This document shows positions 1 to 64,000 of a stretch of 64,000 nt of DNA, piece after piece (within the stretch, counting starts at the first letter, position 1; each line of letters starts with the position of its first letter). A program made the position numbers and the translations under genes. The notes under the pieces are model-generated. The model saw nothing but the letters and a program-made list of their open reading frames with translations. It ran no database searches and was not told the DNA's origin. Source of the stretch: Sipunculus nudus (taxonomy: Eukaryota > Annelida > Sipuncula > Golfingiida > Sipunculidae); NCBI GenBank assembly GCA_026874595.1, contig CM049307.1, positions 75,864,643-75,928,642 on the forward strand, written 5' to 3'.

Positions 1-520
1 TCACCCAAACTAACAGAACATGCCGATTCTCCTCGCAGCCCAAAGCAAATTTCAACAGTTCACCAGGCAATTTGCACCAGGCTAAAACTGTGATCCAAGA
101 TACAGAGAGCAGCAGACACTGGTAACATCAAGGAGACATGATATTGAATAAAGCAGGTAATGGATCCAACATAGGAGATATAAACCAGGACAGGGCACAA
201 CCGATGAATCGCTCGATGGAGCACAGCTCCCAGCATTACGTTGGAAATTATATCGTTGAGAGACACTCCATGAATTCCATTCAATGCCCGCCAGTACTGG
301 AAGAACTTGACAGATGTCCCACACAGAGCCCAGAAAGGACTTGGATTCTCTTGCCACTAGCAAAGCTCTTCGGAATAATGTTATCTCGGTCCAAGTCCTC
401 AGATACTGAAAGGGAACTCTCGGCAATGATTTCTTGTAATCTTTTGGTTCAGCTAGATACAAGGCAGTACCCAATGATGAGAGAAGCGCATATCATCACA
501 TTGTATAAAAAATAAAGGTA
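1..520. other. Unresolved stretch with few stop codons, possible exon or element remnant
   Basis: This block is open over 75 to 130 codons in two minus frames and one plus frame, unlike the stop-rich DNA that follows. The best minus-strand reading starts after a possible acceptor AG near 345. It continues through a segment with two hydrophobic stretches (around residues LCPVLVYISYVG and VSLMLPVSAALCIL) to a stop at 60-62. I recognise no family in any frame and cannot link it to a neighbouring exon, so a chance opening or an old repeat fragment is equally possible. Confidence 0.15.
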
Positions 521-3500
521 ACACTTGAGCAATTACAATAATTCCCATGGCATGACATTCCCGCAGTTATAAATTGGTGTCATATGATTCAGCAGAACTG
601 GCAAATTATGGTCGGATTTATGTAGTGCCTTGAATTTGCAGATAACTACGTCTAAATCAGTAAAATACTGGTTTCCTGCAAGGACTGGTGATTTTTTGGA
701 GGCTACTTATCCTCTAAGCAAGTACTATTATCTGCTTTTGGTTAGCCATGATAACAGGACAATACGGCAATGTATTACAAAATAAAAACAATGTTACCAT
801 ATATATTTATTTGATATAGACACATACACCATATATAAGTACTTGTGAATAACCAATAGTTAACAGGAGGCTGTATATGCAGTGCTCAACATGAAACTGA
901 TGTACCACTCATCTGAATAATAAATGACAATTATTACTGACCACAACATTATAAATGCATGCCTGATATGCAGGATAAAAGGTGACCCATAATAATGAAT
1001 TTGTTCAGCTTGAAATTATGACTATTCGTGGAGAGCTATAACTGCAGCAACCACACCAGGTATTAAAAATTTTGACATGACATGAAAATGACATTCTGAA
1101 CTTATGTAAAAATAAAGGCACAAGTGATAAAATATAATACACAGTGGATAGTTACTGCTCCTTATCAATCAAAAACTTTAACATAAATGTATAAATTAGT
1201 TCTTGACTAAAAAAGTTGACCACACAATTAAAGATGAATTAACTTGTTTTATATCTCTAATTTAGCAGTTTCATGTTGGTTTCGGGACCATTAGCTTGAA
1301 ACTTGTTTTAAGTACTATCAAGCTAAATTTCAACACGTCCCATTTTTTTATTTTACATGCATTTTCGTGGCCTTTTGATGTACCATATGCCATGTGACCT
1401 GTAATTATCATTGCTCTAAAGGGGAGGGAGAGGGTTCTGCAATCAAGTCTGTCTATATGTATGTAAGCTTGTCTGTCATTCTGTTAATTGTATGTTTGTA
1501 TGTATGTATGTTTATGCAGACCTGAACATAAACTCAAACTAAAGCACATTTCCATTTGGAAATTATATACAAGGTATGTCTTGGTACTCCCTGAAGATAG
1601 CCTGGAATTAACTGGGTGTAAAACGAATATGCCATTGTAGTACACTGTGGCTTTCCCTGACCATTTGGAAAAAGAAATAATACATTTCTTTGATTAATTT
1701 TAGCCAATGTAACCAGATGTAGCCATAGTTAAAACAAACCTATTAAATGCAAAAGGAGATCACCTAATCCAATTGTCCAGGAGGGCAGTTTGCATGGGCA
1801 TAAATACATCACATATATGAAATTGTAAAAGTATCTAAGCCTAAGTTGGTAGGGTTTATGTTGTCACCTAATATATCTGTGTTCACAAATAATATTTTCA
1901 GAAATTCTCAATGATTTGCAATGATTGTGGTGGATCATTTATATTTTGGGCAGGTTTGTGTTGGTGTATGTTCTCTCAGTGTTTTCTAGTTTTGTATTTG
2001 TTTTATATTTATATCTGATATATCCGACTATAACCCTGTTAACAACTAAATGCACAACTGTACGGCAGGAGGTGCATAACTGGAAACATTAAATCTGACA
2101 AACAGTTGTCCTTAAACTGGTTTTGAATTGACTTGCTATGGGCAATTAAAGCCTGAAAAATAATCACTTTTCAAATACTACTTTGTAAATACTATCACAA
2201 TATTTGCAAGGGAGCTTCAAGTATCACAATATCACTTATTTTAAATAATGGTGGCATAAAAAGCTTTGGCCTCTAGACCAGCAGCCTAAGGAAATAAATG
2301 TTAACAGATTAAATACGAAACAAACAGCAATCTCATTATCATCACAAGGTCAACATTTTGCAATGATGAATTAGATTAAATATTGCACTAGCTTAAATAT
2401 ATTAACCCATCACAGGTAATAATCCTGATAAATACTGATACTACACATACTGAGCCACAGATATGAAAACAATATACAAATCTAAGTAATGAGGGATACC
2501 TTCAGATATGGCTTAAATAGCCTGATCATGCATAACATATCCTACCATGTCTGAATAAATGATGTCATATACACTGTGGTAAATTTTACAGCATCTTCTG
2601 TTAATTAATTGGTGTCAGAACATAAATGATGCAATATTTCAGATAAAACATGCTGGGTGTCACGAGTCATTTTGCTCAGTCCCCATACAGCTATTATCTT
2701 AATGTTGTGCAGGTGAAGAAATATTAAGTGACCTATGGCCAAAGGAACTCAGCTCATGGGCTTCCCAACAGCTGCAGTCCAAGCTGTCTGATAATATTTT
2801 CAAAAGGAATCTGTAGCTCAGCAGTGATAAGGCAGGCCTGTCTGGGGATTTTCTGGCCATATATAAACCAATCAATTACCTACACTGTAAGCCTAAATTT
2901 AATTTTGCAATTTTGATTACTAACCTCATTGTACATAAAGAGTGCTGGGACTAAACGTGTAAGGATTGAATCCATCAGTGAATATGACATTGTAGTCTTA
3001 CTTCAATTGCATACCTGGATCTATTAATATAACATTGGTTTCAATAAATATGCAATGCTGACATGAAATGTAATGCTTACTGAAGATTTTGATCCTATTG
3101 CATGCTGGAACTGTCTCCAAACTTCAGGATCATAAACTATTAATTCTAATGTAAAATAAACAAAATGAAGGTAGAATCTGCTAAAAAAAGGAAGACATTA
3201 TTGAACAAAAAATGTATTTACCGGTAATACAAGACATTTTTGTGAGTATGTAATACGGGCCGTTCCTTAGATTCCTGATTCATGAAAAATTACTAGAATA
3301 TGAATTTGAATAAATCTTTTCATAAAGCTGTCACTGTATTACATCCTGCATCAGTACAATGATTTGGTCACTACAAGTTATGAAAGTTTTATATTTATTC
3401 AAGCAGACTTTATATATATATATACTGTTTATTCTCTTCAGATTCTAAAGTACTGATAGCATCTGCAGTGAACATCTGCATTCAAAGGAATGGTAACCAG

Positions 3501-4370
3501 GATATTAAATATTGTAAAAAATGGATTTATCAAACTGTGAACATTGAAATTTACAAAGATCCCCATGTTACTATGTACCATAATACATATATAATGCAAA
3601 AATGCATATCCTGTTCTATAACAGGGCCATTTCAATTGAATATGCCACTCTCACAGATACCATTCCCTCATTTATTAATACATAAACATATCTTCAAGCA
3701 CCCATGTCATCAATAAACACCTCGCTATGGATCAATAAACTGGTTCACATAACACTAATTTCCATATAATTAAACCTCACCCTCTTCTGTATATAATCCT
3801 ATATATTATCAAATTGGCTTTACTTATTTTGACACTCCAACACCAGTTTTTACTTACATTACAACCTGTAATACTACACTAGTATACTCATGCTCACTAT
3901 GTTTGTACCTGCAGCTTTCAAGCACTGTAGTTGGCTTAGGTAATAAATATATCTATTTAAAATTCAATCCTCCAGGTAAGCATTTTGTTATACCATTTAA
4001 AAACTCTTTTCTATTTTCTTCCCTCCTCCAATTAGCAAATTTTCTACCTATGTCACTTTCTTGTTCCCAAGAGTTAAATATAATTTCATGAAAAATATAC
4101 TATCTGGGTTATAATATCTAGATGGTTGTTCATAGTAAAGATTACCTATACAAATAATGTAATATGTCTATATTACATCATTTAGCAAGCTGCTGTAGAC
4201 AGTCACTCAAGGTTTCCATGCTAATTTCTGGGAATGAATTTTTCCATCCTACCATATACTTAGCTCCATAGCATACTGACCATAATTTCCACCAACCACT
4301 GATTAAACATAATCTTAAAAACTGATTCAATAAAGAATTTGAGAATTTCATTGATCTCAAGAGAACAAAG
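521..4370. other. AT-rich stretch without a recognisable gene
   Basis: I see no exon with splice signals and family similarity on either strand. The short open frames at 2728-2916, 3468-3716 and 4178-4441 have no recognisable motifs. This is probably intergenic DNA downstream of CYBC1. Confidence 0.5.
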
Positions 4371-4378
4371 CATGGGAC

Positions 4379-4384
4379 TTTATT
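4379..4384 (-). promoter_or_regulatory. Candidate polyadenylation signal of CYBC1
   Basis: TTTATT on the plus strand reads AATAAA on the minus strand, about 250 bases past the CYBC1 stop codon. It would give a 3' untranslated region of ordinary length. Transcript ends were not available, and such hexamers are common in AT-rich DNA. Confidence 0.3.
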
Positions 4385-4635
4385 TGAATTCAGATAAAGC
4401 TGCATTGTTCTACAACTGAGCAAATCATATTTCAGTAACAAAAGACAGCAAAATCTCAGCGTTAAATAAGGTATATAAATGCAGGATACTTAAGCAGCTG
4501 CTCTGACCACATTTACAGTTGATAACAGAGGTCCAAGCCTCAGTGAATGTTCTACATGTAGTCACAATAATTCAGCAGAACTGTAGCACCTCCACCTGGG
4601 TAAAAAAACCAGGGAGAGCTTTAACACGAAAACAG

Positions 4636-5014
4636 TCAGGATGCCTGCTTAGAGGCGCCATCTGGTGCACCTTCTTGTACTAATTCAGCTTTATCAATAT
4701 GTTCGAAATCTTCATCTGATGATGAATCGCTTGGCGGAACTGTCTGATTCTGTACCTCTGTGACTATGGCTGACGTTTCAATTTCCGGAGTTTGTGGTTG
4801 ACTTTCCTGGGCAGCTGTAACCTTATCTGCCTCTGGTGCAGGCTGTTCCACGGTTTTCTCTGATTCTTTTGGTGGTGGTGATGATGTTGATAATTCCTGT
4901 TGTGGTGTTTCCTTCATGATATCATTAGACTCTTTAACCTCTGTAGCTTCTTCATCAGGAGAATCTTTTATGTCTAGGAATTTCTTGATTTTTTCAGCAA
5001 TATATTCATGTTCA
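4636..5014 (-). CDS. CYBC1: CYBC1 last coding exon with extended acidic tail
   Basis: The acceptor is a long pyrimidine tract ending in CAG. The exon first encodes EHEYIAEKIKKFLD, matching the helix of the family after the core domain. About 105 residues of low-complexity sequence follow, with proline-glutamate-serine blocks, a Ser-rich acidic cluster (residues 243-250) and FEHI at 251-254. The stop is at 4638-4636. Confidence 0.9.
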
Positions 5015-8000
5015 CTGAAAAAAAAGAGTACAAAGTCTGAAGATCAATTACATAAGGCACAAGTAATCAGACACACTTTTTATGATGGTTCTGGTGTATC
5101 ATAAAATATCTTCTGATCTGCATTTAGTTGCAGCACATGATATTAATCTTTTAATTTGCTCATAATATCATACATTTTGCAAAAACATGTAAGGTATATT
5201 AACATCAAAGTAGTGTTCCTCTTTATTTAAAAGAAGGAAAATAAACTATAAATTTCCTCATGTAGAATATATTCACAAAGCATGAAAAGCCATAATGACA
5301 AGGAAACAAAGGCATGCTCTCACTGTTACTGGTAATTCTACTTCAGAAGTTGAGATCAACCTAACATCTATTATCATTTTAAAACATTCATGCAACTAAA
5401 CTGGAAGAAATTCTATTAGAGTAAAGTTATCCAAATTTTGACATCATGCCAAGCAGTGTATTAACTGATCTGTGTAACATATTTTGTTACAGCATTTTTT
5501 ACACTTTAACAATAAAGTAAAATTAAACAGAAGTCTGTTCACAAATTGACCTGAGATCAAAAGGGCATGACTTTGCAATAGCATACTATTAGCAGATACT
5601 TAATAAGGCCCCCCTCCCAAGGTCACATCCCAAAATGGTCAAATGTACTATTATTTTATCCAAAAAAAAAATACATTCACACAGCATGAATGACAGCAGA
5701 TAACCTTTCATCAGACAGTTTTTTAATACTGTTCAAGTAACACTATCATGTTTCCTGAATAAAGAAGCACAGGCATTTTATAATACCACATATTGAACAA
5801 AACACACATTTGAAATATCTACCCATCAAAAAGTATGGAATTGCTCAGAGCAATGGTTTGAACCAATATCAGAATATTCTACAAACCTTTTGTCATCTAC
5901 AGAAGCAGTCTCTGTTACTCCTAGTGAGTAACCTGGTAGGAAATGCAGCACCACCTGGTGGCCAGATCCTCCATACTTAATGCTCTCCTCTTCCACTGAC
6001 ACCGCAACAACCTCATCAACCTCAGCCGTTACTGGTCATAAATAACAATACAGATAATGTTTAAAACAGTCTTCAGTGTAACAATACTAAATGCTACTGA
6101 CATGTAATCACCTATTAATCCTCAACCATAAATGGTTAGTAAAAAACAGAAGAACAGGGTCACTCACTGGCCAAAATAAATGAAACATGGTAACTGAGTC
6201 AATGTCAACTGCTAGGTCATGGATGTCATAGAGTCACAAAGGCACCTACTGAGTCACAGAGTCACCACCAGAGTCAAAAAGGCACCTACTAAGTCGCAAA
6301 GTCACCAACTGAGTCACAAAGGCACCTGCTGAGTCAAATATTCATCAACAGAGTCACAAAGGCAACAACTAAGTCACAAAGTCTAAAACAGAGTCAGAAA
6401 GTCACCTGCTGAGTCACAAAGTCACCAACAGAGTCACAAAGGCACCTACTGAGTCATAATGTCACTAAATGAGTCACAAAGGCATCTGCTGAGTCAAAAA
6501 AGCACAAACAAAGTCACAAAGGCTCCAACTGAGTCACAAAGGCACCTACTGAGAGACAAAGTCACCCAACTGAATCAGAAAGTCTCAAACTAAGTAAAAA
6601 AGTCACCAACTAAGTCACAAAGTCACCAACAGAGTCACAAAGTCACCGAAAGAGTCAAAAAGGCAGCTAATGAATCACAAAGTCATCAACTGAGTCATAA
6701 AGGCACCTGCTATGTCACAAAGTCACCAACAGAGTCACAAAGGCACCTATTGAGTCACAAAGTCACCAACTGAGTTAGAAAGTCTCCAACTGAGTCACAA
6801 AGGCATCTACTGAGTGACAAAGTCACCAACTGAATCCGAAAGTCTCAAACAAATTAAAAAAGTCACCAACTAAGTCACAAAGTTACCAACAGAGTCACAA
6901 AGTCACCAACAGAGTCACAAAGTCACCGAAAGAGTCAAAAAGGCAGCTAATGAATCACAAAGTCATCAACTGAGTCATAAAGGCACCTGCTATGTCACAA
7001 AGTCACCAACAGAGTCACAAAGGCACCTATTGAGTCACAAAGTCACCAACTGAGTTAGAAAGTCTCCAACTGAGTCACAAAGGCATCTACTGAGTGACAA
7101 AGTCACCAACTGAATCCGAAAGTCTCAAACAAATTAAAAAAGTCACCAACTAAGTCACAAAGTCACCAACAGAGTCACAAAGTCACCAAAAGAGTCAAAA
7201 AGGTAGCTACTGAGTCACAAAGTCATCAACTGAGTCATAAAGGCACCTGCTGAGTCATGAATTCACCAACAGAGTCACAAAGGCAACTACTGGGTCACAA
7301 AGTCACAAACAGAGTCAGAAAGGCACCTGCTAAGTCACAAAGTCACCAACAGAATCACAAAGGCATCTGCTGAGTCACAAAGTCACCAACTATGTCAAAA
7401 AGTCACACAGTCATCTACAGAGTCACAAAGGCACCAACTGAGTCACAATGTCACCAACAGATTCACAAAAAGATACCTAGAAAAAAGGCACTCACGACCA
7501 TTTTCAAGCTATTTTTAAAACCAAATATTTCTTTGTATTAATCATTCATACAAAAAAGCTACTATAAAAGGGCAAAAAAAGCAAAACTATACACCAAGTA
7601 TTAGCATTTAATTTCTAGAAAGCTTAGAATCTTGATACTCACCAACTTGATGGGTCTTAGGGTCTGTGAAGAATTTTTGGATGAGACTAACTTTCTTGAT
7701 GGAAATTTTGCCCTCCTTTTTATCAATGACACACTCCTATAAACAAGACAGACATGAATTAAATTAAAGAAACTCAACATGCATATATCTACAATTTAAA
7801 AATTTTTTATTCACCATATGTTTCCTTACAATTAGGCCACACCATACAACTGACTGTTCAACACAAGAACCAAGTCATCAGTGTTACCACTAATAACCGC
7901 AAATTTTGGCTCAATTTTCTCCAACAAAATCATTATGTGTTAATAAATGATTTTCATTCATAAAGAGATAAATGAAAATGGATTGAACTTTGTGTTGTTC

Positions 8001-9667
8001 ATATGCCACATTTCAAGTACTAAAATCATTTTTTTTAAATCCTGCAAAGTGGCCACATTTCAAACATTTTGTCTGAACCAAAATATTTGAAAGGAGAAAA
8101 AAAGGAACAAAATTGTTTGCTAGATCCTGAGTCTGAAGATTTTTTTTTCTATGTGTGGCCTAACTGATATTACTGTAATATTCTACTGCTAGCCATCCTT
8201 AATAACTATCTGCACATCTCCAGCTTACCTCCCAGTCCTCCATACATGTTAGTCCTAAGAACACAGCTCCACTCACATAGGCAATCTTCCATAACAAGTA
8301 ATCTGTACAAACACAACAATATATATTATTACACAATATATAATTATTCAGGAATCTGAACATCATATACAAAAGGAGGTGTAAAATCAATGATTTAGAC
8401 CAGCAATGCCACAGTGCTATAGAATATTAATGATTTAAAGGATAGAGCTATTAATGGATGAGAATGAAATTTCATTTTGGCTTATCTGAAAGTCATATCA
8501 TTTTTAAATTCCTTATTTTCAAAGGATGACTAGTAATTTACCAATACATAAACATCACTTTAAAATTGACTCTTTGAGTTCACATAAATTTAAGGCAAAA
8601 AGATCAAGCCAAGCCTTATTTACAAAGCTGAGAATATAAGAAATGATAAAATCACCTACTATCTGACCAATCGTTAATGACTAGTGACATTGCTCTAACT
8701 TCACAGTATAGGCCTCCTATTTTTAATGAACAGCAATAAGTTATGAAATCTTATCTCAAAGATGAATTTTCAATCACAAATGGTCTGTCTTTTGACCATT
8801 TTGTCACGTTTCATGGTAACTGACACTAACTGGTCAATAGGGGTTTTATACAAAAATTTCCATGATGACAAGAGTTTCAGTATGCATTACCATTATTCTT
8901 CTTATTCAAAGAAACTTGGGACACAACTGCTATAGTTATCATATTTGTGTGTAAATGATTTTGTGTAAAAGCAGTTTCTGACAATAAGTGTTCAATGTTT
9001 TTTTAACTCAAGGGTTGAAAAAGGTAGGTCACTGTGAGATCTAACTGGACCTGTCCAGATGTAAACTTAAGGAGTTTTTAGCACAAATGATTATGAAATA
9101 TGCCCTAGTAACAGAGTAATGTCAAAGGTGCTAAACTCTCCCACAACATGCAGGGATATAGGTCAGTATGACCTAATTTATAGTTTGCAGGACAGTGACA
9201 AAGTGTGATTGCAGACATATAAATGACTGATAGACACCTCAGCTAAAATTAGTTACCTGCACTGTAGTAGGCAGCCCCAAGACCAAGTGATACCAAACCT
9301 GTAATACACAAAAGGTATCAAAAATAGTCATTTTGCACAGACTTTGATAAATCTTTGTAATAGAAAATATATTTTGAGTATAATGATCAGAGATGCTGAT
9401 ACTGTAAACCAGTGAGCCTGTGATACCCATGGATCAGTTACTGAAAGTAAATCAATGAAAGTACAGTTTCTGCATATATTAATACACACAGTCATGTTAT
9501 AACTATTATCACTTGTGAGAGTGGATTTTGAAAACAGATAATATAGCATTTCAGAGCAAAGAATGGCTTACCAACCACAACTGCCCATGCTCTAACACTG
9601 GGTTCTCTCACCAGGTGTAGCCGGTCATCGTTTTCTTCTTTTACATTGATGTATGTCATTCTCCTAT
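4636..9667 (-). CDS. CYBC1: Cytochrome b-245 chaperone 1 homolog (EROS / C17orf62 family), six coding exons
   Basis: In vertebrates this ER membrane protein chaperones the gp91phox-p22phox NADPH oxidase heterodimer. Joining 9659-9572, 9298-9257, 8302-8229, 7736-7643, 6031-5887 and 5014-4636 keeps frame throughout and gives 273 residues. All junctions are GT-AG. The N-terminus (RLHLVREPSVRAW), the AAYYS-D segment between two hydrophobic helices (about residues 24-41 and 46-64), the EDWEE motif (65-69) and SVEEESIKYGGSGHQVVL in the central domain match the vertebrate family. The tail after about residue 165 is acidic and rich in Pro, Glu, Ser and Gln. It makes the protein much longer than the human one, which is about 187 residues from memory. 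The ATG lies 8 bases inside an exon with its own acceptor, so an untranslated exon must exist further right. Only similarity supports the oxidase-chaperone role here. Confidence 0.93.
5887..6031 (-). CDS. CYBC1: CYBC1 fifth coding exon
   Basis: It encodes residues 100-147, including VSVEEESIKYGGSGHQVVL. This corresponds to the conserved core of the cytosolic domain (VSVEEE and GxGxxVVL in relatives). The acceptor is TTATGACCAG and the donor GTTTGT. Confidence 0.92.
6196..7468. repeat. Minisatellite, 20 bp units in a 280 bp higher-order repeat, CYBC1 intron
   Basis: Units read GAGTCACAAAGTCACCAAC with variants such as GAGTCACAAAGGCACCTACT. Each is about 20 bases, for roughly 64 copies. The blocks near 6601-6880, 6881-7160 and the start of the next match at an offset of exactly 280 bases, meaning 14 units were duplicated as a block. 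The array fills most of the intron between the fourth and fifth CYBC1 coding exons and has no coding continuity. Confidence 0.92.
7643..7736 (-). CDS. CYBC1: CYBC1 fourth coding exon
   Basis: It encodes residues 69-99 (ECVIDKKEGKISIKK onward), the first strands of the cytosolic domain. The donor is the strong GTGAGT. The junction text, AAGTTG followed by GTGAGT, resembles the minisatellite unit that begins about 160 bases into the next intron. Confidence 0.92.
8229..8302 (-). CDS. CYBC1: CYBC1 third coding exon
   Basis: It encodes residues 44-68, membrane helix 2 (LLWKIAYVSGAVFLGLTCM) followed by EDWE. The acceptor is TTTGTACAG and the donor GTAAGC. It ends in phase 0. Confidence 0.93.
9257..9298 (-). 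CDS. CYBC1: CYBC1 second coding exon
   Basis: This 42-base exon encodes LVSLGLGAAYYSA (residues 31-43), the end of membrane helix 1. The AAYYS-D motif is strongly conserved in the family. The flanks are TATTACAG and GTAACT. Confidence 0.92.
9572..9667 (-). CDS. CYBC1: CYBC1 first coding exon
   Basis: It has an acceptor TTTTGTAG, eight untranslated bases, then ATG at 9659-9657. It encodes residues 1-29 with the conserved LHLVREP-VRAW stretch and the start of the first membrane helix. The donor is GTAAGC and the exon ends in phase 1. Confidence 0.9.
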
Positions 9668-10175
9668 CTACAAAATATCACAAAATACATGTGTTAAAGA
9701 ATAAAGCAAACATATTCTTTCACAAGAGTAATGTCAAAAGTGCTAAACTGCATTCCATAGCATGAAGTAATACAGGTCAGCAAGACCTCCTGTTAAGTTT
9801 CCAAGAAGACCTCATGAAAACCCTTCTAGACACAAAAATGGTTGTTTCCAGACTAAACGGTTATGGTTAGGGCCTTGCTTATGAATATAAGCAGTAAGAT
9901 GAATGGACAATGGACAAAGCAGCTCAGTACAGCTGGAAGCAAGCTGAGCTTGAAATATAGGCTATTGTACCTTTGCCAATTGGCCTCCAAGCCTGTGTCA
10001 GGCTGGAAACTTCAGGCTTTGTTCTTTTGCAACAATCCCTCGGCAACAAAGGTTCTATCACAGATTACTAATATGGATTAAACTAGAAATCTGCATAAGC
10101 CTCTGCCATAGGGGGGTTGGTGGGATGCTTGCATTCATTTATTTGGCCAATATTCTCAGGTTCACTCGAGCATCA
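9668..10175. other. Start of CYBC1 5' intron, nothing recognised
   Basis: No exon, RNA gene or clear element is visible. If the candidate first exon near 30 kb is right, everything from here to about 30.0 kb is one long first intron of CYBC1. Confidence 0.4.
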
Positions 10176-10179
10176 GTGA

Positions 10180-10390
10180 CTCTACATTTGTGAATATTAA
10201 TTGATTAAGTTCCCCAATCCAGATCATGTACTGGATTCACACCAAAATCTGATTCTTCACTGACCCATTCACAAATTGCCCTGAACATTTCAAGAGATTT
10301 CTTTCATGATTGCATGAATCATGTTGTGAATAAACACACACATAAGCATGAACAAGGATGAATGCATACCCTCCTAGCAGAGGCAATAAC
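10180..10390 (+). repeat. Interspersed repeat family R1, copy A
   Basis: It shares with 53685-53937, and in inverted form with 14268-14612 and 31006-31384, a series of matching phrases. These are TGAATATT near CTTGAT, a GGATTCA / CACCAAAATCTGAT segment, a CACACACATA block, and the end CATACCCTCCTRGCAGAGGCAA. The class is not determined. Confidence 0.55.
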
Positions 10391-10646
10391 CCTACACAGA
10401 TTTCTTGGGATTTAGATGTGTTGTTTGGTGCACGAGGCACTGTGTGGCAGTTTCTGTGCACTGGATATCTGATTCATTTATGTACATCTTACCCTGGGCA
10501 ATCACTATCACAATGTAACCTGCCACTGTTAATCACATTGATTGATTTTTTTTCTGGCATGTAGTTGTAGACACAGATAATAAGACCACATGGGTTTGAA
10601 GAGTGACATGTATTAGATAAAAAGAATGCAGGGATATACCAGATGC

Positions 10647-10670
10647 ATCACCAGCTAATTAGCTGGTGAT
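10647..10670. other. Perfect 24 bp palindrome centred on TAATTA
   Basis: The half ATCACCAGCTAA is followed directly by its exact reverse complement, with no loop. The centre is a TAATTA homeodomain-type core flanked by CAGCT / AGCTG half E-boxes. It stands alone, with no repeat of it nearby. Confidence 0.8.
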
Positions 10671-11071
10671 TTTCTCTTAAACAGTGGTGTATGATTACTA
10701 CCAGCTGTTGCAGTGATTAAAGGCTGTTCTAAGACTGCATGACTCATTTGACTTATTTCAGCCCTGCATGCATGCATTGTGGCTGTAGACCAGTCCAGCA
10801 ACAACTAGAATCATTTTCTCTGAATGGCAGTCAGCAGAGCACATATCTCTGTCAAAGCAACTTAGCAGTCCCACTGGATACACCCCTATATCAATATTTT
10901 TTTAAAGATAAGGCAGCACTTCCTATTCAATGAGAATACATGTATCCATATGATAAGAATGATATATTATTATTTCTTCTGGATTGCAGATTTTATATGC
11001 AGGAGTTAGGAACAATCCAGAAGTTATACCCTGTTGTTAAGACATTATAGTTAATCTACAGAGATGTCACT

Positions 11072-11163
11072 ATTTTGCCACTGAGGCAGCAGCAGGGTTT
11101 GAACAGAGGACCTTTGGGCCCGAAGTCCAATGCCTTAACAACTAGGCTACATCCGATCCCTTG
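11072..11163 (-). mobile_element. tRNA-derived SINE head
   Basis: On the minus strand the block contains TAGCCTAGTTGTTAAGG, fitting the A box of RNA polymerase III promoters. About 30 bases later comes TGTTCAAACCC, fitting the B box (GGTTCAANNCC type). The tail beyond the B box does not fold as a tRNA, so this is a SINE remnant rather than a tRNA gene. Its 3' end is unclear. Confidence 0.6.
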
Positions 11164-11179
11164 TGCCAAAATTTAATGG

Positions 11180-12980
11180 GTTCCCCTGGGCAATCTCTCA
11201 CCCCTACTTAATATTTGGTGGAAGTTAGTTTCAGCAATGTTTGTTTAATCCTGTAATCAAACAACTAGCATACAAACAAACAACACAGGTGAAAACATAA
11301 CCTCCTTGGAACAGGTATGAACACAGCTTCATAAATACTCTACTTTTTTGCTAATGCATGTTGCTGCCTTCAGGACCATTTTCTGTTATTGTAACAACTG
11401 GCTACTCTGTCAGTAGTTTAATGTTGCTCTCTCACAGATTCTTTTATGTTACTGAGTGACTATCTTTAGCTTCTGCTGGGAAAACAGCTATTTATTGAGA
11501 CCTATGGTGTGAAGCAACAGGCCATTTCTTCAGTACTTATGGGTGTTTTGTATACATACTAGAACATTACTGAATGACTGGTCTCAGCTGCTGTTGGAGC
11601 AACTGGCAATTTCTTCAGAACCTATGACGTGCAGCCATCATTTACTTCTTCAGAACTTTCATGCTTCTTATGTGGATGCTGTTGTCTACCTGAGCAGTCT
11701 ATCAACAGACTGCTTAAGCCTCTCCTAACAACTGGTGCTAGTTTGTAGTGAAGTAACATGTAGGTTTTTCCTAACTGCCTTCATTTAGCAGTGTTCAGCA
11801 ATAAAAACATGGCTCTAAACCAGATACAAAGAACCTGAGGGTTTTCAGGGGCTGGTGTGAATGGGAAAACACTTGAGCAGATTCCATTTTAAAGGTTTTA
11901 CTCACTTTGTATTATAAAGCTTTTCAACGCAGGCAATTAATACACTGGAGACTACCTGTATGGCAATCAATTATTTGAAATATTATTATTGAGTTTGGCT
12001 TCAAAGAGTAATATTACATTAAAGAGGATGCATTTATTGTAATTTCAATAACTATTTCTGCTGATTATTGTATGCCATTCAAACTTCTGTGTGTAAAGTT
12101 TCTGGCACACTCTGGCACATTATACAAGGACAGATACACAGTCATATACTATACATAAACTGCCATTTCACAGTCATGCTACTTGAGGTTACTGAACACA
12201 GATTTAGTGCTTACATGCCACATGCTGAATACCTTTTGTTAAAGCAATACATAGGTCAGCAAAATGAACATTACATTCATCTAATAGTACAAAATGATTT
12301 ATGATTCAAAACTACAGTAAACACTGTGGTTTACAATTATTCCTGGAAAAACCTGCCTCTCATGTTTTTATCAAATATATTAAGCCCATAAATCCATCCC
12401 GGATATGAGGCCATCATAAACATATATTGATGGCTCTGATTAAATGTCACATTATGCACAGCTGTCTTTCACTTTGTGCAGCCTGGTGAGGGAGGACATT
12501 CACTCTGAATGGTACTGGGTCACCCAATTATATCATCAACACTGGTTGATGTGTATGAACAAAACATATTAAGATTATTAATATTTTAAAGTTCTGTAGT
12601 AATTCCATTTAAATCTGGCAAGTCTATGGTTATAAATGTCAAGTAATGCTAGGAGGTACATTAAACTGAAGTACTATGGAGGTTAACATATTAATGCTTT
12701 ATTTGATATTTCTATGTGTGCCAACCCTGAAGAGGATTAGTTTTGATGTGCATGCCACTATGGTATAAAAGAATATACATCTATATATGTGTTAGTATAA
12801 CACAGCAGAGGACTATCCTGACCTTAATTAAAAACTCTACAGACTGCATGGAAAAATATATACTAACTTATATATAAAACCTGACAGGGAGTGATATCAC
12901 ACTGAATAAACATTACTGAAAATTCAATTGCTGAAATGCCTACTATTTGGAAGGGTTCAACAAAATATAAGGATCAATAG
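11180..12980. other. Non-coding stretch, nothing recognised
   Basis: Only short open frames without motifs occur here (for example 11543-11728 and 12068-12304). No terminal repeats or tandem arrays were seen. Confidence 0.4.
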
Positions 12981-12983
12981 ATA

Positions 12984-14123
12984 CAGGGTATGAATTAGGC
13001 TAACAAATTTACATGCTCCAGGTGCACTTGAAACAAAACCTACATGCACCTTAAGATTTCAACATGCACCTTATAATACTAGTGAGAAAATTTGCTTGTT
13101 AAGGAGTTTCTGTTGCTCAAAGAATAAAAATGCTAATTCAGGCCAAATAAAATAAAAGGTATGGTTCTCAGGCACCATCCATGTCAATATGAAACCCCTG
13201 AATCCAAAATTTTTATTTTGATTTTCAATAGAAACTTACCAATTTTGAGCTCCAGCTGCTCGGACATTTCTTTCAAGAAGATAAAATCATACAATTTTGA
13301 TAAAATTTCCTATGTTATGTAGTGCTTTTACTTGTTTAGCAAAATAAATATGTTATTATCATGCTCTTCCCTTATCATTTGACATTCTTATCGAAACATA
13401 CCAAAAAAAATAAAAAATAAAAAAAACGCCCGCCCGCATTGATTTCTGAAAAAAAGTGCCTGAGATCCAAACCTTATTTTTTTTGCCTTATGAATCTGTG
13501 ATGTTTATGCATAGTGAAAAAAAAACAAGCAAATTTGTGGAATTAATGTCCCCAGCTTTGGGCTCTTGTTGTCTTTCATGCTTGGTAAGCAACCAAAATT
13601 CTGACATGTGGAGAAATCTTGAGGGCACATGAAGATCCACAATGACATGTGGAGACATCTGAAGGTGACCATAAACACTAAAACACATTAAGAAATTGGG
13701 CAAAAATGCACCATGACATGTAAGGACATCTGCAAGTGAACATAAAAACTAAAACACATTGAGAAATTGGACAAAAATTTGATAATTCTATTTTTGAGCT
13801 GGAGAGATTAATTTTTCAGACAGACACTCCAAAACCAATCCCATCAAAGGTATGCAAGAGAGCAATCACTGACCCAAATTTGAATGAAATCAGATAAAAT
13901 TGAAAAAGTTATCGCACAGAAACTAAAAACCTGACGGACGGACAGACAGAGGGACAGACAGACAAACCGCATCCGCGGAATGGGTGACCATAAGATACTG
14001 CAACAACATTTTTTTCATTGGTTTATAATACCTGCATAGAGTGCACCCTCGGTACGATTTCTACCTGCACAAAAGAAAATGTACATGCAAAATGCACGTG
14101 TGCACCCTCTATTTAACACCCTG
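12984..14123. mobile_element. Non-autonomous hAT-like element, 1.14 kb
   Basis: The ends are inverted (CAGGGTATGAATTAG and the complement of CAGGGTGTTAAATAG, 11 of 15 matching). They are flanked by the same 7 bases, ATAGATA, at 12977-12983 and 14124-14130, fitting a degraded 8 bp hAT target duplication. The subterminal regions are rich in GTGCAC motifs. The centre holds about three degenerate units around ATGACATGTGGAGACATC and a GACGGACGGACAGACAGA tract. No transposase is left. Confidence 0.65.
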
Positions 14124-14267
14124 ATAGATATTTTAAACCACACTAACACCTCATGATGACTACTGACACTTAGCCTTCAGTTCTGTAGAGGACACAAAGA
14201 ATATAATATTTTATTGTTAACTGTCTGTCTTTACTGGTGAGGTTCCTCTCGAGTCTGGAAGCCTTTT

Positions 14268-14612
14268 TTGCCTCTGCAAGAGGGTATGTGTTCATTTCTG
14301 TTTGTAGGTATGTTTGTGTGTGTGTGTATGTTTGAGTGTTTGTGCACAACATAATGCAATCATACATGAACAGAATCTTATGAAATCTTCAGGGCATTTC
14401 AGGAAAGAACCAATGAAGAAGCAATTAGATTTTGGTGCGGATCCTGCACATGACCTGGATTCAGGAATGTCATCAAGGAATATTCACAAATAATTTAATG
14501 AACAGTCACTTATGCATGAATTAACCTGGGAATATAGGTTGAATAAGTGAATGAAAATTAGGTTTGGGAGAATGGCAGAGGCTTGCATTCCTCAGAATGC
14601 AGATTTCTAGTA
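14268..14612 (-). repeat. Interspersed repeat family R1, copy B
   Basis: This copy is inverted relative to copies A and D. It runs from TGCCTCTGCAAGAGGGTATG through GGATTCAGGAATGTCATCAA to GGCTTGCATTCCTCAGAATG. The last phrase is shared with the copy near 31 kb. Confidence 0.55.
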
Positions 14613-15307
14613 TTATATCCGTTATCACTTAACAAAGTCTGCATTGATGACTCACTGATGACAACCTGTATGCTTCTGGGATAGATCTGCTGAAAATCCT
14701 TTTTGGTTACATGGCACTGAGCAAGGATATGGCTGGATTTCATGAGCTGAAAGCCTCATCTCAAGGAAAGTACATGTTGGAGATATATTTTGCATTGGCC
14801 TCCGTGAAACTTGGATGAGGGATTTTATGGTTAACTTATATGTTTGTCTGAGCTCTTGCTTCTTTTAATCTTATTTCAAATGTTCACTTATTATACATAT
14901 TAACCAGACCTGACATGCACTAGGTGTATAGAAATAATTAATTCATAAATATCTACAGGTTCAAAGGCCTGTTCTTGTATTGATTGACTACCCACGTACT
15001 ATGTGGTTAGTAGGCTGCAGTTTACATGAAGAGGAATTTAACCCTGTGCCAAGTGAAAGCTAGCTCCTTGTTTTGGTCAATTATGTGTGTGTGGGTTTGT
15101 GTTGAAAAGATATAAGGAGAATGTTTCATCAATTTAAATGAAATGTAACCCGTTTTGAAGATGAATATATCAGGGTGGATAAATTTTGATGATTTCCTGC
15201 TAAAATAACCCTAGAATGGGCCTTTTACCATTTTGGCAGCATTTTCTACCCCTATGAGTTGTAACTTATAAGAATTGTCCATACAGCCATCTATAAGGAG
15301 CGACTTG

Positions 15308-15779
15308 CAGTGTTCAAAATACTGGGTGCCTAGGTGCACAGATGCACCAAAAATCAGTTTTGTGCACCCAATGTATCATTGCAAGGTGCACAGTGTGCAC
15401 CTGAGGCCGGTAACTAGGACAGATCTGCAGAACCGTTAGGCACATGCACATCTGAGCTGTGACAGTCAAGATGATCAAACAAGGATATATAACCACTAAA
15501 ACATGATGTCACACTTGACACGGCATGTATTAAAATCCAGTGATCAAAGCTTTTCTTTAGATGGATATTATTCTATGTTCCATTCTGACCAGGTTTAAGC
15601 CCTTAGCTTATTTTTTACTGCTCTGAAATATGTGTATAAATTATAATATAGCTGTAATAAAAATAACTGTAATAACATTAATTAATATTTTTGTGCACCT
15701 TGAAATTACTTTGTGCACCCAGTTGTATAAGCTGAGGTGCACAGGTGTACCTTACCATAAAAAAGTATTTTGTACACTG
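15308..15779. mobile_element. Short hAT-like MITE with GTGCAC-rich subterminal repeats
   Basis: CAGTGTTCAAAATACT on the left faces the complement of CAGTGTACAAAATACT on the right. Both ends carry runs of GTGCACC / GGTGCAC motifs as in the larger element at 12984-14123. A clean 8 bp target duplication is not visible. It is non-coding. Confidence 0.6.
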
Positions 15780-16448
15780 GACTCGTAATTTGACATCAGT
15801 CTGAGCGAAATGATGTCACTCTGGTGATTATGCTGCGCACATTGGTAAAGATCTATCAGCCAACAAAATAAGTGTTCATTCTTGCATATATGTGATTCAT
15901 GGCTACAGGATCAAAATAAAATACAGAGTTTGTGTTTAAAGAGACTTTAAATTATTAACTATAAAGTATTTATATATCACGCGCTCCCCCAATCTTAATC
16001 AATTGGGACCAAAGAACTTGTTGTCACTGTTTAATAACTTCATGGCTGGATCACAGGTAAGCACAGAAAGAAGGTGGCCCTTGGTACCAGTGAATGGCCC
16101 TGGCCTTCTCATGGACAAAGAAATCCCTAATTCACTATGGTATAAAACCTTTTATATTAAAATCATATTATGGTCATCTAGATTGCCTTCACAGTGTAAC
16201 TGATTTTTCCTTGTTTATTACCCTAACTACATCTCAGTCAAAATTTCATCAAAATATATTCATAACTTTTTTTATTAAAGTAGCTGACAGAGAAACCAAG
16301 TAACAGTAAATCCAATGCAAGCTGTTTTCTAATAATCTGCTGGCTGCTTAGTGTAGGCGTTGGCAAAATTTTACACAATAGATTCAAGATGTGCAGCGCA
16401 GATATTTTAAATGTGAGGCACCAAAATTGTGCTGCTTATAACCAACTA

Positions 16449-17712
16449 CAGTCTAACCTCTTTCATTTGCCCCTTGTTCATCCATCAACCTCTCATATCT
16501 CCAACAAATGACAAAGTCCCGATTTCCTTACTACTTATTTACCTTGTTCATTTGCCAGCCTTGCTATCTGCCATCGGCCAGGTGCTTTTTTACCAAATTG
16601 TGCCACATTCCCTTGATAATACGCCAACTTCCTCATTCCAGCTTAAGACAAGTCTGATATATTTCGACAAGCCGGGGTGTTATCGCTTGGGCTCAGCTGA
16701 CCTGGCAGCATCTGTGTTAACAACATGTCACGCCTCACTGCTTATGGATCAAATACCCGGTGCAACTAATTAATTAATGACTTAACACGCTTGAGTTATT
16801 TTTGGACTGCTCGCATCAGCTGAGTGACCGGTGTTGAATTCACACCTAGAGTTGTTTGGATATGATATGATAGATATGATATAATATTTAATGAGGCAAA
16901 ACAGATGAGTAGTTTAGAGCAATTAACAGGGGTACGAGGTCAAGCGGCGTATACATATCATACAGACAACAGCAAACCTAGGCTAGGGGGACTGTCCATA
17001 GTGAAGCAGTTCGCTGGACGATAGTGCCTAGGATTCTGTCAGCAGTGCCACCATCAGCAATTGTTGGAAACACACAGGATTTATACCCAGGGGTGACCAG
17101 CCAAATGAAACAGATCAGCATGGTGGTCCAGAAGCAAACAGTATCCTTCCTCTTCTACAACAAGTGACAAATTGCCTCGGGATTGACCACAGTGCACACA
17201 AGTCTCATCAGGAATGCATCAATGCAGATCAGAATGAAGTATATATAGTATATACTTTTGAGCGATCAAGATATTGTGGGAGTGACAGATTATAATGATA
17301 TAGCCTGTCTGACCTATGTACCTGAGAAAATAGATCCCCACTTCTGCACACATCCGCCAAAGTCCGTCAGGCCATGAAAACCGTCTTATGATATTTCGAG
17401 AGCTCCAACCACAGAAAATAGTCCAATATTTACACATTTTACAGAATGGACAAAAAAATAACAGCTCCTCAGTCACAAGGTTGCAAACAATGCTGCATTA
17501 CGGAATTCTTTAAGGCACACTTGGATGAAAGTGAAACTGCACCAGGAGAATATTATATTTTTACGGGATATATTATACATGTATATCTTTGTGCTAGACC
17601 AGATTTTAGCTACCCTGCACATCTCATTTGGACCCCTCGATCAACCGCCACCCTCGCTTACCGCGAAAAACTCCCCCAGTCCCAAGGTTGGCGAATGAAA
17701 GAGGTTAGACTG
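16449..17712. mobile_element. Pogo/Tigger-like DNA transposon derivative, copy 1
   Basis: The terminal inverted repeat CAGTCTAACCTCTTTCATT has TA on both sides (16447-16448 and 17713-17714), the usual target of Tc1/mariner-pogo elements. It is homologous along its length to 41048-42165. Remnant reading frames are broken by stops. The shared segment before the right end resembles the acidic C-terminal part of pogo-type transposases. It is dead. Confidence 0.75.
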
Positions 17713-17714
17713 TA

Positions 17715-19538
17715 AATGATTTGAGTATTTAAGCATGACATAACTGGCTTGTTCTATTACAAGTTCAAAATTCCATGGCCTTGTAATTATAGACAATCAA
17801 TAAAAGTCTATATAGCTGCATGATGCTGTTACATCATGAATGACACCCTGAGACCAACCCACCCCCTGAAATATTTGACAATGATGAAAGTCTAGTACAT
17901 GCTGTCATACAATTTGGCATATTTTTGGATGTGAAGCTAGTCTACTGCCACCACTGGTTACCTATTCGGAACACCTCGGCCGAATCTGTTGGCTTCTAAC
18001 ATCAATTGTACACAGCAGGCCACCATGGAAAGTATTTCTGCAAGGAAAGGTCAAGGCCAGGTCAACTGCAGCCTTTTGTGCTTTTCTAAGATCAAAACAA
18101 AGTATTTTGTGTACATGAACTGCCAATCCTCAACAGATTTTACCTTTAAAGCTATACAACAACACTGATCCAAGAAACAGAGGAGAAAATCCCAGGTATA
18201 CTGATTAGAACCGCACAAGGATACAGTCCACACCACGAAATCCACCACCAGAGGGCGATATATATGGCATTTGTGGTATACTAAACTTTCTAGTAAAATT
18301 AATATCCGAATGAAACTTTCAATTCATTCATGGGCTCCATTTCAAAGACGGCTGACTAATCTGCTACACCTGCTGTGTCGAAAGTCTCAAAGTCCCAGAC
18401 CCTGATGCACTGATAATATTTGATGTTTAGCTACATATCAAGCCATACACATTACTATGGCATATCAATGTGATCTTTGTGTAACTGATCTTTTCTCAGA
18501 CGAGTCAGCAGAAATGGCAACCCAGTGGATTTACAGTGAACTACACCATAATTGGTGGTGTATAATTAGGCCATAGATCCATCCGAGACTAGAACCTAAA
18601 AGCTTTAGCCTGGCTGTTTAGAATGTGTGATACCAAGTTCATGTGTGTGAACTCAGCTGTGTATTGCTGATTTAGCCAGTCTATTTCTGGAGATGATGCC
18701 AGTCTATGGTGCTCCATAATATAATGACCACAGTGTGAGCTAGACCATACATCAAGCTTTGATCAGCTGTTGGGAACCACCCACAGAACACTTCACAGAT
18801 GCATGCATATACCCTAGCCTTGACACTGTGTCAAGCCATAAGGTGACCCAGATTCCTATATCTGTAAACAGTTACCAGATTAGTGTGTCACTCAAGGGCA
18901 CAATAAACTCAATCTTAATCATGTGTGTTGGTAAACAAGCCAGGGTTATGAGTGCATGTTTGCCTTAAACTGTACTGATAAACAATTTTCCAGTATACAC
19001 TGATTTTTAAGTCACTAATGACATTATAACTCAGGTATACAGATAAAGGAAGGATTTGGAAATAATCCAGTAGCACTGTCATTAAAGTCCACTTCTGTGG
19101 CCAGGTTAAAATGTGACTATTTGTCTCAGCAATTTCTGTATTTGAACCTATGAACCTCAAACCAATGACCCTTGGTTTCAGTTGCAACCAAATACCCTGA
19201 CCTGAAATATCTTAAGGTTTGTCTCATGATACACTTTTTCCTTTCAATTTCTTCACAAACTGCATGTACTAAAATTACATTTTAAATGAAAATAAAACCA
19301 AGAAAATGATTCCTGATGCAACATACAACCAGATTAAATATGAAATGGTAAAAAAGTGTAGCTTTTTTTAAATAAAGAATGATGCTACTTGCAACCTTAA
19401 AGTTTGATTATCATTCACAGCTGAATGGATTCCCAGCTGTTCACAATGCTATATAATAGAACAAATCTTTGTTAAAAAGTGTAAAAAAGTGTAAATAGTC
19501 TTTGATCCTTAAATTTGATCTTTAAGAATAAAGATAAC
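17715..19538. other. Non-coding stretch
   Basis: No exon was recognised. The only notable site is the CTCF-like motif at 18245-18258. Open frames at 18051-18248 and 18915-19187 have no family motifs. Confidence 0.4.
18245..18258 (+). promoter_or_regulatory. CTCF-core-like motif
   Basis: CCACCAGAGGGCGA agrees with the bilaterian CTCF core (CCASYAGRKGGCRS) at every position except the last. A match of this length is expected by chance rarely but not never in 64 kb. No binding data are available. Confidence 0.35.
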
Positions 19539-19539
19539 T

Positions 19540-20721
19540 AGAATACGGGTAGTCGACAAGCGACTACGTGTATCCGCCAAAATCAGAGAAGGACGGGTGA
19601 AGTGAGGCATGGATTGAGTGGCAAGGGGATATAGAGTTACATATGTAAAATATTAGTATTGGATCTCTGCCACATAAACATGATTGTAGGTGGCGCCACC
19701 TGTTATTTGAACGAGAAACTATCCAAGATATATACACATGCAAAATTTCAAGTGGAAAAGTCAAACCACTGCAGAGATATGAGTGATTTTATCCCACAGC
19801 AGACAAACAGATGGACACTGTGCAAACATGGTTGCAGGTGGCGCCACCTTTTGTTGTGTATGTTATAAAGCTATCCCAGGGCTACATTTGTGTAAAAATT
19901 TTTTCCGGATCGGTCAAACAGTTCCCGAGATATGAGCTTGGATGTCTGCAGCGTTAACATGAATGTAGGTGGCGCCACCTGTCATAAAATCAAGGAAGCT
20001 ATCTAGGATGTATACGCATGCGGAATTTTAGGTGAATTAGTCAAACCATTGCAGAGATATGAGTGATTTTAACCCCAGGCAGATGAACAAATGGACACCG
20101 TGCAAACATGGTTGCAGGTGGCGCCACCTTTTGTTGTGTATGTTATAAAGCTATCCCAGGGCTACATTTGTGTAAATTTTTTTTCTGGATCGGTCAAACG
20201 GTTCCCGAGATATATGGGTTTATGTGTGGAGCGTTAACGTGAATGTAGGTGGCGCCACCTGTCATAAAATTGAGAAAGCTATCTAGGATGTATATGCATG
20301 CCAAATTTTAGGTGAATTAGTCAAACCACTGCAGAGATATGTGATTTTAACCCCAGGCAGATGAACAGATGGACACTGTGCAAACATGGTTGCAGGTGGC
20401 GCCACCTTTTGTTGTGTATGTTATAAAGCTATCCCAGGGCTACATTTGTGTAAAAAAATTTTCCGGATCGGTCAAACGGTTCCCGAGATATATGGGTTTA
20501 TGTGTGTAAACAGACGCACAAACGGACGCTGGGCAGAGACGAAAGGTCAGAGGTCAAGGTCACTTGGTTAGGCACCAGTTCACATGTGACCCGATAATTT
20601 GTGTAAGTTTCGGAAAAATCTGTCCAGTAGTCTCAGAGGAGTTCTCCGGAAACGAACGCGGCGGCGGCGGAACCCGGTCAAAAACATAGTATCCGCAAAA
20701 CTTCGTTTTGGCGGATACAAT
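19540..20721. mobile_element. HINE/pearl-like non-autonomous Helentron-type element, copy 1 (1.18 kb)
   Basis: The left end AGAATACGGGTAG leads into a hairpin (GTAGTCG-ACAAG-CGACTAC) and the subterminal GTATCCGCCAAAA. The right end has a hairpin GTATCCGCAAAAC-TTC-GTTTTGGCGGATAC and stops at GGATACAAT. The centre is a tandem array of alternating units of about 148 and 131 bp. Each carries GGTGGCGCCACC (six copies, starting 19688, 19836, 19967, 20116, 20247 and 20394). Hairpin ends plus a tandem-repeat core fit the pearl elements of bivalves and Drosophila DINE-1-like elements. A second, shorter copy is at 46454-47353. No coding capacity is seen. Confidence 0.75.
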
Positions 20722-23140
20722 AAGTAACTGACAATAGTAATAGAAGCCTTTAGACATTTTTGGATTCCCCTCATTTTCTACAGTAGATGATTTGGGAGAA
20801 TGAAGTGTAGAGATTTTGGGAGCAGACATTATGGGGAGGCCCCAGTGTTTTGTATTGACAGGTTAGATCTGCTCATTACTGGACAAATAAATAAGCAATC
20901 TGCTCAACAGTCAGTAAATTCTCAAACAGTGTATGCCTCTGCTTATCTATATTAAATTGAAGTGATTAGTCAATTTAATTCAATGTATAATTACGCAGCT
21001 TTAGGCTCACCCTACTGTATACAAAACACCCCTAGAGTGTATATACTCTAGATTAGATGACCTTAAATACTTGACTAAAGACTTTTCAAACTACACACAA
21101 ACCACATTCCACCCCTTGGACTGTGTTCATCTATTTTTGTTCAAATAAAACTACCATACTGAGCCCTACAGACACACCACAGTCGCTTTCTCAGACACCA
21201 AAAGGGTTTGTTTGCACATCCCTTACATATTAAATTTTGTAAAAACAATCCCCCTGATTTGTACTGACATGAAAGGCCAAAATATCATATGAAAATAAAA
21301 AATTACATGTATGTTGTGACTGTATTTTTTTCCCTGGGAAAACAAGGGACCCATGGGTCACGGCGCTCAGCTGATCGTGATTGGACTATAAATGTTTCTC
21401 CACTGTGATACTATATCGAGTCGATAAAGCTTATGAATATCATGTACATGTTGGGCTATTATAAAGGAATGTAATGTAATATGTGAGTAAATGATAAATG
21501 AAATTACCTGACTGATGGATTAATAGAGTCAAATAAAGTGGTTTATTTTTTATTTATTTAGGAGGGGTTGAAAATTGTGATATATTTGAGCAAATATGAA
21601 TGCAATGACAGCAGTAATAAGCAGTAGTAGAATGATGATAAGGCTATTTGTTGAAGGATCTAAAGTGTATGGTAGTCTGCAAGCGTTCAATTTGACAGAT
21701 ATGATGTTATGATTAACTATGCTGAAGAAAGTGATTTATGAATATGTGACTGTATGACACAATATCTCTTTAGTCTTGACAAGGTACATTATTGTGATGC
21801 CCACTATGTCTACATATTACACAATATTGACATAATTTCTGGCATGTACATAGGTACCTATGGACGAATAGTTATAAAAAATATTAAAGTATGAATATAT
21901 CTGATTCATCTTGTTCTTGCTTACTATGGCTAACTTTGGGATGGGGTTCGGAGAAGGGAAAAGTGAGGGCAGCACGAAGGTGGATGTAGAAATATTCTAT
22001 TGTAATGTTTTTCATTTATATAAGAATATGAAAAGCTAAGAGGAAAGGGGCCCTCCTACTTGGTTATAGTAAAGTTCTAAATATATGATTGCAAACTAAT
22101 ACTCTGACAAGACTGTCATGAAGAAAAACAGTAAAAGTTTTGAGATACTGTGTTGCATACAAAAATTTACAGATGGACAGGCAAGTGGACAGAATGGACT
22201 AATACCTTTATTTCACTTTCAAGAGAATAATGCATTTAAGTTTATATATAATCCTATTTTTTTAAGCAGATCCACTTTTTCCATTAAGAAGTTTTTATCT
22301 AAATCATTTTTTTATTTACAGGTTTATAAATTTTTAATTAAAAAACCTGAAAATATAAGTTAAAATATTAAATTTGTTGCAAAAGTTGCAATCATTATAT
22401 ATACAGAGTAAAAAACATTGGGTCATATTATGCATACACATATATTTTATTATTTTTAAATCATAAATGTTTTAACTGATTTTAAAAGAAAATAATGCCA
22501 CAACATGGCATCTACAAGAATATTCCTTTAATCAGTATTAAAAAGTTTTGCACATTGGAGTTTTCAGGACATGCTTAATTTTATTCATTAAAATAAAATA
22601 AAAGTAAATTTGATAAAATAAAACATCTTTTCAAATAAAGTATACACACAGTTGGTTGAATGAGGGACAAACAATATCATTGTGCTTATTACTATCCCAG
22701 TTTTAATTAATTACTGGAATTAGTAGTCAATTACACACCTGGTGAAGTTTTTACTCTTCTGAAGTAAGGAATTACTTATCTCATGAACATCCACATTTTC
22801 ACAGCAATACAACCCCTTATGGACACAATTAAATGTACACTTTAATCATTGTAACCCTGGTGGTTCAATACAAAATCTAAAATGTAGCATGTCCAAGAAT
22901 AAAATAAAATACAGAAAAATTATAACATTCATCTAGTTTATGCACCAGCTGGGGGGATGAATGCAGGGCAGAGGGGAAGCCTGCTAGTAGTGGCCAAGCT
23001 TGGCCAAGGTAAGCTGCCTGGGGTGGGTTACATAATGCAAGTGAAGGCTGTACTACTAGGTGGGCTAGATGTAAACAACACTTGACATGGTGTATGAAAA
23101 CATGAATAGAAGCTATTCATTCCAATCAATTTCTTTTGAA
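20722..23140. other. Non-coding stretch
   Basis: It is AT-rich with no recognised exon, RNA gene or terminal repeats. The open frame at 22118-22363 is low-complexity Phe/Lys/Ser translation of AT-rich DNA. Confidence 0.4.
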
Positions 23141-24475
23141 AGTTCAGATTTTAAAAGATTTAATCCTTATGCATATAAGCTGGGAAAATTAAATCAACAG
23201 TGCCAAAGTTGGACAAAATTTAAGGTATTGATTTTTTATTTATGCTAATAACTTGAAAAATTTGCAAAATTCAGATCTAAATTTGGGTAAACAATTGAAT
23301 CTTGATTAAATAAAGTTATATTTCTGAAAAAAAGTCTCTAGGTTCAGCAATTCTCATGTTAGGTGAGTAAATATATTTCCTGATTTTTTTAAAAACTGCA
23401 TTATGTTTTGGCCCATAACTTCAAAACAATACCCAATACTGACCTAATTTTTGGTATGTTCATAGAAAATGTATAAAAGAATGTGAATACTAAATACGAT
23501 CAAAAACAGATCAGTGGTTTTGATATTAGGCAGCCTTGAAGTGTAACAATGGCTTTTTTTTATGGAAAACAGAGTTTTTTTTCCTTAATATCTCGAAGGA
23601 ACAAAGTCCTAATGACCCAGTTTTCGGTATGGTAGGAGATTTTGGGGACATCTAAAATTATGTCAACAGCCTGGGGAGCATAGAGATGTGCACTGAATGA
23701 CCTACAGTCATCAAAGTGGACTGCTTGACAATGTAAGGGAATACAACAAGAGCCTCCAAAATAATTCAATAACTAGCCTAATTTTGCAGCTTTTATTTTC
23801 AAATTTCAGATTTTAACAGATTATATCCTTATGTATACATGGTGTGAAAATTAAATCCACAGTACTTACAGGAAAAAAACGTGCCATGGCCAAAGTTGGG
23901 CAAAATTTCAGGTACCAATTTTATATTTTTGCCAATATTTAAAAAAATTTAACAGATTTAATTTTTGGTATACAATTAAATTTTGATTAATTAAAGTTGT
24001 ATTACTGGAAAAAAAGTCCCTACCTTTAACACTTTTGGTCTTAAGTGACCAAATATCTTCCTGATTTTTTTACAAAGTCCATTATGTTTGGGCCCATAAC
24101 TTTTTTAAATTATATAATACTGACTTAATATCTGGCATGTACATAGGAACTATATAGAGGAATATTTATGGTAAATATGAAGAAAACCAGATGAGTGGTT
24201 TTTATATTAGGCAGTCCTGAAGTGTGAAAATAGATTTCTAATAAAAAATTGAGGTTTTTTCCTTAATATCTCAAAGGAACAAAGTCCTATTGACCCAATT
24301 TTTGGCATGGTAGGAGATTATGGGGACATCTAACATTATGCCAAAATTAAGATTCGTAGGTCCAACGGTGTCGAAACGTGCCAGTCTTACGGACGGACAT
24401 CCAGACGGACGGACGGACAGACAGACGGACGGACGACGAACAATGGACCATGACTACAGCTCAGATGACTTATAG
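23140..24475. repeat. Two tandem copies of a 0.65 kb repeat ending in GACGGACGGACAGAC tract
   Basis: The blocks beginning near 23146 and 23810 share many phrases in the same order. These include CAGATTTTAA-AGATT, ATATCCTTATG, AAATTAAATC, the CAAAGTTGG-CAAAATTT segment, GGCCCATAACTT, TTAGGCAG-CCTGAAGTGT, and CTTAATATCTC-AAGGAACAAAG. The second ends in a (GACG/GACA) tract and TCAGCTGAGCTAAAAA. A related end in the opposite orientation begins the repeat at 48369. Confidence 0.7.
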
Positions 24476-24479
24476 TCAG

Positions 24480-27270
24480 CTGAGCTAAAAATGGTGAGAA
24501 GAAAGTATTTCTTTCCTTCTGGGAACAAAATATTTCTTCCCTTGCCTTTCTCTCCCTCAGGGAAGGTTGTGCAAACCCTGAATGAGGATGCAAGGATCAT
24601 TCTGTTTCCTGTTGGGTAACTTTAAACTAATACTGATTTCAATGAAATTTTTTTGGAGTGATTCTTGATCAATTTAATTAAATTGTATATGTGGTTTGAA
24701 TTATATTCCGCACTAGCTGAGGTAGGTGTTCTCAAGGGAAACATTTACCAGTTTTATTTACAAAGAAGTCCCGTGCCTGATTAACAAATGCCACTCTCAG
24801 GAGGAAATTATTGTAAAAAACCCAGTGACATTGCACTTTAAGACCATATGTAAATGACTGTTCAAATATTGTTAACATAGGAATTTAATCAAATAAAACT
24901 TCCATGTGCCATTTCATCCTGCAGTTAAACTAGGGCAGAAACAATATCACTTAACATGAACTTCTCATATCTAATCTACACTGCCCATGCAGGGTTTTGA
25001 ATCACTTCTTATCCATATGCCTCTTTATCAGCTGAATGACATACGGATAGTATAACAAATTCAAAACCTTTTACTTTATTCACCTAAACACCTCATAAGC
25101 TCAAATATACAGGACTTAGTATTAAACCATTCTGGTACATACAGTTTCTTGTGTAAACAAATTTTAAGCTTCAACATACAGGAAAACCAGAACATTAAGT
25201 TAAATTGATGCACGAGTATTTTAAAGATTATACAACCCTATCTCTCCAATGGGCTTACCCACCAGAAGCCCATACATACAGAATCATTTTCTGTATATCC
25301 AGCTCATGCATATATCTTTCATTAGCTCATCCACTGTTATGAAATCTGTCCTTGTGTGTGTATGGCAATAATTTACACTATCTTTACATGGAGAGATGAG
25401 ACTAAAGACTACCATATTTAATACAACCTAATCAGATACTGTGGAAAAGTTTAACTTTTAGACTAAGATACTGAAATACAAAACATAATTTATCACAGCC
25501 AGCCATAGATACTGCTGCACAGGTTTCAACTGAGAAAACAGAATATTTACCACAGCACTGTTATGGACACTATGGATTGGATGGTATAAAATACTGTATT
25601 ACACATACCTCAAGGCTTTCAAAGAGCATAAAATTATGTCACTAAATCAAGCTCAGTGGCACAAGGGGTAAATTTGCATAAAAAGTCTATCAAAGCTTAA
25701 AATACACATGTACTCAGCACATAAAGCAGTCTGCCACAGCCTGAATGACAGCCTGCTGTCAGTGCTCATGAGCTGAAAACAAAAGTGAAGGGCATGTGCA
25801 TATGTTTCTGCCTGTCTGACACACTACATTGTAACTTCTTCCGAGTCAACCTATATTTAGATGACAAATGTTCTAAATCTGTGGCTAGAATTAGATTAAA
25901 GATAAAAATATAAAGATGTGCAAAGGGCAGACTGTTTATCAACAGCAGGAATATGATATGAACTATTTACACCAAGCACAGACATATCATAAACACCTTA
26001 GTGCTTGCAAATCATGAATATATAAATTCTGGTTAACAAAGACCCAGTATCGTAAATAAATGTGTCATCATAAATCACAAGTGCCCGTAACAGTAAACAA
26101 TGCAAAGATTATGGACCAGCTGGAGAATGGATGAAAATAGTAAATGTTTCTTTTTTAACTGCACATTCCCTTACTACAGATTAAAAAGTTTCTCCAACAT
26201 AGGTGGAGGCAGAACATAATAATTATGCAAAGTATACAGAATATTTCAGGTTTTCAGTATATATAGTACATTTCAGTAATTTATATAGTTGAATATTTGA
26301 AATATACATGTCTTCTTGGATAATATATGTCTCTAATGTAATGATGCTTAGGCTATAATATACTGTATACATATAACAGGTGCATTTTCTGGATGCCAAC
26401 AAGTACTAAAGTCAAGCCACACAAAGGGGTTACCCCCCTCATATAAAAGCCAACCCAAAACTGTGCAAGGTAAGACAAAATCCCATGGCCTACCCTCATC
26501 CAATGTCTACAAATTTACTGCCACATACAGGAGCACAATAATAGGTTATTTTGTTCTGACACATAATCAAATGTATCTGATAGATAACAGGTGTTAAAAT
26601 GCCTTATCTGTTGAAGCACGATTTGTCAGAAATGTTACCTTCAGTGTTCCTTATGGCTGGAGAACAGCTAGTGAATAAAAATTGATCATTAATCTATACA
26701 TCTCTTAGTCTCATTCTTACATCCAGTACTATAAATTAAAACAAATGTTTACTGTTATATTATATTTAAGCAGTAAAATAAAAATATTTATGTTTAATGT
26801 TGTGAAATAATTAAGCAAGTTAACACTATGCCTCCAAAATGTAAATATTACATGCATATTTTATATTTTTATAAATACAAATAAAAGTGTTGCAGATTAT
26901 AAGGGTTTTTGTCCTGCTGGGCACTATAAGGAGAGGGCTTTTGTCGAGAGGTGTTGTCTATATGTGCTCTTGTCTGAGTGGTCTTTTGCCTGTTACCCAT
27001 ATTAATATTATTATCCCCATTCTTCACTTTAATGTAAATCCAACTATAAATAACAGTCTTTATGATTGATGATTGTATGGAACTCAAATCACGTCATCAT
27101 ACCATGACTAAAATTTGATCAGGCCCTCCATGCCTGTATTATAATACCAGATATACATAGTACACAACTTATCGGTCATACTCATATATATACAACAGAC
27201 TTAGGGATCACATTTCAAACACAGATGGGGCATTACATGCAGAATTACAATGTACCTGGCATACATCATG
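24480..27270. other. Non-coding stretch, nothing recognised
   Basis: No exon-like segment with splice signals and protein similarity was seen. The overlapping frames at 26869-27087 on both strands have no family features. Confidence 0.4.
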
Positions 27271-27274
27271 TATA

Positions 27275-27477
27275 TGTTGGAGCCCAGATCCAAATCAAGT
27301 CAAGTTTAGAACTAACCTAGTCCAGATCATGATTGGGATCTGGACCAAGCCAATTCAAAACTGGACTAGTCAGGATTGTGATTAGAATCTGGACTAGGCC
27401 AAATCAAAATCCTCCTCAATTTAATTCTGGTCTAGGCTGATTCAAAACTGGACTAGATTTAGATCTGGGCTCCAACA
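27275..27477. mobile_element. 203 bp MITE with long terminal inverted repeats
   Basis: TGTTGGAGCCCAGATC at the left faces GATCTGGGCTCCAACA at the right. The match continues inward with AAATC / GATTT and is flanked by TA on both sides. The internal sequence repeats TGGACTAG / CTAGTCCAG phrases. It is a small TA-target DNA transposon derivative. Confidence 0.8.
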
Positions 27478-27479
27478 TA

Positions 27480-29456
27480 TAATGATATATTCATTGTAGG
27501 AACCAAATGTTGGCACATTTTATATAGAAATTAGAAATGACCAGGGGAGTATAATAAGATTCTCAAGTGTGAAGCAGATATGTGTGTATTTAAAGATTCC
27601 TGTATGGTACTGGTAGCTGTAGGTATATAGATTTTGTATTTATAAGTGGAAATACAGTTAAACTGTGATATCTGATTTAAGAAGAATCTACCAGAAACCA
27701 CTTTTTTTCATTCAGCAAAGTGTTTCTGATCTTAATATTACTATTAATATTACTCTAATATTACTGTACCCATAACCTAGTATAGAGCCAAGACAAGTTA
27801 AAGTCATTGACCATATATGTAAACAGTATAGGCAATATCAAGTTAAAAAAGATGGATTTATTGTTTTTTTATACAAAGGGTTACTTTGTCACAAAAACAA
27901 TTTAGTTACAATTAACAGAATACTTTTTTTATTCAAATTCTTAAACAGTATATAAATAAACACACCTATTGCTGCTTCATGGTTAGCAGAATTTCAAATG
28001 AATTATGTTTAACAAAAATAATTAAAAGCCTAGGCTCTTATTAGAGGGCAGACTGCACTGGTTGGACCTGCTCTTGTTCAGACAGTGGGTCATGCATGCT
28101 TACACTTGTGACAGCCAACTCTAAACCCTACTCTAGTATTACACAAGGTTTATACCAACATGGCAAGATATGTTCACAGAAATTTACCGAATTGTTACAA
28201 GAAAATTATAGTAATCTATTAAATCTAACAAAATCAACATGATCAATTTTCACAATATCCACACAGCTATAACATACACATAATGATAGCTCTTTCCTCC
28301 TGACCCACTCTTTGTTTTTATTCTGTCAATTGCATTTACGATATAGCTTTGTCAAATTCTTTTTTATATTGACAGCTGGGGTACAAGTTAAAAATGGACT
28401 ACATAATTTAACCATAAAAATTTTCCAACTGACATATACAAATGCACTGTGATACTTCTTGAAGGCAATATCTGTTTAACAGACTCTGGGGCAAAAAGAG
28501 CATATATGAGGACAATAAATATTTATAATTTATTAATCACTGTTTATTTAGATATGTGAATTCTGCAAACTTCAGGAAGGATACAATTTGTTGGCATTCT
28601 TGGATAGGTGCTCATGAACAGGAAAAAGTTTACTCCAATTTAAGTTATTCACAAATTAGGGAACATAACTGAGACCTTGCTCTTTACAAAGAAAAGGAAT
28701 TATCAAAATTTTGTATTGCTATCATGCCAAGGTAAATGATCAAGTATTTCAGTATGGGCATAACACTGTTCTATGTACATAGTTTCCACCTACTAATCCC
28801 CATTAGGGCTGTTTATATAGATCTGTGATCGAAAGACTGATATTTCTCATGTAGAATAAAAACACCTTTTACTTTACTATATATGTAGAATACTATCATT
28901 TATACAAAAAAGGATGTTGTCTTGTAAAATCAAAAGAAAGGTTACAATACAAATGTCCAGCGAGTTTTGACCTTTCAGATTATGGCAAGTTTGAGCAGTT
29001 TGCAGTGGGTCCAGCAGATCCCAATTGATAATTCCATATTTACATGTTACCAAAAATGAAATGCCTTCTGTCAGAGTATAGAAATATAAAAACTACTGAT
29101 ATACTTTGGTCCTTGTAGCACCCTTATTCAACCTACAAACATAAAATCCAAAGAAATTCTTTGTCTAAGTCTGATTTATTGATTAATCTCTCTATGTTTA
29201 CTGGACAGATCATGACAACATGTTATAGAACATACAGATCATGTAAAGTATGGACTCATAGTACATTTATTCTACTAGTATGTTTTGTTAACTAAGTATA
29301 TCAATAGCAGAAAAATCCATGAATAGTTTTATGGTTTTGATAAATAAGTTTTCTCTTATCATACCTCAAAACCAGACAAATATATACACCTGTTCTTAAA
29401 ACAAATATTCCAGTATATTAAATTCATAACAAGGTGACTTCAGAAAAAAATACAAA

Positions 29457-29506
<50 letters not shown>

Positions 29507-29995
29507 AAACTGATTCTATTTCTATGACTGTTGAATTTGACACAGAATTATAAGATTATCCAAAAAAATGCTTTCAAAATGTGAAATTTGTATATGAAAA
29601 TCTAAAGTAAAGATCTATGAACTTTAATTTTTCCTGTACAATAAACATTTAAAACTAAAATGGGATCCTACGCTATAGTAACTGTAAACTCGATATCAAC
29701 ACTGACAACATATATGCATTTGGTAATTGCAAATGTGGTTTCAGGAACCACAAATATGTCCCCCTAAGGTTCATTCATCCCGGAAAACAATACCTGTAAG
29801 GGGAGGAAGAAAGAGGACTTGGAGTTCCGGATATCATAGGACCTGTCATATCAAATTAAAAGCGGCTCATCAAAGCAGACGACAGTAGCTCAAAAGACCT
29901 GTGGCCATTGACAGAATGGACTGAATACTCAGACCTTGCAGTTGGTGGCAAACAAGTTAAAAATGACTGAAGCAGCAAGCGAATTTAACACTGAA
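27480..29995. other. Non-coding stretch with a (TA)n run at 29455-29501
   Basis: It contains a dinucleotide TA microsatellite of about 20 units. No gene or transposon end was recognised in the rest. Confidence 0.45.
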
Positions 29996-30022
29996 TATGT
30001 GCAATGTGAGTTGTTTACTTAC

Positions 30023-30165
30023 AGTAGGCCAACCCTGTGACAGTATTGCGTCGGACTGGGACCGTATTTATTTACAAAATGTGTTGATAATATGGTCTCG
30101 CTCTGCACCTGTCACTGTTTTTGTCGGGTCATCTGAGGTCACCCTCACATCGCCTGATTGGTCAA
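30023..30165 (-). promoter_or_regulatory. Candidate promoter and untranslated first exon of CYBC1
   Basis: On the minus strand a CRE-like ACGTCA and a CCAAT box (ATTGG at 30157-30161 on the plus strand) are followed by a stretch with more CpG than its surroundings. About 130 bases downstream a strong donor GTAAGT follows GGCCTACT. The CYBC1 ATG exon needs a non-coding exon upstream, and this is the best-looking candidate. No transcript evidence is available, and an initiation region near 32.7-33.0 kb is an alternative. Confidence 0.3.
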
Positions 30166-30407
30166 TGACGTATATTTGTCATATACAGTAATAGTTATTC
30201 AATCACCTGGGTGTCTTTTTAATGCACATATATGTCTGTACACATGAATGTTTGTATATACGGCACAGACATATGAATTATATATAAACCTAAACGTAAA
30301 CACATGTCAAACATACCTCCAAAAAAACATATTGAAAAAATGGTTTGTAGTGTTTGACCAAAAAAGACATCGTCCAAAACGTGAACGTCTTATGTCAGAC
30401 GTTGGAG

Positions 30408-30436
30408 ACTCTCTCTCTCTCTCTCTCTCTCTCTCT
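30408..30436 (+). repeat. (CT)n microsatellite
   Basis: About 14 CT dinucleotides followed by ACACGCGCG. It lies in the locally CpG-richer block from 30.0 to 30.7 kb. Confidence 0.9.
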
Positions 30437-31005
30437 ACACGCGCGTTATGTGACCATATTAAGTTAAATGCATGCATATCAAAGAAAATAACACATTATA
30501 CACTGCACGCATTCTAAATCTCATTCATTCAACCGCTGCTTTGTATAGCAAGTTTCTTCGGGTTTCGACAAGGGTGGCACATTGTGCATCCCATTCGAAG
30601 TTTAAACCCGTGACACCCCGCTCTCGATGGTCTGATTCCTGGCCCTGTGCCAGAACCAGTGTAATCAGACCGACGAGATGATTGAATATACATACAGTAT
30701 TTAAAAAAATCTGATTTACCCCTGATTCAAGTCAGGCTTCAAAAAGAGACTTTTTAAATAAAAAAAACTCACTTATATAATTACCAAAGAAAATTTTAAT
30801 TTATATTTACATTGAAAGTGTTGGCTTTCTTTTGTCTCTAACTACCTGCCCCACTTACTACTAAAATTGATTGACATTATGCACCACAATATGGAGAAAA
30901 TTTGTGATAAGTAAAGAAAAACTTTATCAGTAGATATTATTTTATTCAGAAGAATTTATTAAAGTTCATAATTCCACTTAATGAGAAACACCTGCTTTAT
31001 TTTTA

Positions 31006-31384
31006 ATCCCCACCTGGAGGGTATGCTTTCATTACCGTTCGCGTTTAGTGTTTTGGTGTATTTGTTCACATTATAACTCACGCAATCAATAATGGAATCC
31101 CATGCAACTTTCAGGGCATTCCGGGAATGGGTCAGTGATGAATCGATTAGATTTAGGTGCAGATCCAGCTCATGATCCGGATTCAGAAACGTCATCAAAG
31201 AATATTCACAAATGTATATATAGTCACTTATGCACGAATTAACCTGGCCGAATAAGTGAATGCAAACACAGTTTTTGGAGCATCCCAAAATAGAGACCCC
31301 CCCCCGCTCCAAAAAAAACAACACACACACACACATGCATGATGGGGGCTTGCATTCCTTAGAATGCAGATGTCCAGTTCTCTT
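31006..31384 (-). repeat. Interspersed repeat family R1, copy C
   Basis: It has the same orientation as copy B: CTGGAGGGTATGCTTTCATT, GATTAGATTTAGGTGCAGATC, GAATATTCACAAAT and TTGCATTCCTTAGAATGCAG. It overlaps a 144-codon minus-strand open frame at 30959-31393. That frame is therefore repeat-derived and not a gene. Confidence 0.6.
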
Positions 31385-32172
31385 TTTTTTCAAATCTTAT
31401 TTAATTTAGTTAAATGTTGTGCTGCATATTTGACAAAACGTTTTGACTATAAAGTTAGTTAAATTTTAACAATATTATAGATATAAGTGGTCGGAATTCG
31501 TTGTAAAATTACGTTAGATGTTTGAAAGAATGCAAACGCTATATGATCGATTATTAATCGATTATTTTATGTTATAATTATAGAACTATACATAAAATGT
31601 TGACCAAGTGAATTCAGTGTCTTATTAATCATGTTTAAAGTCTGAGGTAATTGCCGAGTTCGCCGCACGAGGCTCAGTTAAAATGAAGTTCGTTACTTTT
31701 TGTCCCGTTTTCTTATTTCTCTGACTAGATTAGAATATTTTCTTTTAAGTTAAGAAGTTACAGATCGAGGGTTTTTTTGCATGAACATACTTAATCGTTT
31801 GTTATAGATTATCTAAATATTCATTAAATTTAATCGATTGTAAAAGAAAACGACCAGTCATAGAATAGATCGATTGATTGGTACACCAATAATTAATAAA
31901 TATGCACGTAAACCTAGTCTTATTTGGCCCTGTGCCTCAGTATCGGATAACAAAAGAAGAATCCGGAGCCGTGCACAGAATTCACTTAATATCTATTCAA
32001 AAAGACGAAAACAAAACATTGCTAATTTGCTAGCAAGCAGACAATCTCTTTAATACTTGTTCGCTTCTATAATTCGGCAGGGACAAACAATTGCCCCATC
32101 TGGGAAAGCACAGATAATATTAAAAAAAAAGGTTTATTTTGGTGATCATAATGGTAGACCACCATCATTTAA

Positions 32173-32633
32173 AGGTGCCCAATCACCTACTTTTTGAAAA
32201 GAGATTTATGTGATTTCTGGCTTTCTCTGTGTACATTTTAATGATCTAAGGGTTATTTTGGTCGTGAAAAGTTCTTATAAGGCCTCTGTGAAGAATGTGT
32301 GAATTTGTTTATCAGCAACATGTTTGTAAACACAGCAATGTTGACAAACAGAAAAACATGTGACCTAAGGTGGTAGGTTGCATATATGCGGAGGTAGAAA
32401 GGTCACTTGTTGCAAAACGCCATTTGCAAAGCTCTGGCTTATTTGAATTGCTGTTAGATGCCCTTGTTGAATTTGATTTGATTATTTTGGCGGGTGCCTG
32501 CATATTATAAACACATTGATATAGACAAACCAAGCAGGCTGTGTGTGGTGATATCCACGTTTTCTGGCCTATTTTTATAAAAGCTCCAAGGGATTTTTTT
32601 AGTTTATTACGTCACATAGGTGATTGGGCCCCT
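32173..32633. mobile_element. Kolobok-like MITE, TTAA target site
   Basis: The inverted ends AGGTGCCCAATCACCTA and AGGGGCCCAATCACCTA (opposite strand) are each bordered by TTAA (32169-32172 and 32634-32637). TTAA duplication with AGG ends fits Kolobok or piggyBac-type elements. The 461 bp interior is non-coding. Confidence 0.65.
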
Positions 32634-32739
32634 TTAAAGGAATGTTCTTTGAACGTTAATAACTTTAAAACTAGATTATTCCATCAAAATTCGTTCATAA
32701 CTTTTGAATAACGTTGAGAAACCAGCCAGCCAACAAACG

Positions 32740-33050
32740 GCGCCAGGAACATGACGTACGCAGTCCATGGCCGCAGTTGTCAAAGCGCATCATGCCATAT
32801 CCGACATCCAGCCTCGGACGTCCAGCTTTTGACCCTACAGATCAAATGTAAACAAGTTGACATTAGTTCGCTGTCATATTGGCGCAGACCAAAACATCGG
32901 ACTTTGAACACAACATTTCCGGTCTTGCTGTGAGTGACAGGTTGTACGCCCATCGCAGATATATAGAGGTATATCGGATTTTACCGAGAGCGGTGGTTAT
33001 TTGGTTTTAATTATTTCTAGTATAGAGGGAAGAGGTGACCTATAGGGTCG
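32740..33050. other. Locally CpG-richer block, possible transcription start region
   Basis: CpG dinucleotides are more frequent here than in the surrounding AT-rich DNA, and the block contains TTTCCGG and several GT donor-like sites. It could hold the untranslated first exon that HEXD requires. Neither a TATA box nor a unique donor decides this. Confidence 0.2.
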
Positions 33051-33106
33051 TGGTAGGCGATAATACAAGTTTTAAGCAACATTGATATTGATGATAGGGG
33101 AACACT

Positions 33107-35270
33107 GGCATTAAATAAAACTCGGAAGTCGGAAGCCTTCGGAAGTCGGAAGCCGTTATATTTTTTATTATAATTTTAAAAATAACGAACAAATCGACAA
33201 GTTTTTGTGTTAAAACGGAAGATATAGACACCCTTTTTCATACCAGAAAGTTTCAAAGATATATATTAACACATATGAAAATTAAAGCATAATTAATGCG
33301 TCGGAAGCCTCTCGGAAGTCATTCTGAAGTGACAGATGGTGCTCAAAATGCATAAAACTCGGAAGTCAAGCCACATTATACCAACCGACAACGACACAAA
33401 AAGGGTCTTGCATCAACCCAAATATTAATTTAGGTAATATTTATATATGTATTTGAACAAAATCAAAATGTATATAAATAACAAAATAATATATAAATTG
33501 ATATTGAAATGTAAAATATGAATATAAAATACTATAATAAAAAATAAAAAACCCATTATAATACAAAACGGTATTCTCTATTTTTTTCATTGAACAAATA
33601 CAAACATGATGCAAAATATAATTACATAATAACAAGTATATTAAAATGTATACACAATGTGTTAAATAACATATATAGATGACGATATAATTATATATTC
33701 ATTAATTCAACAGCGATATAATTTGATATTAAATTATATTATATGATAAAATATCATATATTATAAAAATACAATGTAATCAATATTCCTAAATTAGGTA
33801 AGACAAAGTTATATAAGTCAATATAAATTAATATATGAAATTAATATGAGTATTAATATATCCATTCATTTATGTGATAATTTATCCCCTCCACCTAGCG
33901 AGTTATTCTAACAAATAAAATGGATAACAAATGGCAGAAAAGATTTTAGGTGGCGATTCCTCCTATTAGTTTGTAACTGATTACAATTTATGTAATATTT
34001 CATTACGTTACCTTAAAGGCACACGCGTTTCCTTGTCCTTATTGCCTGATCTTTAGTTAGCATAAACATTTTATGAAGCTGTTCTTAAAATGTTTCCAAA
34101 AAGAATGTGGCTTTAAAGTGTAAAATTAAAAAAAAAGTTCTATGGAATCATATAATAATGTAATATCCTTCCTACATAAATTATTTTAAGCTAAAATTAA
34201 AATATAAAGATACTGTTATAATTTATATCAATGTTTTTGCAACATCACATGCCTTTTTTTTAAATCTTTCATAGTTATATGTAGTTTTACATATTTTTAA
34301 ATTTTCGAAATATTTTGGAAGTGTTTTTATAATGTTTTCTGCAAATTGTCTGTGCAATGTTCTAAAAATGTTTCCTGATACGTTGGGTGATTAGTATTCA
34401 GCAAGCCTTGGAGAGTTATATGCGTTCCATATAAAGCATCCTAATGCATGGATAAAATTTAGTTTCATTTATATTGTATATAGCACCCTAATGGATAAAA
34501 TAAATTAGTTTTATTATTACAAAACTGAATGGACTTTTCTTACGGTTTTACCAGCTTCTGCAAGGCTGCGACAGTTTGATACTTTTTTACATTAATATAA
34601 AAATTTATGTATTTTATCAAATATTTGAATAGTATTATATATGTAAAATTATTATAATACAAATAAATATTAAGTTATACTTATTTTTTTATATGATATA
34701 ATATTCTATTCTAAAAGAATTATTACACCATTTTGATAAAATTACGAAATTTAAAATGCTTTTATATTTTATTTATAAAAAATAACATTCCATATTAAAA
34801 TATTACGTCACGAGATGATATATAATGTATTACATTTGAATGTATATTTCAACATTTATTTTTTTTTTATATTTTATATATCATTATGTTTAATTAGTAA
34901 TATACATTATGATTTTATCCAAATACATAAATATCACTTTAATCAAAATCTGGAATTATGCAAGACTTTTTCTGTGTCATTGTCGGTTGGTGCTATGGTC
35001 TTGACTTCCGAGTTCTATGCATTTTGAGCATCATCTGACACCTCAGGATGACTTCCGAGAGGCTTCCGACGCATTAAAAATGCTTTAATTTTCATATATG
35101 GGAATATACGTTTGTGCAACTTCCTGGTTTTGCAAAGGGGGTCTATATCTTACATTTTAACACGAAAAAGTGTTTGTATGATCGTTATTTTTAACATTAT
35201 ACTAAAAATTAAAACGGCTTCCGACTTCCGAAGGCTTCCGACTTCCGACTTCCGAGTTTTATTTATTGCC
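33107..35270. mobile_element. Mutator-like non-autonomous element with ~450 bp terminal inverted repeats
   Basis: The 2164 bp element starts GGCATTAAATAAAACTCGG and ends with the complement of GGCAATAAATAAAACTCGG. It is flanked by a perfect 9 bp duplication, GGGAACACT (33098-33106 and 35271-35279). The arms match for about 400-500 bases, including clusters of CGGAAGTCGGAAGCC near the tips and again about 190 bases in. A 9 bp duplication with very long inverted repeats fits MULE-type transposons. The centre is extremely AT-rich with no transposase. Confidence 0.85.
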
Positions 35271-35761
35271 GGGAACACTTCTTATCAAGGGGAAATAGAA
35301 TGGTCATCCACCTCCCCCACCATGCCCATGGCTTTTGTTTTGTTTCCTAATGTCAAAAGAATTGGAGCTACTACAGAATACCTTGCACAATTTTGAGGCC
35401 GTTCAAAAAAAGTGAAAAAGTAATTATATTCTACTCCAACACCCCTGGCCATTGACCTAATTATTTGTGATATTTCTTTCAAATTTGCTTGTTCACAACT
35501 ACAAATTCACATTCAGAGATAATGTGGCAATTTATGATCATTTGAGTAAGTATGAAATGAACATATTTACTTTTCAAAGCCGGGCCAGTGGCAGTGTTGA
35601 AAGAGCTAGTCTTCTTTTATCCAGGGCAGCTGTGTATGTGACATAACAAATGTAAAGCCTACAAATACCATTGTGATGTCATCTCTGTATATTGTCAAAT
35701 ATGTAGTTCAAGATGGTCAACTCTGGCAATCATAGATATGTGTAATGCAGGGTATCTGCTT

Positions 35762-37328
35762 CAGAGTTGGGTCCAAAAGTACTTGTACTCTAAGTACTTA
35801 TACTCATGAGTACTATTTAGAATACTCAATACTTGTACTTGAGTACTTTCTTCAAAATACCCTAAGTACTCATACTAGTACTAGAGTTATATGTAAGTAC
35901 TCATAAAAAACAAGTACCTTTATAATTACTATTGAGTACTTCTGTATATGCACAACTAACCATAAAATTATATATATTATCACACAAATGATACATGCAT
36001 AAATACATCAAAATTAAGGAAACATTTAAAGGTAAGTGCTCTCTGTGGTTAACATGGTTTTTGGGTAAAAAACAAACACGAATTTCATGCACATAGCATT
36101 GACACAAGATTGGCAAACCATAGGGGATCACCCAGTTGCTCACCCATTCAAAAGCTGAGAAATGAGAGCCCAAGACTAAAATGGATGTGTGTATTGGAGC
36201 CCTGGCATGAGGCATATAAGATGAAACCCTCATCCAAATTAGTGTTGTACACTCAATCGTAGGTGTTAGGTATGCATGACTATTGGGTTGTTGGTGCCAG
36301 AGAGATACCTAACATGAAGATGAAATGTCTAATCACTGCTGGCTGGACAGTTATAATAGACTTCATCAGGGTAATTCCCATTACAAGTTCTTCCATAATC
36401 CTGCTGATGATATATGCCCTCTGCCCCCTCAGCCTTGTTACTTAATTGTAAGATAATGTGTGAAACTTACTCCTGGTACACCCAGTCACTCCATAGCCAG
36501 TGGCTCAAGCTCTTATTTACTCTCTCATCTATCACATTTTTTCTCTCTCTCAACTACTGGTATAAGGGATGAATTAGGATAAGGGACTCATAAGAGATCA
36601 TTACCGTCATACACATTGAATATATCAGCTTACTACATGTGGGCTTGCTTTATAGAATAATCATTTTTAAATAAAGCTTTTTTAAACATTACCTGTCAGT
36701 GATGAGATGATATTTAAACTGATTATAAATTTAATTAGACAATATTAAGAATGTAATTTGATTATATTTGTTATTGCAGAACTTAACTGTGACAACTTAT
36801 CACTTGATTTTCATTGTATGTGTAATCACAGGGGTGCTATCAATCGAATATTCACAGGGGAATCTATATTTCAGCTATTATTTATTAAAATATAAGCATG
36901 GGTGAATGATTGTTTTTTTAATTATTACAATGTCTAGCCAAAAAAATTATTTATTATTCTTATCAACAATTTCTTGCATTTTTTATTTATAATCAATCTC
37001 ACAATTATTATCAGATTGTTCAAAATTATTATTTTTATCTAAAAGTGAAATAACTCTTATGGCTTGTAATTTTTCTATTACATGTAAAAGAAGCAAATTG
37101 AGTTGACATTTCATAAGCTTCACCCTTTATAATATTATTATGACACCAAACAGATCTAGAAGACACTGATTTATTTTCACTCCACATCTTAGATTTAAGT
37201 GCTGAAAGTACTCATTAAAGAACTCATGAGAACATTTGGAGTACTCAGTAATCATACTCATATACTGTCATAAAAATGGCAAAAATACTTGTACTCAAGT
37301 ACTTTCATTGTACTCGGACACAACTCTC
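35762..37328. mobile_element. hAT-like DNA transposon remnant, 1.57 kb
   Basis: Left end CAGAGTTGGGTCCAAAAGTA and a right end complementary to GAGAGTTGTGTCCGAGTACA are flanked by ATCTGCTT and ATCTACTT (7 of 8 identical). Both subterminal regions are dense in AAGTACTTGTACTC-type repeats, a known style of hAT end. The 110-codon minus frame at 35901-36233 has no recognisable transposase motif. Confidence 0.7.
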
Positions 37329-38270
37329 ATCTACTTAGTTGTATTTCATTTTGAATTGATTTGTTTGAACTCATGCTAGGGAGAGGATTATTTTGCTGTT
37401 CGTCACATAGGTTGGATTTGCCTCTTGAGTTAAATGAAGGTCAAATTTAGTGCATTTATAAATATTATCACTTAATATCCAGGTGGAAATGGGCACTGGA
37501 ATGGAGTAAATTCTTTATCCTCACAAAAAATGATGTTTCAGCTAGATTTGCAATAATAAGTTATTGCATAATGGCAGAATTTAAATTATTTAAAAGTATT
37601 AAATAATCACTTCCTCAGCTTGACATTAACTATTAAAAGTACTTGCCCAACTGCCCTTCATGAATTTTTACATACCCTACAAAAATCATTGATTGTATTT
37701 AGGAACACAAACATACTTTTTCAGGCCTTTGGATAAAGGTTTATGTTGGACCCACTTGTCCAGTCTGGCAAGTAGGAGGTGCCTTCATATCCCCCCCCCC
37801 CCCCAACTATTTTCTGGAACTTTCACTTGCCCCGGGCAAGCAGTTAACTGTTCATGTCAAGCCCTGTCCCTGTGTCTTCATGAAAAATATAGGCCTGGCA
37901 TATATACTCAGTTGCCTTCAGTGGTTAAAATGATTGATATACAAAGTTAAGCTGAGAGTTCAGGGATATAATATGCATTTTCTTCACTTCTTCATTTACT
38001 CCCCACTAGCGTTCTTTGTACATACTAGACAAATATCTACATGGGGCATGTGGGCAACCCTGTTATCCTTTGTTGGTTGCCTTTGTGCTGATAGTGCCAC
38101 AGTGAATTTTCTAGCTGGAGGTCCAGCTAGCCTACTCTACTCAACTTCAAAGGCAACAAGGATGAATGCTTGGTAATTATCTCTGCCTGAGAGATGTAAA
38201 TGCCCTGACAGGATTGACAGCTTTGTACATGCAATTAACATAAGCCTTGTGTCCATTTTCAGTAACAGAC
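37329..38270. other. Non-coding stretch with a poly-C run at 37791-37804
   Basis: No exon could be supported. The frames at 37693-37950 and 37934-38176 lack family motifs. Confidence 0.4.
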
Positions 38271-38315
38271 ATGTACCTGGAGTACCTTCTACCAGGTACA
38301 GGTACTTTATATCTA

Positions 38316-38510
38316 GGTACAGGTACAAGGTTCTTCCTACTCATGACAGCCAGGTACAGGTACAAGGTACTTCCTACTCATGACAGCCAGGTACAGGTAC
38401 AAGGTTCTTCCTACTCATGACAGCCAGGTACAGGTACAAGGTACTTCCTACTCATGACAGCCAGGTACAGGTACAAGGTACTTCCTACTCATGACAGCCA
38501 TGTACAGGTA
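38316..38510 (+). repeat. 37 bp minisatellite, five near-identical copies, upstream of HEXD start exon
   Basis: Unit starts at 38316, 38353, 38390, 38427 and 38464: GGTACAGGTACAAGGT then TCTTCCTACTCATGACAGCCA. The copies differ at one or two bases, so expansion is recent. More loosely related GGTACAGGTAC phrases flank it on both sides (38285-38545). It ends about 100 bases before the acceptor of the start exon. Confidence 0.92.
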
Positions 38511-38602
38511 CCCGATCTGAATTGTGTACCTAGGTACAGGTACAAGAACCTGGCCCCTATCCTGGTATAATGAGGTTGAATTGTACCTTGTTTATGTTGC
38601 AG

Positions 38603-38651
38603 GTCCCTGAACTCAGGTGATGTCGATCCAAATGGCCAACAACCAGATGAG
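38603..38651 (+). CDS. HEXD: HEXD start exon
   Basis: The acceptor is TTATGTTGCAG and an in-frame TGA lies 12 bases before the ATG at 38620. Residues [10 protein letters not shown] lead into the conserved [11 protein letters not shown]. An untranslated exon must lie upstream. Confidence 0.93.
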
Positions 38652-41600
38652 GTCAGGTCATGTTTATATCAAATAAATTTAAGTATCTCATTTTGGTTAT
38701 TTAAAAAAAACACCTGAAAGACATTAACATGGATAACATGGTCACAAGCCCATCAATGCAAGTTCTAGTTGTACATAAAACACACATACTATAGTAGAAT
38801 ATTTGTCTAATTTGCAATGATAAATGAAATACCCTTGGATTTGATATCAGTCTGCAGTACAGTTAAATAAAAGAATAACCATTAAAATTGTAAGATTACT
38901 ATAAGATCTTCATATGAGATAATGTATTAAAATGCATGAATATGATAATATGACAGTAAATATCACCAGATGGTTAGGTGATATATTTGTAAGGTAAAAT
39001 GATAAGTTTACATCCTCTTTTTGAACACTAAGGTGCTTTTCTTTATTTCTGAACTTCTAAAGTGGTTCTAGTGCTTACTTGAATTTTTTGTCAATTTTAT
39101 TTCAGACTTGTCCATCTTGACCTTAAGGGTGCACCACCTAAACTGTCCTACTATGGAGAGGTAAAGGATTAATTTCTTTGTAATTATTTCATAATTGTAG
39201 GAATAGTAGGGACATTTTCAGCAAGGCTACCTTTCAATACATGCAGACTTTTGTCTCTGTGGGACCTGCTCCGTGCACATGGAGAGCCCCTTTCCATATG
39301 TCTGGATTTCCATTGGATGAACCATTTATTGTCCCTCACTTCCTTGGAAGGAACAGGGGACATTAATTTGGGTTTGTCTGTCTGGTTGTCTATCTGTCTG
39401 TCCCTCTGTCTGTCTGTGAGGTTTTTGTTTCTGTGCATAACTTTCCTAAATTTTATCCAGTTCATTCAAATTTCGGTCGCTGATTGCTCTCGTGCATACC
39501 TAGGTTTGATTTGGTTTTGGAGTGTCTGTCTGTAAATTTGTTCTCACCAGCTCAAAACAAAATTATCAAATTTTGGTCCTATTTCACAACCAAAATTATG
39601 ACATGTGGAGACATCTTCAGGGTACCATGAAAACTAAAACAGAGCCATTATGACATGTGGAGACATCTTCAGGCCAACATAAAAACTGAAACACATTGAT
39701 AAGGCAAGCATGAAATACAACAAGAGGCAAAAGTGGAGGATGTAAATTCCACGAATTAGCTTGTTTTGGTTAACACATGTATTAATAATCATAATTTCTT
39801 AAAATTTAGTGTGATATCTTATTCATTGTTCAGTTCAAACATTTATTCTAGCAAGGCTAGGCTTGAGGCTGATTATAATATAGTATCTCACCAGCCAGGC
39901 TTGCATGGTGATTATATCCTGCTACACTTTACCTGGAGTTGGCTTCCGGGCCGTTTCTTGATAAAAAATTGTCATATATTCTTTTTATTCATCCTTAAAG
40001 CACTTTCAGCTCTTTTATCTTTTATAAAGACAAGGGTTCATACCAGCAACAAGCCCCTGCAGAAATCCAACAGTGCTGGAGTTAAAAAATCTGCCTGTGG
40101 GGCTGGCACCGGCCCATATGGGAAGGGGGAAAATAATATTAGACCAGTTGAATTTTTTTCTGTGTGGGACTCATGTGGGGACCCGCGTGTATGGAAAGGC
40201 ACCTTGACAGTTTAAGTAAGGAGAAACTTGAATGATTACAGATGTTATGATAATTTAGATATAAGAGATTAAGTCTTATCTTATTAAATAAGCAATATGT
40301 GAAAAACATGTTAATATTTGGTAATGTTTAGAACATTTTTATCCTTAAATCTTAATTGACAAAAATATTGAATTAAAGTTTATGATGCAGTAAAACCCAG
40401 GTACTGAAGCAGTGATTTATTATAATTTGAGTGATGACTTTTTTGGGGGAAAGCATGCAATGCTGTAACAAATATCCATTTTGAATTTGCCAGCTTTCAT
40501 GACCATATTTAGTCATGGAGGTAGGCAGGCATAGACAATATATATGTAGTTTAATAGTTTACTGTTACCAGTGAAACAAAGACAATCTGTGGTAAGATAT
40601 TGTGTAATTTCTGCCATAAGATCTTCCCACTGCTCAAGAAGTGGGGAGCGACAGGCCTTCTGATTGAGTATGAAGATATGTTTCCTTACTGGGGTGAACT
40701 GAAGGAGCTGGCAGCACCAAACGCTTACAGGTCAGTAAAGCACAACACTAAATGCTTACAGGTCAGTACAGCACAACACTATAAATGCTTATAGGTCAGT
40801 ACAGCGCAACACCAAATGTTGACATGTCAGTCCAACACAACACCAAATGTTTACAGGTCAGTACAACACAACACCAAATGCTTACACATCAGTTCAAGGC
40901 ACCACCAAATGCTTAGAGGTCAGTCCAACACAACACCAAATGTTTACAGATCAGTACAACACAACACCAAATGCTTACATGTCAGTTCAAGGCAACACCA
41001 AATGCTTACAGGTCAGAACAGCAAAACATCAACACTTATAACATATACAGTCTAACCTCTTTCATTCGCCCCTTGATTATCCGCCAACCTCACCCACAGC
41101 CAACAAATGACAAAGTCCCCATTTCCTTACTACTTATTTACCTGGTTCATTTGCCAGCCTCGCTTTCCACCATCTGCCAGGTTATACCCCAATTAGCCAC
41201 ATTCCCTTGATCATATGCCAACTTCATGACTCCAACTTAAGACAAGTCGGGAATATTTCATCAAGCCAGTGTGTTATCTCTTGGGCTCAGCTGACCTGGC
41301 TGCCTCTGTGTTTATGACATGTCACGCCTCACTGCTTATGGATTATGTACAGGGAGCCACTGATTATGACTTACCATAATTAGTTGTTTGGGGACAGCTG
41401 TCATCAGCCGTGTGACCGGTGCTGATGTTACACCTAGATAGACAACAGCGAACCTATTGTGATTGTCGTCAGTGACGCAGTTTGCTGGACAAAGGGTGCC
41501 TGGGATTCTGTAAGCACCACCATCAGCAATTGTTAGAAACACACAGGCGATATACCCAGTGGTGACCAGCCAAATGAAACAGACGGTCCAGAAGTAATGA

Positions 41601-43169
41601 ATATCCTTCCGCTTCTACGAGTGACAGATAGCCTCAGGATTGACCACAGTGCACATAGGTCTCCTCAGGAATTCGTATATGCTGACCAGAACATCGGAAA
41701 AGCACAGCCTTTGAGCGATCAAGATATTGTGGAAACAGCGACAGGCAGCGATGATACAGCCAGTCTGACCTGTGAACCTGAGGAAATAATTCCCTGACCT
41801 CCGCTGACATCTGCCAGGCCATAAAGACCATCTTGCCATATTTTTGAGAGCTCCAACTACAGCGACAAGTTCAATATTGACGCATTTTACTGGACGGCTT
41901 AAAGAACAACAGCTCTTCAATCACAAGCTGGTAAACAATGCTCCATTACAGAACTCTTTGGGGACAGGCTTGGATGAAAATGAAACAGCACAAGGAAGAC
42001 CATGGAGAATTTTATATTTTGACCGGCTATGACCAAGTCTAATAAATGCATGGCTCGATTTAAGCTACCCTGCCCATCCCATTTGGACCCCTGATCAACC
42101 GCCACCCTCGCTTACCACTAAAATCCCCCCGGTTCCAAGGTTGGTGATTGAAAAAGGTTAGACTGTATACTGTATATATATATATACAGTAAAACCCCGC
42201 TAATGTGACCGCCTGCGGGACCAGGCAAAATGGTCGTGTTTGCGGGGTGGTCGTGTAAGCGGGATGCTTGTACATTAGTCTGCCAATATTAACGCAAGCG
42301 AAATTATGGGAATTTTAAGTAACTGTGAAGTGGCTGTCCCTGTTTAATTTAAGATTTAATATATAAAGAAAAATAAATAACAAACATATATATGAATATG
42401 ATTCAAAAGTTCTATTCAAGTAGAAATAAAACACACAAATGAAACAAATATTGGCATTGAAGTCATTCTTACTGCATTGGTCTGAACACGAAGATGATCT
42501 GATGTCGAACATGTAGTGAGAACAGAATAATCACATCAAACATTAAGTGTTATTTATATGGTTCCTGCTTGATCATTGAAATGTGATTTCTCACAGTTTT
42601 ACTTTACTCACCTGAATATATGCGTGTGGTGTCAGTTGTGTTTGCCTAACTACTTTTTTATTAGTTTGTTAAATGTTAATCTAACAGCCGTACTCAACAA
42701 ACAAGGTAACGGACCATAGAGTCCAATATCTATTGATGTGTTAGGTTGGGCGGCATTATAAACAAGCCTAACTATGGCTGGGCAGATGATTGTCCAGTAA
42801 TTAATCACGAGCTAATATCTAAGTCCAAGCTGGTCGGTGAGCGTGTCACCTGCTCAACGGGCCGTGGTCGTCACGGGCCAGTGGTCCTGATACGGCTAAA
42901 TAATTACGGGGTATTATCTAAGTCCAAGCTGGGCAGTGAGCGTGTCATCTGCTCAACGGGCCGCGGTCGTCAATGTCCAGTGGTCGTGATACAGGGGGCT
43001 AATCTGAAGGTCGGGACCAAAAAAAGGTGGTCGTTGGTCGTGATAGCGGGGTGGTCGTGTTACTGAAGTTTTTTTTATATGATAATTAATAATAGTCAAT
43101 TCTGGGACCAAGAAAAGTGGTCCTGTTAGCGGGGTGGTCGTGTTAACGGGATGGTCGTCATGCGGGATT

Positions 43170-43225
<56 letters not shown>

Positions 43226-46200
43226 AGCACAAAATCTCACTGTTGTGTCTTTAAGCAATTTTATGCAAAATTTCTATCACCACACAAATAAAAAAAGTAC
43301 ATTGACACTGTACCATTGATTGTCATTTTATCCACCTTGATGTGATTTATTCTTTCAGCCCTGACGAGATCCAGGAACTGTTACAGCTCGCCGCTGCTCA
43401 TGACTTCATTGTGATACCACTAGTCCAGACTTTTGGCCATTTTGAGGTGCAGTAATCTATTTTTACTCAATAAGAAATGGTCTCAATCAGATGATTCATA
43501 TAAATGTAGAAAAATGTAGATATAACATGGCAAGAATATTGTGTTCACCATTCTACCAGGTTTGGTTTCTACTCAAAATGAACCTCTTTGAGTTAGGCAG
43601 TGTGGGATGGCCTGGACTACTTGTCTCAACTGTCAATCTTGAAATCAAAATCTTTAAACTTTAAAGGAAACACCTCATGATTCTATTTCACATGTGTATC
43701 ATACAAAATATTACTTTTTCATGGAAGTCCTTTTACAAAAAATGTTTATGGAATTTGTTTTAAAACAATTCTTATCCAACATATTTGAATGGATTATATT
43801 ACCCTGTCCACTCTTGTTTATACCTGTGCAGCTGGTGAAGAGTCAAACACTTATGAGTTTGTTTCTGTGCAGTGTGCATAGTGTTTGAAGATATATTTGT
43901 ATTCACATTAATTTCTTGAAAATTTTTTTCGTCAGATATTTTGCCTGTGTAAAGTTTTATATTTTCATCTTAAATTACAAAAGTTTGTTCATGTATAAAT
44001 GACATCTCCTTTTTGTCTGAACCTTGTTTAAAATTCCACCTTGTCATGATCAGCCTTAATCCATAATTTCTTGTATGTATTTTTGTTTTTATGAAAAATT
44101 CATAACAATGAGAATGATCAATTTGTCACATTTGGCAATGCAGAAGAAAAGGTGCTTACATCATAATGTTGCATCATTGTGGTGATTTTTAGTTTGTATT
44201 GAAACATGAGAAGTTCCACAGCTTGAGAGAAGTACCTGATTACCCCCTCACCCTTTGTCCAATGAACCCAGGTAAGCCCCCATCAGATATATTTGTAGTC
44301 AGTCCACCTAGAGATACATACTAAAATTTTGTATCAGTTTCTAAATATTTTAGCATTTTTTTGAGTAAATTACTAAAGCAATATGCTGTAATAATAATGT
44401 GATATTTATCTTGTCAATATCCAATCAACATATGAACCATGTGAATGTTCATTCCTTTAATTGTTATCATTAACAATTTTGTCCAAGGGTTTAAGTCCAC
44501 ATTAGTTTTCTTAGCATATACTTGAGAAAAAAAATTAGTAGAAAAGAAAAAAGAAAAACCTTCAGGTCGATTGACCCCAAGGTTGATATGGAAATAAATA
44601 GAAAAAAAACCCTCCTACCCCCATAAGCCTCTATTCCTGATCTTCAGAGGCTTTTGTAATGAATTGCAAACTGAAGTTGTGAATGTATAAACATGTTCAA
44701 ATATCTTTGGAGAGAAGTTTTTGAACACCAATAAATCCATGTTCCTCAGTTCATCTTTGCATTTGATACTTTTATATCTATAATGACCTTGACCTGCCTC
44801 ATCTACAGATTCGCTGATTGTGGTCCAGAAGATGATCGACCAAGTGATGGAGCTACATCCTGGCATTCAGTGGTTCCACATTGGAGCAGACGAGGTCAGT
44901 TGTTGTACGATGTCTAAATCATTTTATTAATATTTTAATATAATTTGCATACAGCTTAGTGGTTTGGGTGGCCTACATTTTAATCAGAGGTCCAGGTTTT
45001 AAACTGGTCCTTAGGTGAGGGTCAAATTATTCACCGAAAAGGACTGAAGAGCTCTGAAAAAAGACTAAAAATCACCAAGATTATGACTAACATCTACTTA
45101 AAATGGTCTTAAATAGTCAGTTTGATTGAATCTTGTACAAATCAGCTTGCAAAAATGTGGAAACAGAGATTGTCAACATAACCCAAATACTGACAACTGT
45201 GATCGGGCTCGTGGTCATTTTGTATGTGAAGAGGCCAACAGGTGTCAGCAGTGCATACAGGCACTAGATGATGCAAGTGACGCTTGATAATGGTGGTGAT
45301 AGTTGGCAGATTAATTTTACAATTATGAAAATATTTATACCAAATGTGACAAAATATTTTCTTTAAGACCACTAATAAGCAGAAAAAGTTGAGAATAATG
45401 GAGCATTTCCGGTGATTTTTTGTCCTTTTCGGTTATTAATCTGACTGCATAGGTGACAATTTGTATAAAATCTTATAGTGAAGGTGCTAAACTGGTACTT
45501 CACAAAACTGCCTGTATAAAAAATTTATATGTAAATATATATTTAAGATATATGAGGAAATTAATATGGATACCTCTACAATAAAAAAACTTATGTTTAA
45601 AACTGGGTTATCTTAATATGGTATGCTTAAATTACATAATTTAAAAAATAATGGTATTATGGTGACACTGGTGTGTTGAAGGAGATATTAATTTGACATT
45701 AAGTATTGTTTACTTAATTCTTATATGTTTAAGTTTAAATCTACATAAAGGATAAATGATTTGCCTGATATAACATAATGTTTTGTCAAAATTGTAATGC
45801 TCATGTATGCATTTGTATACATTAAATATGGGTAATATTATACCCAGAAACCTCAGTGCATGCATTCACACAATACCTCAATTTCAGGTCTTCCATATTG
45901 GAGTGTGTAAAAAATGTCAAAAACAAATAGAAGTTTACGGAAGTAGCAAACCCTCCATGTTTTTTGAGCATATCACAAAAGTCTTACAACATATCAAAAC
46001 CCGACATCCAGACAAGCAGGCCATCATGTGGGATGACATGTTCAGAGACCTTGACCTAAATACAATAAAAGGTGAGCCTAGCAAATTTTGGCTACTGTTT
46101 GTCCATTTAGCCATTGCTTTTCCATTTGGTCAGTATTGTTCCATTTGGCCATGTTATTCATATTGGTGAAAGTGGGCCCATTTGGCCAATGTTGGTTCAT

Positions 46201-49200
46201 TCGGTCAAAGTTGGTCCATCTGGTCAAGATTGGCCTGTTTGGCCGATTTTGGTCAATGTTGGTCCATTTGCCCCATGTTGGTATATTTGTCTTGTGTAAT
46301 TTTTCTCATATTTGTTTGTGAATCTTTGCATGGTTGGAAGCCTAGTATTACCAAACAGAATATGTTATTGTTCCTGTCCTGTGAAGTGCTGTTTATCCAA
46401 ATATTGCGTATCTGAAAAATCATTCTTCTAAAATTGAAAACTGAACAGAAACAAGAATACGGGTAGTTGACAAGCGACTACGTGTATCCACTGAAATCAG
46501 ATTGGGAGGGGTGAAGTGAGGCATGGATTGAGTGCCAAGGGGAAATAGAGGTGTGTTGCATTTTAGCATAGATGTCTGCAGCTGCAATGTGTATGTAGGT
46601 GGTGCCACCTGCCAAAAATCCAGAAAGCTATCCAAGTTGTATACATATGCAAAATTTTAGGCATATAAGTCAAACCACTACTTGTATATGAGTGGTTTTA
46701 TCCCACGGCAGACAAACAGAAGGACACTTTGCAAAATTGGTTGCAGGTGGCGCCACCAATTTTGTGTATGATTTAGAGCTATGTGAGATCTATACACATG
46801 CAAAATTTCAGGGGGATTTGTCAAACCAGTCTTACGATATACCCCTGTATGTCTGCAGCCTGAATGGTAATGTAGGTTGCGCTACCTGCCAAAAAAACGA
46901 GAAAGCTATTCAGGATGTATACACATGCAAAATTTCAGACAGATAAGTCCAACCAGTGCAGAGATATGAGTGATTTTATCCCAGACCATCAGCAGATGAA
47001 CAGATGGACGCTGTGCAAAAATGGTTGCAGGTGGCGCCACCATTTTTAGTGTCGAAGCTATCCAAGGGCTACATTTGTGCAAACTTTTTAGCTTGGTTGG
47101 TCAAACAGTTCCGAAGATATGTGGAATAATGTGTTAAAACAGACACACAGACTGACGCACTGGAGAGAGGAAAGATCAGAGGTCACCCCAAAATATTTTG
47201 GCACCAGTTCACATGTGACCCAATAATGGTGTAAAGTTTTGGAAAAATCTGTCCAGTGGTCTCAGGGTTCTATTCCAGAAACGAACAAGGCGATGGCAGC
47301 TGAACCCGGTAAAAAAAATAGTATCTGCAAAACTTTGTTTTAGCGGATACAATTATCATCATTTATTAAATGAAAGTTGTTACATTTTTTATTTGATATT
47401 TGAATTATATGTCTTTACCTGTTGGAAAGAACAGGTATTATTTACTTCCAGTCCAGTTTCATTAGTACATTGCTCACAAAATTCATTCCCCTATGTAAAC
47501 AATATAATATAGAGTAATCATAATGTATACAGAGTTTTGCCTAAGGAAAAATAGAAACACTGACCTTCATTATTACTGGCGATTCAACAAATATTTTCTT
47601 TAAAAAAATCGACTTACCGGTATGTCCTAGTATCAAAGGAAAACCCTCCAGCTGACCCAAATGGAATCTGCCCCTAATGTAAATTACACTGGCCAGTATA
47701 CCGTAGTGCAATCATAAAATAAAAAAATAAAGCATGCCAAATGCTATTAAAAATGTACCAGTGTTACCTGTCTTAAAACCACCTGTCTACTCAGACCTCC
47801 TGTCTTTTTAGACCACCTCTCTATTAAGACCACCTGTCTATTAAGACAAACCACTGGTGAACGGAAAGCATTTACATTAGTTATAATGGACCTGTCTAAA
47901 ACACCACCTATGAATAAGACCTCTTTTGGCAAGTCTAAGTTTTGGTGGTCTCATAACACTGGTTTCACTCTACTCAAACATGAATCAAAACAGGCATTAC
48001 TCTATTATACAGTTTCATAGGAAATTATGAAAACAAACTTTTCTACATTCTGTGAATAAGACATAAGAAGATCTTCTTTGTCAGTGCTTATTAAACTTTT
48101 AGATGGATTGTATTTGTAAATTGTCATCAATTTACATCATAATCAAATGTTTTTCTACTAATCATATCATATCACGTTATCAGTTTTATTTAAGTGGCAT
48201 TCATAATGAGATACATATACATTTTCCTACAAAGTTACTGCATGTTTCTCTCTCTCTACAGATTCAGGTATCAAGGATTTAGTAGAACCAATGGTGTGGT
48301 ATTACCAGAAGACTTTCTATTTACCTGAGGGTAAGTATATCATCATTGTGTGTGTAGTAACACCAGTTTTTAGCTCAGCTGACTTTCAGTCATGCTGGGC
48401 TATAGCGATGGGTCTTTGTCTGTCGTCCTCATGCTGTCCGTCCGGCCATTAGCAGGGCACAAATCGTAACCGTAGGGGCTAGGGCCATGAACCCTATGCA
48501 GTCTTAGAGGTTCTAAAAAGATCTCCTTGCAGACCTGAAATTAGGTCACTGCGACCTATATTCTTGAAGTTATGGGGTGTGTTTGCACCCCCAGAAATAA
48601 TTCTTTTAGCCAAAATTTTCATCCCAAACCTTCCATCTTTCACATACAGCTCACCTACCAACAGGGGAAGAACCATAATTATTTTGAGGTCACAAGGTCA
48701 AAGATCAAGGTCACAGAACCAACTTCTTTGAAAAGCCTTAGGATGCATTTTAAGCCAAACCTTTCATCCCAATTCTTTGATCTTTAACATATAGCGCACC
48801 TACTAAGTGGCAGAAGAATCCTCTAGATGTTGAAGTCACAAGGTCAAAGGTCAGGGTCACAGGATCCACTTCTTTGAAAAGGTTGTGGACACATTTCAAG
48901 CTAGACCTTTCATTCCAAACCTTTCAGCACTGATATCGCTTCTCTGCCAACATGGGGAAAAGACCTGTTGATTTTGAGGTCAAAGGTCAAGTTCACAGCA
49001 CCCTCTTCTTGCGTGGAGTCATTTTCAGGCAAACTTTTCAATCTATACTTTCCATCTGTCATATATGGCTTACCTACCAATAGGGGAAGAAGCCTATTGA
49101 TGTTGAGTTCGAAAGGTCAAAGCTCAAGGTCTTAATATTGTTCTAAATGCTTGTGAACATATTTCAAGTGAAACTGTTCAACCCAAACCTTCAGTCTTTC

Positions 49201-52200
49201 ACATATGCCACATCTATGCATCACTGAATGTGATTCAAACTTCATATTTATGGGTCTTTTTGCATGAAGAAATAACTAATTGATTTTGAGGTCAGCTGGT
49301 CAGGAGGTTAAAGGTTGCAGGTCTAAGTTATTCACTCATTGGTTGCCAAGTAATTACACCCGGCCAGATGTAATTGGTTAGTAGTTACCCATCATTTAGA
49401 AAGAATCCAGTTGATATGTGGGCAAAAGGCCAAGGTCATAGGTCAGGTCAACTTATTTTGTAGACCATCTCTATTTTTCTTGTATATATAAGCTTGCACT
49501 CCAGCTGGTACATCTCACCGTGTGGCTGTAATTGTGAGTGACACTGGTGACATATGACTCCCTTTTGTATCAGGCTATTAAGTGATAAGACTGAGTGATA
49601 AGTACCTCGTTACTGCATAACAAAACACTGTTGTTGGAATAGTTCAGCAAGGCATTAACACTATGAGAGTATAGTATTAAGGTTTAGCTACTGATTTATA
49701 AGATGATGGGAACATTTTGCAGTTTATTTTATGGAATCATGGCAATAAACTTAGTTTCCTAGATATCTGAATATTTTTATATAAATCACCACATATAAAA
49801 GCAAGTGTTTGTTCTCATAATATGTGGATGTGTACTTGATTTAGGATGGCTTTATTTTATTACAAGACTTTTAGTCATGCTTTCTGCATTTCTTTTCTTT
49901 CAGGTTTTGCAGTTTACCAACCCTGCTGACCCCATTGAAAAGCAGAGTGATAATAAAAAATATTGGACCTACACTTTTACATTTGCATACCTATAAATCT
50001 GATATGAGCGCCTGAACATGCCTTTTGAATTGTTTTGGACATTCATTACTGTAACATCATTTGCAGAATTTGCCCCAAGTTTGGTCTCTTATTGGAGGAT
50101 GTGTGATATCAAATGTCAGACTTGTCAGAAATCCATTATGTCTGCCAGTTAGCCACCTTAGAAATCCTTTTTCAGTGCAGTTTCAGTAATTTTCCTGCAA
50201 TTTTTGGTCCGATTTAGAGAATGGTTGGTGTCTGATTTCAGACCCGTCAGAAGTCCAAAATTGCCACCAGGCAACCATCTTTAAATTCCTTTTGATCATA
50301 TTATCTCAAGAACTGTTAAAGTGAAGGCAGTCGGACTTATATTAATGTAATCTTGCAAAGGATTGGGTCAAATATTTCTTAATAAATATTATCATCATAT
50401 ATGAAAGTGCAGTACAGTTGGCTTGTATTGAATAAAAATTCATACAGAAGCACCTGTTTCTCAAAAATTCTTGCATGGATTTCCTTGATTTTTTGCTAAA
50501 TATTTCGATCTTATATTTGCCCTTTGTGGTGTTCCTTTTGAGACTGACAGGTATCAAGTAAGCTATGGGAATAGTTCTGGATACCTTAACAATCATACAT
50601 TTTCCTCAGACCATCAATTCACTGTGTTTTAACCAGACATAGGTGATATATATTTCTGTTGTCGTAGAAAATTTCAACAAATTGGCAAATCGGTTCTTCA
50701 AAATTTGACTGCTGACTGGTGGAGTCACCTGTATTTTTTTTAAGTTTACACATTTTTCTCTATTTTTGAAATATATATAAATGCAGACACAATCTTGGCC
50801 TGTTGGTTAATCTGTTTGATGCTTCAGTTGAATGGGTATATACTACCATTCAGATGATAAAATTTCCTTTTGCGAATCTCTTTCCAGTCAGCTGAGCGTC
50901 ATGACCCCTGGGTCACATGTTTGATGTGAGGTTATGCTGTATAATGTATTAATATATTAATATTTAGATCTGTGGGACAAGTACAGCAAGGTGTTTGATG
51001 GGGTATGGGCAGCGACAGCATTTAAAGGTGCCACTGGTCCCTGTATGTACATCACTGATGCAGCGTACCATCTAGAGAACCATCGAGGCTGGATACACCT
51101 AATGCAGCACCACTACAAGAAATTCAAGCACTTCAGAGGCTACTGCCTGACAGGCTGGCAAAGGTAACACACACAGACACATGAACACATAAACAGGGCA
51201 CTATATAGGCAATTGATAGGGCCTGCCTTGAGTTGTGGGTCCATTCTGATAGAAAACTGCACTGTATCCTGATGTTACAATATCACTATATTGAGGCAGC
51301 AATGTTAACATTAGATAGAAGAGAGGAAGTAACACAAAAAAATAAGTGTGAAATTTAAAACGAAGGTGTTAACCCCATCTCTGGCAACCACCACCATTCC
51401 CTGTGCCTGAAATGACTTGGCTGTCAGTCACATAAGGAAGATAGCTTGTATGCAGTCAGTAATTAAAAAAAATGCATGGAGATTTACCATTACACTGAGT
51501 TATGGTGGAGTCTATTTTACTGCACAGAGAAGGTGTCATTGGAAAGTACAAAGAACATATTTAATGATTGATCAGAGTACCTGTACACTAAGTGACAGCT
51601 GACTTGCAGGCCTTGAGACATTTTTCAGAATTATGGAAATATATTTGTTTCTGTACCAATATTTTTTAGTGTGATTTTATGTATGACAAATTATTCCACT
51701 CTGACATATCTGCAGACTTATGTTAGAGAGGAAAATTCTTGTTACGTTTTAACTTGTGTCAGCATGTGTTTATGCATTTCCTGAATTTTTTTTATATTAT
51801 TCACAATTAACTAAGGAAGCAAAGATATATTTTGTCAATATAAAAGTCAACTCACAGTAAAAATCACCATTCCTCTGCCAAAATGTTTTTATTTTAAATG
51901 CTACATAGAGCTTTAGCCATGGATCATCCCTATGAAAAAAAAACAGCATAAACCTCTGACCTCTGTTGACAGGTATGACCATTACTCTGTCCTGTGTGAG
52001 CTGCTGCCAGTTGGTTTTCCATCACTCGGATTATGTCTTCTTACACTCAAAACAGGTAACATATATCCTCGTTAATGTACTTCTTCTCAGAGATTGTTTG
52101 TTATTTTTACCATGTATTCTTAAAGGAGCCTATTCTGATATTTGACATCGATTCACTAAAGATAATACCTTGAACCTTTTATAAAACTAGAACAGATAAT

Positions 52201-55200
52201 GCCAATCTCATCACACACAGACTGTTCATTTTGTTTAAATCCATGTATTTATGTCATGTGGGGGACCACTAAAATATTTGAAATACAATCAACAGGGTCA
52301 CCTGGCAGCAAGTCATATGCACTAAAGTTTTGCAAAGGGCATTTTGCAACTACTGACCTTTAAAATTTTACACAAATGCAACCAGCCGCCTTGGGTTACC
52401 TGTTTTTATACACCCATCATATGACGGGCGTATTATGGTATACCTACCGGATGTTCATCTGTCTGTCTGTCAGTCATGCCTTCCGTCCATTTACTTTCAG
52501 TGTTGCCCAATAATTTAAGGGGGCTTTCGTGGATTTTCACAAAACTCACCTTAACTACTCACCAACAGATTATCTCGAGCAAGTTCCATTATGGGCTACA
52601 TCCATGCATATTTAATAAGGTCACGGGTCACACAGCCCCTGTGAAGTGTCGCTGCCATTACTTATAAAGAATATGAAGGATTCTGATAAAACTCATCAGA
52701 TATGTTAATCAATAGAATATCTCACCTAAGTTCGATTTCCAGCAAAATCAATGCATATATAATCAGGTCAGAGGTTACCGCACTTTGGAGGCACCTTTGT
52801 GACTTACCAAAACTCTTATGGATTTTCATGAAACTCATACATATTTACCAATAGAGTTACTCTTCAGAATTACCATCTCATCGAAATTCATGCATATTTA
52901 ATGAGGTCAGAGGTCACCAGATACACGACGGGCTTATTATGCACATTTACAGTGCTCTCATTTCCATTTGTCAACATTGCTGTGATGACAAACGGCTTGT
53001 TCATAAGCAAACTTATACATCCAACACAGAGCCATTATAAGAACTTTCTGAAAATGAATTACCTAAAGTGCATTAATACTCACACAGAGTAAGCAAGAAA
53101 TTACATAAATTCTATATAAAATTTAGGTGAATAGCTGGCTTTAAATGTTATAAGTTCAGGATTCATTTCCATATTACTTTACATCACAAAACTCTTGTCA
53201 ATTTTCATTGTTTTCATATGTTGTAAGTTCCACTATTGATATCATCATCTATATATTAAACATTCTGGAGTAATGTCCACATTACCTTATATTACAAGTT
53301 ACAGGTTATTTTCCATATTATCATTTATTCATTTACATACGGGTTCTTGATTAATGTCCCTGTTCTCATGTATTACATGATCTTGGTTAATATCTGATAT
53401 TTCTTATATTACAATTTCTGGATTATTGTCCATATTTTCATACAGTACTTGATTTCCTGGTCTTAATTAATTTCCTCTTTCTGATGTATTTCCAGTTCAA
53501 GATCAATTTTTATATTTTCATATATTATAATTGATAGATTTATTTCCATATTTTTAGGGTCTTTCACAGAAGAGGTTCACAAAACTGTATCCATAGATCT
53601 TGGCTTCTCAGAACCACTGCCATTAAACCCCTTTCAGAGGTAAGTTTTTATGTGGTGAAGGTACACATGCAATATGGCCCATAATCCCATGTTCATTCAT
53701 GCATAAATGATATAATTTTTTGTGAATATTCCTTGATAAGAATCCTGAATCCAGGTCATGCGCTAGATCTACACCAAAATCTGATCGATTCTTCCTTGGC
53801 CCATTCCTGAAATGCCTTGAAAATTTCCTGAGATTACATTCATAACTTCTTGAGTAATATTGTGGACAAACACACACATAATTGGGGATGAATTCACAAA
53901 GGGGGATAAAGACATACCCTCCTGGCAGAGGCAAATACAACCTGTAGAGGCATGTGCCAACAAGCATGTCTTAGCATTCACACATTTTAAAATATAATAT
54001 CCAAATATCTAAGCAAATTGGTATATAAAATAACACATATGCAAACACATTTTATTAGCATAAACATTTCTAAGTTTACAAATTTTCCATATGTGGATTA
54101 TTCATCAGGTGTATACATATTTGTTCTTTTTTAGTGTGGGTATCATTCCACTCTTATTTTTAGCGTGGGGACCATATACTGATATTTCTAATTTTCAGTG
54201 TTTCTATCAACCCTTATTGGTATATATTTTTTTCAAATATTTCATTGTTGGGTCAGCTTTTGTATTTATATTTCTTCTTTTTCACTGGATGAATAATTTT
54301 TCCCTTCTCCAGGGGAGACGTGTAGTTTTATTACGTAAACATAATTGTGAGCTGTTTCTGTATTAATGAGAATTTTCTCTGTTAAAGTTTATATGCCAGA
54401 GTAAGCCAACCGAAAATTTTCCCTTATTGGGCCTATTATCGCCCAAACCCGCCTTGTTCCCATGTATCTAGGTCACACTTCCGTTTCCTGTACTCACTTT
54501 TTTCTTCTGGCGTCCGCCATGATGGATGTATAATCACGCTCTGCACGATTCGTCCACTGTTTTGGTTTGTACAGTCGGGTTTGCCAACTGAATTGTAAGT
54601 AGTGATTCTTTTTCCCTTCCCATCATGGAGACCCCTCTTATTGGCTACTTGTGGTTAATTAATCCCCACTTGGGATTCTCACCCCACTTGTTTCACCTGC
54701 TGTTCCCACAATGGCCGGGACCCTGCTGATTCCTACTACTTTTGTCAGACATGATCGTCTGACAAATGGGCCATGTTCAATGCATGGTCCCATTCCCCGG
54801 TTGTTGGGCTACCTCCACGCAGGAGACGCAACCAGACGGTCCTAAGTTTCGTCGGCTACAGCCTCGGACTTCCCCGGCGTCGGCGTCTGGTTTCTAATTG
54901 AATCCAGCCGCCCTTCAATCGCCTTCCTACACACCGCTGGTGTGTATGGACTTCACCATTAATACGGTTGAACTTTAAGGGGAACATCACGCCGCCGTCT
55001 CGGGGTCGATCTCCACCACTACCGGGGCCCCGGTACCGCCGGGGTCCACTCAGGTGTGGTCCCCCGGCACCCTCTGGACCTCCCAAGGGTACTGGGAGTC
55101 ATGTTTTGATCGTTTGATCCCTTTTCCGGATCATCCGGCCGTTCCTTAGGTGCCCATGTGTCTTGAGTCCGGGCTGGTACAACTGTTCGCGGTTGGGAAA

Positions 55201-58200
55201 ACCTTATTTTCTTCATCCGCCCTGCTAACTGACTGTCCACTGTCAGATTAAGAGGGGCTAGGCCGTCCGGCGGCGGGGATCGTGAATGATTTACACTGGC
55301 CTCCTCGCCGTCTCAACGGATCCGACCACACTAAATGATATCTGGCAAGCGTCAGCCCTTGACTGTGCTGAACGCCAGCAAGTTAATTGGTGTATTGTAG
55401 AAATTGTATTTTACTGTGCCTCTCGGCCTGTATCCATTCATTACGTACCTTGTAACCCGAACTCCTCCAGTCACCCTGCAACTGTTCTACCCTCAGCCTT
55501 ACACCGATCCGATCAAACTCTCGTCTTTTGCTGGTTCCAAAACCGCACGGACAGGGGCGCCCGATTATCCATTTCAAGCGCCTCTATTTGGTCATTAACT
55601 CGCCGCCCTTTCGCATGTTCACTATTCATGCGGTTCTCCTCATTATCAGTCGGAGGGATTGGGTGTTCAAAATTTGCCTTAAGGTTGCTTATTGTCACGT
55701 TCCGTTCCATCCGTCGTCCCTACCGTTTCTTAGATACGCCTCCCGGAACCGTATGTATATATTACGTGCCCTTCCGTTCGGGATCAATGTGGGCCCTGGA
55801 TTTTTACGCTGCGGGGACTAGCGAAGTCGTCCACACGGTCACTTATTACCTCCGCTCCCAGGGCCTATCTGTGCTCCCTTACCTAGACGATTGGCTTGTC
55901 CATGCGGCCGATCGCTCTCTCTTACTGGCGCACCGCTCCCGGGTTCTCGATTACTCCGGAACCTTGGCTTTCTTGTCTATACAGTGAAGTCCCAGCTCAC
56001 TCCCACCCAGTCCTTCCAGTTTCTGGGTGTGACTCTTGAGTTTGCGTCAGGGACTGCGTCTCTACCGCGCGCATTTGCTCTCAAGCTCAGGACGCCGATT
56101 CGTTTCTTTCTTGCGTCTTGCTGTATCGCTTCTCGTGGCGCTGCCTCTCTTCACGGCACTCTCATCTGGGCCACCAATTTTGTTCCTTTTGGTCGATTTT
56201 ATCTTCGTCCAGTTCAGTCTCTCCTGAGCGCTCCGGGCCTTCTCCATCTCCATTCGGTTCGTCCCGTATCAACGTACGTGGTGGACCCTTCACCCCTGAC
56301 TGGACCTTTCCTTTCTCCTTCCAGCAGTTCCTTTCTCTCAGGGGATCGATTGTATGGTGTTTACTGACACATCTCTACTCAATTGGGGTGCCCATATGGC
56401 TGATCTCCACGCCTAGGGCGTCTGGTCTCCGTCGGCACGCCTCCTTCATATCAATACTTTGTGCCGTCCGTCGCGCGATCTCCCATTGGTCCCCGCCGCT
56501 TCCTATGCCGTCACATACTCGTCATGACCGACCCCTCCACGGTGGTGGCATATGTAAACAGGCGGGGCGGTACTCAGTCTCCCTCACTGATGCAGGAGAC
56601 CTACCTCTTGTTCGATCTCTGTATCACGCTCCGGGACTCGCTCCATGCGTCTTATCTTCCGGGCGTATTGAACTTTCTCACAGACGCCCTTTCACGTCGC
56701 CCCACGTCTCCACCTCCACCCGTCGTCCTTCCACTCTCCGTCCTACAGTGTCTCTTCCCTCGACTGGGGTGTCCGGATATCGATCTCTTTGCTTTCCCTC
56801 CCCCCAGTCCTCGTTCCTACCGGGACCCGTCTACTTCGCCCTCGCGACCGTCTAACTGACCTCCCGCCACACGTTTGGTCTCACCGGTTCTCTCCGCGTT
56901 TCCGGTGCCCTGTCTCATCTGCCGTATCCTCTTCCGTCTGTCCTGTACGGACCAGACTGATCTCCTCCTCATCCTCCCATTCCTCCTGCGACTCCCTGGT
57001 TTCCCCTGTGGCGCTCGCTTTTCTCATGACCCCCCCTTCTTCTAACGCTCCCGATCGATCTCCTGTCCTTCCCACATGCCCATCGTCCAATTCGGTCATG
57101 CCATCTGTGCGCCTGCGTACTCTCATTGGTCATCTCCAGGATAAGGACCTTTCAGGTCTGGCTGCTCTCCTTGCCTTGGCTCCACGTCGCCGTTCTTCGG
57201 ACCTCATCTATGACTCCCGGTGACGTCTCTTCACCGATTGGGTGTCTGACTCTGGAATCTCCTTTAGATCCGTCAATTGCGGCGATTTTGGAATTCTTCG
57301 GTTATTTCCTACGGGATGAACGTTTATCCTAACCGTCTCTTCGTGGCTATCGTGCCGCCCTGCTATCGGTACTCCGTCCATGGGGTCACGATCGTGTCCT
57401 CCGTCATCCGTTGGTGACGGTTTTATCATGGGGGTACATGGCCACGCTTCTCGTCCTCGCTACGTCACTACTTCCTGGCATCTGGACGTTGTCTTCCTTC
57501 ACCTCCACAGGCTTCGTACGGCGCATCTTCTACCTTTGTCTTGGTAAATGGTTTCCCCCTTGCTATTGCATCTGCTGGTCGCCGCTCTGAGCTTTATGCC
57601 CTAGTGGGCGACTCGCCATTTACACAACATTGTGGCTGAAGATGCTTCGGCCACCTTACCTTTCCCTCCGGAATTTATAAGCAGACCCGTCATTTGATGA
57701 TCCTCTGTTAACCTGGCCCGTTCCGGCCCTCCCTCAAGGACAGTACCGTTCAGGGCTCACATTTGCCCTGTTCATGCTTTACGTTACTCTCTTCAAGCTA
57801 CTCATTCTGAAAAAGAGGGGGGGGGGGGGCGCAAGAAGTTGTTTATTTGTGTATAAACTTTAATAGAGAAAATTCTCATTAATACAGAAAAGCTCACAAC
57901 AGTTTATGACCCGTCATTCGATGATCCTCCGTTAACCTGGCCCGTTCCGGCCCTCCCTCAAGGACAGTACCGTTCCGGGCTCACTATTGCCCTGTTCGTG
58001 CTTTACATTACTCTCTTCAAGCTACTCATTCTAAAAAAGAGGGGGGGGGGGCGCAAGAAGTTATTTATTTCAACGAACATCACCATTTCAAACAAAGAAA
58101 TTAGCCCTATCACTATTAGTGCATGGCTAAAAACTACCATTATCTCAGCATATGAATCAGCTTCTCCATCAACCTTAGACCAGCTTCACGTCAAAGCTCA

Positions 58201-61166
58201 TGACATCAGGGCCCTTTCTACATCATTGGGCCATTTATAGTGGATATCCCCAAACCAACTGGTCAAGAAGGCTATTGGGAGTTGCCTTCTACATTCACCT
58301 GCTTATATCTCAAGGATGTCCAATTACAAGCTTCGGGCCTTTAATTCTTGGGCCCTGTGAGTATGCGAGTGCGGTCCTACAATTCTCCAGTCCGTCTTGC
58401 CTCCTGCATCTGTTCCGGCAACGACGTCTTCGGCTGCTCCATCACTGCTGTGATGTTCTCCTCATTCCATCGTTCCAGGTAGGTATCCCCTCCCCAAGGT
58501 TTATCTGTTATATTCTCATTAATACAGAAACAGCTCACAATTATGTTTACATAATAAACCCCCCCCCCCCCCCCCCATTCCCTCCCTGTGAATGGTGGTT
58601 TTGTTAGTAAACTGTTGTGAGCTTTTCTGTATTACAAACAACGCTCCCTCCCAGTCCACTTCGTTCTGCCATCCAAAAAAGTGATTACAGGAAACGGAAG
58701 TGTGACCTGGATACACGGGAACGAGGCGGGATTGGGCGATATGGGCCCAATAAGGGAAAATTTTCGGTTGGCTTACTCTGGCGTATAAACTTTAATAGAG
58801 AAAATTCTCATTAATACAGAAAAGCTCACAACAGTTTACTAACAAAACCACCATTCACAGGGAGGGAATGGGGGGGTTTTCATTATGTCTCCCCCCTCCA
58901 CAGGAGACGTTTTCATTGCCATCTTCTGTCATCGTTGGTCAGTTGTCTTCTGTAGGATATCTTGTGAAAGCGATAACTTATGAAGGGCTGCATATTTTCC
59001 ACCAAAATTTGAAACACTCATTGTTTATCCCAAAATCTTGGAGGAGGTAAAAACCCTGTGACCTTGACCTTCACCTTAAAGGTCAAATCTGCTAAAGTGT
59101 GAAATTTTTGTGAACCTCATAACTTTTGAAGTTTTTATCCTTTTGTCCTGAAATTTGGTGCACCAATTGTTCCTGGCAAGTTTTTGGAAGAGTTTGAAAT
59201 CCAGTGACCTTGACCAGAAACTTCAAGGTCAAAACAGCCAAATTAAAGTTATTGTCTTATGAACACAATAACTTTTGAAGGGCTGCATGTTATCCTCCAA
59301 AATTTGAAACAACAATTGTTCCTACCAAGATCTCTGATAAGTTTGAAACCCAGTGACCTTGACCATGTCTTCAAGGTCAAATCAACCGAATTATAGTTAT
59401 TGTTTGGTGTACACCATAACTCGTGAAGGGCTCTTGTGAACACAATAACTTTTGAAGGGCTGCATATTTTCTTATAAATCTGAAACGTTCATTGTTCCTA
59501 CCAAAACCTTGTTGAAGAACAAAATCCAGTGACCTTAACCTTGATCTTCAAGGTCAAGTTTATGCAATTCTAGGATAATTGTCACCCCCATAACTTTGGA
59601 AGTACTGAAGAATTTTACTTCAAATATGACACACCAGTACTTTCGGCCAAAATCTCATCAGAGTCTGAAAAACAGTTACCTTGACCAGGATCTTCAAGGT
59701 CAAATCTGTTGAAATCTAGAATCATTGTTTTTAGATAGTGCATATTTTACCCCTAATGTTTTGGGATAGCCCATAGGGGGGAGACATATATCTGTTTTTG
59801 CACTGCAAAAACAAAGCCATTCTAGTTTTACCTTGTTTTCAGTGGGGATTATTCCTTTTATTGCATTTCTTGCCTCCAGTGTGGAGATCATATATTGTAT
59901 GATTTATATTCCTTGTTTTGTATGGGGATCATTCCTTTGAATGTATTTCATGTTTTCCAGTGTTGGGAACTAGGGATCATACCTTGTATTTATATTCCTA
60001 GTTTTCTGTGAGGATCATTCCTTTGAATGAATCTCATGTTTTTCAGTGTGGGGATCATCCCTCAGTGCTCATTCCCTGGTGACCAGGTGTACATAGGAGC
60101 CCAGGTTTTACTTTGTACAAAGGCAGATTACAAGCTATTCCTGAAAAATGAAAGGTAAGAAAAAAGTACACCAAACAGTAAAATGAGTAATGATGTCATT
60201 AGGCAGGTTTTTTTTACCCAGACTTTTTTTCACAGTAAAATACAAATAGTGTAAACATTTTAATTTATAGAAGTGTCTACATATAGAAAAATAAGGGTTG
60301 TATATTGAAAAAAATGTGTGTTTTTCAGCAGGTGTGCAAAATTGTTCTTAATTGCTACAATATTTATATGTCAGGCACCACAGTATTCATGCATGGCCTT
60401 GTTTATAAAAAAAAATCACCGATTAAACAATACCTCACAATCTCAGTATACCCACATGTGATGATACATACCTTCCAAATTATGAATTTTTATTCAGTGC
60501 ATAACCCTTATTTCAGTGCCCTGTTGACTATTATATTCCTATGTTTTCCTATATTTTCCTATTGAAAAAGTTTCTTGTATAATTTCCTATATTTTCCAGC
60601 ATTAGACTGTGATCTCCTATATTTTCCTATATGTTTGTATTGCTATTCTGTGTTTCTGATGTTACTGTTATTATTAAATATTTTTGTTATGTAGACCTAA
60701 TAGTATTGAAAACACAGTTGTGCTGTGAAAATTCATATATTTTCCTTAAATTATTCAATGAAACTTCCTGTAATCTCCCTCCTTTTTGTCTTAACTTTTC
60801 CTATAAAATTCCAATATTTCTTTAAGCGTTGGAGCTCTGTTTAGTTTTAATATATAAATATTGTCCTCTATGACACTAATATAAATGTAAATAATATAAG
60901 TATATTCCTGTGTAAAAAAATCCTAGATTAGGGCTAACTCACTTAATGGCATCATTATATATATATTTATATATTTGAAAAAATTCTTTTATGGTTTAGT
61001 GTTATTCTTTGATTATAAAGTTTTTGCTTTGTTTAAATTAAACCTGACCCAGATCCTTTATTTCTTTCATTTTTTCCAGATTAGGAGGATGGATGACAGA
61101 TTATCATATCAAACATAACTACACAAACCCAGCCCACGTCAAGCACTTCCTACCACAAGGCAAACA
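38603..61166 (+). CDS. HEXD: Hexosaminidase D, glycoside hydrolase family 20, thirteen exons, 3' end outside window
   Basis: This is the nucleocytoplasmic GH20 beta-hexosaminidase that removes terminal N-acetylhexosamine, preferring GalNAc in mammals. The exons joined are 38603-38651, 39106-39160, 40621-40730, 43359-43446, 44193-44271, 44809-44894, 45888-46071, 48262-48330, 50968-51163, 51973-52055, 53558-53639, 60047-60154 and 61080-61166. All have GT-AG junctions and matching phases, giving 419 residues from ATG 38620. An in-frame TGA at 38608 fixes the start. Family marks include [42 protein letters not shown] with the catalytic Asp149-Glu150, [15 protein letters not shown] and [18 protein letters not shown]. 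No signal peptide is seen, as expected. Human HEXD is about 486 residues from memory, so some 70 residues lie beyond the window. Confidence 0.97.
39106..39160 (+). CDS. HEXD: HEXD exon, [12 protein letters not shown] motif
   Basis: It encodes residues 12-29, the first strand of the TIM barrel with the family signature [18 protein letters not shown]. It ends in phase 0 at GTAAAG. Confidence 0.96.
39365..39700 (-). repeat. Dispersed repeat related to the interior of the 12984-14123 element
   Basis: The (CTGT/CTGTC)n tract, TTTGGTTTTGGAGTGTCTG and the AGCTCAAAA segment occur here in the orientation opposite to 13790-13960. ATTATGACATGTGGAGACAT occurs in the same orientation as there. The copy is therefore internally rearranged. 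It lies in a HEXD intron. Confidence 0.6.
39766..40215 (+). other. 149-codon open frame without recognised function
   Basis: It lies inside a HEXD intron. The translation shows no family motif and composition like its surroundings. I would not call it a gene. It may be chance, or a cassette exon without known relatives. Confidence 0.1.
40621..40730 (+). CDS. HEXD: HEXD exon, [11 protein letters not shown] motif
   Basis: It encodes residues 30-65, ending LAAPNAY plus two bases of a serine codon. The last 21 bases plus the donor GTCAGT are repeated as the minisatellite that follows directly. Confidence 0.96.
40710..41042 (+). repeat. 31 bp minisatellite made from the HEXD exon end and its splice donor
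   Basis: The exon text CAGCACCAAACGCTTACAG followed by GTCAGTAAAG is the first unit. About ten more follow at exactly 31 bp spacing (one is longer by 2), with unit starts at 40731, 40762, 40795, 40826, 40857, 40888, 40919, 40950, 40981 and 41012. Many keep CTTACAG|GTCAGT intact. A 93 bp (three-unit) block is duplicated: 40826-40918 and 40919-41011. A pogo-like element follows directly. Confidence 0.95.
41048..42165. mobile_element. Pogo/Tigger-like DNA transposon derivative, copy 2
   Basis: It has the same CAGTCTAACCTCTTTCATT ends as copy 1 and TA on both sides. It is homologous along its length to 16449-17712. On the plus strand, near 41690-41900, a broken reading frame with acidic residues then [11 protein letters not shown] resembles the C-terminal part of pogo-type transposases. 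It sits directly after the 31 bp minisatellite in a HEXD intron. Confidence 0.75.
42187..43175. mobile_element. Second pogo-like family, CAGTAAAACCCCGC ends
   Basis: Left end CAGTAAAACCCCGCTAA and right end complementary to AGTGAAATCCCGCAT are bordered by TA. Subterminal GGTCGTGTTAGCGGGGTGGTCGTG phrases recur at both ends. Inside, a 99 bp segment (around CTAAGTCCAAGCTGG) is tandemly duplicated at 42819 and 42918. It is non-coding. Confidence 0.65.
43175..43222 (+). repeat. (TA)n microsatellite
   Basis: About 24 TA units directly abut the right end of the pogo-like element. A shorter TA run borders its left end, as expected for an insertion into a pre-existing TA tract. Confidence 0.95.
43359..43446 (+). 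CDS. HEXD: HEXD exon, [10 protein letters not shown] motif
   Basis: It encodes residues 67-95 ([20 protein letters not shown] then LVQTFGHFE), a barrel strand forming part of the substrate pocket in GH20 enzymes. The acceptor is TTCTTTCAG and the donor GTGCAG. Confidence 0.97.
44193..44271 (+). CDS. HEXD: HEXD exon, FVLKHEKF
   Basis: It encodes residues 96-121 ([20 protein letters not shown] then LCPMNP), matching the family segment after the QTFGH strand. The donor GTAAGC is in phase 1. Confidence 0.96.
44809..44894 (+). CDS. HEXD: HEXD catalytic exon, HIGADE
   Basis: It encodes residues 122-150. The exon ends exactly after the codon of the general acid Glu150, preceded by Asp149, which positions the substrate acetamido group in GH20 catalysis. 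The intron therefore follows directly after the catalytic pair. Confidence 0.97.
45888..46071 (+). CDS. HEXD: HEXD exon, IMWDDM motif
   Basis: It encodes residues 151-211: [11 protein letters not shown], a helical segment, then [11 protein letters not shown]. The WDD motif is conserved in the family. The donor is GTGAGC. Confidence 0.96.
46085..46285 (+). repeat. Degenerate ~18 bp tandem repeat after a HEXD exon
   Basis: Phrases of the type TTGGTCCATTTGGTCAATG recur about ten times with many substitutions. They create overlapping open frames on the plus strand that are not genes. Unlike the two other HEXD arrays, the unit does not match the exon end before it. Confidence 0.7.
46454..47353. 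mobile_element. HINE/pearl-like element, copy 2 (0.9 kb)
   Basis: It has the same AGAATACGGGTAG start with hairpin (GTAGTTG-ACAAG-CGACTAC) and the same GCGGATACAAT end as the element at 19540. The core has four units. Their palindromes start at 46597, 46745, 46874 and 47029. The one at 47029 is intact, the one at 46745 is intact over GGTGGCGCCACC, and the other two are mutated. It lies in a HEXD intron. Confidence 0.75.
47757..47963. mobile_element. 207 bp MITE
   Basis: ACCAGTGTTA at the left and TAACACTGGT at the right are exact inverted ends. Internally GACCACCTGTC phrases face each other. It is a small DNA-transposon derivative in a HEXD intron. Confidence 0.5.
48262..48330 (+). CDS. HEXD: HEXD exon, LVEPMVWYY
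   Basis: It encodes residues 212-234 ([20 protein letters not shown] then LPE). The acceptor is a CT-rich tract ending CTACAG and the donor GTAAGT. Confidence 0.95.
48369..49450 (+). repeat. Degenerate tandem repeat with AGGTCA-type phrases
   Basis: After TTTTTAGCTCAGCTGACTTT (inverted relative to the end of the repeat near 24460), five or so units of about 170-180 bases follow. Each has AAGGTCAAAG-TCAAGGTCACAG and a CCAAACCTTTCA segment. It lies in a HEXD intron. Confidence 0.6.
50968..51163 (+). CDS. HEXD: HEXD exon, AFKGATGP motif
   Basis: It encodes residues 235-299: [20 protein letters not shown] and ATGP, then a helical stretch ending YCLTGWQ. This is the largest HEXD exon. The donor is GTAACA. 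Confidence 0.97.
51973..52055 (+). CDS. HEXD: HEXD exon, [12 protein letters not shown] motif
   Basis: It encodes residues 300-327. The [20 protein letters not shown] segment is near-identical across the family and closes the barrel. The donor is GTAACA. Confidence 0.97.
52410..52925 (+). repeat. Dispersed repeat with ATGACGGGCGTATTATGGTA
   Basis: It has a start phrase CCATCATATGACGGGCGTATT, a GTCTGTCTGTCAGTC tract and sub-repeats around AGGTCA-AGGTCAC and TTCATGAAACTCA. A phrase near 52925 (ACGACGGGCTTATTATG) resembles its start. It is non-coding. Confidence 0.5.
53558..53639 (+). CDS. HEXD: HEXD exon, residues 328-354
   Basis: It encodes [20 protein letters not shown] then LPLNPFQ. The SFTEEV stretch corresponds to the family helix after the barrel. 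The donor is GTAAGT. Confidence 0.93.
53685..53937 (+). repeat. Interspersed repeat family R1, copy D
   Basis: It has the same orientation as copy A: TGTGAATATTCCTTGATAAG, CTACACCAAAATCTGATCGA, CACACACATAATTG and ACATACCCTCCTGGCAGAGG. It lies in a HEXD intron. Confidence 0.6.
54335..54510 (+). repeat. Left inverted terminal repeat of the DIRS element
   Basis: GTAAACATAATTGTGAGCTG through AAGCCAACCGAAAATTTTCC to AGGTCACACTTCCGTTTCCT is mirrored at 58669-58839 with about one difference per ten bases. Confidence 0.88.
55370..58340 (+). pseudogene. DIRS polyprotein remnants: RT, RNase H, tyrosine recombinase
   Basis: RT pieces occur in two frames between 55528 and 55990. They include a [11 protein letters not shown]-like start and the catalytic box [11 protein letters not shown] near 55873-55905. 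RNase H remnants lie at 56524-56705 ([11 protein letters not shown], then [15 protein letters not shown]). The recombinase shows box [16 protein letters not shown] at 57559-57603. Box [15 protein letters not shown] starts at 58187, and the candidate nucleophile Tyr codon is at 58306-58308 in CLYLKDV. Frame changes between all blocks mean no full protein can be made. Minus-strand frames here are GC-rich shadows. Confidence 0.88.
57684..58060 (+). repeat. 224 bp tandem duplication inside the DIRS recombinase region
   Basis: The block GACCCGTCATT to GCGCAAGAAGTT recurs 224 bases later (57684 and 57908). Between them sits a 65 bp piece (57840-57905) of the right inverted terminal repeat. The unit therefore combines coding sequence and a terminal fragment. 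Confidence 0.85.
58516..58634 (+). repeat. Internal complementary region of the DIRS element
   Basis: 58516-58560 is the reverse complement of the outer end of the left terminal repeat. It shares the left-end variants AACAGCTCACAATTATGTTT. After a poly-C run, 58570-58634 is the reverse complement of the outer right end (58812-58877), nearly perfectly. Fused complements of both ends are the defining feature of DIRS1-type elements. Confidence 0.87.
58669..58839 (-). repeat. Right inverted terminal repeat of the DIRS element
   Basis: It is the reverse complement of 54335-54510. It continues outward to about 58877 (CACCATTCACAGGGAGGGAA), a part the left end lacks. Confidence 0.88.
58885..59787. 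mobile_element. 0.9 kb repeat with 13 bp inverted ends and five ~150 bp inner units
   Basis: ATGTCTCCCCCCT at the left and AGGGGGGAGACAT at the right are exact inverted repeats. Inside, GTGACCTTGACC followed by a CTTCAAGGTCAA phrase recurs at about 59050, 59200, 59352, 59528 and 59676. The DIRS element ends directly at its left border. Confidence 0.6.
60047..60154 (+). CDS. HEXD: HEXD exon, residues 355-390
   Basis: It encodes [20 protein letters not shown] and [16 protein letters not shown]. The phase (1 base in, 2 out) joins exons before and after. The acceptor is TTTTTCAG and the donor GTAAGA. Confidence 0.9.
61080..61166 (+). CDS. HEXD: HEXD exon, residues 391-419, last one in the window
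   Basis: It encodes [20 protein letters not shown] then KHFLPQGK plus two bases. The family has a related GW-x(n)-YH segment here. Its last 50 or so bases and the donor GTGAGT are the first unit of the array that follows. Confidence 0.93.
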
Positions 61167-64000
61167 GTGAGTCACAACATAACCACACAAACCCCACCCA
61201 CATCAAGCACTTCCTACCACAAGGCAAACAGTGAGTCACTCAACATAACCAAACAAACCCCACCCACTTCAAGCACTTCCTACCACAAGGTAAACAGTTA
61301 GTCACTCAAGATAACTACACAAACCCCACCCACTTCAAACACTTCCTACCACAAGGCAAACAGTAAGTCACTCAAGATAACTACACAAACCCGGCACAAT
61401 TCAAACACTTCCTACCACAAGGGAAACAGTGAGTCACTCAACATAACCAAACAAACCCCACCCACTTCAAACACTTCCTACAACAAGGTAAACAGTAAGT
61501 CACTCAAGATAACTACACAAACCCGGCACAATTCAAACAGTTCCTACCACAAGGCAAACAGTGAGTCACTCAACATAACCAAACAAACCCCACCCACTTC
61601 AAACACTTCCTACCACAAGGTTAACAGTAAGTCACTCAAGATAACTACACAAACCCGGCACAATTCAAACAGTTCCTACCACAAGGTTAACAGTAAGTCA
61701 CTCAAGATAACTACATAAACCCGGCACAATTCAAACAATTCCTACCACAAGGTAAACAGTAAGTCACTCAAGATAACTACACAAACCCGGCACAATTCAA
61801 ACACTTCCTACCACAAGGTTAACAGTAAGTCACTCAAGATAACTACACAAACCCGGCACAATTCAAACAGTTCCTACCACAAGGTTAACAGTAAGTCACT
61901 CAAGATAACTGCACAAACCCGGCACAATTCAAACACTTCCTACCACAAGGCAAACAGTAAGTCACTCAAGATAACTGCACAAACCCGGCACAATTCAAAC
62001 AGTTCCTACCACAAGGCAAACAGTAAGTCACTCAAGATAACTGCACAAACCCGGCACAATTCAAACACTTCCTACCACAAGGCAAACAGTCACTCAAGAT
62101 AACTACACAAACCCAGCCCACATCAAGCACTTCCTACCACAAGGCAAACAGTGAGTCACTCAACATAACCAAACAAACCCCACCCACTTCAAGCACTTCC
62201 TACCACAAGGTAAACAGTTAGTCACTCAAGATAACAACACAAACCCCACCCACTTCAAACACTTCCTACCACAAGGCAAACAGTAAGTCACTCAAGATAA
62301 CTACACAAACCCAGCACAATTCAAACACTTCCTACCACAAGGCAAACAGTGAGTCACTCAACATAACCAAACAAACCCCACCCACTTCAAACACTTCCTA
62401 CCACAAGGTAAACAGTAAGTCACTCAAGATAACTACACAAACCCGGCACAATTCAAACACTTCCTACCACAAGGTTAACAGTAAGTCACTCAAGATAACT
62501 ACACAAACCCGGCACAATTCAAACAATTCCTACCACAAGGTAAACAGTAAGTCACTCAAGATAACTACACAAACCCGGCACAATTCAAACACTTCCTACC
62601 ACAAGGTTAACAGTAAGTCACTCAAGATAACTACACAAACCCAGCACAATTCAAACAGTTCCTACCATAAGGTTAACAGTAGGTCACTCAAGATAACTGC
62701 ACAAACCCGGCACAATTCAAACACTTCCTACCACAAGGCAAACAGTAAGTCACTCAAGATAACTGCACAAACCCGGCACAATTCAAACAGTTCCTACCAC
62801 AAGGCAAACAGTAAGTCACTCAAGATAACTGCACAAACCCGGCACAATTCAAACACTTCCTACCACAAGGCAAACAGTCACTCAAGATAACTACACAAAC
62901 CCGGCACAATACAAACAGTTCCTACCACAAGGTTAACAGTAAGTCACTCAAGATAACTGCACACACCCGGCACAATTCAAACACTTCCTACCACAAGGCA
63001 AACAGTCCCTCAAGATAACTACACAAACCCGGCACAATTCAAACAGTTCCTGCCACAAGGCAAACAGTAAGTCACTCAAGATAACTGCACAAACCCGGCA
63101 CAATTCAAACACTTCCTACCACAAGGCAAACAGTCACTCAAGATAACTACACAAACCCGGCACAATTCAAACAGTTCCTACCACGAGGTTAACAGCAAGT
63201 CAGTCAATATAACTACATGCACCTTGCCTACTTAAACACTTCCTACCACAAGGTTAACAGTAAGTCACTCAAGATAACTACACAAATCCCGCACAATTCA
63301 AACAGTTCCTACCACAAGTTTAACAGTAAGTCACTCAAGATAACTACACAAACCCGGCACAATTCAAACACTTCCTACCACAAGGCAAACAGTCACTCAA
63401 GATAACTACACAAACCCGGCACAATTCAAACACTTCCTACCACGAGGTTAACAGCAAGTCAATCAATATAACTACATGCACCTTGCCTACTTAAACACTT
63501 CCTACCACAAGGTTAACAGTAAGTCACTCAAGATAACTACACAAATCCTGCACAATTCAAACAGTTCCTACCACAAGGTTAACAGTAAGTCACTCAAGAT
63601 AACTACACAAACCTGGCACAATTCAAACAATTCCTACCACAAGGTTATCAGTAAATCACTCAAGATAACTACACAGACCCTGCCCACTTCAAACATTTCC
63701 TAACACAAAACAAACAGTGAGTCACTCAAGATAACTACATAAACTCCACCCATGTCAAACACTTCCTACCACAAGGCAAGCAGTAAGTCACTCAAGATAA
63801 CTACACAAACCCCACCAATGTAAAACCCTTCCTACTCCATGACAAACTGTAAATCACTCAACATAACTACACAAACCCCACCAATGTAAAACCCTTCCTA
63901 CTCCATGACAAACTGTAAATCACTCAACATAACACAAACCCCACCAATGTAAAACCCTTCCTACTCCATGACAAACTGTAAATCACTCAACATTACACAA
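61101..64000 (+). repeat. 66 bp minisatellite made from the HEXD exon end and its splice donor, running off the window
   Basis: The unit is the exon tail (AACTACACAAACCC to ACCACAAGGCAAACA) plus GTAAGTCACTCAAGAT or GTGAGTCACTCAACAT. About 43 copies follow the exon. Most keep a consensus GTAAGT or GTGAGT donor. A subset lost TAAG (62 bp units) and with it the donor. A 920 bp block (thirteen 66 bp units plus one of 62) is duplicated, for example 61231 against 62151. The last units, from about 63800, form a divergent subfamily (CCAATGTAAAACCCTTCC). The frames at 63217-63405 and 63476-63703 are repeat translations. Confidence 0.97.

Follow-up and report, generated by a model that had tools for sequence, protein, structure and literature searches.

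What becomes of a gene when the end of one of its exons, together with the splice donor, is repeated dozens of times behind that exon? This question was raised by a 64,000-nucleotide stretch of Sipunculus nudus DNA (the window), in which a 66-bp unit of this kind follows the penultimate coding exon of a gene that we take to be HEXD. An earlier note on this DNA had suggested that array length could tune functional HEXD output. The results pointed to a different reading, to which a probability of roughly 0.8 was given: a mirage-type splice-junction minisatellite, with splicing at the first donor and with the array as a tolerated passenger, not a selected regulator.

Structure of the array

The coordinates of the features are summarized in Table 1. 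Tandem Repeats Finder (TRF) reported 66 bp × 44 copies at 61115–63990 with a score of 3961. By wrap-around alignment of the window and the adjoining DNA (L003), the array was found to comprise 47 units, the last one partial, and to end about 175 bases beyond the window (about position 318 of L003). As claimed earlier, the array therefore continues past the window, and its unit is an exon end with the donor: the usual unit consists of 53 exon bases and 13 intron bases, and the exon part of unit 1, inside which the exon ends, is the final 53 nt of the exon itself. The unit length was 66 bp in 36 cases, 62 bp in five and different in six, with unit 1 measuring 64 bp. The first 62-bp unit is unit number 15, and the others start at 62824, 62952, 63080, and 63339.

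Table 1. Positions of the exons, donor and repeat features in the window.
Feature	Position	Strand	Basis or remark
HEXD exon	39106..39160	+	Sequence and paralog alignment
HEXD exon	40621..40730	+	Phase 2, donor GTCAGT at 40731; homology
Second HEXD junction-seeded array, 31 bp × about 10	40715..41032	+	TRF, sequence
HEXD exon preceding array exon	60047..60154	+	Start uncertain (60047 or about 60066); paralog alignment
HEXD array exon, penultimate coding	61080..61166	+	Acceptor AG 61078–61079, donor GT 61167
66-bp donor-bearing array	61114..64000 in window, to window-equivalent 64175	+	TRF, wrap-around alignment
First, presumed used donor GTGAGT	61167..61172	+	Sequence; nine-mer identical to donor 2
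Higher-order duplication	61244..62885	+	Unit-by-unit identities
First of five 62-bp units, 4 bases over donor missing	62036..62097	+	Wrap-around alignment

The units also carry a record of growth. Units 3–6 pair with units 17–20 at a 14-unit offset, and units 8–15 pair with units 20–27 at a 12-unit offset, the paired units being 97–100% identical except for one pair at 95.5%. Moreover, identity to the exon unit declines away from the exon (Spearman −0.74, 45 units), and units 42 onward are among the most degenerate (0.70–0.75).

Two DNA searches of the genome, which pass over very common words and score the best candidates only, gave 21 and 15 matches, all at this locus and none elsewhere. A dispersed satellite family, which the earlier note had named as one of two findings that would refute it, was accordingly rejected.

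Host gene and exon boundary

The array exon is 87 nt long and ends in phase 2 (CA/GTGAGT). It joins upstream to the exon ending in AATGAAAG at 60154 with the frame open, and downstream to A/TTGCTAGAACG... (L003:2992, adjoining DNA), giving a single open frame throughout. Three consecutive exons, from 40621 to about 44271, gave a match at E = 1.1e-20 to 8qk1_A, a chain of beta-N-acetylhexosaminidase. The array-exon junction was also covered without a gap in the alignment with a paralog at C1:101.06 Mb (L024), which reached 46.1 bits for Glyco_hydro_20 and thus exceeded the Pfam cut-off. The exon end at 61166 and the presumed HEXD identity, both put forward before, were upheld by these data. However, the gene of the window was absent among the 19 Glyco_hydro_20 matches listed in the genome search, and its exons reached E = 0.06 at best against this model; both results count against a hexosaminidase identity. 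The last two HEXD exons gave no Pfam family.

Since the exon tail aligned with the paralog across the junction, the direction is from the exon to the array. The reverse, an array invading the exon, was rejected because the tail is conserved HEXD sequence. In the 64-kb window, Rfam gave no matches at the gathering score. The genome carries the microRNA bantam (73.2 bits), which is not known outside protostomes, making a protostome, and not a lancelet, the probable host.

Donor sites and reading frame

Dozens of near-identical donors, most of them good, had been described at this locus, and this was borne out: 30 of the 47 units bear GTAAGT (23) or GTGAGT (7). The others bear GTAAAT (6), GTCACT or GTCCCT (5), GTTAGT (2), GCAAGT (2), or GTAGGT (1), and one donor is lost. 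As donors 1 and 2 share the same nine-mer and the GTAAGT or GTGAGT sites of 28 further units score the same or almost the same, the first donor has no advantage in sequence, a point against its preferential use.

Upon read-through, CAG TGA is met at 61165–61170, with the first stop at +4. Because unit 1 keeps its own donor, use of any later donor would place the TGA at 61168–61170 right after the codon CAG, and by sequence logic the last exon, with its 72 residues, would be lost. The earlier claim of an immediate stop was thus correct for all later donors, whereas the exception it made for the 62-bp units fell away, as unit 1 already reads CAG TGA. A translated repeat was likewise rejected, there being no open frame and a TGA directly after the exon part of unit 1.

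Selection for donor retention was not supported in the first 46 units, in which the donor hexamer ranked 43rd of 61 six-column windows in conservation. Conservation in the donor columns does not exceed that of the remaining columns, and this speaks against a length tuned by selection. The third-codon-position columns were more variable (0.838, vs. 0.920 and 0.941 for positions 1 and 2; permutation p = 0.008, uncorrected). This pattern counts against a pure passenger, which predicts none, but might be explained by exchange with the coding exon.

Arrays at other exon edges

The array is not a one-off. Within HEXD, a second array is seeded on the end of the exon 40621–40730 and its donor; the junction recurs there in eight similar copies, and no fewer than 22 exon nt are part of the repeat. 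Elsewhere, 38 loci with three close copies of CAGGTAAGT or CAGGTGAGT were inspected, and 28 of them start on the end of a likely coding exon, as judged by eye with no blind control. The array-bearing genes include ABCC2-like, TFIIH p52 (E = 1.3e-10), and Kunitz genes; an SRPK1-like locus (E = 7.8e-13) is additional to the 38, and locus J18 carries at least 80 units. The HEXD array therefore probably has many counterparts at other exon edges in the genome. Among the 28 exon-end arrays, the period was a multiple of 3 in eight and the assigned frame was open to the second donor in four; thus, translatability of the units is not maintained. Set aside was a dispersed repeat family that contains CAGGTGAGT and accounts for 4 of 24 loci among the matches listed.

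Seeding is not restricted to donors. Ten loci with the acceptor word were fetched, and in three of them (L035, L036, and L037) the exon start was found by eye within the unit, so that seeding at donors only was unsupported. One other array ends exactly at the acceptor (L031), another extends beyond the fetched end (L032), and five of the ten showed no exon by eye; as the acceptor word search was dominated by TTTC repeats, no rate was derived. In the region from C1 to C5:14.9 Mb, CAGGTAAGT and CAGGTGAGT formed triple arrays at 13 and 11 loci, compared with 3 and 6 for decoy words, the counts being small and the decoys only two. With this moderate excess, neutrality alone is unproven. Single sites of CAGGTAAGT, array copies counted, numbered 15332 vs. 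12946 for the reversed word.

Comparison with described arrays

The earlier note had known of no such class, but arrays of this build are already described. Passages of two reports on amphioxus (PMC3087553, PMC3902484) present "mirages" at Adh3, the globins BflGb6 and BflGb9, troponin C, and PGBD5, which have either exon edge as seed and retain splice signals in many, not all, copies; RT-PCR was reported there to suggest that regular splicing is not interfered with. Similarly, the HEXD unit spans an exon–intron boundary, the splice signal is kept in many, not all, units (30/47), and several genes of the Sipunculus nudus genome bear arrays at either exon edge, as judged by eye. For length instability between alleles or tissues, the block duplication in the one assembly is at most indirect evidence. 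Unlike the amphioxus cases, the host is not a lancelet, and the arrays reach 47 units at HEXD and 80 or more at J18.

In humans, the 31-bp VNTR of CBS, c.1444_1467+7(16_21), is given as polymorphic with 16–21 repeats in passages of PMC2630376. By its notation, the unit combines the last 24 coding bases with 7 intron bases and is thus also an exon end with the donor side, although the gene and the unit are different and the copy number is under half. Passages of PMC2812944 describe internal tandem repeats (minisatellites) at exon–intron boundaries of human duplicated genes, reported to create novel introns via cryptic sites; the boundary minisatellite is the common feature, while the HEXD exon boundary appears unchanged. 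Intron gain via tandem genomic duplication (PMC4974935) shares the duplicated splice-signal segment, but the HEXD copies lie inside an existing intron and no new intron was inferred. For the intron minisatellites of earthworm metallothionein, the passages of PMC12783039 do not state a junction span.

Proposed explanation and alternatives

A 66-bp stretch, the 3′ end of the HEXD exon with its donor, was tandemly duplicated into the intron, as is shown by unit 1 being the exon end and by the exon sequence being ancestral HEXD coding sequence. The array then expanded by the usual turnover of minisatellites, in the course of which a block of about 14 units was duplicated. Under exon definition, the acceptor would most likely be paired with the first donor, and the 46 downstream copies would be removed together with the intron. 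We infer this pairing and removal from the reports on amphioxus mirages, and by that analogy first-donor use is the most likely outcome. Classic duplicated-donor experiments are reported to have often favoured the intron-proximal site, a preference that counts against first-donor use.

If later donors instead competed for U1, the mRNA would be truncated at the TGA or decayed, and array length would set HEXD output. The many donors scoring equal or close to donor 1 (30/47), the immediate TGA from every later donor, and the length variation reported for amphioxus arrays of this kind in passages of PMC3087553 agree with such a regulatory role. Nevertheless, it appears improbable and the earlier proposal found no support, as the donor hexamer is not conserved above other unit columns, the amphioxus RT-PCR was reported to suggest unaffected splicing (PMC3087553), similar arrays lie at other genes, some of an essential type, and a second HEXD-like gene is present in the genome. 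An assembly artefact or expansion error is hardly credible; tandem arrays are prone to assembly errors, but the ordered point changes among units, the distance gradient, and the discrete block duplication argue against it, as does the same architecture on other genes.

A mutational process, such as transcription- or R-loop-linked slippage, could also seed arrays preferentially at exon edges or in gene bodies, making these hotspots of array birth. The excess of triple arrays over decoys and the acceptor-seeded arrays are consistent with it; however, those few counts do not separate a gene-body effect from survival of tolerated duplications, and CAGGTAAGT alone is already commoner than its reversed word. 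Such a process is rather unlikely on these grounds, yet it is compatible with the tolerated passenger, and both can hold.

Implications

In the literature searched, mirages were an oddity known from a handful of lancelet genes, and a single human VNTR shared their build; what is new is their abundance in a protostome genome. Arrays of a few to 80 or more near-identical donors behind single exons offer a natural experiment on 5′ splice site choice, on the tolerance of exon edges for minisatellites, and on the seeding of new introns by arrays. They are also a warning for annotation, as exon-end matches within arrays resemble extra exons. More tentatively, long splice-site arrays may arise from exon edges throughout the genome, perhaps in hundreds of genes including essential ones, under a first-donor rule and maybe with a birth hotspot. 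If true, this would be a natural large-scale case of the spliceosome ignoring tens of identical downstream donors, and would illustrate a rule by which, once an exon is defined, its first donor prevails.

Gene model and anatomy of the 66-bp array

The gene carrying the array, HEXD (beta-N-acetylhexosaminidase-like), was identified from three consecutive exons, 40621 to about 44271, which matched the beta-N-acetylhexosaminidase 8qk1_A with E=1.1e-20. The array exon continues the reading frame of the upstream exon ending at 60154 and shares it with the last HEXD exon, located in L003, the 9.9 kb adjoining the window. A paralog (L024, C1:101.063-101.066 Mb), on which the identification also rests and which is above the Pfam cut-off for Glyco_hydro_20, was 51–56% identical over the body/catalytic part and 28% over the C-terminal part, and its alignment was gap-free through the array-exon junction. 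Because of this alignment and the HEXD identity, the exon tail is, judging from sequence comparison, old coding sequence from which the array was derived. The HEXD gene model of the earlier note was right. In the Pfam model search, the window's HEXD was absent from the 19 genome matches to Glyco_hydro_20, and the best value obtained by its exons against this model was E=0.06. The paralog is a second HEXD-like gene made of a few long open stretches. In an intron of the window's HEXD, long open frames with a YLDD motif were present at 55286-56900, probably a retroelement reverse transcriptase.

The array of exon end plus donor described earlier is real. Tandem Repeats Finder reported 44 copies up to 63990 in the window, while wrap-around alignment of the window and L003 gave 47 units ending shortly beyond the window. 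The units comprised 36 of 66 bp, five of 62, two of 65, two of 63, one of 64 (unit 1, the exon end itself) and a last partial unit of 56. The donor was kept as GTAAGT in 23 units and as GTGAGT in 7 (30/47), and the exon-side letters ACA in 40/47. These donors scored 6.0–6.9 with a donor score table, inside the 3.1–11.3 range of nine other HEXD donors, and donors 1 and 2 were identical. Units 3-6 matched units 17-20, and units 8-15 matched units 20-27, at 97–100% identity (95.5% in a single pair), which shows that roughly 14 units were duplicated as a block within the array, the two-unit offset arising later. Similarity to the exon unit dropped with distance from the exon (Spearman -0.74, 45 units). 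Columns at third codon positions were more variable than other columns (permutation p=0.008, uncorrected), and exchange with the coding exon may be the source of this excess.

As the donor of unit 1 is retained, read-through past it creates CAG TGA at 61165-61170 for every later donor; by sequence logic, later-donor use would remove the 72 residues that the last exon encodes. The proposed frame escape through 62-bp units fails, since the first such unit is number 15 and the TGA already follows the exon part of unit 1. Moreover, the donor hexamer ranked only 43rd of 61 windows in conservation (first 46 units), which leaves the suggested tuning of HEXD output by array length unsupported.

Features of HEXD and of array-bearing loci in the genome
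Feature	Position	Description
HEXD array exon	61080-61166 (+)	pyrimidine tract and AG before, GTGAGT after
66-bp array	61114 to 64175	47 units
Last HEXD exon	L003:2992 to stop at 3209-3211	frame continuous with exon 61080-61166
Second HEXD array	40715-41032	31 bp x about 10; starts on last bases and donor of exon 40621-40730, same gene
L008		ABCC2-like; PDB match 1.5e-7
L016		thioredoxin; E<0.01, above Pfam curated cut-off
L019		permease; E<0.01, below cut-off
L042		LRR; E<0.01, below cut-off
L043		Kunitz; E<0.01, above cut-off
L048		TFIIH p52; E<0.01, above cut-off
L050		beta-lactamase-like; E<0.01, below cut-off
L053		PTB; E<0.01, below cut-off
L025	C1:2.46 Mb	62-bp unit directly behind TPR-like exon (1.3e-6); outside the 38 inspected loci
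L026	C1:4.43 Mb	116-bp unit directly behind SRPK1-like exon (7.8e-13); outside the 38
L035	C2:26.897 Mb	acceptor-seeded; exon start is last unit of array in preceding intron
L036	C2:30.683 Mb	acceptor-seeded, likewise
L037	C2:26.930 Mb	acceptor-seeded, likewise

Exon-seeded arrays elsewhere in the genome

The genome (1.43 Gb, with the window at C2:75864643-75928642) was searched for three copies of one donor word at short spacing. The word CAGGTAAGT gave 329 matches, and 18 loci among the matches listed (to C7:75.04 Mb) were all inspected; CAGGTGAGT gave 426, and among the matches listed (to C11:7.7 Mb) 20 of 24 loci were inspected, four of one dispersed family being left out. Inspected by eye by one unblinded reader, 14/18 and 14/20 loci, respectively, started on an exon with acceptor and open frame whose end was repeated. 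Five of the 38 were ambiguous (L004, L045, L052, L056, L057), and no exon was seen by eye at another five (L010, L011, L012, L039, L051). The exon-seeded share is 28/42 if the left-out loci count as misses. By script, the repeated exon bases numbered 8 to 49 (median 28.5); seeding is less certain at L015, L017, L038, L049 and L055, because only 8–10 exon bases are repeated there. Nothing indicated that the units stay translatable, because the period was divisible by 3 in 8/28 loci and the frame, as assigned by the analyst, was open as far as the second donor in 4/28. Units resembling CAGGTGAGTGATCATCTCTGATTATGCTTA formed a dispersed tandem family at four places (C4:62539539, C5:16203769, C6:21869540 and C8:57413638), in contrast with the single-locus arrays.

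Exon peptides of 22 of the 28 loci, short at 28–71 residues, were searched against Pfam, and some against PDB. Eight reached E<0.01, and only L016, L043 and L048 passed the Pfam curated cut-off; the other 14 had no match at E<0.01 in these searches. The L007 peptide resembled a PH domain (E 0.016), and L015 weakly resembled DNA-PKcs (E 0.61).

Decoy words were compared over C1 to C5:14.9 Mb, the stretch common to all four word searches, with matches <10 kb apart merged. The donor words gave 13 and 11 loci versus 3 and 6 for the decoys TGAATGGAC and ACTGGAATG, whose loci were counted from matches alone; 9/13 and 8/11 donor loci belonged to the 28. Given these counts and shares, donor-word arrays are moderately in excess, and the excess consists mostly of exon-seeded arrays. 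Splice junctions, gene bodies or tolerance may underlie it. Single CAGGTAAGT sites, array copies included, numbered 15332 versus 12946 for the reversed word.

At the acceptor side, the unit included the exon start, by eye, at 3/10 sampled non-simple loci (L035, L036, L037), of which L035 and L037 are near-duplicates 33 kb apart. At a fourth locus, L031, the array ended exactly at an acceptor. Searched against Pfam, the L035 and L036 exon peptides yielded nothing convincing (no match and E=0.068, respectively).

Other repeats were also seen. A 20 bp x 61 array at 6231-7469, apparently intronic in a minus-strand gene, has the minus-strand unit AGTTGGTGAC; by eye, 9 of its bases recur in the exon end plus donor (CAAGTTG followed by GTGAGT) near position 7638, but the two lie about 170 bases apart. 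Tandem repeats of 280 bp at 19677-20506 and L003:775-2167 both contain the palindrome GGTGGCGCCACC. As for the assembly, COX1-family frames of 577–578 aa with nearly equal scores were found on eight contigs (C60, C61, C62, C66, C72, C74, C75 and C89), and C123 carries a bacterial-type cytochrome oxidase cluster; these contigs are probably bacterial scaffolds (symbionts or contamination).

Relation to known arrays

A bantam microRNA is present in the genome (73.2 bits, cut-off 61), its mature sequence included, and bantam is regarded as a protostome marker. In the literature searched, which covers few subscription papers, no listed paper was seen to describe arrays of this kind from molluscs or other protostomes. 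The earlier note knew of no described class for exon-junction-derived arrays of this size, a view overtaken by work on amphioxus mirages, tandem repeats that span exon-intron boundaries at either exon edge, many with AG/GT signals (PMC3087553, PMC3902484). This work describes mirages as unstable in length and reports RT-PCR that suggests undisturbed regular splicing. The human CBS VNTR, written c.1444_1467+7(16_21), is another case (PMC2630376). The array class is already known; what is new here is its scale and its lineage.
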